Positions 1 through 34,253 of a stretch of 34,253 nucleotides of DNA are shown piece by piece. Source of the DNA: a virus. Positions within the stretch are counted from its first letter, which is position 1, and each line of letters opens with the position of its first letter. The position numbers and the translations under genes are program-made. The notes beneath the pieces were generated by a model. The model searched no databases, had not been told where the DNA came from, and saw only the letters and a program-made list of their open reading frames with translations. The stretch is taken from the IMG/VR virus record IMGVR_UViG_3300042889_000233, positions 1 to 34,253 of that record; one strand, 5' to 3'.

Positions 1-178
1 CACGTGTAGGGGCGGGAATGTGAACAGTGTCACCTTTCTTGCCCTTGAAGTTCATCTTCATTACGATGTTAGCCAAAACAAGGTTTTTCTTGTAAGCGGC
101 TACGATTTCGTCAGACCAGATTTCTGGAATGAACGTTGCTGCGGTGGTTACTGTTACCGCTGGTGTTGGATATGCCAT
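1..178 (-). CDS. Major capsid protein, 5' fragment (second allele)
   Basis: The first 59 codons of a major capsid gene, cut by the window edge. The complete copy is at 33266-34228, and both start with MAYPTPAVTV. Against that copy there are 12 mismatches, all in bases 1-76. Nine are synonymous and three fall together in codon 51, changing Val to Thr. From base 77 on the two are identical. The ATG has a good ribosome site (AGGAG, 185-189 on the plus side as its complement). This is best read as the circular junction captured with a different strain allele, not as a second capsid gene. Confidence 0.9.
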   Translation of the reverse strand, partial: MAYPTPAVTVTTAATFIPEIWSDEIVAAYKKNLVLANIVMKMNFKGKKGDTVHIPAPTR

Positions 179-203
179 GATTAAATCTCCTAAAACAAAT
201 TTT
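77..203. repeat. Terminal direct repeat, 127 bp, left copy
   Basis: Identical to 34127-34253. It covers the first codons of the capsid gene and its ribosome binding site. The exact length of 127 bases equals a common largest k-mer in short-read assembly. I therefore infer an assembly-graph overlap that closes a circle of 34,050 bp, and not a proven physical terminal repeat. Confidence 0.9.
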
Positions 204-942
204 AACGAACCCGTTTCTCTGCATACGCTTGATAAATTTCATCAGCAAGCGAAGCATAACGATCTGGGTCTCTCAACTGAAGCTGAATAAGGTCAGCCCT
301 TCTGTATACCTTCTTTGATGATTCACCAGAACCACCTACATCAACACCTACTGCCTTTAAGTTCTGCTTGCGAGTTACCTCACCCTCATCACTTACTTGC
401 TTACTTTTTACAGTGCGTAGCTGTTTATAGGTAGATAGCAATTCATTGGCTGAGTCGAAATCATATCCAGAATCGGCTTGCTCAAAAATCTTAATGCGAA
501 TAGGGCTAGACTTCACCCAATTTGCAAAGTCCTGATCTTTAGCAATTTCGCCAAAGTCGGGATGTTCTTGCGCTAACCTTTGCTGAATTTGCGCCCTTTT
601 CATCTCTTGCGTTACTTGTCGTGCTGCTAGGATGTCAGGGTGATTATCAACAGTCCTTTGAACTGCCTTCTGTGGATTCTCAAAGAAATCTACTTCAGGC
701 TCTTCCTGTCTAGTTTGCTGTCGTGAACCAAGGTTCTGTTTGATAAGTTCATCGGCTAACTTTCTGACCTCGCCTACTTCCTGTGCTTGCTTCCCAATTA
801 GCTTTTCAGCCTCTTGGTGCATCCTCACAATCTCGTCTAAACTTTTATCCCTGTATTTCTCAGGAAGTTCAGGCTTTTGCGAAATCTTCTGTTCTTCGAT
901 CTCTAACTCACCCAACTCTTCTTTGTCGTCATCAATCAACAT
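202..942 (-). CDS. Capsid scaffolding protein
   Basis: A 246-residue, highly charged, mostly helical protein rich in Glu, Lys and Gln, with no hydrophobic segment. It lies directly upstream of the capsid gene and downstream of the portal gene, the usual place for a scaffold that guides procapsid assembly and is then removed. Features include an acidic N-terminus (MLIDDDKEELGELEIEEQ), a central helical part around residues 30-75, and a basic C-terminus ending in AYAEKRVR. A basic helical C-terminus is what coat-binding segments of podovirus scaffolds look like. The start has a good ribosome site (AAGGAAATAAGT then ATG). The call rests on position and composition rather than a specific motif. 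Confidence 0.8.
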   Translation of the reverse strand: MLIDDDKEELGELEIEEQKISQKPELPEKYRDKSLDEIVRMHQEAEKLIGKQAQEVGEVRKLADELIKQNLGSRQQTRQEEPEVDFFENPQKAVQRTVDNHPDILAARQVTQEMKRAQIQQRLAQEHPDFGEIAKDQDFANWVKSSPIRIKIFEQADSGYDFDSANELLSTYKQLRTVKSKQVSDEGEVTRKQNLKAVGVDVGGSGESSKKVYRRADLIQLQLRDPDRYASLADEIYQAYAEKRVR

Positions 943-1000
943 ACTTATTTCCTTTTCCTGCCGTCAATCGGTTGTAGGAGATTCAACTCGGCATAATTGC

Positions 1001-1228
1001 TTATGAGTTGAGTTTCTGCTCGGCCTTTAATCTATCCAAGTGACTTTTCTCGAACCTTCCATGCGATGATGGAAATGCTCCAGACCACCCTTCTAGCTTA
1101 AAAGCTGGCGCAGATAAAATGCGATGAGTCTCCTCACCACAATCACACACAAGACTTGTTGACTCATAATCAACAAATCTCTCTGTCTTATGCCCGTTTA
1201 TACAGGCAAATTCATACATTCTTCTCAT
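1001..1228 (-). CDS. Small zinc-ribbon protein (FmdB-like)
   Basis: A 75-residue protein starting MRRMYEFACINGHKTERF. Cys9 with His13, then a CDCG pair near residue 30, form a likely single zinc ribbon, followed by LSAPAFKLEGWSGAFPS. This layout resembles FmdB-type regulatory zinc ribbons that occur in phage head operons. Function in the phage is unknown. The start overlaps the end of the upstream gene by 17 bases, so it is probably translationally coupled within the portal-scaffold operon. Confidence 0.7.
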   Translation of the reverse strand: MRRMYEFACINGHKTERFVDYESTSLVCDCGEETHRILSAPAFKLEGWSGAFPSSHGRFEKSHLDRLKAEQKLNS

Positions 1229-1451
1229 TTAAGTCCTCAAATGCTCTTTCGCTGACTTGTTTCAAGTTTTTCAGCCAAATAAGTATAGATAACTCGCCTT
1301 TTCTGAATTGTAGACTTTTTTCATCTGCAATTGTTGAAATATTATTTAAAGGTTCTATCATTTTGTCAACATCCTCCATCAAATCTATCCAACCTTGTGT
1401 GGACATTGTGGAGAATCTCTCGGAGTAGTAGCGTTCTAGTTCTGGATTCAT
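1212..1451 (-). CDS. Conserved small head-operon protein
   Basis: 79 residues, MNPELERYYSERFSTMSTQGW..., acidic and helical, with no cysteine cluster or membrane segment. Short proteins of this pattern (a YYSERF start, then a Trp-Ile-Asp-Leu segment, then an FRKGEL segment) are common right after portal genes in podovirus-like phages. Their role is unknown. The start overlaps the portal stop in an ATGA junction, and its end overlaps the zinc-ribbon gene. A head-assembly helper is possible but not shown. Confidence 0.65.
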   Translation of the reverse strand: MNPELERYYSERFSTMSTQGWIDLMEDVDKMIEPLNNISTIADEKSLQFRKGELSILIWLKNLKQVSERAFEDLNEKNV

Positions 1452-3430
1452 TGTCTAGTCATCTGTTTTTCAACAATCTTAGCCTTGTTCTGAATATCAG
1501 CTTCCTTAAGCATCAATTCAGCAACTTTGACACGCTTATCAAACTCTTTTGAAGCCAAAGCGTCATCAGTAGGGAGGTTCTTGGTATTAGCCGCCATACT
1601 CTTTGCTTGCAACTCAATAGGCATCAATTGCGCTTCAGTCAATAACTTTTGCGCTTCAGCCTTGTTCTGCTCTGCTTGTGTAGTTTGGACAGCAATCTGA
1701 GCTTGAGCCAGTTGCATAGCCAGTTGTTGTTGCATCTGAGCCGCTTGTTGAGCCTGTGGATCAGCCGTAGCCATCTTGTCTAGCATCTCGATCAACTCAA
1801 ATCTGTTTGACAGAGAAGAATTAGCCATGATGCCCTTCAAAATGATAGGCAAAACAGGAGTATTAGGGCCAAGAGTCTGGAGTAGCGCAATGAACTGTTG
1901 TTGTTCATGCTCTCTAGCAATGATACCAAGCGCTGCCGTAGGAATGAACTTCATGTCCACAGTAGGATAACGCTCTGGATCGAACTGCATATAGCGGTAA
2001 GCGGCTTTGGTGATGAAGGGGATCATAAAATCCTCTTGGAAGTTCACCAAGGTACGCTTGTATTTCTTGATAATCGAGGCAGTAGCCATCGAAATACCGC
2101 CCTGACCCGCATCTCTAGAGACGGCAGTAACCATTCCCTGTGAGTCTAAAGTGCCTGTTGCCATCAAAAGCATACGTTCAAACTCTTTGGCAGTTGTCAG
2201 GTTAGAACCATCAGTATTGCCAAACTTGAACGGGAACAGAATCTCATTAGGATTGCCGTTTGTCAGGATTGCTTTACCTGGCTTTACTTCAAACTTAGCA
2301 CCCCTTGGTAAACGAGTAGCATCCATAGCCATCATTGGGCTAGTTGTGAGAGCTAGTGAATCTAAGTGTGAACGAACTTGGGCATCTATGGCTTTTTGTG
2401 AGTTGTAAGCCTTCTCAACAGTGCCACGACCCAACAAGCGATTAGGAACTGTATCGTCCTGATAAGCAAGGATTGGGCGATCCTTCATCATGTATGGGTT
2501 CTTTTCTGCCTTCAGAAGAACACCATCATTGGCGATAACGACAATAGCCTCAACCAGATCGGAATACTCATCCTGAATACTGTCTTCAGGGAATAAGTCT
2601 TCTACTTCGCCATTCTCTTCGTTCTCTAGTTGTTCAAGATACTCTCTAGGAACTAAACCATAGTAAGTCAAAAGTTTAACTTTATCGTCTTCGTACTGGG
2701 AGACTTCTTGTGTAGGCTCTAAGTCTGTATCCATCGAGTCAGTACCGACCTTTACCTTGCGGTAGATGCCTTCTTCTTGACCTTTAACGATCTTGTGGAT
2801 AGAAACATACTTCTCGATAGCCACGCCCATACAGTCATCAATAGATGTCCCATTGGGGTCAAACAAGAAATTACGGGGGTTAACAGGAACAATCTTGACT
2901 GCAATGCGGTCTTGTTCTACCACTCCGATAGCGGCTTGTCCCATTTGACCAGGTATTGCCTGAGTAGCGGGGACAAAGACTTTCTCTGTTTTAACAACAA
3001 TCTCACCGATGCCCGTACCATAGATTTCTGCCAACAGTTCAATCTGGTCAATAGACTTGCGAATCTTGTCTACTTTGAAGTCTTCCATCAGTTGTGCTTT
3101 GATGGCAGCAACATCTAGGGGACTACCATTGACATCACGAATATCGTCTTGAATGTCAAAGAACTCACCCTGACCAAAGATGGCTTCCATGATCTCAGCA
3201 TGGCGTGTCTCTACGGCTTGTTGGGTAGCGGGGGTAACGATACGGCTACGCTCGGACTCACGGGTTTTGTCTTGGGCATCCCACTCACCATTGAAGATAC
3301 GCTCGTACTCTAGCCAATCATCAAGGCAATTGACATCTCTCCAATCCCTCCATCTATCACAATGGTTGACAACAAAGTTAACTATCTCTTTGTCTGAGTC
3401 GCTAGGTTCTTGGAATTCGTTTTGATCCAT
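1448..3430 (-). CDS. Portal protein
   Basis: A 660-residue portal that forms the DNA entry ring at one capsid vertex. The N-terminal part contains WRDWRDVNCLDDWLEYERIF and SRIVTPATQQAVETRHAEIM, typical of the large podovirus portal family related to P22 gp1. The C-terminal 110 residues are Gln/Ala-rich and predicted coiled coil (PQAQQAAQMQQQLAMQLAQ), matching the helical barrel that extends into the capsid in such portals. Length fits the family (roughly 600-750 residues). It lies downstream of the terminase genes, separated only by an HNH gene, and the next gene overlaps its stop. Confidence 0.92.
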   Translation of the reverse strand: MDQNEFQEPSDSDKEIVNFVVNHCDRWRDWRDVNCLDDWLEYERIFNGEWDAQDKTRESERSRIVTPATQQAVETRHAEIMEAIFGQGEFFDIQDDIRDVNGSPLDVAAIKAQLMEDFKVDKIRKSIDQIELLAEIYGTGIGEIVVKTEKVFVPATQAIPGQMGQAAIGVVEQDRIAVKIVPVNPRNFLFDPNGTSIDDCMGVAIEKYVSIHKIVKGQEEGIYRKVKVGTDSMDTDLEPTQEVSQYEDDKVKLLTYYGLVPREYLEQLENEENGEVEDLFPEDSIQDEYSDLVEAIVVIANDGVLLKAEKNPYMMKDRPILAYQDDTVPNRLLGRGTVEKAYNSQKAIDAQVRSHLDSLALTTSPMMAMDATRLPRGAKFEVKPGKAILTNGNPNEILFPFKFGNTDGSNLTTAKEFERMLLMATGTLDSQGMVTAVSRDAGQGGISMATASIIKKYKRTLVNFQEDFMIPFITKAAYRYMQFDPERYPTVDMKFIPTAALGIIAREHEQQQFIALLQTLGPNTPVLPIILKGIMANSSLSNRFELIEMLDKMATADPQAQQAAQMQQQLAMQLAQAQIAVQTTQAEQNKAEAQKLLTEAQLMPIELQAKSMAANTKNLPTDDALASKEFDKRVKVAELMLKEADIQNKAKIVEKQMTRQ

Positions 3431-3432
3431 AA

Positions 3433-3951
3433 TCAGACCTCATAATGATTGTTCTTACGCATATTCTCAATTGCGGGAATAATTTGCAAGTTGTTTGGCA
3501 CATGAAGTCCACAAACAGTTTTGCCCTGCAATGGGATTATATGGTCAACGTGCCAATTTTTACCACTCTCTCTTGACCTCATGGCTGCCACCTGATAATA
3601 GCATTGTATTTTTAGGCGGTCAAATTCTGTTAACCAAAGTGGTGTTCTTAGCAATTTCGCACTTTTACGATTCATTTGAAGTTTGGCACGAATAGCCTTA
3701 TTCTTTTGCCTGTAGTTTTTTAAAGCACGTAAATGTGTTTGCCTTGTTTCACCAGCAGATCGCCTTTTTCTCGCAGATGCGTTAACTTTATCTTTGTGTT
3801 CAGAGTCATATTGCCTATCTCTTAAGCATTTGCATTTTTTGCAATATCCTTGCAATCCATCTCTACGACTCTTATTTTTGAAAAAAGAGTCTACCGATAA
3901 AGTTTCTTTGCATTTTGAGCAAAACTTTGTATCAAACACCTGAGACAACAT
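3433..3951 (-). CDS. HNH homing endonuclease with N-terminal zinc finger
   Basis: 172 residues from the preferred start MLSQVFDTK, which has GGGAG seven bases upstream; a longer start eight codons earlier is possible. The N-terminus carries two CxxC pairs (CSKCKETLSVDSFF, then CKKCK). A basic linker follows, then a C-terminal HNH core with WHVDHIIPLQG and a NNLQIIPAIENMRKNN segment. His-Asp-His and the later Asn fit the His-Me finger fold. It sits between the large terminase and portal genes and overlaps the terminase stop, typical for a free-standing homing endonuclease. The same zinc finger type starts the HNH protein at 28659-29195, but their nuclease halves differ. Confidence 0.88.
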   Translation of the reverse strand: MLSQVFDTKFCSKCKETLSVDSFFKNKSRRDGLQGYCKKCKCLRDRQYDSEHKDKVNASARKRRSAGETRQTHLRALKNYRQKNKAIRAKLQMNRKSAKLLRTPLWLTEFDRLKIQCYYQVAAMRSRESGKNWHVDHIIPLQGKTVCGLHVPNNLQIIPAIENMRKNNHYEV

Positions 3952-5191
3952 CAACCGGCTCCCATTCATCATCATTATCTTCTTGAAAATAACTTGTTAC
4001 GGCAAGTTGGTCTACATAGCTAAGAGAATCGGGCAAATCGTCGTGAACGCCTGTGGCTGGAAATAAAATGAGTTGGTCAACAAATTCATCCCAATTTTCT
4101 TCTGTATTAAGGATGATTCTGCCATGTTCAAAGCGTCCTTGCAATGCCCAAATAATCCTATCCGCCTTTTTCTTGTTGCCATGAGTAAGGTCTACTATAT
4201 GGGCGTAAATATTGTTTTTTCGCATTAAATCCGAAAGATATGGCAGAACGGCATTTTTTAATGCCCCCTTCTCAATACCTACGGACAAAGGGCGGTAATC
4301 TCTTATTGCCATCAAGATATTTGAGGCGGTAGTTCTAATATCCCATCTCCCGTGTTCAATCTTCTGAACAAACCACTTGCCATCGTCTGTTACCTTCACT
4401 ATGGAGATAGCAGACTCGTCCAGACGCTTCTTAGAGTTAGCGGCTTGTTTGGCAACTTCCTCGAATCCCGCAAGGTCAACAGCGATGTAATAGCTTCCGT
4501 GTTCAGGTTCTACCCCGTATTTGATCCACTCTTCCTTAAAGATGTCAGAACCCGCATTGGTAAACGAAGCCATAAACTCTTGCTTGAAAGCGAAGGAACT
4601 CAGGGTCTTTTTAGCGGAATCTATCTCTGCTTGGTCAATTAAGGGGTTATCAGCAGTGGTGAAGTGCCAGGACTTCCAATCAGGATCATCCTCTGACTCG
4701 CCTAGTTTAAAGGTATCGTAGAACCAGTTGCGTCCTTTAGGAGTGCCGATAAAGAGTGCTCTCCCCCGTTTATCAGATAGAGAGGCACGAATGACCTGTT
4801 CCCATGCTTCAGGTTTAATGTCGGCAACCTCATCTAGTACGGCATAGGTCAATGAGACTCCACGAAGGGTATCAGGTCTATCCGCACCACGAACGTATAT
4901 CCTAGCCCCGTTTATCAGGGTAATGTCTAGATTGTTTACATGACTGCTCTGAATAACCTCTCTGCCAAGGTCTAGCAGTAAGTCCCAGACGATTTGCCTC
5001 GACTGTCCCATTGTTGGCGAAACATAGAGTACTGCCGAACCAGGTGGGCACTTCAATCCCTCGATTAGCAAGGTAACGGCAGCCATCCTAGACTTACCGC
5101 ACCGCCTACCAGCCGCAACAACCTTGAACCTCGTTTTGTCGGCAAAAACTGTCTGTTGCCACGGCAGTAAGGAAAAATTGAGATCAGCCAT
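3932..5191 (-). CDS. Terminase large subunit
   Basis: A 419-residue packaging motor and nuclease that pumps DNA into the procapsid and cuts it. The ATPase domain has Walker A AAGRRCGKSR (Lys33), Walker B TYAVLDEV (Asp120, Glu121) and the coupling segment GTPKGRN near 149-155. The RNase H-like nuclease has YIAVDLAG (Asp239), a likely second acid in VGIEKG (Glu306) and HDDLPDSL (Asp383/384/387). It starts eight bases inside the small terminase gene. The protein looks complete and intact. Confidence 0.97.
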   Translation of the reverse strand: MADLNFSLLPWQQTVFADKTRFKVVAAGRRCGKSRMAAVTLLIEGLKCPPGSAVLYVSPTMGQSRQIVWDLLLDLGREVIQSSHVNNLDITLINGARIYVRGADRPDTLRGVSLTYAVLDEVADIKPEAWEQVIRASLSDKRGRALFIGTPKGRNWFYDTFKLGESEDDPDWKSWHFTTADNPLIDQAEIDSAKKTLSSFAFKQEFMASFTNAGSDIFKEEWIKYGVEPEHGSYYIAVDLAGFEEVAKQAANSKKRLDESAISIVKVTDDGKWFVQKIEHGRWDIRTTASNILMAIRDYRPLSVGIEKGALKNAVLPYLSDLMRKNNIYAHIVDLTHGNKKKADRIIWALQGRFEHGRIILNTEENWDEFVDQLILFPATGVHDDLPDSLSYVDQLAVTSYFQEDNDDEWEPVDVVSGV

Positions 5192-5561
5192 ACTTTGCCT
5201 CTACGTCTTGGGGTTGTTCAGTATTCTCAACAATAACTGGTTCAGCACCAATCCCTGTTATGTTAATCGTCACTGCTGACCTCTGACTCTTATCCTTCTC
5301 AAACAAAGAAACAGGAAGAGTCCTATCAAGACACATCTTTAAAGCTACCAATTGATGGGGATGCTCATCATTAAGGGCTATCTCAATAACCTTCTGAGCC
5401 ACATCCTTACCTCCACTCCTAATCATTAGCTCTTTAAGCTCCTTCAGACGTTGATGGTCTGTCTTAGGTAGTACAAGGGGTGGATTGTCAGCAAACCTCT
5501 GTATGGTCATCTTGACGCTTCCCTTTGGTCTTCCTCTTCCACGTTTCAGAGTTGTTTCCAT
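5184..5561 (-). CDS. Terminase small subunit (putative)
   Basis: 125 residues, starting METTLKRGRGRPKGSVKMT, so the N-terminus is very basic with an AT-hook-like RGRGRPKGS. A helical middle (DHQRLKELKELMIRSGG, HPHQLVALKMCLDRTLP) and a C-terminal segment of likely beta strands with an acidic tail follow. It lies immediately upstream of and overlaps the large terminase, the standard position for the DNA-recognition subunit. The ribosome site is GAAAGGACAAC before the ATG. Assignment is from position and overall style. A DNA recognition (pac) site would be expected within or near this gene or its G-rich leader. Confidence 0.78.
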   Translation of the reverse strand: METTLKRGRGRPKGSVKMTIQRFADNPPLVLPKTDHQRLKELKELMIRSGGKDVAQKVIEIALNDEHPHQLVALKMCLDRTLPVSLFEKDKSQRSAVTINITGIGAEPVIVENTEQPQDVEAKYG

Positions 5562-5617
5562 GTTGTCCTTTCAATTTAGCTTTTTCGGTATAGGGGTGGG
5601 TACACAAATATCTACCA

Positions 5618-5641
5618 ACCCAACCTACCCCCTCCCCCCCC
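5618..5641 (-). other. G-rich tract in the small terminase leader
   Basis: On the minus strand this reads as eight G, A, five G, then TAGG, TTGGG and TTGG within about 30 bases. That is enough consecutive G runs to form a G-quadruplex in the transcript or in single-stranded DNA. It lies about 60 bases upstream of the small terminase start. No other stretch in the window is as G-rich. A role in packaging recognition or translation control is only inference. Confidence 0.5.
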
Positions 5642-5651
5642 ATACATCTCC

Positions 5652-5664
5652 TAGGGTTTACCCT
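5652..5664. promoter_or_regulatory. Boundary motif TAGGGTTTACCCT, copy 1
   Basis: Exact 13-base copy of the motif at 5703-5715, 51 bases apart. It is nearly palindromic (AGGGTtt/aACCCT). Related versions occur at 9803-9820, 10452-10468 and, inverted, at 12201-12213. Likely a protein binding site; the protein is unknown. Confidence 0.5.
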
Positions 5665-5673
5665 CATGTCTTT

Positions 5674-5802
5674 TTATACAGTACTGTCCAGGCATACAGT
5701 CATAGGGTTTACCCTTAGTGACATATCGTTATGATTTATAACTAGTTGCGAGAGAGTCACGGTGGCTGCTTTATTGGGGTACTTGAATTCTAGGTTTAGC
5801 AT
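5674..5802 (-). CDS. Possible 42-residue protein upstream of the small terminase
   Basis: An open frame of 43 codons beginning MLNLEFKYPNKAATVTLSQ, with GAGGG six bases before the ATG. I do not recognise a family. It would follow the 87-residue gene after a 9-base gap, and fills otherwise empty space. Against it, the frame runs across a LexA-like palindrome and one copy of the 13-base motif, so the stretch may be regulatory and the frame accidental. Confidence 0.35.
   Translation of the reverse strand: MLNLEFKYPNKAATVTLSQLVINHNDMSLRVNPMTVCLDSTV
5682..5701. promoter_or_regulatory. LexA-like operator candidate
   Basis: TACTGTCCAGGCATACAGTC matches the classical LexA consensus TACTGT-N8-ACAGTA at 11 of 12 arm positions. 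It is centred between the two exact TAGGGTTTACCCT copies. An overlapping perfect palindrome ACAGTACTGT spans 5678-5687. If real, the region upstream of the terminase genes could respond to the host SOS system. It could also be chance, since a small open frame runs through it. Confidence 0.45.
5703..5715. promoter_or_regulatory. Boundary motif TAGGGTTTACCCT, copy 2
   Basis: Exact repeat of 5652-5664. The 51-base spacing is close to five helical turns, so two dimers could bind the same face with the LexA-like site between them. Confidence 0.5.
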
Positions 5803-5811
5803 TGTGTTCCC

Positions 5812-6075
5812 TCATACGTTCTCTATTGATTCCCTCTTACTATCCCTTACTGGTTCACTTGAATCGGGGCTGTTAGTTGTTCCCGACCTAATATTTAAAA
5901 TACTCAGATCATCGCCTGGTCTAAACCCCTGATTGTGAGCTTCACTGTAAAGGTCTAATACGTTCTCAAAACCCCTGCACAAATTACCCTTGCCAGCCGC
6001 CAATAGAATCATTCTTTGAGGGTTTGTCAGTGTTCTTTGAAAGTACTTAGTCTGAGGTTTTGAGGGTCTTCCCAT
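5812..6075 (-). CDS. Small basic protein, possible regulator
   Basis: 87 residues, MGRPSKPQTKYFQRTLTNPQRM..., with a basic N-terminus, a central helical segment (GNLCRGFENVLDLYSEAHNQGF) and a polar C-terminus rich in Ser and Asn. The GRPSK start and the size suggest a small DNA-binding or regulatory protein, but I recognise no defined domain. It stands alone between two regulatory stretches: AT-rich DNA with TAGGGG-like sequences upstream, and the repeated 13-base motifs downstream. It is divergent from the plus-strand cassette that starts at 6261. Confidence 0.6.
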   Translation of the reverse strand: MGRPSKPQTKYFQRTLTNPQRMILLAAGKGNLCRGFENVLDLYSEAHNQGFRPGDDLSILNIRSGTTNSPDSSEPVRDSKRESIENV

Positions 6076-6200
6076 GTTTTGCCTAAAAATTGAATTATTT
6101 AATTATTGCATACTTTAATTCTAGGGGTAAATACTTATAGGGTTTTGGAGGGGTCAATAGAATCAACAAGTTACAGCGACTGGCACGTTTCTTTTATGCT

Positions 6201-6237
6201 TATATAGTGAGAGGGTAGATTTTTAGCCCTCTCTTTT
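6201..6237 (+). terminator. Terminator-like hairpin before the GP88 cassette
   Basis: GAGAGGG (6209-6215) pairs perfectly with CCCTCTC (6227-6233), followed by four T. Just upstream, TATATA at 6201-6206 could be a -10 box. The hairpin may stop read-through into the cassette or act as an attenuator. The region 6076-6260 otherwise holds AT-rich DNA with partial copies of the boundary motif near 6122-6145 and no gene. Confidence 0.5.
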
Positions 6238-6260
6238 ATCAACTCTTAACAGGTTTCAAC

Positions 6261-6491
6261 ATGGATAAAACAACTTACAAAACGATTCGCAGATCAATTC
6301 GAGACAATGGTCTGCGCTACACCATGCACCATGCACAATGCACGGGCAACATTCCCACACTGACAATTTGCGACTTTGTGGCGAACACAATGCGACTGAC
6401 TGACTGGCTGGCATTACGTCAATCATTTTCACGCTCAGAGAGGGCTTCTATAGCCTTTAAATTGACTACTTCAACACATGGAAAGGTCTAA
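6261..6491 (+). CDS. Hypothetical protein, first gene of the plus-strand cassette
   Basis: 76 residues, MDKTTYKTIRRSIRDNGLRY..., with a basic N-terminal helix, an IPTLTICDFVANTMRLTDWLALRQSF middle and a Ser/Thr-rich end. I recognise no family. It starts 24 bases after the hairpin at 6209-6237. The ribosome site is weak (ACAGG nine bases before ATG). It is followed three bases later by the next gene, so the cassette is an operon. Confidence 0.6.
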   Translation: MDKTTYKTIRRSIRDNGLRYTMHHAQCTGNIPTLTICDFVANTMRLTDWLALRQSFSRSERASIAFKLTTSTHGKV

Positions 6492-6494
6492 ACC

Positions 6495-6683
6495 ATGATT
6501 TACTCTTTTATCAAATGCAAATCAGGGTTAAACGCTGTAGCAAAGGCCCGTAAACAAGGGGCTAAACCTATTGCCTATGCTTGTAATGGCATCATGGGCA
6601 CATATTGGGTTTTTGAGACATTCGATGAATTAAATGCTTGGAAAACCCGTCAATCGGGAAACCCGCATTTTGAAATAATCTAA
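6495..6683 (+). CDS. Hypothetical small protein
   Basis: 62 residues, MIYSFIKCKSGLNAVAKARKQGA..., mixed alpha/beta with an aromatic YWVFETFDELNAW segment. No family recognised. It has AAAGG ten bases upstream of the ATG and sits between two other cassette genes. Codon use and length suggest a genuine small gene. Confidence 0.6.
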   Translation: MIYSFIKCKSGLNAVAKARKQGAKPIAYACNGIMGTYWVFETFDELNAWKTRQSGNPHFEII

Positions 6684-6693
6684 GGGGCAAACA

Positions 6694-6789
6694 ATGCACG
6701 ATCAATTTTTAGACTATGCCGCTGCCCTTGCAATAGCCTTAGTACTTTGCATAGGTTTACTTGATTATTTTGACGTTTTGGTCAAATAA
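6694..6789 (+). CDS. 31-residue membrane peptide
   Basis: MHDQFLDYAAALAIALVLCI then GLLDYFDVLVK: one hydrophobic helix of about 18 residues flanked by acidic residues. The ribosome site TAAGGGGCAAACA then ATG is nearly identical to that of the gene at 7522, which supports it as a real gene. Function unknown. Confidence 0.55.
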   Translation: MHDQFLDYAAALAIALVLCIGLLDYFDVLVK

Positions 6790-6809
6790 CTAGGGTTTTC
6801 ACTGATTTA

Positions 6810-6843
6810 CTAGGGGTTTTGTGCCCCTAGAATTGTATTTTTT
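6810..6843 (+). terminator. Hairpin with T-tract inside the GP88 cassette
   Basis: CTAGGGG (6810-6816) and CCCCTAG (6824-6830) pair perfectly around a seven-base loop, and six T follow at 6838-6843. It lies 20 bases before the GP88 gene. The gap between stem and T-tract makes it a weak terminator; it may be a processing or attenuation site, or an operator since CTAGGG also occurs at 6790-6795. Confidence 0.45.
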
Positions 6844-6863
6844 AACTGTAAATAGGCGTCAAA

Positions 6864-7511
6864 ATGATCAAAATTTCAAATACTTCCAAATTAAACGCTC
6901 GCTCATGGAGCTTGCAAGCCCTTGATACATGCCCTGGTTCGTGGGCAGCGCCTGGCGAATTAGTAGATGCTTGCAAGGGCTGCTATGCCACTACGGGCAA
7001 TTACAATTATCCTAATGTAAAAGCCCCTAGATTGTCTAATCGGGAGGACTGGCAACGTTTAGACTGGGTTTCCGATATGGTTTCCGAATTGGATCAAGAT
7101 CGTTATTTCCGCTGGTTTGACTCTGGGGACGTTTACACGCTGGGTTTAGCCGAAAAAATACTTGAGGTAATGATTCGCACACCATGGTGTAATCACTGGC
7201 TGCCTACTCGTATGCATAAATTCCCCAAATTTGCTCACGTTTTCGCACAAATGGAAGCTTTACCGAATGTTAAGGTTAGATTTTCCAGCGATTCTATTCA
7301 AGGGGAATATATCGAGGGTTTGCATGGATCAGTTATCGGCCCTGATGTTGCTACTTTTCAGGCAAGGGCTGGGGTTCAATTGTGCGAAGCATATGCACAT
7401 GGTGGAAATTGCAACGGCTGCAGGGCTTGCTGGTCTAAAGACGTGCCACTGATCGCTTATCCCGCTCATGGCCAAAAAATGGCACGTGTGATCAAGTTGA
7501 AGCAAATTTAA
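6864..7511 (+). CDS. GP88-family protein
   Basis: A 215-residue member of the phage gene product 88 family, of unknown function. Family hallmarks are clear: TCPGSW (Cys23), ACKGCYA (Cys37, Cys40), YFRWFDSGDVY near 81-91, HWLPTRMHKFP near 111-121, VRFSSDS near 138-144, and a C-terminal cysteine cluster Cys174-X8-Cys183-X2-Cys186-X2-Cys189. The cysteines suggest zinc or an iron-sulfur cluster. The CxxCYA element resembles that in the phage Gp37/Gp68 family, which is radical-SAM-like; that link is my inference. Full length, no frameshift. It is the largest gene of a separate plus-strand cassette bounded by hairpins. Confidence 0.88.
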   Translation: MIKISNTSKLNARSWSLQALDTCPGSWAAPGELVDACKGCYATTGNYNYPNVKAPRLSNREDWQRLDWVSDMVSELDQDRYFRWFDSGDVYTLGLAEKILEVMIRTPWCNHWLPTRMHKFPKFAHVFAQMEALPNVKVRFSSDSIQGEYIEGLHGSVIGPDVATFQARAGVQLCEAYAHGGNCNGCRACWSKDVPLIAYPAHGQKMARVIKLKQI

Positions 7512-7521
7512 GGGGCTGACA

Positions 7522-7692
7522 ATGACACAAATTGATGCGCTCACACAATGCTTAATTTTAGCCCTTACCGCTCCGAATGACCAAAAAGCGGATCAGGCAA
7601 GCGAACTAGCGGAAAAAATAGCCTTCGGGTTATCAGTTGATCAAGTTGAAGCTTGCAAAATTGAAGCTTTAGAATTTGTGGGGTTTGAATGA
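7522..7692 (+). CDS. Hypothetical 56-residue helical protein
   Basis: MTQIDALTQCLILALTAPND then about 36 more residues, acidic and helical with no membrane segment. Too short for most gene callers, but it has a strong ribosome site (TAAGGGGCTGACA then ATG) ten bases after the GP88 stop. Small acidic helical proteins of this sort are common in phages. It may partner with the GP88 protein, but only proximity supports this. Confidence 0.6.
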   Translation: MTQIDALTQCLILALTAPNDQKADQASELAEKIAFGLSVDQVEACKIEALEFVGFE

Positions 7693-7742
7693 TCTATGCA
7701 ATAGCCGCCCTAATCCTTAGAATTCTGTCAGGCAAACGATAA
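7689..7742 (+). CDS. Possible 17-residue hydrophobic peptide
   Basis: MIYAIAALILRILSGKR starts in an ATGA overlap with the preceding gene and ends just before the terminator. One hydrophobic stretch with a basic end. It is very short, and could be chance. Confidence 0.3.
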   Translation: MIYAIAALILRILSGKR

Positions 7743-7748
7743 ACCCAG

Positions 7749-7774
7749 AACCCGCCCTAAAAAGCGGGTTTTTT
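7749..7774 (+). terminator. Intrinsic terminator of the GP88 cassette
   Basis: AACCCGC (7749-7755) pairs with GCGGGTT (7764-7770), and the stem runs into a T-tract ending at 7774. A strong classical terminator for plus-strand transcripts. Confidence 0.88.
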
Positions 7775-7790
7775 GTTGTCTAAAATTTAA

Positions 7791-7811
7791 GGGGCTATAA
7801 GCTCTTTTTTT
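7791..7811 (+). terminator. Second, tandem terminator
   Basis: GGGGCT (7791-7796) can pair with AGCTCT (7800-7805) with two G-U pairs and a three-base loop, followed by seven T. It lies 17 bases after the first terminator, and would protect the convergent early operon. The sequence AAATTTAAGGGGCT before it also precedes the gene at 7522. Confidence 0.55.
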
Positions 7812-7851
7812 ACGTCAAGCATAGTAGATATGCACAAGGCTAAAAAACGGC

Positions 7852-8154
7852 TTAAAAGGGGCTTTTATCGGCTCTGGTGGGCATTTCCTCGCTTAGTTTG
7901 CGTATGGTTTCATTCAGGGCTGACAATTCGTCCATTTTATAGACGTTCCATAACCTACGTTGACCATGTATCCCGTTTAAACTCCCACGATGACAATCTG
8001 CACATAGTGGCATTGATGTGAACCATTGGCCTTGATTGATTTCGTGGCATTCGCTAGGTGCTGATGCGTCACAAATAATGCACGACATGGCCTTGATTCT
8101 AGCGATGTGTAATCTCTCGCTTGCAGTAGGTTTAGCCTTGTTTTTGCTTTGCAT
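7852..8154 (-). CDS. HNH-like zinc protein (Ref/recombination nuclease type)
   Basis: 100 residues from the ATG at 8154, which overlaps the upstream stop (TAATG); a longer start with 18 more residues is less likely. Zinc ligands are visible: MSCIICDA, then SECHEINQGQWF, then LCADCHRGSLNGIHG. The C-terminus has a MDELSALNETIRKL helix. This pattern is that of small phage HNH-like proteins related to the P1 Ref recombination nuclease, though Ref-like activity is inferred. It is the last gene of the early minus-strand operon. Confidence 0.75.
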   Translation of the reverse strand: MQSKNKAKPTASERLHIARIKAMSCIICDASAPSECHEINQGQWFTSMPLCADCHRGSLNGIHGQRRLWNVYKMDELSALNETIRKLSEEMPTRADKSPF

Positions 8155-8477
8155 TATTGGGTTGCTTTTTGCTCTATACGGGCTGAATATTGGGCGGTTC
8201 TCCAGCACTCGACCTTGGCTTGTGCGGCTGTCATTAACCAGCGATAGCGTTCCTCTATTTCAACGGCTGCCCTGATTCCTTCGAGTATCTCTACATATTC
8301 GGGGTGTGCATAAGCGAATGTATCCTGTTTTCCAAGCACTTCAGTACCAGCAAGGCTTTTCAGTTGTGCGTGTTTTGATCGCTTGAATTCCTCTAAGAAC
8401 ATACGATCAGACTTGGCCTTCGCGTAGAGTGGGGCTGTATCCACGATAAATTGGATTGCACGGGTAGGCTCATTCAT
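8154..8477 (-). CDS. Conserved phage protein of unknown function
   Basis: 107 residues, helical, MNEPTRAIQFIVDTAPLYAK... with a FLEEFKRSKHAQLKSLAG segment and a C-terminal helix rich in Glu, Arg and Ala. This FI.APxYAxAKxxxxxLEEFxRSKxA pattern recurs in many early phage operons next to RusA and Ref-like genes; the role is not known. ATGA overlap with the preceding gene. Confidence 0.7.
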   Translation of the reverse strand: MNEPTRAIQFIVDTAPLYAKAKSDRMFLEEFKRSKHAQLKSLAGTEVLGKQDTFAYAHPEYVEILEGIRAAVEIEERYRWLMTAAQAKVECWRTAQYSARIEQKATQ

Positions 8478-8638
8478 TTGATAAACCCTTCATAGTGTCG
8501 GTAGGTAGGGGCTACTTCATCTCTACCGCATCTCCTGCCATGCTCGTTAGCCTCTTGCAAAGCCTGAAAAGCCCATTTGCAGTTAGTGCATACCCAGTAC
8601 GGAGGGTTGCCTGGTGCGTCTTTCTTTTGTTCAATCAT
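8474..8638 (-). CDS. 54-residue protein with a cysteine pair
   Basis: MIEQKKDAPGNPPYWVCTNC starts this 54-residue protein. Cys17 and Cys20, then a later His and Cys (HGRRC), could bind one zinc ion. It fits exactly between two early genes, overlapping both (8 bases upstream, 4 downstream), which argues that it is real. Confidence 0.7.
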   Translation of the reverse strand: MIEQKKDAPGNPPYWVCTNCKWAFQALQEANEHGRRCGRDEVAPTYRHYEGFIK

Positions 8639-8876
8639 AGGTAACGACCCTTTGTCGGATAATTTTGGCGCAATCTTGAATAGTTGTTCTCTCTACTTGG
8701 GCAAATTCTGGTTGATCGAGCCACTCTAGGGTCATGTTTTCGACCAGTTTTGCGTCTTCCTCTCTCTGTTGTTTGGCAACTAAGATAGCAAAGCGTTCAA
8801 GTGCTTTGGGGTGCGTTATGTGACAAGCTGGCAAATTGGCCTTTTGCGCCATTTTGTAGATTTCGTCTTTGGTCAT
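8631..8876 (-). CDS. Small early protein, paralogue of the next gene upstream
   Basis: 81 residues, MTKDEIYKMAQKANLPACHI..., sharing the pattern MAQ-x-A-x-L, then L-x-RFA-x-LV, then a run rich in Arg and Glu with the protein at 8873-9061. Such short proteins occur in many phage early regions and are of unknown function. ATGA overlap with the paralogue. Confidence 0.65.
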   Translation of the reverse strand: MTKDEIYKMAQKANLPACHITHPKALERFAILVAKQQREEDAKLVENMTLEWLDQPEFAQVERTTIQDCAKIIRQRVVTYD

Positions 8877-9061
8877 GTTCTTTCTCTAATCAAGTCCATT
8901 TGAACGTAACCAGTTGAATCATCCAAAATTTGGATTATTTCATTGCGTTCATGTTCTCTTACCAATTCGGCAAAGCGGCTAAGTTCATTTGCGTATGCCC
9001 TAGCTTCCCAATTAACCAATCCCGCCTCTTGTGCCATGCGAACAATATTTTCTCTATTCAT
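8873..9061 (-). CDS. Small early protein, paralogue of the next gene downstream
   Basis: 62 residues, MNRENIVRMAQEAGLVNWEA..., with ELSRFAELVREHERNEI in the middle. It aligns by eye with the protein at 8631-8876, so the two look like a tandem duplication. Starts in an ATGA overlap with the previous gene. Confidence 0.65.
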   Translation of the reverse strand: MNRENIVRMAQEAGLVNWEARAYANELSRFAELVREHERNEIIQILDDSTGYVQMDLIRERT

Positions 9062-9519
9062 GTTATTTCAACCACTAGGTTGCCGTTTGATCTTATGTAG
9101 TCTTTGGTCTTTTGGATATATTTCTCAAAATCCGACCTTGGAATGCTTGATTGTTGTAAATCAGCATATTCAATTAAATCCCTTACTGCTTGAATTCCCT
9201 CACCTGATAAACCCATCTTCTTTGTGTTTTGATAGCGTTCGGATGCTTGATGTAGGGCTTCTTGTGCTTTTTGGCAAACAGGCATAACCTCATCTTTTCC
9301 GATGTTGTTTCTTGCCATCGTTTCGGATAGGTTTAGAACGTCAACAAGGGTTCTCCAATCGTGGATTGTCCCTTGTCCCTTGGTCATGGCTTCTAGGGCT
9401 GAATATTCCATCATTCTTAGCTTGTCCAACTTATCCCTTTGAGTGATTGAAGCACCGACCACCGCATGAGTGATCGGGTCTATCAATGCCCAAACCTTGC
9501 GCTTGGTCTGCTTTCTCAT
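9058..9519 (-). CDS. Conserved early phage protein of unknown function
   Basis: 153 residues with a basic start (MRKQTKRKVWALIDPITHAV), then LDKLRMMEYSALEAM, WRTLVDVLNLSETMA, a CQKAQEALHQASERY helix and GLSGEGIQAVRDLIEY. This order of segments is a recognisable conserved family in betaproteobacterial and enterobacterial phages, but no function is known to me. Mostly helical, no membrane segment. ATGA junctions on both sides. Confidence 0.72.
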   Translation of the reverse strand: MRKQTKRKVWALIDPITHAVVGASITQRDKLDKLRMMEYSALEAMTKGQGTIHDWRTLVDVLNLSETMARNNIGKDEVMPVCQKAQEALHQASERYQNTKKMGLSGEGIQAVRDLIEYADLQQSSIPRSDFEKYIQKTKDYIRSNGNLVVEIT

Positions 9520-9752
9520 ACATCTTCGGTTTTGTAGTTCAGTTTGTGGTTCTGAAACCGCATGGCTGCCTCAATGTCTAGTTCTTTGAATTGCTCGTCA
9601 GAGAATAGCCCTATGACATTGCGACCCTCAAACCAAACCTCTTTGATGGACTCGTTATAGGTTGTCTCTCCATCGTTTTCATACTCGTAAACGACAGTAA
9701 CCACTTCGCTGCCAGCACCTACTGTTGTGTCAAATTCCCAAGTTTTTTCCAT
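9516..9752 (-). CDS. Conserved small early protein
   Basis: 78 residues, acidic, mostly beta at the N-terminus (WEFDTTVGAGSEVVTVVYEY) and then VWFEGRNVIGLFSDEQF and MRFQNHKLN. No family name I can give with certainty. It has an excellent ribosome site (AACAGGAGTGAATC then ATG), and so may begin a new translational unit after RusA. Confidence 0.65.
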   Translation of the reverse strand: MEKTWEFDTTVGAGSEVVTVVYEYENDGETTYNESIKEVWFEGRNVIGLFSDEQFKELDIEAAMRFQNHKLNYKTEDV

Positions 9753-9802
9753 GATTCACTCCTGTTAAAAATTAAATGTTATCAATGTTTTTCTGTTTTT
9801 CT

Positions 9803-9820
9803 ATTAGGACTTACCCTAAT
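9803..9820. promoter_or_regulatory. Boundary motif, variant copy
   Basis: ATTAGGACTTACCCTAAT resembles the exact 13-base motif at 5652 and 5703 (TAGGNNTTACCCTA shared). It overlaps the last codon of rusA and lies about 50 bases before the next gene. Confidence 0.4.
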
Positions 9821-10244
9821 CTAGGCATTCTTTTACGCAAATATCAACGCCTGGCAGACTTGAATAAACCTTCGTAACGTGGATGTTGATGATCTGAGAA
9901 TCATCATGGTAGACAACCCCGTTCATGCCATCTTCCACACTTTTTAGGATATTACTTGCGTCAGGCTTCTTTGTTGGCTTCTCTGACCCGTTATCAATGG
10001 CTTCTAACCGCTTTTTGGTGCATGACTTAGGGATTGGCACTCGAATGTAAAGATAAAGGCTCACAGGGGTTTCTAGGGCTTCTGAGCTACCCATTGCCTC
10101 GATTGCAGCATCTTTGATTAAAGTCTCATAGTTTCTTGTCTTCTCAGGGGTATAGGTGGAAATAAAGTTCCCTCGCCTTGCATACCTAGCCCTTTGTTTT
10201 CCAACAGGGTTAGCGTCTACTTTAAAATTGACCATGAAAGTCAT
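9816..10244 (-). CDS. rusA: RusA-family Holliday junction resolvase
   Basis: 142 residues. RusA dimers cut four-way DNA junctions formed in replication and recombination, resolving branches before packaging. The catalytic core is clear: KPDASNILKSVEDGMNG (Asp95, Asn98, Asp105) and YHDDSQI (Asp114, Asp115), with a basic N-terminal strand region containing GKQRAR. Length fits the family (about 120-140). Start in an ATGA overlap; an internal Met at residue 4 is an alternative. It belongs with the annealing protein of the divergent plus operon in a recombination-based replication scheme. Confidence 0.93.
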   Translation of the reverse strand: MTFMVNFKVDANPVGKQRARYARRGNFISTYTPEKTRNYETLIKDAAIEAMGSSEALETPVSLYLYIRVPIPKSCTKKRLEAIDNGSEKPTKKPDASNILKSVEDGMNGVVYHDDSQIINIHVTKVYSSLPGVDICVKECLD

Positions 10245-10453
10245 AGAAGTGTCCCATCTTTGATTCGGTTCATATATTCCCTAATTCTGTCTCTAGCACC
10301 TATGCCATAGATTCTTTCGGCTCTCTCAAGTCTGGCACGAATAAGGTCTCTGTTTTTACTGCCTTCCCAATTCCGATAAAGCTCTCTGGCCTCGGCTTGC
10401 TCTAGGATCACCCTATCAGACTCATTAGAGATGTTTTTTCTACTGTATGCCAT
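10241..10453 (-). CDS. Small basic helical protein
   Basis: 70 residues, MAYSRKNISNESDRVILEQA..., rich in Arg and Glu, all helical (LIRARLERAERIYGIGARDRIREYMNRI). No family I can name. It overlaps rusA by four bases. The boundary motif at 10452-10468 touches its start codon. Confidence 0.6.
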   Translation of the reverse strand: MAYSRKNISNESDRVILEQAEARELYRNWEGSKNRDLIRARLERAERIYGIGARDRIREYMNRIKDGTLL

Positions 10454-10468
10454 AGGTGTATACCCTAG
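10452..10468. promoter_or_regulatory. Boundary motif, variant copy at a gene start
   Basis: ATAGGTGTATACCCTAG keeps the AGG...TACCCTA core and dyad of the motif at 5652 and 5703. It lies directly at the start of the 70-residue gene and the end of the 35-residue gene. Confidence 0.4.
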
Positions 10469-10572
10469 TCCAAGTCACCAGTAAGCTCTAAGGCTTGGTT
10501 TATCAGGTGTATCGGAAATGGTACGCCTTCACGCACCTTGTCTAGTAGTCTCATGGCTTCAAAGTAGTTCAC
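10465..10572 (-). CDS. 35-residue conserved small protein, GTG start
   Basis: The protein starts MNYFEAMRLLDKVREGVPFP and is a single helical unit. The GTG start overlaps the stop of the upstream gene in a GTGA junction. Similar tiny NY-x-EAM-x-LLD-x-VREG proteins occur in other phage early regions, which supports it despite its length. Function unknown. Confidence 0.6.
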   Translation of the reverse strand: MNYFEAMRLLDKVREGVPFPIHLINQALELTGDLD

Positions 10573-10796
10573 TCTGCTGCCTCATAGGTCATTTCAAAAA
10601 TATCTGGCTTGCATGGATAGTGCTCACCCTTTACGCCAGTAATTATCCAGTCTGCGGGAGTCACTGTATGCTCACCTTCCAGTGTGTAAACTTTTCCAAA
10701 ACCTTCTTCTCGGTCGTGCTTTTCTACTGCAGGATGGTCGCCATCTTTAAACCATTGTGTGGCCTCAATGACTACGGGTTTCTTTCTGAATTTCAT
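10569..10796 (-). CDS. PGDYG-type small phage protein
   Basis: 75 residues. MKFRKKPVVIEATQWF at the start, then YTLEGEHTVTPADWIITGVK and YPCKPDIFEMTYE. This is the conserved layout of the widespread PGDYG phage family: a KPVVIEA-x-QW start, a TLEG segment, a DWII-x-G-x-KGE turn and a C-KPDIFE end. Small beta-rich protein of unknown function. It follows the replication gene with a one-base gap. Confidence 0.82.
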   Translation of the reverse strand: MKFRKKPVVIEATQWFKDGDHPAVEKHDREEGFGKVYTLEGEHTVTPADWIITGVKGEHYPCKPDIFEMTYEAAE

Positions 10797-10797
10797 T

Positions 10798-11238
10798 TCA
10801 TTTCCTTAGTTGGGCTAATCTAGCTCTGATGTGGTCTGGCATTGGTGAGGCTTTTTTGTTGTCAGCCTCAATCTTGGCAAGGGCAGGGTCAATTTGCACT
10901 TCAACTTTGATCCCGAATGATTCAGGAATCTCAGCCCCATCCCATCGTTGTTGGTTCAGATAGACCAAAGGTGCGGGAATGAAAGCACCATCGTCTTTTC
11001 TCCAAGCATCTGTGGTTTTCATCCACTCTATGTGTTTGATGACCTGATCTGCACAGGTATCACAGTAAAACTTCTTCCATTTCACTCTACAGGCAGACTT
11101 ACCGCCTTTTCTGAATGATTTAGGCCAAGTCTCCCAGAATCTCTCAAAGTTATCCATGTTGTTTTCTTTAGACATAGGTTCTCCAAGGGTGGATAGAGGG
11201 GTTTCTATCCGACCTTCTCCAAGCATTATGGTATTCAT
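10798..11238 (-). CDS. Replication protein, helicase-loader-like C-terminal module
   Basis: 146 residues. The core FERFWETWPKSFRKGGKSAC, then KWKKFY, then WRKDDGAFIPAPLVYLNQQRW is the module at the C-terminus of many phage O-like replication proteins that recruit host helicase. Here the usual N-terminal DNA-binding domain is missing, so it may be a stand-alone loader. Two CxxC-spaced cysteines (YCDTC) are present. It starts with a very strong ribosome site (CAATAGGAGTCAATA then ATG), the same 18 bases that precede the gene at 14196. It is the first gene after the structured early leader and the only obvious replication initiator in the genome. Confidence 0.72.
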   Translation of the reverse strand: MNTIMLGEGRIETPLSTLGEPMSKENNMDNFERFWETWPKSFRKGGKSACRVKWKKFYCDTCADQVIKHIEWMKTTDAWRKDDGAFIPAPLVYLNQQRWDGAEIPESFGIKVEVQIDPALAKIEADNKKASPMPDHIRARLAQLRK

Positions 11239-11456
11239 TATTGACTCCTATTGACTTAAATACAAAACGCCCCAAGTGCGCATGACGAGTTAATTCGCTT
11301 ATACATTTGGCCTTGTTCCACCGTTGTACCAAATGCTTTACCAGTCGCTTAACCAACGCTGGTCGGCAAACAGGGGGTGTTTCCTGATGTCGGTGTTTTC
11401 TTCCAAGCCATCCATGCAGATGCACTACTATCGTGTGGAGTACGGAAGCTATGATA
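11239..11456 (-). other. Non-coding leader between the early RNA and the first early gene
   Basis: No convincing gene in 218 bases. On the minus strand there are hairpins: CATTTGG/CCAAATG (11304-11310 with 11329-11335, perfect) and ACCAG/CTGGT (11340-11344 with 11359-11363). Open frames that cross it on either strand look random. It probably forms a structured 5' untranslated region. Confidence 0.55.
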
Positions 11457-11581
11457 GAAATAAAAAAGCCGCTTGCAACTGCCCTCTGGTGGTAGTCTTT
11501 CCTAAATTCACTCCTACTGGAACTTAGGAAAGACAGAGAGCATGTGCAAACGGCCTTAACATTGTTACCTACCACAGCAAC
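11457..11581 (-). ncRNA. Structured early RNA ending in a U-tract (attenuator or small RNA)
   Basis: Minus-strand transcript of about 120 bases from the promoter at 11588-11614. It folds into one rod. Helix 1 pairs 11545-11554 with 11468-11477 (10 bp). Helix 2 pairs 11535-11541 with 11481-11487 (7 bp, one G-U). Helix 3 pairs 11524-11534 with 11495-11505 (11 bp, perfect). An 18-base loop holds AGTAGGAGTGAAT, which looks like the phage's own ribosome sites. Six U follow helix 1 directly, as in an intrinsic terminator. It could be an attenuator for the early operon or a separate small RNA. I do not recognise a known RNA family. Confidence 0.65.
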
Positions 11582-11587
11582 AACTTT

Positions 11588-11614
11588 ATTGTACACAACT
11601 TTTTATTGTGTCAA
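11588..11614 (-). promoter_or_regulatory. Sigma-70 promoter for the early minus-strand operon
   Basis: On the minus strand TTGACA (11609-11614, perfect) and TACAAT (11588-11593, five of six) are 15 bases apart, slightly short. TTGTGTACAA, a near palindrome, overlaps the -10 box, and could be an operator. Expected start near 11581, just before the structured RNA. It begins ten bases after the stop of the winged-helix-like gene. Confidence 0.7.
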
Positions 11615-11624
11615 GAGGTTTTTT

Positions 11625-11987
11625 TCAAATAAATTGATTATTTGTGATTTCATTTGTTGGTTTTCTGCCAAACAAACGAATAGCTTGGTTGTTCATAGAA
11701 GCATATTCAGCCTTAGAAAAGATGCCTTTAGCGTTCCTGATGTCAAAGGGATTTAGCAGATCACGAGGCTCTTCTACCTTTTCAGCCTCAATCATGTGTG
11801 GTTCTAGGGTGTACTGAGAAACCCATGACCGACCTAACTTAATTTTCCCAATTTTTAATTTCTTCTTGTAGCTCATCTTTGTGCAACAAGCTGCAATAGA
11901 CAATCTTGGTATGCCAGTTAAATCCTCTAGTTGGTAGGACGTAAGTGGGCCGTTTTGTAATGCTCTGATAACTGCTTCTTGGGTCAT
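11625..11987 (-). CDS. Winged-helix DNA-binding protein, putative early regulator
   Basis: 120 residues. The N-terminal 60 form a likely winged helix: MTQEAVIRALQNGPLTSYQL, then EDLTGIPRLSIAACCTKMSYKKKLKIG as turn and recognition helix, then strands of the wing. The C-terminus is polar, with DLLNPFDIRNAKGIF. Same general type as ROI-like or MarR-like phage regulators. It lies just upstream of the early promoter and next to the divergent region 12164-12295, so it is a good candidate to control one or both. Target unproven. Confidence 0.68.
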   Translation of the reverse strand: MTQEAVIRALQNGPLTSYQLEDLTGIPRLSIAACCTKMSYKKKLKIGKIKLGRSWVSQYTLEPHMIEAEKVEEPRDLLNPFDIRNAKGIFSKAEYASMNNQAIRLFGRKPTNEITNNQFI

Positions 11988-12163
11988 TTGTAAAGGTTCT
12001 CCAGGTTGATTGGGCGGTTTAGATGGAGTTCTAGCGTTCTGGCAAGCAAAGCTGTTACAGCCGCATCAAAGTCCTCTGGTTCGGTTGTATAAGCATCTGC
12101 CATTGTTTGAGAGTACCCAAGCAAGGCTTCAGCGCATCTTTTTTCAAGTATTTCAGTTTTCAT
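11984..12163 (-). CDS. 59-residue helical protein upstream of the regulator
   Basis: MKTEILEKRCAEALLGYSQT is the start of a 59-residue acidic helical protein. It overlaps the winged-helix gene in an ATGA junction. No family recognised. First gene of a two-gene minus-strand unit that is divergent from the recombination operon. Confidence 0.6.
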   Translation of the reverse strand: MKTEILEKRCAEALLGYSQTMADAYTTEPEDFDAAVTALLARTLELHLNRPINLENLYK

Positions 12164-12295
12164 ACGAGTAGCCTAGCATGATAAAAAAGTTACGTAAATT
12201 CGGGAAAACCCTAATAGAAATTCAGGAATCTATGTGGCACATTATGGGTGTGGGCAAACAGTAACCCACATTTTAATAAACCTATAGGAGTGAAT
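12164..12295. promoter_or_regulatory. Divergent regulatory region
   Basis: 132 bases between divergent operons. It holds an inverted variant of the boundary motif (CGGGAAAACCCTAAT, 12201-12215), a hairpin TGTGGG/CCCACA (12250-12255 with 12266-12271), AT-rich DNA and a ribosome site (ATAGGAGTGAAT) for the plus-strand gene. I see no unambiguous -35/-10 pair, so the promoters may be activator-dependent. Confidence 0.5.
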
Positions 12296-12484
12296 ATGAA
12301 GACATTGTTTGAACAGTACAGAGAGCAATTTGCAGACATTTTGTACTGCTGTTATTGCTTAGAACCAAAAGGCGAAAACTACAGATGTTGCGATGAGAAC
12401 CACTTTATCGAATTCCAAGAATTAGATATTGAAGAACAGAAAATCATCATCGATGACGAATTAGATCAAAATCAAAGGAGTTAA
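12296..12484 (+). CDS. Small cysteine-rich acidic protein
   Basis: 62 residues from the ATG at 12296, chosen for its AGGAG site five bases upstream. MKTLFEQYREQFADILYCCY is followed by CLEPKGENYRCC, so five cysteines cluster in the N-terminal half (CCYC...CC), perhaps a zinc knuckle. The C-terminal half is strongly acidic. Unknown function; it leads the recombination operon and ends one base before the annealing-protein gene. Confidence 0.65.
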   Translation: MKTLFEQYREQFADILYCCYCLEPKGENYRCCDENHFIEFQELDIEEQKIIIDDELDQNQRS

Positions 12485-12485
12485 T

Positions 12486-13148
12486 ATGAGTACTTACACA
12501 AATGATCCAAACCAACCAGGTCTTTTGGTTGAACGCAAAGAGTTAATTGCAAAACTATTGGCAACAAATGTCAATGGTCATCTTGAGAAAAAGAACGGCT
12601 TGTCCTACCTGTCATGGGCTTGGGCATGGGCAGAAGCCCTCAAAGCTGATGCAGACGCTACCTACAGGGTAGAGATGTTTGATGGCAAATGCTTCATGGA
12701 CATTAACGGCACAGCAATGGTGTTCGTTACAGTCACTATGTTTAAAAAGCCCATGACTTGCCAATTGCCTGTGATGGACTACCGCAACAAAGCAATACCC
12801 AATCCCGATGCCTTTGCAGTCAATACCGCCATCATGCGGTGCATGACAAAAGCCCTAGCCTTACATGGACTCTCTCTGTACATCTATGCGGGTGAAGACT
12901 TGCCCGAAGAGGGCAGATCAGTAGTGATTACGCCTACTCAGGGCGCACAAGATAATATTCCTCCAGAGGAATTACAGTACTTGCAAGAGATGGCAGTTGA
13001 ATTGATTGCTACCTGTGAGCAAGGTGACCCCAAGGCAGCTTGGGATAAGTTGGAAGGAGAGAACCTTGATGCAGAACAAAAGATTGCTCTGTGGACACTC
13101 CTACCTAGTAAAGTGCGTTCGGCTTTGAAAAAGGCTAAGGAGTTATAA
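12486..13148 (+). CDS. Single-strand annealing protein, DUF1071/Sak3 type
   Basis: 220 residues. The sequence GLSYLSWAWAWAEALKADADATY is the signature start of the DUF1071 (Sak3) group of phage recombinases, which anneal complementary single strands. Also typical are the beta segment MVFVTVTMFKKP, the PNPDAFAVNTAIMRCMTKALALHGLSLYIYAGEDLP stretch, and an acidic helical C-terminus. Length fits the family. It should work with the SSB-like protein and RusA to form and resolve concatemers. An HNH gene is inserted directly after its stop codon. Confidence 0.88.
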   Translation: MSTYTNDPNQPGLLVERKELIAKLLATNVNGHLEKKNGLSYLSWAWAWAEALKADADATYRVEMFDGKCFMDINGTAMVFVTVTMFKKPMTCQLPVMDYRNKAIPNPDAFAVNTAIMRCMTKALALHGLSLYIYAGEDLPEEGRSVVITPTQGAQDNIPPEELQYLQEMAVELIATCEQGDPKAAWDKLEGENLDAEQKIALWTLLPSKVRSALKKAKEL

Positions 13149-13634
13149 ATGGAAAGTGAAGACATACGTCCGATAGATTTTTTGCCTAATACATTTATCT
13201 CCAGAGATGGTCGATTATGGAGGAATGGCAAAGAAAAGAAATTTACTGTTGCAACAATTGGTTATGAAGTTGTTAGTTTTTCAAATAATGATAAAACAAA
13301 GACCTATTACAAACACCGATTGCTTCTTCATGCTTTTGTTGGCAAATGTCCAGATGGTTGCGAAGTACTGCATATCAATGGAAATAAGTTAGATAACAGG
13401 CTTGAAAACTTAAGATGGGGGACAAGAAAAGAAAATGTTGCCGATTCTATTAAGCATGGAGTAGCAACTATTGGTGCAAGAAATGGTCAGGCGCAATTAA
13501 CTGTTGACATGGTTAAAGTCATTCGTCAATCTAAGTTAACAAAAGATTCTGTAGCAAAACTATCGGATCAATTCCAAGTATCTAATTCTGTAATTAGAAA
13601 AGTTTTAAATGGATTGACATATAAAGGAATATGA
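13149..13634 (+). CDS. HNH homing endonuclease (NUMOD4-like)
   Basis: 161 residues. N-terminal NUMOD4-like strands (TFISRDGRLWRNGKEKKF), then HRLLLHAFVG, then EVLHINGNKLDNRLENLRW, the HNH core. A C-terminal helix-turn-helix (VAKLSDQFQVSNSVIRKVLNG) would bind DNA. It starts right after the stop of the annealing protein and separates it from the SSB-like gene. It is more AT-rich than its neighbours, which points to separate acquisition. Confidence 0.92.
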   Translation: MESEDIRPIDFLPNTFISRDGRLWRNGKEKKFTVATIGYEVVSFSNNDKTKTYYKHRLLLHAFVGKCPDGCEVLHINGNKLDNRLENLRWGTRKENVADSIKHGVATIGARNGQAQLTVDMVKVIRQSKLTKDSVAKLSDQFQVSNSVIRKVLNGLTYKGI

Positions 13635-13636
13635 AA

Positions 13637-13894
13637 ATGGAAAATAATCGACAAGAGCAGCGGAATAACAGTGGCGTACTTTTCCGCAATGACAAGCGTG
13701 AGAACGAAAAAGCTCCAAGTTATAAAGGTAACATAACTGTTGATGGCAAGGACTACTGGTTAAGTGCTTGGGTAAAAGAAGGAAAGTCAGGCAAATTCAT
13801 GGGGTTAGCAGTATCTCCTAAAGAAGAATATAAAGCCAAACCTTCTGAGAGGTCTAAGGCTACTGGCTTTGATGACGAATCTTTGCCATTTTAA
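13637..13894 (+). CDS. SSB-like small protein
   Basis: 85 residues from the ATG at 13637, which has AAAGGA at better spacing than the ATG at 13631. After a polar start come strands SYKGNITVDGKDYWLSAWVK and FMGLAVSPK, and the protein ends in FDDESLPF. That tail matches the acidic, Phe-terminated tip by which single-strand binding proteins recruit partners (bacterial SSB ends DDDIPF). With the annealing protein in the same operon, single-strand binding is likely. The fold is short for a full OB domain. Confidence 0.68.
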   Translation: MENNRQEQRNNSGVLFRNDKRENEKAPSYKGNITVDGKDYWLSAWVKEGKSGKFMGLAVSPKEEYKAKPSERSKATGFDDESLPF

Positions 13895-13903
13895 GGAAAA
13901 TAA

Positions 13904-14107
13904 ATGAACTACTACCCTGAAGAAAAAGCAAACCTTGCTATTCAATCTGCTCAATTCGTTGACAGGAATCCAACTGTAGAGGAAAACCTTGACGAGAGGA
14001 TTCGTTATCTTGAGTCAGAGTTGCAAAGATTAAAAGATTCAAAAGAAAGCCTTGCACCGCTTCTGAAGATGAAAATTCGAGACATTCGACAGGCGATGGA
14101 TTATTAA
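13904..14107 (+). CDS. Small coiled-coil protein
   Basis: 67 residues, MNYYPEEKANLAIQSAQFVD, with a heptad-rich helix from about 27 to 60 (LDERIRYLESELQRLKDSKE). Probably dimeric. Function unknown. It starts nine bases after the SSB-like gene and precedes a structured RNA leader. Confidence 0.62.
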   Translation: MNYYPEEKANLAIQSAQFVDRNPTVEENLDERIRYLESELQRLKDSKESLAPLLKMKIRDIRQAMDY

Positions 14108-14121
14108 GTTAATATAAACCC

Positions 14122-14177
14122 GAGGGGAGAGCTGTGCAAAGGATTTTCCTTGCTTGCAGACGAGCAGTTTTCCCCTC
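14122..14177 (+). ncRNA. Long hairpin in the leader of the winged-helix gene
   Basis: GAGGGGAGAGCTG (14122-14134) pairs with CAGTTTTCCCCTC (14165-14177) without a gap: 13 bp including two G-U pairs. The loop contains a second hairpin, 14136-14143 with 14147-14153, with one bulged A, leaving 11 free bases. No T-tract follows, so it is not a simple terminator. The ribosome site begins eight bases after the stem. It may control translation or stabilise the mRNA. Confidence 0.6.
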
Positions 14178-14195
14178 ACCCAATAGGAGTCAATA

Positions 14196-14504
14196 ATGGA
14201 TATTAAAAGTGCTTTCGATAGGATATTTCCTAACTTTCCACGAGTTAGGACTACAGACCCTCTCACTTCGTTTGAAGCAGCAGAGTCAATCAAGCCAGTA
14301 GTCAACAAACACTATGACATCATTCTGGAGTGTTTACAGACCTATGGTGCGCTTGGAAAGGATGGAATCTCATCACTGACCAAACTAGAGAGCAATCAGG
14401 TTGCAAGACGTTTAAACGAGATGCAAAAGATTGGTCTTATTCATCTTACTGGTAAGACAGTTAAGTCCAACTCAGGACGCAACGAAAGGGAGTGGTCAGC
14501 ATGA
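14196..14504 (+). CDS. Winged-helix protein, putative replication or regulatory protein
   Basis: 102 residues. VRTTDPLTSFEAAESIKP, then ILECLQTYGALGKDGISSLTKLESNQVARRLNEMQKIGLIHLTG, which is a winged-helix fold with recognition helix near NQVARRLNEM, and wing residues KSNSGRNEREW. This type is common in phage early operons as a DNA-binding helper. Ribosome site and ATG are inside an 18-base sequence identical to the start of the replication gene at 11238. Confidence 0.72.
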   Translation: MDIKSAFDRIFPNFPRVRTTDPLTSFEAAESIKPVVNKHYDIILECLQTYGALGKDGISSLTKLESNQVARRLNEMQKIGLIHLTGKTVKSNSGRNEREWSA

Positions 14505-14686
14505 TTGAACTACCACCGCATTCCAAGATTAGCTACCCTTCAGTGCCGACAGAAGACTTTAAGTGGGAGTCAGGATCGGATGTCCAGGCACTATGGAGAA
14601 AGCATGGATGGACTCCACCTTCAGAGAAGATGTTGCCGCCACCACCTGAGAAGCCTCAAGAGTTTCCACTAAGGAGGGTTAGATGA
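14501..14686 (+). CDS. Small proline-rich protein
   Basis: 61 residues from an ATGA overlap with GGAG eight bases upstream. MIELPPHSKISYPSVPTEDF, then VQALWRKHGWTPPSE and a run of prolines. The VQ-x-LWR-x-HGW-x-PPSE element recurs in small phage proteins of unknown role. Extended rather than globular. Confidence 0.6.
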   Translation: MIELPPHSKISYPSVPTEDFKWESGSDVQALWRKHGWTPPSEKMLPPPPEKPQEFPLRRVR

Positions 14687-14913
14687 AAACAGATGAAGAT
14701 GATGAGTTTGACAGAATAAAACGAGAAAACGCTATGTACGAAGTTCAACGATTAGGACAAGAAATACAAGGTCAGCCATACCACTTTGATACCTATGTCT
14801 CACCTTCACAGAGAAACCAAGTTCTTGAGGAAGTGGCTTTAGAGTTTGACAAGATGCCTTTTGGTGACACAGCACATAGTTTTGCTGCTTTTGTCAGGGG
14901 GATGAAGCAATGA
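14683..14913 (+). CDS. Small acidic protein
   Basis: 76 residues, MKTDEDDEFDRIKRENAMYE at the start, then HSFAAFVRGM at the end. Mostly helical and acidic, no cysteines, no membrane segment. No family recognised. ATGA overlaps on both sides tie it to the operon. Confidence 0.58.
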   Translation: MKTDEDDEFDRIKRENAMYEVQRLGQEIQGQPYHFDTYVSPSQRNQVLEEVALEFDKMPFGDTAHSFAAFVRGMKQ

Positions 14914-15371
14914 CTAAAGAAGCATTGAATTTGGCATTGGAGGCGTTGGAGGTGGCAAACAGTTGCGTTGACGGCTACTACATCCCGAGAGGAAAGACAC
15001 ATTTGCCAGAAATTGAATTAGCTATCATTGCCATAAAAGAAGCCTTAGCCAACGAAGCCCTCGACAAGATGGCAGAGAACGCCAGAGAGTTAGGGCTGGA
15101 CTATGAGCCACCACAGGAGCCTGTGGCGTGGATATGGGAGAAAGAAGATGGTTACACATCTATTGAAACTCACCGCCTAAATGATGAAGATATGAAAAAT
15201 GTTGGAGTTAAAAGCATGAAGCCTCTTTATGCCAAGCCTCAATTTATTGGTTTATCAGAAGATGAGATTCTTTTAATCTCTGCTGACTGTGCCGCTACCC
15301 ATCAACACACGGACATCCACTTTGCCAAAACCATTGAAGCCAAACTCAAGGAGAAGAACTGTAGCCTATAA
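14910..15371 (+). CDS. Conserved phage protein, EALxLALEALE family
   Basis: 153 residues. MTKEALNLALEALEVANSCV at the N-terminus and EPVAWIWEKEDGYTSIETH in the middle are typical of a large, variable family of small proteins at the ends of phage early operons. The order helical N-terminus, linker, QEPVAW beta segment, acidic helical C-terminus is the usual one. Function is unknown. It ends one base before the stop of the convergent late operon. Confidence 0.7.
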   Translation: MTKEALNLALEALEVANSCVDGYYIPRGKTHLPEIELAIIAIKEALANEALDKMAENARELGLDYEPPQEPVAWIWEKEDGYTSIETHRLNDEDMKNVGVKSMKPLYAKPQFIGLSEDEILLISADCAATHQHTDIHFAKTIEAKLKEKNCSL

Positions 15372-15372
15372 G

Positions 15373-15516
15373 CTACTTTGCCAACAGATAAAGCCCCACA
15401 TTGCTAAAGGCGTACCCTGCGTACACGATAGCCATGTAGGGGTTTTCTTTATAGAGCTGTTCACCAGCAATGTAGGCGTAGATAGCCCCTGTAAGAATGA
15501 TTAGCCAGGCACTCAA
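15373..15516 (-). CDS. 47-residue membrane protein, TTG start
   Basis: MSAWLIILTGAIYAYIAGEQ at the start, YAGYAFSNVGLYLLAK at the end: two hydrophobic helices with a short charged turn. The TTG start overlaps the metallophosphoesterase stop (TTGA). Similar two-helix proteins ending in SNVGLYL are found in other phages. It is the last gene of the late transcript, one base from the stop of the convergent plus operon. Confidence 0.65.
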   Translation of the reverse strand: MSAWLIILTGAIYAYIAGEQLYKENPYMAIVYAGYAFSNVGLYLLAK

Positions 15517-16499
15517 AATGCACCTACATCAATCACTTCACCACGAAACTCCACATGGTCTTCACTAAAACGATGGACGAGTTCAGGCCATAAAAGCTGA
15601 CCATTGAAGAAGTTTAACACCGCAAAGCCTGACCTGTGATTATTTGGGTTAAGTTCAGCATAGGTAAATTGAGGCCCGTCAGTCTCAGCCAAAGTACCTG
15701 TATCAACACCAAACCGATTCCCGTTGTAGTCAGAAAAAGGTGTTACTTTCAAAGAATGTAGATGTCCTGTGATGATGGACACACCCGCATTGACAGTGTT
15801 GTTGTGGGCAGCGTGAACACCATTCTTATATCGGTGCTTAACAATCACTTTAGAAGTAGGCCATACTGCCCAACAGAAGTCCCAATTTGGGATATGGTCT
15901 GTCAACTTGAATCCAAACACTTCTTTAAATTGTGGTGCGTGTTGCGCTAACCGATTGCCAAACCGAATATCATGGTTGCCCCATGTAAACACTAGCTTTA
16001 CATTGTGACGAGCTTCTTTAGCGGTTTCCTCAATCTCTTCCAACGCAAATTGCGTAGCTTTTAACTCTTGAATGACAGAAGTCTGAGGTTGGTCAGTTAC
16101 ATCGTGCCTCGATATAGACGCTCCATCAAACGCATCCCCGTTACATATTACTGCCTTGGGTTTGAACTCTTGTATAGCCCATAGAAGCCCTTTAAAGGCT
16201 GTTGTTCGTTGTCCAATGAAGTGGGCATCTGAGAACACAATCACAGTCCCATCCAGTATGCCAAGGTCAATCTGTTTTAATGGAGAAAACGACTGTTTCC
16301 TAGCATCATACAAAGCACCTCTATGGTTAGAAGCATTTAACTTGATGTTATGAAACTTCTCCATGTTGCGTCTTCTTGAATGGATATTTCTTATATTGAC
16401 ACCAAGTATCTTTGCTAGTTTTTCAGCAGACTGGTGTTTGTCCCAAAGAGCAATAAACTCCTCATCGGAACAAGCCTCACTATGATTAACAGCCGCCAT
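15513..16499 (-). CDS. Calcineurin-like metallophosphoesterase with N-terminal DNA-binding helix
   Basis: 328 residues. The metal-binding motifs are complete and in order: SDAH (Asp91, His93), NGDAFD (Asp122, Asp125), GNHD (Asn175, His176), His229, and GHLHS (His246, His248). The first 60 residues contain a likely helix-turn-helix (SAEKLAKILGVNIRNIHSRR), so the enzyme may act on nucleic acid. Substrate is unknown; this family in phages includes nucleases and phosphodiesterases. It overlaps the HExxH gene by 14 bases. Confidence 0.88.
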   Translation of the reverse strand: MAAVNHSEACSDEEFIALWDKHQSAEKLAKILGVNIRNIHSRRRNMEKFHNIKLNASNHRGALYDARKQSFSPLKQIDLGILDGTVIVFSDAHFIGQRTTAFKGLLWAIQEFKPKAVICNGDAFDGASISRHDVTDQPQTSVIQELKATQFALEEIEETAKEARHNVKLVFTWGNHDIRFGNRLAQHAPQFKEVFGFKLTDHIPNWDFCWAVWPTSKVIVKHRYKNGVHAAHNNTVNAGVSIITGHLHSLKVTPFSDYNGNRFGVDTGTLAETDGPQFTYAELNPNNHRSGFAVLNFFNGQLLWPELVHRFSEDHVEFRGEVIDVGAF

Positions 16500-16860
16500 T
16501 TGAATCCTTAGAAAGTAACTTTTCTAGCAAATTGATTATGCGGTGCTCCTGCATTTCCCTATCGTCATCAGAGGACTTAGGGTCTTGAGCAACAACCATC
16601 AGATCGTGCAGAAAGATATGCAACAACTCATGCAAAGCAGTCCTATCTAAGCTCTCTGGAGTTATCTTTTCAGCCCCAAAGTCTCCTATGCGATACACAG
16701 CCAATCTAGCGTTAGGCGTAAACTCAACAGAAGCCATTGCTTGCTTGGCAGGTTTACTTCCCTTTTCTATTCTCCAATCCCCAAGACTAAGCACTTGTTG
16801 CCACTTTCTGACACTTTGTGCAAAGAGTTGTGAATGTTCTGGCGTAGGAATGTTAGGCAT
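16486..16860 (-). CDS. HExxH putative metallopeptidase
   Basis: 124 residues with ALHELLHIFLHDL (His77, Glu78, His81), a zinc protease signature, and EHRIINLL further on (Glu105, His106) that may give the third ligand. The N-terminal half is a WQQVLSLGDWRIE segment and strands. Small proteins of this kind recur near phage lysis genes. Role unknown: a cut of a virion, host or cell-wall-linked protein are all possible. Confidence 0.72.
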   Translation of the reverse strand: MPNIPTPEHSQLFAQSVRKWQQVLSLGDWRIEKGSKPAKQAMASVEFTPNARLAVYRIGDFGAEKITPESLDRTALHELLHIFLHDLMVVAQDPKSSDDDREMQEHRIINLLEKLLSKDSNGGC

Positions 16861-16895
16861 TTCAACACCTTATAGCAGAATTGTTACAGTTTAGT

Positions 16896-17492
16896 TTAAG
16901 AAGCCAACACAAGTAAAGCGTGATCTATGTGCTTTATGCGGTCTTCTAGCCCTATAAAACCGCCATTTATCTTCTTGGTTAAAGTTTTGTAATCTTTGGC
17001 ATCAGCATATTGGTTTAGCTTATGAGTGTCCCAAAACCACCCCGCAGTCAGGGCAGCGTACTGAGGTGTAGCCACAAGATCGGGGTTTGCCCAGAAGTCA
17101 ACGCCCAAGGCTTTGCCTGCGTGAAAATAAGAGCTAGAGCCAGTGAGCTGTATACATCCTCGGCCTCGGAAACGATACCCATCCCCAGAGGCTTCATCCC
17201 TGTTGCCCATACGATTGGCGTAAACAGTATTGGCGATAAGCTTTGGATTTCTCTGACACGCTTGAGCCTTGGCAGCATCAAAGCGTTTAGGCCATGTTTT
17301 CATTAGACCAGCCGCAGAGTATGACAAACCCTCTTCAAGCATCCTGAAGTTCCCACATTCATGTCCACATTGACCAATGAAAGCCGCCTTTCTGAGGGGA
17401 TTCATAATGTCAAAGCGATCAAAAGTAGCATTAAGAGCATCCACCCATTGCTCACCAATGTGCAGTTCTTTGAGTTGTTCTTTACTGACCAT
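16896..17492 (-). CDS. Endolysin, glycoside hydrolase family 19 type
   Basis: 198 residues. GH19 chitinase-like lysozyme that cuts the glycan chains of peptidoglycan. Hallmarks are FIGQCGHECGNFR (catalytic Glu45), LEEGLSYSAAGLMKTWPKRF, NTVYANRMGNRD, and GDGYRFRGRGCIQLTG near 104-118. Length is normal for a single-domain phage enzyme. No signal peptide, so a holin is needed for release. It overlaps the spanin gene by 11 bases. Confidence 0.94.
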   Translation of the reverse strand: MVSKEQLKELHIGEQWVDALNATFDRFDIMNPLRKAAFIGQCGHECGNFRMLEEGLSYSAAGLMKTWPKRFDAAKAQACQRNPKLIANTVYANRMGNRDEASGDGYRFRGRGCIQLTGSSSYFHAGKALGVDFWANPDLVATPQYAALTAGWFWDTHKLNQYADAKDYKTLTKKINGGFIGLEDRIKHIDHALLVLAS

Positions 17493-17958
17493 TGACTAAT
17501 CTCCTTACTTCTTCGTAGGCGGCAACGCAGGAGTTAAGTTTGACGATGGCTTTGTCTCCTTCGGCTGCGATGTCGATAAGAGCTGCAATAGTCTGTCGCT
17601 CAAGTTCGGTTTCAGTGGTATCTGTGGGTTGTGGATTTCCAAGGGCAATGGGGGTACTTGCATTGGTTTGTGGACAACTTGGGGCTGGGAGCCGCAACCT
17701 GCCAGTCCTAGCAAGCTCATGCATAGCAGACTGTTTTTTCTTGACATCATCTTGGGCCTTTCGTAATTGAGTTTCCTGATCCTGTAACTTAGAACCTAGC
17801 TCTTGCTCTTTAGCCCTAGATTCCTCGTTCTTCTTGGCAATGGCAATCTTCATGTCATGGTCTCGATCTGCCCATCCGTAATGATATCCACCTCGATATG
17901 TACCAAAAAGGGCAATTGATAAGCCTAACAATAGATAAGGCAGTGGTATTCCGAACAT
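17482..17958 (-). CDS. Rz: Inner-membrane spanin (Rz-like)
   Basis: 158 residues. One N-terminal membrane helix (YLLLGLSIALFGTYRGGYHY) followed by a long periplasmic coiled coil (residues about 38-85) and a Pro/Thr-rich stretch. This is the usual layout of an i-spanin, which links to the outer-membrane lipoprotein to fuse the membranes. The outer-membrane partner gene is wholly embedded within it in another frame. Located immediately upstream of the endolysin gene. Confidence 0.85.
   Translation of the reverse strand: MFGIPLPYLLLGLSIALFGTYRGGYHYGWADRDHDMKIAIAKKNEESRAKEQELGSKLQDQETQLRKAQDDVKKKQSAMHELARTGRLRLPAPSCPQTNASTPIALGNPQPTDTTETELERQTIAALIDIAAEGDKAIVKLNSCVAAYEEVRRLVNGQ
17505..17750 (-). 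CDS. Rz1: Outer-membrane lipoprotein spanin (Rz1-like), nested in Rz
   Basis: 81 residues read in a different frame inside the spanin gene. MMSRKNSLLCMSLLGLAGCG has a signal peptide and a lipobox LAGC for lipid attachment. The mature part is Pro-rich, as in known Rz1 proteins. AAAGG lies six bases upstream of the first ATG. Complete nesting is known for Rz/Rz1 pairs of lambda-like phages. Confidence 0.85.
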   Translation of the reverse strand: MMSRKNSLLCMSLLGLAGCGSQPQVVHKPMQVPPLPLEIHNPQIPLKPNLSDRLLQLLSTSQPKETKPSSNLTPALPPTKK

Positions 17959-18467
17959 TATTCAGCCTCTTTTCTAGCTTGTGCTAATTCTTCACGCTCT
18001 TGGTCATCTTCTAAATGGTCAGGAGGTGTAGTGGGAGGAGGGCCAGGTGTCCAAGATTCATCCAACTCTGGGTTCTTCCAAACAGGCATAGCACCAAAAG
18101 GTTGGCTAGGCAAACCATACGCAGATTGCGGAGGTGCATAGGACGAGTTAAAACCGCCCTGAGAGCCTCCATAGCCCATTGGTTGACACATTGGTTGCGT
18201 TGGAGGATTAAATGCCTTAGAAGCAGTAGACATAGCCCGCTTACCAATAACCCCACCAATACCGCCTACGATCAGCAGAACAATGTCGTTCAGCATCTTG
18301 GTATAGGCTTGGTCAATCGGAGCCATACTTTTGATAGGCTGAGTCACGAACGTGACAGAGTAGAGCAATGCACCAACAATAAACATGAGGATAAGTGTGA
18401 CTGCAACCACAACAAACCCCCAAATTCTTACTTCTATCTCTTCAGTTGTTAGGTTTAACTTCGTCAA
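17958..18467 (-). CDS. Two-helix membrane protein, holin candidate
   Basis: 169 residues. A TTG start (GGAG seven bases upstream) overlaps the lipoprotein gene by 26 bases. Two membrane helices are visible: about residues 16-40 (FVVVAVTLILMFIVGALLYS) and 61-77 (IVLLIVGGIGGVIGK). The last 90 residues are soluble, rich in Pro and Gly, with an acidic end. Position upstream of spanins and endolysin makes it the best holin candidate, although the long tail is unusual. Confidence 0.58.
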   Translation of the reverse strand: MTKLNLTTEEIEVRIWGFVVVAVTLILMFIVGALLYSVTFVTQPIKSMAPIDQAYTKMLNDIVLLIVGGIGGVIGKRAMSTASKAFNPPTQPMCQPMGYGGSQGGFNSSYAPPQSAYGLPSQPFGAMPVWKNPELDESWTPGPPPTTPPDHLEDDQEREELAQARKEAE

Positions 18468-18639
18468 TCTTTTTCTCCAATATTGGTGCTACTAAGTATT
18501 CAGGGCAAGTCTGAGTAAATTGGCATCTGGGTTTCTGGCAAGGTTCAGCATGGAAATTGTCTGGGTCTTGGCAAAAATAGCGATACTTTTCTTCACACCC
18601 TGATAGCATAAGTGCTATAAAAATCAGTAAATATCTCAT
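18442..18639 (-). CDS. Small lipoprotein
   Basis: 65 residues. MRYLLIFIALMLSGCEEKYR has a signal peptide and lipobox LSGC. The mature part has CQDPDNFHAEPCQKPRCQFTQTC, a cysteine-rich pattern seen in many phage lipoproteins. It might be a second outer-membrane factor, perhaps for superinfection exclusion; this is speculation. ATGA start overlap. Confidence 0.75.
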   Translation of the reverse strand: MRYLLIFIALMLSGCEEKYRYFCQDPDNFHAEPCQKPRCQFTQTCPEYLVAPILEKKIDEVKPNN

Positions 18640-18806
18640 ACTTTGATGTCCACCAATCTAGCCCATTGGGTCTTGATTTCCTGAACCTTTTGTTGGTGTT
18701 CAGCTTGTCTGGTTAACTCTGCCAAACGCTTCATGTTCTGTTGGTGGATCACTCGGTGAGCCTCTGACAACATTTGAGCATTCTGTTGGTAAGTGGTAAT
18801 TCTCAT
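18636..18806 (-). CDS. 56-residue helical protein
   Basis: MRITTYQQNAQMLSEAHRVI begins a Gln-rich, all-helical protein with no membrane segment. It is joined to both neighbours by ATGA overlaps. No family recognised. Confidence 0.6.
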   Translation of the reverse strand: MRITTYQQNAQMLSEAHRVIHQQNMKRLAELTRQAEHQQKVQEIKTQWARLVDIKV

Positions 18807-18958
18807 TTCCCTAACCCAACCCTTCCAAGTAGAAGATTAACAATCTTGTCCGACAAATCGTCAGGCAAGAACTTTAAGAAGCCAAGAAACCATAACGCCA
18901 CACACCCATAAACGAATATCTTTAGGGCTAAATCAAAGGTTTTCTGGTACTCATTCAC
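18803..18958 (-). CDS. 51-residue membrane protein, GTG start
   Basis: MNEYQKTFDLALKIFVYGCV, then ALWFLGFLKFLPDDLSDKIV: one long or two short hydrophobic helices. The GTG overlaps the previous stop (GTGA). It fits the chain of late genes and may belong to the lysis functions. Confidence 0.62.
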   Translation of the reverse strand: MNEYQKTFDLALKIFVYGCVALWFLGFLKFLPDDLSDKIVNLLLGRVGLGK

Positions 18959-19449
18959 CGACCACACCTTTTGGTAGTCTCACAAAAATCCATGAGTTCG
19001 TAAATACCAATAGCAACCAAAAACAAAACAAATGCCACACCACCAATGATGATGGCTAACTCATTCATCTCGTCTTCCTTCTCTTTAGCCTTCTTTTCTG
19101 CTCTCTCTAAAGCCCTAAGTTCTCTGGCATCATCTATGTCCATCTGGTCTTGACGGGCTTTAATCTTGTTCCAAACGTCAACCTTACCTGTGGTCATGAA
19201 GAGCATCTTTAACTCTTCCTCAAACGCTCTAGCCTGTTCAAGAGCCATCTCAATCTGGAGAGCAGTCCCCATGTTTGAGCCTTTGCCCTTCTTCGCCTCA
19301 ATCAATGCCTTGGTAGCGGTACTCTTGGCATCGAACATCTTGCCAATCATCGGAGCAAGAGAACCTAAATCATTGGCGACCTTACTCGCCTTCTTAACCA
19401 TCGAAATAGCTTGCTGAATGCCAGCTAGAGCCGTTAGTGGATCGATCAT
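18955..19449 (-). CDS. Coiled-coil protein with C-terminal membrane anchor
   Basis: 164 residues from the ATG at 19449, chosen over one five codons earlier because AGAAGG lies five bases upstream. MIDPLTALAGIQQAISMVKK starts a helical domain; residues 95-130 form a charged coiled coil (ARELRALERAEKKAKEKEDE); 135-157 is a membrane helix (LAIIIGGVAFVLFLVAIGIY). Proteins of this design recur downstream of ejection genes in podovirus-like phages. Function unknown. Confidence 0.72.
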   Translation of the reverse strand: MIDPLTALAGIQQAISMVKKASKVANDLGSLAPMIGKMFDAKSTATKALIEAKKGKGSNMGTALQIEMALEQARAFEEELKMLFMTTGKVDVWNKIKARQDQMDIDDARELRALERAEKKAKEKEDEMNELAIIIGGVAFVLFLVAIGIYELMDFCETTKRCGR

Positions 19450-19559
19450 TTCACCTTCTCCCATTTAAGACAGATAACCCTTCGGTTATACACATCTCCA
19501 ACCCAAGTCCATTTAACACATCGGTACTCTATGGTTGCCGCCAAGAGAAAGGCGATCAC
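19446..19559 (-). CDS. 37-residue protein, GTG start
   Basis: It starts MIAFLLAATIEYRCVKWTWV and ends RRVICLKWEKVK. The CVKWTW-x-GDVYNR-x-V-x-CLKW pattern, with two cysteines, is found in other tiny phage proteins. It overlaps both neighbours (GTGA and ATGA), so it is likely real despite its size. Confidence 0.58.
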   Translation of the reverse strand: MIAFLLAATIEYRCVKWTWVGDVYNRRVICLKWEKVK

Positions 19560-19648
19560 GGAAATGCCCAAACAATAATATAACTACAAAAGATTACAAA
19601 ACAGAGAATCAGGACTGCTACTGAGATAGCAAACAGCCCGTCTTTCAT
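19556..19648 (-). CDS. 30-residue membrane peptide
   Basis: MKDGLFAISVAVLILCFVIF, then ten more residues: essentially one membrane helix. Its ATG overlaps the stop of the large ejection gene (TAATG), and its stop overlaps the next GTG. Possibly a lysis or structural peptide. Confidence 0.5.
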   Translation of the reverse strand: MKDGLFAISVAVLILCFVIFCSYIIVWAFP

Positions 19649-21825
19649 TACTCAACAGGAACTTCAGTCCCAACCTCTTTAGCTGCTGCGGGAACGATAA
19701 ACGATTGAGTAAATGCCGCACGAGTAGGTTCATCCATCAACTTCATCAAAGATGAAACAAACTCATTTGTCCTACCTTTTGGTATTCCAACAGTCATAAA
19801 CTGAGCTAAAGAACCTGGGTTCATCATCAATTCAGCCATCTGCCTGTTGTAAGCGTCAGCGTTGCCTCTTTGCAAATACTCTACTGCAGCCTTCATCAAG
19901 GTAAATGTTCTGTTTAGCAGTTGAGGTGCGTCCTTGGCGACATCTGGGCCACCAATATCTAATGCTCCAACTTTTCGTGCAAGTTCTTTTGCTTTTGAAT
20001 CACGCCTAAGATCAGCCAAAACATTGTTAACAGAAGCAACTTCCTTTGATGTCAAAACGTCAGACAACTTCTCAAATCTTGGAATTCCAGTAGATTTCTT
20101 AATTGTTTGAGCCGCATTTTCTACAGCAACAGAAAATTCACCAGCGGTCTCTTTGCCTAAAGGAGTGTTTAAACTCTTAGACAAATAATCGCCAATCTCC
20201 ATGCGGTTAAGTTTTTTACTGTAATCAGCATAAGAAGTAAGATATTTACTCCACAATCCATCAGATGACTTATTCAATGACGCATCAATAAATTGCTTTG
20301 CATTACCCAAGGCTTTAGCCGCTTGTTGAGGAATTCCACCAGAAGCATATTGCTCACCAAGATTCAACATTTTTGCAACATCTTGATTTGATATTTTTCT
20401 AATGTTTTCGTAAACATCTCGGCTATTTAACAAACCATTTTCATCAGCCTTAGACGCAACTTTATCCCTGATTCCTTGCAAAACAGCTTTGCTTTGGTCA
20501 GATGTTGTGCCACGTATAGCCTTATCTAACTGCTCTGTTAAATCAGAAGCACGTAATGGGAAAAACCCGTTTTGTTCCAAACTGTTAAGTTGGAATTGCT
20601 TGAGTTGTGCTTCTCCACGCAATGTACCTGCAAGCTCTTTGTATGCTTTTGCACGACCTGCCGCTTCTGACGCAATATCACCGGCAGACAACCAACCAGG
20701 CTTTCCTTTTTCAGCCAAAGATTTTTGAATTGTTGCGGCTAAACCAGTCATCCCAGATGTTTGTTCAGCAGCTGCCAAGCTATTAAACTTATCTGAAATC
20801 TCTTTTTCTAACTTAGTAAAGATAGGCCCTGCAAGATTGGTTTGCTCTAATGCAGCCTCACGCATTGGAGTTGTTACTTCTTCTCTTTTTGCAATTACAG
20901 CAGCTCTTTGAGCCTCTGTGCCAGCAATAGATTGAAGTTCTCTAGCTCTAGCCGCCTGTTGTTCAACCAAACGTTCTTCAAAACCACCTGCAACTTTAGG
21001 TTTAGCTGCAAGTTTCTTTTGTGCCGCAGCCAACTCAATAGCAGTTGGAATGTCTGAGATTGCTTGTGCCGCAGTAGGTCTTGATCCAGAAACAATTTCT
21101 TTGGCATCACGCAATGCTTCAATAACTTTTGTTCTATCAGGGCCAGCAAGCTCATTTAATTGTTTTTGCATGAACTCTTGGCGACCAGATGGAGTTAAGC
21201 CCTTTAGCGTGTTTAATAGACCGCCAACAGCCTTAACACCGCCTTCAACAATAGGGCCAAGAATAAAACCAGTAGCCATTTGCTCTAATTTGCGCTCACC
21301 AAATTGTTCTACAGGTGCATTTACTGGTTGTAAAGCACTTAAAGCCGCACCAGTGCTTCCAGAACGGGCTATGTTAGCCATTAGACCAGCGCCAGCAACA
21401 GGTGCTTGCGTTGCCCCTACCAAACGATTAACAGGGCTTACAACGTTACCAAGTGTTTGAAATACATCAAAACCACTACTACCAACTCTTGCTCGACCTT
21501 CTTGAGTTGCTTTTTCAACATCACTAACAAGTTGTGTTGCACCTTTTTTAATCTCGCCACCAAACAATCCTGTGCTTGCCAATAATTGATTAACTGCTAA
21601 TGCAGGGTCAACAACTGCACCTTTGATTGTTCTAGCAATAGGACTGCCCGCACCAAACATCAACTCCATGTTTGAAACGGGTGTTGTTTTCATACCAAGT
21701 TGAGTATAAAAAGTGTCTTTTGGAATATCAGAGTAAAACTTTGAGTGAAAAGCATCGGCTAACTGCATATCAGTCATGTCCGAATACTGTGGGTACTGTT
21801 GACGAATTTCAGCAATCGTAGCCAT
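19648..21825 (-). CDS. Large internal virion or ejection protein
   Basis: 725 residues, mainly helical. The start MATIAEIRQQYPQYSDMTDM, LADAFHSKFYSD, resembles the N-termini of large podovirus ejection proteins. Coiled-coil-rich middle (about 220-500), no catalytic motif found. It is the last of three large Ala/Gln-rich genes downstream of the tail fibre, matching the three ejection proteins of P22 (gp7, gp20, gp16) and T7 (gp14-16) in number and place. Confidence 0.72.
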   Translation of the reverse strand: MATIAEIRQQYPQYSDMTDMQLADAFHSKFYSDIPKDTFYTQLGMKTTPVSNMELMFGAGSPIARTIKGAVVDPALAVNQLLASTGLFGGEIKKGATQLVSDVEKATQEGRARVGSSGFDVFQTLGNVVSPVNRLVGATQAPVAGAGLMANIARSGSTGAALSALQPVNAPVEQFGERKLEQMATGFILGPIVEGGVKAVGGLLNTLKGLTPSGRQEFMQKQLNELAGPDRTKVIEALRDAKEIVSGSRPTAAQAISDIPTAIELAAAQKKLAAKPKVAGGFEERLVEQQAARARELQSIAGTEAQRAAVIAKREEVTTPMREAALEQTNLAGPIFTKLEKEISDKFNSLAAAEQTSGMTGLAATIQKSLAEKGKPGWLSAGDIASEAAGRAKAYKELAGTLRGEAQLKQFQLNSLEQNGFFPLRASDLTEQLDKAIRGTTSDQSKAVLQGIRDKVASKADENGLLNSRDVYENIRKISNQDVAKMLNLGEQYASGGIPQQAAKALGNAKQFIDASLNKSSDGLWSKYLTSYADYSKKLNRMEIGDYLSKSLNTPLGKETAGEFSVAVENAAQTIKKSTGIPRFEKLSDVLTSKEVASVNNVLADLRRDSKAKELARKVGALDIGGPDVAKDAPQLLNRTFTLMKAAVEYLQRGNADAYNRQMAELMMNPGSLAQFMTVGIPKGRTNEFVSSLMKLMDEPTRAAFTQSFIVPAAAKEVGTEVPVE

Positions 21826-21835
21826 ACAAACTCCT

Positions 21836-23056
21836 TTAACGAATACCCAATGGGTCAGCTTTATCTTTTTCAGGCTTTGCGGCTTGACCTTTTAAATACC
21901 TTGTTGAGATATTTTCAATAATTGCCAAATTAGCTTCTTTGGTCATTTTCTCACTACCAAGAGAATCTAAATAGGTTTTCAATTCAACGTTAGAGTTCAA
22001 TTGTTGTGCGCTCATGCCTGTTGCCTCTTTGATGGCATTAAGCAATTGCAGACGAATGCTCTTTAACTCATCACGTTTTGCTTGAGTTTTAGTACCCAAG
22101 GCTTGACCAGCAATTTGACCTGCAGTTCCTGATTGCAATGATGTGACCAAGTTTGCCAAAGGTTGCTTGGATGTACTTGTCATTCCACCCAACTTGTAAA
22201 GATCATTTACAAGCGTTTTGGCGGTTTCAAGAGTATCGGATAGAACCTCTTTGCCTTCTGCCGCTTTTTCTGCTTTTTCTTGTGCCTTGAGAACTGCCGC
22301 ACTTGGGCCTTTAAGGGAGGCAGCAAGAACAGCCAAATCTTGTTTCGTTTGGTTTTGCATTTGTGCAATTTGCATAGCTGTAGCACCACGCTCACGAGCC
22401 GCTTCAATCTTGGCATCTGCCGCGACTTTAGCTCTTTCTAGCGCAGCATCAGCCGCAGTTTTAGCCGCTTCAGTCTTAGCTTGTGCGCCTTCTGTTCTGC
22501 TTTGAGCCGCTGTTAAAGCCGCCAAAACCTTCTCTGGTGGGCCATATTTGGTTAGAACTCCAATAACTTGATCTTGAGTTGCATCAGGGCCAAGTTTAGA
22601 CAATTCATCACGCAATTGCTCTTCTTGCCTAACAGACAATTGAGTCTTAGCCGCAGTTGCCAATGAAGACTGTTCTGCCGCCCGTCTTTGTTGTACCAAA
22701 GCCATCTCACTCTGTGCTTGACGAGCATATTGAGCCAAAGCCATAGCACCTTGTTGGTCACCAGCTTGAGCAAGCATCTGAGCACCTTTCAAGATCGACT
22801 CAGGATTGGTTTGGTCAATCTGTTGGGCAATAGTGTTTCTAGCACTAATCAGCTTTAACTGAGGGTCTTCTATTCCCAAAGCACCCGCAAAACCACGACC
22901 TACTTGACCAACACTAGCACCCAACTGTGCACGAGCCGCAGCACCAGGGTCTAGTTGTGCTAATTCATAACCTCTTTTTAAGTCTTGTTGATACTGTTGA
23001 CCCTGATACATCTCAGGAGTCATACCGAATAGACCTGCAATCATACTGTCTGCCAT
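21836..23056 (-). CDS. Ejection protein, helical
   Basis: 406 residues. MADSMIAGLFGMTPEMYQGQ begins a protein rich in Ala and Gln with long coiled coils (about 115-260) and QLGASVGQVGRGFAGALG early on. Typical of a helical internal virion protein that leaves with the DNA. Follows the Gly/Thr-repeat protein after nine bases and precedes the 725-residue protein. Confidence 0.72.
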   Translation of the reverse strand: MADSMIAGLFGMTPEMYQGQQYQQDLKRGYELAQLDPGAAARAQLGASVGQVGRGFAGALGIEDPQLKLISARNTIAQQIDQTNPESILKGAQMLAQAGDQQGAMALAQYARQAQSEMALVQQRRAAEQSSLATAAKTQLSVRQEEQLRDELSKLGPDATQDQVIGVLTKYGPPEKVLAALTAAQSRTEGAQAKTEAAKTAADAALERAKVAADAKIEAARERGATAMQIAQMQNQTKQDLAVLAASLKGPSAAVLKAQEKAEKAAEGKEVLSDTLETAKTLVNDLYKLGGMTSTSKQPLANLVTSLQSGTAGQIAGQALGTKTQAKRDELKSIRLQLLNAIKEATGMSAQQLNSNVELKTYLDSLGSEKMTKEANLAIIENISTRYLKGQAAKPEKDKADPLGIR

Positions 23057-23065
23057 GATAATTCC

Positions 23066-25216
23066 TTACGAAAATAAACCGCCAAACACATTGCCAAGTG
23101 CCTGACCAAACATAGCATTAGGATTACCTGCCGCCATCAATGCTTGAGCATAAGGATTAGCAGTAGCGTTAGCACTTGTTGCTAAATTAGTACTTAGTTG
23201 AGCACCTGTTAAACCCAATTTTCCTACATTTGCTCCTGCTGTAGATGTCTGTTGAGCCAGATTAGTGCCCATAGTAAATGGTTGTTGTGCCGCAGTCTCT
23301 AAGCCTTGAACCTGACCTAAAGCAGTCGTATAGGGCGTATAAGCCGCTTGCTGACCACCATAGTATTGACCCATAGCTTGTGAGCCTTGGCCTAATAGAC
23401 TTGAACCAAACAAAACATCTCTCTGACCTAATTGTTGAGCATTAGCCGCTAACTCAGCCTCTTGTCTAGCACGAGCGTTAAATAATGCTTGTAACTCAGG
23501 AGTAGTAGCACCCATAGTGCCACCTTGAGCAACAGATAAACCGCCACGACCTTGTTGTTGGAGTCTGTTTTGCAGATTAGCCAACTCTAACTCACGACCA
23601 GGTTGCAATAATTGCATCTGTTGATTGAGATAATTCTGTGCAACAGATTCAGGAGATTGAGCCAAGTATTGATTACCAAGATTAAACAAACTCTGTGCGC
23701 CTGTTTGCAGAGGTGCAAACTGTGCTTGTGCACCTTCTGCTTGTTGCAGACCAGACTCAGCCAACTTAACTAAGCGGTCTTGAGCATTCTTAGCTTCAGG
23801 ACTTAGTGTGTATCCTGCGCTTGTCAGTTGACCTGTTACTGGATCGACTGCAAACTGTGAAGTGCCAAATCGTGTGGTCATTCCTACTGGCCTGAAAGCC
23901 GCAGATGCTTTAGCCGCAGCAGTCTCAGCATCAATCCTCTGTTGAGCCGCAAGAGCCGCTTCTTTAGATTGTTGCATCTGAAGCAAACTACCCGCAGTGC
24001 CTAGTCCACCAGAAAGCAGATTAGCCAGATTATTTACATTTAATCCTGTACCAAGTCCTGTTCCCACACCAGTTGTCAACGCACCTGTACCCAATGTTCC
24101 TGTGCCTAAACCAGTGACACCACCAGTAACGCCTGTTCCAGTTCCTGTACCTAATAAAGTAGTACCTAGAGTAGAACCCGTAAGAACTCCAGTTCCCGTC
24201 AATGCACCTGTGCCAGTACCAAGCAATGTTGTTCCAAGACCTGATCCCGTCAAAACGCCAGTACCTGCTAAACCTGTACCTGCGGTAATTCCTGCGCCAG
24301 TTCCTGTACCTAAACCTGCACCCGTAGTGCTAAGACCAAGACCGCCTGCACCCGATGTAATTCCAGTTCCTGTACCCATGCCAGTAACTGTAGACCCTAA
24401 ACCAGTTCCCGTAGTAAGTCCTGTTCCAGTAGTAAGTCCTGTGCCAGCAGTAACACCTGTTCCTGTACCTGCGCCACCAGTAGTTAACAAACCAGTACCT
24501 GCCGCACCACCAGTACCATACAGAGCCGCAGACTCAGCCGCAGTTAATGCTCCTGTACCTGCGGGGATTCCACTTAGACCCGCCAAGTCTGAACCAATTA
24601 CACCTGCTGTACCTAAAGCACTTGCGCCTGTCCCATATAAAGCGGCTGATTCTGCCGCAGTTAAAGCACCCGCACCCGCAGTACCGCCCAACTCAGCTAA
24701 TGTTAAACCTGTTGTACCAGCACCACCTAAAGCTCCCGCACCACCAAACAATCCACCCGCAGCCGCACCACCTAAAGCGGCTAAAACTACTGGGTCTTTA
24801 AAGGCATCTACCAAGCCACCAAAGAATGATTGGTCTTCTTTAGTTTTTATGGTGTTTACAAGATCGCCAGTAGGACTGTAAACCTGAATTGGTGTTCCAA
24901 CAGGGGATTTATAGTTAACATCGCCAGTTGGGACTTTTTCAACATAAACATTCTCAAGACCGCCAACTTGCTGATCCATACCAGAACCAGTAGTTTGATA
25001 TTGAGGAGCAACACGAGTATCACCAAGGGTAATACTTGAGCCAGGAGGAACAGTAACCGCAACCCTAGAAAGCACCTCACCCTCTGACAAGCCAACAGCT
25101 TGAGCCATCTGAGCAGGAGAAACCCCATAGGTTTCCATTGCCTTAACAATTTGCTCATCGGTCATGCCTGGATTCCTAAGTAGGAAATCCACAATTTCTT
25201 GACTTGTGTACGCCAT
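23066..25216 (-). CDS. Putative ejection protein with a Gly/Thr repeat domain
   Basis: 716 residues. N-terminal 130 residues: a helical domain (MAYTSQEIVDFLLRNPGMTD, then MAQAVGLSEGEVLSRVAV) followed by strands. Residues about 150-400 are a Gly/Thr/Ala/Leu repeat with GALTAAESAALYGTG twice and many GTGLTTGTG units. Residues 410-716 are Gln/Ala-rich helices ending in NPNAMFGQALGNVFGGLFS. The hydrophobic, glycine-rich middle could insert into membranes. Place in the gene order suggests the first of three ejection proteins; a tail component is the alternative. Confidence 0.62.
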   Translation of the reverse strand: MAYTSQEIVDFLLRNPGMTDEQIVKAMETYGVSPAQMAQAVGLSEGEVLSRVAVTVPPGSSITLGDTRVAPQYQTTGSGMDQQVGGLENVYVEKVPTGDVNYKSPVGTPIQVYSPTGDLVNTIKTKEDQSFFGGLVDAFKDPVVLAALGGAAAGGLFGGAGALGGAGTTGLTLAELGGTAGAGALTAAESAALYGTGASALGTAGVIGSDLAGLSGIPAGTGALTAAESAALYGTGGAAGTGLLTTGGAGTGTGVTAGTGLTTGTGLTTGTGLGSTVTGMGTGTGITSGAGGLGLSTTGAGLGTGTGAGITAGTGLAGTGVLTGSGLGTTLLGTGTGALTGTGVLTGSTLGTTLLGTGTGTGVTGGVTGLGTGTLGTGALTTGVGTGLGTGLNVNNLANLLSGGLGTAGSLLQMQQSKEAALAAQQRIDAETAAAKASAAFRPVGMTTRFGTSQFAVDPVTGQLTSAGYTLSPEAKNAQDRLVKLAESGLQQAEGAQAQFAPLQTGAQSLFNLGNQYLAQSPESVAQNYLNQQMQLLQPGRELELANLQNRLQQQGRGGLSVAQGGTMGATTPELQALFNARARQEAELAANAQQLGQRDVLFGSSLLGQGSQAMGQYYGGQQAAYTPYTTALGQVQGLETAAQQPFTMGTNLAQQTSTAGANVGKLGLTGAQLSTNLATSANATANPYAQALMAAGNPNAMFGQALGNVFGGLFS
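24016..24766 (-). repeat. Degenerate coding repeats, Gly/Thr-rich
   Basis: DNA coding for residues about 150-400 of the 716-residue protein. Short units such as CCTGTACC and CCAGTTCCTGTACC recur dozens of times, and a 15-residue unit (GALTAAESAALYGTG) is encoded near 24505-24550 and 24650-24695. Such repeats can grow or shrink by slippage or recombination without losing frame. Confidence 0.8.
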
Positions 25217-25221
25217 GATGT

Positions 25222-25362
25222 TTACTCCGCTTCTTTAGGAACTTGCGCTTCAGCCTGTTCTTTAATCTTTACGATAAGAGGCCACACGCCACTACTCGAA
25301 GGCAACTGCCCCAAAGTTTGCAATACAAAGTTAATCTCGTTAACGTCTAACTCTAATTTCAT
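25222..25362 (-). CDS. 46-residue conserved small protein
   Basis: MKLELDVNEINFVLQTLGQL at the start, then a WPLIVKIKEQAEAQ helix. This MKLEL-x-V-x-E-x-N-x-(V/I)L-x-TLG-x-LP pattern is frequent next to phage tail genes. ATGA overlap with the gene before. Function unknown. Confidence 0.65.
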   Translation of the reverse strand: MKLELDVNEINFVLQTLGQLPSSSGVWPLIVKIKEQAEAQVPKEAE

Positions 25363-25664
25363 GCTGCACTCCAAGGTACGCCTGACGCTTGCGTAGGATT
25401 CTTCTGCAAAGCAATATTAGCCGCCAGAGCATCTTCAGTAGCTTGTTTATCAACACCATTAGCCCACACCCAATCTAATACTTCAGCCATAGTGACATTT
25501 GCATAGGGGATTGTGGGTGTACCAGAAGCCCATGAACTTGTTGAGTAGATTGAAGCCATGTAGTCGCCATCTACTGCACGGCAAGTCCAGTGCGCTTGTG
25601 TAATGAAACCCGTTGCAGTTTCGTAGTCAGTTTGGGTAATTACCCATTTGTAAGTAGTAGTCAT
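25359..25664 (-). CDS. Conserved tail-region protein
   Basis: 101 residues. MTTTYKWVITQTDYETATGF, then AHWTCRAVDGDYMASIY and NVTMAEVLDWVWANGVDK, ending in a proline-containing tail. Small proteins with a YKW start, beta sheet core and a short helical part are common beside tail fibre genes in podoviruses and cyanophages (DUF7936-like, by my memory). Perhaps a fibre accessory protein. Confidence 0.62.
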   Translation of the reverse strand: MTTTYKWVITQTDYETATGFITQAHWTCRAVDGDYMASIYSTSSWASGTPTIPYANVTMAEVLDWVWANGVDKQATEDALAANIALQKNPTQASGVPWSAA

Positions 25665-25683
25665 GATATTTACCTTTCAAAGA

Positions 25684-26184
25684 TTAGCGGCAGAAAGACG
25701 CTGAGTTATACGCAAACTTGCCATGATGTAATGCTCTTGCTTCGTCGGCAACCAAACCCGCAAGTTCTAGGTCTTTAAAGTAACCAATAATCTTGGATTT
25801 ACCATTGACACATAACCTGACAAGCCATGCCTTACTGTGATTGTGCCAACTTACGCCACGAAAGCCTGATGTATTGTTTTTGCACATACCCTTGTTGTAT
25901 TGGTTTTCGCTTCTAGTGGCTTCACGCAAGTTTTCAATGCGGTTATCTTGTTTGTCACCATTGATATGGTCAATTTCTTTTGGCAAGTAACCATGCTCAA
26001 GCAAGAAAATCAATCTGTGAACCTTGTGTGGCTTACCCATCCAAGTCACATGACGATAGCCAGTAGGATGGATTGAGCCAACTTCCTGACCAATAAGATA
26101 CTGTTTGGTAAAGTGAGTTACTTTTTTCCAGTACAAATGACCATCTTTGTGGTCAAAGTATTCTGCGACTAATGCTTGATTCAT
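25684..26184 (-). CDS. HNH homing endonuclease with AP2 domain
   Basis: 166 residues. HRLIFLLEHGYLPKEIDHIN and DNRIENLREATRSENQYN form the HNH core; residues about 105-160 (GFRGVSWHNHSKAWLVRLCV, then a DLELAGLVADEARALHHG helix) are an AP2-type DNA-binding domain. This fusion is a known class of phage homing endonuclease. It stands between the tail fibre gene and the next tail-region gene. Confidence 0.94.
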   Translation of the reverse strand: MNQALVAEYFDHKDGHLYWKKVTHFTKQYLIGQEVGSIHPTGYRHVTWMGKPHKVHRLIFLLEHGYLPKEIDHINGDKQDNRIENLREATRSENQYNKGMCKNNTSGFRGVSWHNHSKAWLVRLCVNGKSKIIGYFKDLELAGLVADEARALHHGKFAYNSASFCR

Positions 26185-26190
26185 AATTTA

Positions 26191-28656
26191 TTATCCATTT
26201 AATACAGAACGAGAAACTTCAATCCATTCTGTGCCATTAAATAACAAAGCCAATGTTGCAAATTGAGCAGATGTAAAGTTAATTGAACCTGCTAGTCTTG
26301 CATTACTTCTGTTGATTGTTGTGTTTGCATCATTGAAAAGCAAATACAGAATTTGACCAGTAACTGCACCTGTAAAGTTGGTGATAGTAGTTGCGCTTGA
26401 ATTGGAAATTGGCATATAAGTAATGCCAGTAACTGATGGAGTTGTTGCACCTGCTGTATAACTTCCACCACGATGAACAATGCCAGCACTAGCAGTTCCA
26501 CTTACCGATAAATTGGTTGCACCTGGGTCACTTGTATTTCCCAATGACAAGCCACCAGAGGCGTGTAATGTAAGCGCCTGAGTAAAGGAGATAGCGTTCC
26601 CTGCTGTGCCTGATGCGGCTGTATTCCAAGTATGTGTGCCACGATATTGGTTATACAAAGCAGGGGCGTAAAGACTGTTTCCGTACTTCCATCCTGCGTT
26701 GTAGTAGCAACCTTCAGTAACATAAACATCTCCAGCACCGCCACTAACAAAAGCATTACCCGCAGAGCCAACTTCTAAAACAGTTCTGCTTGCCCAAGCA
26801 CTCGGAGTAACTCCCAAGCCTAGATTGCCTGATGAGTCGAGTGTCATGTCATAGGCGGCACGATTTGTAAAGTTAGTGCCAAATCGAATTGCGGCATTTG
26901 AATATTGCAAAATATCAGCAACACCACTATTGCCTGATTTCTCAATAGTGAAATAATCACCGCCACCAAGATTTGCACCATCAGCATCTAATGCCAATAC
27001 TGCTCTTCGGCTTGCGGCAGTTGCGCTTGATGTGTTGTAAAAGCCACCACCAGCGTTGTTTGCGGCAGTTGCATCACCAGTTCTAAACCAACCATTAAAA
27101 CTTGCGCCAGTGCTTCCTACTACTTCCAGCCTTCCATTAGGTGACGAAGTACCAAACCCTACATTGATTCCACTAGCCGTATAAAGTGATGTAGGCGTAA
27201 TACGAAAATTTTCTGCGTAACCAACACCAGTTGTAAAAATTAAATCATTAGCAGTTGTTGCATAAATTGCATTTAAAAGCGTACTTCCATTTAAAAATTC
27301 AAATATGCCACCACGAGAACTACCTGATATTTGAAGAACGCCGTATTCATTTACACCTGTATTTTGAAAACGACCGCTTGAACCACCTGTACTTCTTGAT
27401 GCAGTTAATTGAGAGCCATCAAAAGTAAGCGCAGAACCAGTAGCCAATGCACTAGAACTAGATGCGTAAACCACACCGCCTGATGTGAATGATGTTAGGT
27501 TTGTACCGCCATTGGCAGTAGGTAAAGTTCCTGTCACTCCAGTTGTCAAAGGCAAACCAGTTGCATTAGTCAATGTTGCGCTTGTAGGAGTTCCTAGAAT
27601 AGGGGTAACAAGTGTCGGGCTTGTCGCAAAGACGTTAGCACCGCTACCAGTTTCGTCTGTCAAAGCAGCCGCTAGGTTTGCACTTGATGGAGTCGCTAGA
27701 AAGGTTGCTACACCTGTTCCTAGACCTGATACACCTGTAGATATAGGAAGACCTGTAGCGTTCGTTAAGGTTGCGCTAGTAGGTGTTCCAAGGATAGGTG
27801 TGACTAGGGTAGGAGAAGTAGCAAATACTGCTGAACCACTACCAGTTTCATCTGTCAAAGCACCCGCTAATTGAGATGAAGTGAAAGAACCCAAAGAGGT
27901 AGCATTGCCAACAGAAGTGACTGCACCTGTTAAGTTTGCGTTAGTAGTGACGTTACCCGCAGTTAAACCAGAAGCAGTACCTGTGATGTTTGTGCCTACC
28001 AAGGCTGATGGAGTGCCAAGGGCGGGAGTGACCAATGTTGGGCTATTGGCAAACACCAAAGCACCTGATCCTGTTTCGTCAGATACAGCAGAAGCTAAGT
28101 TGGCACTGGATGGTGTACCCAAGAAAGTAGCTACACCCGTACCCAAACCACTCACACCTGTAGAGATTGGCAGACCTGTGGCGTTTGTCAAAGTACCAGA
28201 AGCAGGAGTTCCCAATGCGGGAGTCACCAATGTTGGCGAGTTTGACAACACTACATTGCCTGTGCCAGTAGAGCTAGTTACACCAGTACCACCATTGGCA
28301 ACAGGCAACGTACCTGTGATGTCGCCAGTATTGATACTGATTGCATCCCAAGTAGCGTTAGTGCCATCAGTCTGAAGATACTTGCTAGAGTTACCTGTTT
28401 GGCTAGGCAATAGATTGTTCAAAGCCGCAGCCGCAGTAGAAGCACCAGTACCGCCATCAGCAACTGCTAAGTCTGTAATACCTGTAATAGAACCACCAGT
28501 AATTGCCGCAGCAGAGTTATCTGTCTTCGTAGAGATGGCAGTAGCTATGTTATTGAACTCAGTGTCAATCTCAGTACCACGGACAATCTTTAGCGGATCA
28601 CCAGGAGATAAGTTATCCTTGGTGGCGAAATTCGTGGACTTTGTATAATTTGACAA
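26191..28656 (-). CDS. Tail fibre protein
   Basis: 821 residues, likely trimeric and beta-rich, for host recognition. The N-terminus (about 1-60) includes DPLKIVRGTEIDTEFNNIATAI, a common virion-anchoring start in fibres. Residues 141-385 are repeats with PTLVTP-x-LGTP and ATGLPISTGVSGLGTGVATF. Then a variable middle and a C-terminal domain (YMPISNSSATTITNF...). Both flanking spaces hold HNH genes. Open frames on the opposite strand are shadows of the repeats. Confidence 0.9.
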   Translation of the reverse strand: MSNYTKSTNFATKDNLSPGDPLKIVRGTEIDTEFNNIATAISTKTDNSAAAITGGSITGITDLAVADGGTGASTAAAALNNLLPSQTGNSSKYLQTDGTNATWDAISINTGDITGTLPVANGGTGVTSSTGTGNVVLSNSPTLVTPALGTPASGTLTNATGLPISTGVSGLGTGVATFLGTPSSANLASAVSDETGSGALVFANSPTLVTPALGTPSALVGTNITGTASGLTAGNVTTNANLTGAVTSVGNATSLGSFTSSQLAGALTDETGSGSAVFATSPTLVTPILGTPTSATLTNATGLPISTGVSGLGTGVATFLATPSSANLAAALTDETGSGANVFATSPTLVTPILGTPTSATLTNATGLPLTTGVTGTLPTANGGTNLTSFTSGGVVYASSSSALATGSALTFDGSQLTASRSTGGSSGRFQNTGVNEYGVLQISGSSRGGIFEFLNGSTLLNAIYATTANDLIFTTGVGYAENFRITPTSLYTASGINVGFGTSSPNGRLEVVGSTGASFNGWFRTGDATAANNAGGGFYNTSSATAASRRAVLALDADGANLGGGDYFTIEKSGNSGVADILQYSNAAIRFGTNFTNRAAYDMTLDSSGNLGLGVTPSAWASRTVLEVGSAGNAFVSGGAGDVYVTEGCYYNAGWKYGNSLYAPALYNQYRGTHTWNTAASGTAGNAISFTQALTLHASGGLSLGNTSDPGATNLSVSGTASAGIVHRGGSYTAGATTPSVTGITYMPISNSSATTITNFTGAVTGQILYLLFNDANTTINRSNARLAGSINFTSAQFATLALLFNGTEWIEVSRSVLNG
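27501..28236 (-). repeat. Repeats in the tail fibre gene
   Basis: Encodes residues 141-385. A block of about 70 residues (LGTP-x-S-x-TLTNATGLPISTGVSGLGTGVATFL-x-TPSSANLA...DETGSG...SPTLVTP) occurs at about 147-212 and again at about 288-353, with partial copies between and after. Synonymous changes separate the copies, so this is an old duplication kept under selection. Confidence 0.8.
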
Positions 28657-28658
28657 GA

Positions 28659-29195
28659 TTATTCTCCTTGTGTCAGATAAGCTAGTAACATTTCTAATTC
28701 TTGCAGAGTTGCATAACCTTTTATGCGATTAGCTTTCCAAGAGATAATTTGAATGTTATCTGGTGTGTAACCTTTTGTTGAATCTATGCGGTCAATACTA
28801 GGACTATTTTCTCTAAATCCAGCAGTATTGAATTCTAGTTTCATTCCAAAAATAGGGCAACATCCATCAGTAGGATAGATTGCTTTTATATCTTCAACAG
28901 TAATCGTATGTTCACGATTCTTATTTCTTGCTCGTTGTTTTGAAGCGTTGAGCAACATATTCAAACGGAAGTCAAAATCTTGTCGTTTGGTATTTAAATA
29001 TTGTTTTTCGTAATCTCTGCGTTTTTGAGGATTTTCTACTCTACGCTTGGCTTGATAAGCAACGTCACATGAGCGACATTTATATTGCAATCCATCAGGA
29101 GATGCTTTGTTTTTTGTAAATGATGTAAATGGTTTTGGTTCTTTACAGCTATTGCAAATCTTTGTTGATTGAACAAAATTAAGAACAGTACTCAT
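28659..29195 (-). CDS. HNH-like homing endonuclease with N-terminal zinc finger
   Basis: 178 residues. Two CxxC pairs at the start (CNSCKEPKPFTSFTKNK, then CRSCD), basic linker, then CCPIFGMKL and SIDRIDSTKGYTPDNIQIIS, ending WKANRIKGYATLQEL. The S-x-DRID-x-x-GY-x-x-(D/E)N pattern is typical of endonuclease VII/HNH-like homing enzymes. It lies between the nozzle and fibre genes and overlaps the former by four bases. Confidence 0.88.
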   Translation of the reverse strand: MSTVLNFVQSTKICNSCKEPKPFTSFTKNKASPDGLQYKCRSCDVAYQAKRRVENPQKRRDYEKQYLNTKRQDFDFRLNMLLNASKQRARNKNREHTITVEDIKAIYPTDGCCPIFGMKLEFNTAGFRENSPSIDRIDSTKGYTPDNIQIISWKANRIKGYATLQELEMLLAYLTQGE

Positions 29196-30736
29196 GATAT
29201 TTTCCCGTTCTTAGATTGAATCTCAATCTTCTGAATTGACAACTGTGTGCCGTTAATGGTGGTTTCGTAACCAGTTTGAACAATCTTTCCCGCACCAGAA
29301 GCATTTACATCTAGTGTCTTGATAAGCACACCGCCAGAATACTCAGCAATGCCATATTCTGCAAGACCATACTCATAGTTCTTCTGTTCAGGAATGTAAG
29401 CATTTCCCGACAGATAGTTGGCAGCAAAGTCAAATCCCCACTTAATTGTAACGAACTGGTCAGAGCCACCAATCACAATTGTCTTGATTCTTTTCAAGAT
29501 GGAAATCTGATTCTCGTTACCTAAATCTGCATGGTTCGTAAAGTAAGAAAACCGATAAGTTGATGCGTGGTCTAAGAAACTTGCATACTTACCAATGTAT
29601 CCATTCTTACCAATGTATAAATCACCATTACGAAGCGAATAGAGGGACGTAGGAGCGATTGAATCCCACTTAGTGACCCTAGATGCACCATCTTGCAATT
29701 GCATCTTTGTATCGAAGCAGAAGACCTGTGCTGTTACTGGAAGAGTCAACAAGTAAAACGCATTCTTCTCTGAGTAAACAGACTTCAGATTAGCCAAAGT
29801 CTCTACTGCCAAAGAAGACACCAAGTCGGAACGAACATTCTTAGATAGGTCTCTCAAAGGAGCAGACTTCTCTTGAATAGTCCTCATCAGTGAGCGAACA
29901 CCTGAGTCTGACAAGAAGATAACGTCTGTGCCGATACTCTGAATTGAATCACGAGCAATACACCCAATAGAGCCTACTGTGTCGCTTAACTGAAGCGTAG
30001 CAGGTGTAGTAGCACCAGAGTAAACAAGAATCTGTCGTTTACCAAAGATGAATAAGAAGTCATTGTGAGCCGCTAGACCCATGATCTCATCAGCACCATT
30101 AGGCCATACACGAGATACATCCAATGTTCCAGAAGTGCCACCACCCCATACATGACCTGCAATCAGATCAGAGAAGGTAATCGTCACTTTATCTGTGGAT
30201 GTATTAGCTACCCATAAGCGACCAAATGCTGAAATGCAGATATTGGCTTGCGGAACAGTAGCCACATATCCTGTCTTTTCAGAAACTCTGCGATAAGTAG
30301 TTGTACTTACTGCGGGATCAAATATGAGTGGATCGTGTCCAGATTGGAAAAAGTAAGTAATGCCATTCAGAGAAGCACAATGCCAGTTATTAGCCGTAAA
30401 AGTAGGAGCAGAACCGCCACCACCATAGGTCAACTCAGTCACCGCATTAGAAGTGCCAAGTTTGAATAACTTTAGATTCCCTGCGAACAGAACAGTCAAA
30501 GTGCCATCAGTTTGGACTAATTCGTGAATGACAGTAACGTCATTAGCACCTAGATTCCCCGATGATGGATTAACCCTTGTGTAGCCCTTGCGAGAACCAA
30601 CACGACCATATTGGTCAATCACACAATTATTGGCGACCAAAGCAAAGCCAGATGCCAAATCTAATGGCGAATCTTGCGTGTTCAGGCCATAAAAGCCTGG
30701 TGCGCTAATGCTTTGACTTTGTAAAGGAGCTGCCAT
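29192..30736 (-). CDS. Tail nozzle or hub protein (P22 gp10 / T7 gp12 type)
   Basis: 514 residues, nearly all beta, likely a propeller. Near the start are APGFYGLNTQDSPLDLASGF and NNCVIDQYGRVGSRKGYTRV, the conserved opening of podovirus stabilisation or nozzle proteins, which keep the DNA in the head and carry fibres. Followed by repeated strands with DFLFIFGKRQILVYSGA and SIGCIARDSIQSIGTDVIF. It starts at the last base of the adaptor gene. Confidence 0.8.
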   Translation of the reverse strand: MAAPLQSQSISAPGFYGLNTQDSPLDLASGFALVANNCVIDQYGRVGSRKGYTRVNPSSGNLGANDVTVIHELVQTDGTLTVLFAGNLKLFKLGTSNAVTELTYGGGGSAPTFTANNWHCASLNGITYFFQSGHDPLIFDPAVSTTTYRRVSEKTGYVATVPQANICISAFGRLWVANTSTDKVTITFSDLIAGHVWGGGTSGTLDVSRVWPNGADEIMGLAAHNDFLFIFGKRQILVYSGATTPATLQLSDTVGSIGCIARDSIQSIGTDVIFLSDSGVRSLMRTIQEKSAPLRDLSKNVRSDLVSSLAVETLANLKSVYSEKNAFYLLTLPVTAQVFCFDTKMQLQDGASRVTKWDSIAPTSLYSLRNGDLYIGKNGYIGKYASFLDHASTYRFSYFTNHADLGNENQISILKRIKTIVIGGSDQFVTIKWGFDFAANYLSGNAYIPEQKNYEYGLAEYGIAEYSGGVLIKTLDVNASGAGKIVQTGYETTINGTQLSIQKIEIQSKNGKIS

Positions 30737-31380
30737 TAGACCGCCACAAAGTTATCTTCAGGGTAACGAGTGCTTTCCAATGCAATAGCGTCAGATAGCA
30801 TCCCACGGAACAGAGCATAAGCCTCATTAGAAGCAGTGCCTCCATCCTCACCACGCTCAATCAAGCCACGGGCATAGGCACTCTGGGCAACCAAATAGTC
30901 CAATACCTTGACTGAAGTGCCATCAGCAGACAGATTAGCCTGTGGGATGGTTAAATCAAACTTAAGTGTGTAAACACCATTGGGAACGGGGAATAGTTCA
31001 ACCTTTGTGTCACCACTGCCATCTACACCACTAAAGCAAAACTCTGTAGGAATAGACTGTGAAGGTGTACCAAAGTTTAGCTTGCGGTTCATGTCCGCAA
31101 CAGTGGTGTTATCTAGGGTAATAACACTTGTGGTGTTAATAGCATCATTGATACGAAACTTCTGACCCGCACCTGTCAATGAATATGAGCTTGTGCCACT
31201 GGTAGTAGTAACTGTAATTGTTTGTCCTAAGACATTCCAGTTATAGGAGTCTTCAATCTGACGTTTAGCATCATTGACAAACTTGCCAATCAATGCGGAA
31301 TAGGCGGTTTCTGACACTGTAGAAACAGTTGTCTCACGCAATCGAATGAGAACATCGTTAACAAGTTCTAAGTAGGTCAT
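30736..31380 (-). CDS. Head-tail adaptor (P22 gp4 / T7 gp11 type)
   Basis: 214 residues. MTYLELVNDVLIRLRETTVS, then FVNDAKRQIEDSYNWNVL, then strands, then a C-terminal helix part (LVAQSAYARGLIERGEDGG, SNEAYALFRGML). The opening, with LVN-x-VL-x-RLRE and VNDAKRQIE-x-x-YNW, is a recognisable family of podovirus adaptors that dock under the portal. It lies directly upstream of the nozzle gene. Confidence 0.75.
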   Translation of the reverse strand: MTYLELVNDVLIRLRETTVSTVSETAYSALIGKFVNDAKRQIEDSYNWNVLGQTITVTTTSGTSSYSLTGAGQKFRINDAINTTSVITLDNTTVADMNRKLNFGTPSQSIPTEFCFSGVDGSGDTKVELFPVPNGVYTLKFDLTIPQANLSADGTSVKVLDYLVAQSAYARGLIERGEDGGTASNEAYALFRGMLSDAIALESTRYPEDNFVAV

Positions 31381-31712
31381 GTTCTTTGCGCTCCTTGAAC
31401 CTCAAATGTTGCAATAAAACTGAATGTACTAGCAGCTTCAGTAGTAAGTTGAATCCTATCGCCTTCTTCTAAAACGATGTAAGCAACACCATTGAACTCA
31501 AGGTATTCTTTAGAAGTTAAGGTATATGCGGTAAGAATGTCTAGTGTTGTTGCAGTGCTTGCGTCATACCACTGAACAGTAATGCTTTTAGTCGAGCCGC
31601 CAGTATTGTGGATGTACATCACAGTAAACTTGGCGTAGTAGCCTGTAGGAACTGTATAAACAGTTGTCAGCGTTGCGGCTGTTGGGTTAATTCCGACAGA
31701 TACTGGTCTCAC
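31377..31712 (-). CDS. Beta-rich virion-associated protein
   Basis: 111 residues with no helices predicted: VYTVPTGYYAKFTVMYIHNT, ITVQWYDAST, EYLEFNGVAYIVLEEGDRI. Proteins of this type lie beside adaptor genes in many podoviruses and cyanophages and are probably structural. ATGA overlaps on both sides. Confidence 0.65.
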   Translation of the reverse strand: MRPVSVGINPTAATLTTVYTVPTGYYAKFTVMYIHNTGGSTKSITVQWYDASTATTLDILTAYTLTSKEYLEFNGVAYIVLEEGDRIQLTTEAASTFSFIATFEVQGAQRT

Positions 31713-32002
31713 TTCATATTCCTCTTAGAGATCGCTTTAGCCTTAGCTTTAGCGTCTTCCTTGGACGTTGCGCCCCAAGCTCTAAGAGAAAGTAAAAGTC
31801 GGGTAGGCTTTCCATCTTTCATCTCAGCGCCAGGCATATTGCCCATTCGTGCTAAAAAGGAGGCCCTTGCAGGGTTGTCGCCCGACTTTTTTGGGGCATT
31901 CAATTTGCCACCAGTTTCTGCATTATACGATGCTCTTCCCTTGGCATTCAAGCCCCCTTTGGGGTTTTGTCCTTCTTTTCTTTGCCAAGCAGGAGATTTC
32001 AT
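31709..32002 (-). CDS. DUF6321-type basic phage protein
   Basis: 97 residues. MKSPAWQRKEGQNPKGGLNA, then GRASYNAETGG, ASFLARMGNMPGAEM, GKPTRLLLSLRAWG. This AW-x-RKEG-x-NPKGGLNAKGR pattern matches the DUF6321 family of small basic phage proteins. Likely nucleic-acid or capsid associated; function unknown. ATGA overlap. Confidence 0.8.
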   Translation of the reverse strand: MKSPAWQRKEGQNPKGGLNAKGRASYNAETGGKLNAPKKSGDNPARASFLARMGNMPGAEMKDGKPTRLLLSLRAWGATSKEDAKAKAKAISKRNMK

Positions 32003-32145
32003 TTCTTTTTAGCAGTCTTAGCTGCAGCCTTAAATGCCGCCTCAGTAGGAGCACCTTTAGAACCAACCTTACGCATCTTTTCCTTAGAACCAGCTTTGAT
32101 GCGTTCTCTCTTTGCTGCGATGTTGCTATAGAGACCTTGTTTCAT
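31999..32145 (-). CDS. 48-residue basic phage protein
   Basis: MKQGLYSNIAAKRERIKAGS, then KMRKVGSKGAPTEAAFKAAA. A well-marked small family (GLY-x-NI-x-AKR-x-RI-x-AGS, KGAPT) in phage head regions. Very basic. Overlaps both neighbours by four bases. Confidence 0.75.
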   Translation of the reverse strand: MKQGLYSNIAAKRERIKAGSKEKMRKVGSKGAPTEAAFKAAAKTAKKK

Positions 32146-32285
32146 TTCTTCTTCCTCTTAGACTCAGAAATAGCAATGGCAATGGCTTGTTTAGGATTCT
32201 TCACCACAGGGCCTTTTTTGCCAGAGTGGAGAGTTCCTTCCTTAAACTCACGCATTACCTTCCTGATCTTAGTGGCGGGCTTCAT
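32142..32285 (-). CDS. DUF6496-type basic phage protein
   Basis: 47 residues. MKPATKIRKVMREFKEGTLH, then NPKQAIAIAISESKRKKK. The VM-x-EFK-x-G-x-L-x-SG and KQAIAIAISE parts are the DUF6496 signature. Basic and probably helical; it may bind DNA. ATGA overlap with both neighbours. Confidence 0.82.
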   Translation of the reverse strand: MKPATKIRKVMREFKEGTLHSGKKGPVVKNPKQAIAIAISESKRKKK

Positions 32286-32467
32286 TTGCCACGACCTGCC
32301 TTCTTCATCATGTTCGTAGCAGTACGACCACCACGGGTAGGCATGGCTTTAGGCTTACCAATAGCAATCATTACAGTGACAGGCATAGATTTCTTCTTGC
32401 CATACTCTTTGGCTTCTTTCTCGCCTTTTTCTGTGTATGGGAATTTCTTGTTTCCAACTTGTGGCAT
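32282..32467 (-). CDS. 61-residue basic protein
   Basis: MPQVGNKKFPYTEKGEKEAK, then MPVTVMIAIGKPKAMPTRGG and a basic end. One of four consecutive tiny lysine-rich genes. A common phage head-region family with a (M)PxVG-x-KKFPYTEKG start; role unknown. Confidence 0.7.
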   Translation of the reverse strand: MPQVGNKKFPYTEKGEKEAKEYGKKKSMPVTVMIAIGKPKAMPTRGGRTATNMMKKAGRGK

Positions 32468-32475
32468 ATAAATCC

Positions 32476-32679
32476 TTATCGAATTAGCTTGGTTGCAATA
32501 AAAGAAATGATGCCGCCAACAACAGAGGCGATTGCCATTCCAACGAAAAAGCCACCTTTAGATTTGTTTGCCATTTCTAAAAGCGTTTTAATATCTTGGC
32601 GAAGTGCATGGACTTCTGCTTGTAAAGACTCAACTTGAGCTTCCAATTTGCCGAACTCTCTTGGATCAATTTCCGACAT
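32476..32679 (-). CDS. Coiled coil with C-terminal membrane helix
   Basis: 67 residues from the ATG at 32679 (AGAGG seven bases before it). MSEIDPREFGKLEAQVESLQ continues as coiled coil to about 40; residues 45-64 (GFFVGMAIASVVGGIISFIA) form a membrane helix. It resembles small phage proteins sometimes labelled holin-like. It lies far from the endolysin, so a head or ejection role is as likely. Overlaps the gene before by 14 bases. Confidence 0.65.
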   Translation of the reverse strand: MSEIDPREFGKLEAQVESLQAEVHALRQDIKTLLEMANKSKGGFFVGMAIASVVGGIISFIATKLIR

Positions 32680-32842
32680 TTGAAACCTCTTTCTTTGGCC
32701 TTCCAACCTTGGGTTTGTCTTCAACTTTCTTTGGAGTTTCCTCAACAAGGACGTATCCTTCATGACCTTTCATGCTATCAATATCATGCTGATAGATGAA
32801 AGTAACCAATGTTCCCGACTTTAAGCAACGAAAAGTAGCCAT
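32666..32842 (-). CDS. 58-residue hypothetical protein
   Basis: MATFRCLKSGTLVTFIYQHD, then EGYVLVEETPKKVEDKPKVG and a basic tail with GRPKKE. Likely a short beta hairpin domain plus disordered basic end. It starts ten bases after the terminator at 32852, and is the first gene beyond it. Confidence 0.65.
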   Translation of the reverse strand: MATFRCLKSGTLVTFIYQHDIDSMKGHEGYVLVEETPKKVEDKPKVGRPKKEVSNVGN

Positions 32843-32851
32843 AAAAACTCC

Positions 32852-32878
32852 AAAAAAAGGGGGGTATTAGCCCCCTTT
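32852..32878 (-). terminator. Intrinsic terminator after the decoration-like gene
   Basis: On the minus strand AAAGGGGGC pairs with GCCCCC-type complement over nine base pairs (32855-32863 with 32870-32878) around a six-base loop, followed by T at 32852-32857. Strong, in the direction of the late genes. Confidence 0.85.
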
Positions 32879-32880
32879 AA

Positions 32881-33204
32881 TTAAACTGCACGACCAATGA
32901 TTAAGGTCAATGTAGTTGATGCCAAGTCTACAGAACCTGCTGTAGGGTTATAAGTCACGATAGTAACTGTATTAGCGGCTGAAACATAGGCTCTACGAAC
33001 CAAACCTGCCTCAGAAACGCCAACAGACATACCAATAACCATGTCGCCCAAAGCAACGCCTGGAACTGTAACTGTATCTGTAGCGGTTGCAGTAGTAGCT
33101 ACTGATCCGCTATCAAGAGTGCATGAAACGTCCCAAGTGTCTGTAAACAAACCACGGAACTGGTCATTGCCCCTGCGGGAAACGACTGCTGTTGCTGCTG
33201 CCAT
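32881..33204 (-). CDS. Head decoration or stabilisation protein (putative)
   Basis: 107 residues from the ATG at 33204, which has AAGGAG seven bases upstream; an earlier start lies inside the terminator hairpin. MAAATAVVSRRGNDQFRGLF, then strands (VATTATATDTVTVPGVALG, AANTVTIVTYNPTAG). All beta, small and acidic to neutral, directly after the capsid gene and bracketed by two terminators, so it is expected to be abundant. This is what one expects of a decoration protein. No motif proves it. Confidence 0.65.
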   Translation of the reverse strand: MAAATAVVSRRGNDQFRGLFTDTWDVSCTLDSGSVATTATATDTVTVPGVALGDMVIGMSVGVSEAGLVRRAYVSAANTVTIVTYNPTAGSVDLASTTLTLIIGRAV

Positions 33205-33222
33205 AATAAATCTCCTTAATGT

Positions 33223-33253
33223 AAAAAATCCCCCCACCGATTAAGGCGAGGGG
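33223..33253 (-). terminator. Intrinsic terminator after the capsid gene
   Basis: On the minus strand CCCCTCGCC pairs with GGTGGGGGG (33245-33253 with 33230-33238; two wobble pairs), loop of six, then ATTTTTT at 33223-33229. It would stop part of the transcripts, like the terminator after gene 10 of T7. Confidence 0.82.
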
Positions 33254-33265
33254 AAAAGGCAACTA

Positions 33266-34228
33266 TTAGGCTGGAACTGCTAACGCAAATGCGCTAGAAG
33301 ACAAAGCTGCACCAGTTGTGGCGGCTGTACGCATTGCTTTCACACCATAAAGTGTGTCAGATGTGAACAAGGTAGCCAAGAAGTCTTGCTTGTACTGAGT
33401 CTGTGAACGGATGCCCACTTGCTCAACCAAAACCATAGAGTCCTTGTGACCCATCAAGCAGATACGATCAGTGGTGGAGTTACCAGCACCAGTATCAGCA
33501 TTGCTAGATGTATACACGGGGATACCATACAGTTGACCGATTTCACCATTGCGAATGGCATTACCATTACCCACAAAAGCCTGTTCTGTGTAACGGGCAA
33601 GACCCATCAACGTATTGCGGCTTGAAGGAGGAATGATAAAGAAGCGACCATCCATAGGAGTGTCGTTGTCATCCAAACGCTGAATAGTGCGACGAATAGC
33701 AGCATCAGTCAATGCGGAAGCATTGGATGTAGTGCTGTTATAAGCAGTTGTACCATCACCGCCAATGAAGGCTTTAGTGGTAGTGTTGCTTGTTGCATAG
33801 TCATCAGTACCGACAGTAGCACCATTGAATGCACGACCCAATTGGATCAAGCTAGTGTCTACTTGCTTGGCAAGCGCATAGCCCGCATCAGCAGTGTAGA
33901 ACTGGCGCAAGCTGTTCAAGGCTTGTGCTTCAACGATGTCCTCAATGAAACGTGAATACTCAAAGTGTTGGTTAATGTTAACCAGAACTTCTGTCTCAGT
34001 TGCGGCAATCAGAGTAACGGCAGTAGATGCCGCTTTTGCTGAAGCAGAACCACGGGTAGGTGCGGGAATGTGAACTACATCGCCCTTTTTACCTTTGAAG
34101 TTCATCTTCATTACGATGTTAGCCAGAACAAGGTTTTTCTTGTAAGCGGCTACGATTTCGTCAGACCAGATTTCTGGAATGAACGTTGCTGCGGTGGTTA
34201 CTGTTACCGCTGGTGTTGGATATGCCAT
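33266..34228 (-). CDS. Major capsid protein
   Basis: 320 residues. MAYPTPAVTVTTAATFIPEI, then IVAAYKKNLVLANIVMKMNF, VVHIPAPTRG, FEYSRFIEDIVEAQAL and YALAKQVDTSLIQLGR. This is a HK97-fold coat protein of the kind in many short-tailed phages; length is typical. The late part (DNDTPMDGRFFIIPPSSRNTL, GEIGQLYGIPVYTSSN) fits the same family. Ribosome site TTAGGAGATTTAATC before ATG. The scaffold gene lies upstream across the circle junction. Followed by a terminator. Confidence 0.92.
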   Translation of the reverse strand: MAYPTPAVTVTTAATFIPEIWSDEIVAAYKKNLVLANIVMKMNFKGKKGDVVHIPAPTRGSASAKAASTAVTLIAATETEVLVNINQHFEYSRFIEDIVEAQALNSLRQFYTADAGYALAKQVDTSLIQLGRAFNGATVGTDDYATSNTTTKAFIGGDGTTAYNSTTSNASALTDAAIRRTIQRLDDNDTPMDGRFFIIPPSSRNTLMGLARYTEQAFVGNGNAIRNGEIGQLYGIPVYTSSNADTGAGNSTTDRICLMGHKDSMVLVEQVGIRSQTQYKQDFLATLFTSDTLYGVKAMRTAATTGAALSSSAFALAVPA

Positions 34229-34253
34229 GATTAAATCTCCTAAAACAAATTTT
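34127..34253. repeat. Terminal direct repeat, 127 bp, right copy
   Basis: Identical to 77-203, and ends exactly at the window end. Upstream (34051-34126) the similarity continues with 12 mismatches, the second capsid allele. Confidence 0.9.

Follow-up and report, generated by a model that had tools for sequence, protein, structure and literature searches.

What is the role of a short, strongly folded RNA that carries its own promoter and terminator and lies upstream of the replication genes of a phage? The window analyzed here, an IMG/VR virus record of 34,253 bases, contains such an RNA (RNA1) on its minus strand. The original prediction treated it as a single, rod-shaped element of an unrecognised family and offered three roles: an attenuator of the early operon, a small regulatory RNA or a decoy for ribosomes. 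RNA1 is real, but it is one half of a two-RNA unit, whose second member (RNA2, 11445-11170, also on the minus strand) had been overlooked.

Structure and Promoter of RNA1

RNA1 consists of a 5' hairpin (P1), a rod of three stacked helices (P2, P3 and P4) and an intrinsic terminator:

11462-11584, minus strand: RNA1 as a whole, with P1, the rod P2/P3/P4 and an intrinsic terminator with U6 (fold z-score and covariance model R1)
11564-11581, minus strand: hairpin P1 (GTTGC/GTAAC), whose loop carries the pseudoknot strand GTGGTAG (11575-11569)
11489-11495, minus strand: pseudoknot partner CTACCAC, within the bulge between P4 and P3 (complementarity across relatives)
11588-11614, minus strand: RNA1 promoter as read from the sequence, TTGACA (11614-11609), a 15-nt spacer and TACAAT (11593-11588)

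The two promoter hexamers, the helices of 10 bp (P2, GCCGTTTGCA/TGCAAGCGGC), 7 bp (P3) and 11 bp (P4) and the six T residues after the helices (11467-11462) are all present on the minus strand, as originally described. The MFE of RNA1 is -58.5 kcal/mol versus -31.4 +/- 3.65 in shuffled sequences (z -7.43), and none of 200 shuffles folds as well; the plus strand at the same site folds less well (z -3.95). The description as a rod captured the stacked helices but missed P1 and the pairing of its loop (11575-11569) with the rod bulge (11495-11489), in which base 11495 is common to the pseudoknot partner and the last P4 pair. RNA1 is therefore a pseudoknotted structured RNA and more than a plain rod. 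Few of its unpaired bases are conserved, and no antiterminator or other alternative fold is visible in it, alternatives being seen only in RNA2.

The promoter and terminator proposed for this early region are both there, although the 15-nt spacer falls outside the usual rule of 16-18 nt. In scans that assume a sigma-70 consensus, applied to relatives that are mostly IMG/VR fragments, a promoter score of at least 9/12 is reached by 43 of 89 distinct relatives of RNA1 (type A, see below) versus 2.7% of shuffles. The window falls below this score because of its spacer, and many relatives have better promoters. Of the 89, 86 have a -10-like hexamer (A2, T6) whose last base lies 6-7 nt ahead of P1. 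Within the spacer of the window lies a dyad, ACACAA...TTGTGT, which is retained in close relatives; a Cro-like or HTH protein may use it as an operator.

Covariation and Distribution of RNA1

About 300 related loci were gathered via proteins and DNA patterns; in dozens of these, RNA1 can be aligned ahead of the same gene. Every subgroup aligned shows complementarity between the P1 loop and the rod bulge, with different letters each time. Counted systematically, 84 of 90 distinct type-A relatives pair at 7/7 positions through 23 distinct loop 7-mers, whereas loops permuted among relatives give 7/7 pairing in 10.7%. In the alignments made in this analysis, the nested helices are paired in 97.5% of cells and the pseudoknot in 100% (A3); helices and pseudoknot together reach 98.4%, versus at most 42% after a shift of 1 or 2 columns. 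Covariation among homologues, whose absence the original prediction had named as evidence against it, is found, with a score of 0.592 versus 0.262 in shuffles.

The covariance model R1, trained on 24 relatives, recovers relatives outside the training set (8.7e-25 to 1e-7). One match (4e-24) lies on a phage contig that had been binned with a Comamonadaceae MAG; another (1.1e-7) comes from a separate phage, the Manatee Spring siphovirus MW202545.1. In MW202545.1 (L327, 2992-3248), the RNA1 relative follows an array of six tRNAs and stands directly before Betaproteobacteria-1 RNA (RF02932), without RNA2. RNA1 is placed after tRNA genes in two phages, one of which has RF02932 where RNA2 would be; it is portable between genomic contexts. 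A weak R1 match at 7769-7868 (E 0.036) was rejected, as it showed no RNA1-like structure on reading.

A Second Structured RNA before the Replication Operon

RNA2 lies downstream of the RNA1 terminator and leads into the leftward operon:

11170-11445, minus strand: RNA2 (3' part, RNA3), a second non-coding RNA with structure, located after the RNA1 terminator and before the replication gene
11288-11354, minus strand: RNA2 pseudoknot, hairpin-loop strand 11354-11349 with 11293-11288
11184-11322, minus strand: RNA2 long-range pairings, GGTGG (11322-11318) with CCACC (11192-11188) and CAAG (11315-11312) with CTTG (11187-11184)
10798-11175, minus strand: first gene of the leftward operon, a 125-aa protein with its probable start in CCTATG, a start further in being possible

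RNA2 is larger and much more conserved than RNA1, and the block also exceeds its surroundings in conservation. Its architecture comprises several helices, a pseudoknot and a long-range pairing in competition with a hairpin located ahead of the first gene of the operon. In 34 diverse sequences, 94.5% of 1390 pair cells are formed versus 45% when slid by one column, 277 cells are changed on both sides, and the covariation is 0.547 versus 0.181 in shuffled alignments. The pseudoknot is paired in 100% of cells in these 34 sequences, with double changes in four pairs, and its most variable pair has no exception in 131 distinct sequences. The long-range pairings connect a loop to the strand just ahead of the start region of the first gene. 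The first reads GGTGG/CCACC in 115 of 120 sequences and GGTGA/TCACC in 4, and the second CAAG/CTTG in 102 and CTAG/CTAG in 12 of the 120. GGTGG/CCACC is the firmer of the two, given that they cross and that shared ancestry may account in part for the second. The CCACC strand is also paired at three or more of its five positions in the local hairpin in 113 of 120. Judging from the G-U pairs, it is the minus strand of RNA2 that folds, the strand on which RNA1 also lies. Both RNAs have clearly been preserved by evolution.

A coding role for RNA2 was rejected, since relatives carry frame-breaking indels and stops and one locus (L002) has the same 3' sequence without a start codon. An ORF of 146 aa (window 10798-11238) begins within RNA2; the true start of the first gene is probably 11175 or further in (125 aa or less). 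In MW202484.1, RNA2 (33533-33892, L328) underlies the annotated hypothetical protein UOF77725.1, which is probably a spurious ORF annotation and not a gene. RNA2 is present in at least 119 viral contigs. Among the cellular genomes screened, one RNA2 pattern gave a single match, in a Comamonadaceae MAG on a contig with phage-like genes, and the other pattern gave none.

The family had been called unrecognised, and the searches agree: Rfam 15 gives no match in the window at gathering thresholds, a permissive search of 11200-11660 returns only chance-level miRNA and snoRNA matches, and related loci have no match above threshold on RNA1 or RNA2. No paper on either RNA was found in the open literature searched.

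The Slot before RNA2 and the Neighboring Genes

In most cases, 18-28 nt separate the RNA1 stem from RNA2. Among loci with upstream sequence, RNA2 is always preceded by RNA1 or by another RNA that ends in a terminator. The 137 distinct upstream regions divide into type A (90, the RNA1 type), type B (26), type C (9), type D (3) and 9 others that were not classed by script, those inspected by eye being B or D variants or a further type. Type D, by eye, resembles type A with a longer loop. Types B (L206, L240, L248 and others) and C (L203, L225 and others) occupy the slot of RNA1 and are unrelated to it in sequence; model R1 gives no match to the examples L206, L203 and L248. In single-sequence folds, on which their structures rest, and by eye, both types likewise have a hairpin at the start and a terminator at the end.

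Downstream of this block, the leftward operon contains a replication-initiator-like gene and RusA, and genes for Sak, SSB and HNH proteins lie divergently on the other side. The 125-aa protein is similar to the C-terminal portion of initiators of phage replication (phrog_9474, 4.4e-15), matching residues 177-275 of the 288 in the profile, and the first ORF behind RNA2 belongs to the same replication-gene family in 87 of 106 loci. In MW202484.1, the gene order is cro, HTH, RNA1, RNA2 and rusA. The start of a capsid-like gene (MAYPTPAV...) is found with small differences at both ends of the window contig (1-178 and 33266-34228), which perhaps represents a circular genome assembled from a mixed population.

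A Promoter-Proximal Terminator or a Free RNA?

Judged from sequence, fold and position, the leading explanation is that RNA1 acts as a promoter-proximal termination module (attenuator) heading the leftward replication operon, a reading to which we assign a probability of just under one half (about 0.48). Transcription would start at the 5' hairpin of RNA1, and most transcripts would end at the intrinsic terminator formed by the base of the rod, as a stable RNA of about 123 nt. If efficient, this pseudoknot-locked terminator would limit how much transcription reaches RNA2 and the replication operon; transcripts that read through would continue into RNA2, a pseudoknotted leader. There, CCACC could act as a regulatory switch by pairing either with the far RNA2 loop or with the local hairpin just before the first gene; both alternatives are conserved. 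An intrinsic terminator does sit between the RNA1 promoter and the operon, the rod and pseudoknot of RNA1 covary, and at RNA2 loci with enough upstream sequence the slot holds a terminator-ending RNA, with the spacing given above for RNA1. Promoter-like sites near the start of RNA2 occur in only 2 of 118 sequences in the sigma-70 scan; RNA2 is therefore probably reached by read-through of the terminator. The strict order of promoter, RNA1 with its terminator, RNA2 without a promoter and replication operon favors a termination module, and the lambda P_R-like order in MW202484.1 is consistent with it. On the other hand, the single visible fold of RNA1 and its few conserved unpaired bases give no sign of regulated termination, RNA2 may have a promoter that a sigma-70 scan does not see, and RNA1 is also found where RNA2 is absent, between a tRNA array and RF02932, as a free RNA would be.

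The main rival is that RNA1 is a stable trans-acting small RNA with a host or phage target, perhaps bound by protein, whose terminator merely forms its 3' end, while RNA2 is expressed separately. The structure of RNA1 has a promoter of its own on the 5' side and closes with a terminator on the 3' side, and the constant position of the -10-like hexamer before P1 implies an RNA that is closed from its first to its last base. This closed form, the occurrence between tRNAs and RF02932 and the exchange for type B and C scaffolds, which cannot be aligned with RNA1 but share the layout of a 5' hairpin and a rod, favor a free RNA that has an independent role. Conversely, the strict adjacency to RNA2, an apical loop that is not conserved and a complementarity to the rest of the phage that is as ordinary as in shuffled sequences make a separate trans-acting role rather unlikely. 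The roles of attenuator and free small RNA are not mutually exclusive. Another reading, tentative and less likely than not, is that an exchangeable, pseudoknot-locked short RNA with at least three unrelated scaffolds and a conserved, multiply pseudoknotted RNA2 of about 275 nt at the head of the replication operon could form a two-part device, a machine of its own and no ordinary attenuator or leader.

Other explanations are less probable. The block might serve as an origin of replication that makes a primer or an activating transcript: the adjoining replication gene is without the N-terminal domain of its relatives, and a place beside such a gene is where lambda-type origins are situated. However, the pseudoknots and the G-U pairs on one strand point to a folded RNA, which renders an origin improbable; no direct repeats or iterons were found in 11150-11660. 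Little more credible is the proposal that RNA1 or the other slot scaffolds are counter-defence RNAs, acting as decoys for a host RNA-sensing or toxin-antitoxin system. Such a role would account for the way in which unrelated scaffolds of similar layout replace each other in the slot, and a phage RNA that mimics a type III antitoxin is a precedent (PMC3475682), but repeats of the ToxI kind are not seen and the adjacency to RNA2 is left unexplained. RNA1 could also be no more than an ordinary terminator for the HTH gene upstream, its additional structure having arisen by chance. The good terminator at its end agrees with this view; the view is already contradicted by covariation, as P1, the pseudoknot and the constant position of the promoter covary or are conserved, and is very improbable. 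The proposed ribosome decoy drew on the apical loop of the window (AGTAGGAGTGAAT), whose likeness to the SD regions of the genes at 9752 and 12296 is confirmed. Only 6 of 90 distinct relatives carry AGGAG in their apical part, so a decoy is refuted as a general function and is hardly credible for RNA1 at all.

Significance and Relation to Known Systems

RNA1 and RNA2 represent two strongly covarying RNA families that are absent from Rfam 15 and lie before the replication genes of many freshwater phages, and RNA2 is partly hidden in the public record under a probably spurious ORF annotation. If these RNAs control entry into DNA replication, they would form an RNA-based early switch in a large group of uncultured phages. 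It is unusual for evolution to exchange unrelated scaffolds within a single slot, a pattern that is open to direct testing.

In type III toxin-antitoxin systems, ToxI is a pseudoknotted RNA followed by a terminator. ToxI forms tandem repeats ahead of the toxin gene, whereas RNA1 has no tandem repeats. The GGUGG loop and CC-rich strand of RNA2 and its internal loop GGUAAC...AGGCC presumably recall the T-box bulge and the T-loop module; assignment of RNA2 as a T-box riboswitch or an RNase P specificity domain is not supported, as Rfam gives no match at permissive thresholds either. The c4 antisense RNA of P1/P7 (RF01695) and the CI RNA of P4 are short phage RNAs of early leaders that control early transcription (c4 is reviewed in PMC12197685). 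Both work through antisense pairing, whereas RNA1 is without an Rfam match and without a notable complement elsewhere in the phage, the longest being 11 nt versus 10-13 nt in shuffles. Betaproteobacteria-1 RNA takes the place of RNA2 3' of the RNA1 relative in MW202545.1, but its model gives no match to RNA2. Burkholderiales genomes with RF02932 were discarded as hosts of RNA1 after inspection upstream of RF02932 in those sampled showed no RNA1-like element.

A further likeness is to put of HK022 and nut/tR1 of lambda, which serve in antitermination and termination of early operons. As in these systems, a structured RNA and a terminator lie close to an early promoter beside cro and the replication genes, and the order in MW202484.1 resembles the layout at P_R of lambda. 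The put sites differ in that they are two simple hairpins upstream of the terminators that they overcome, whereas RNA1 is a pseudoknotted RNA that itself ends in the terminator and is followed by a second large RNA.
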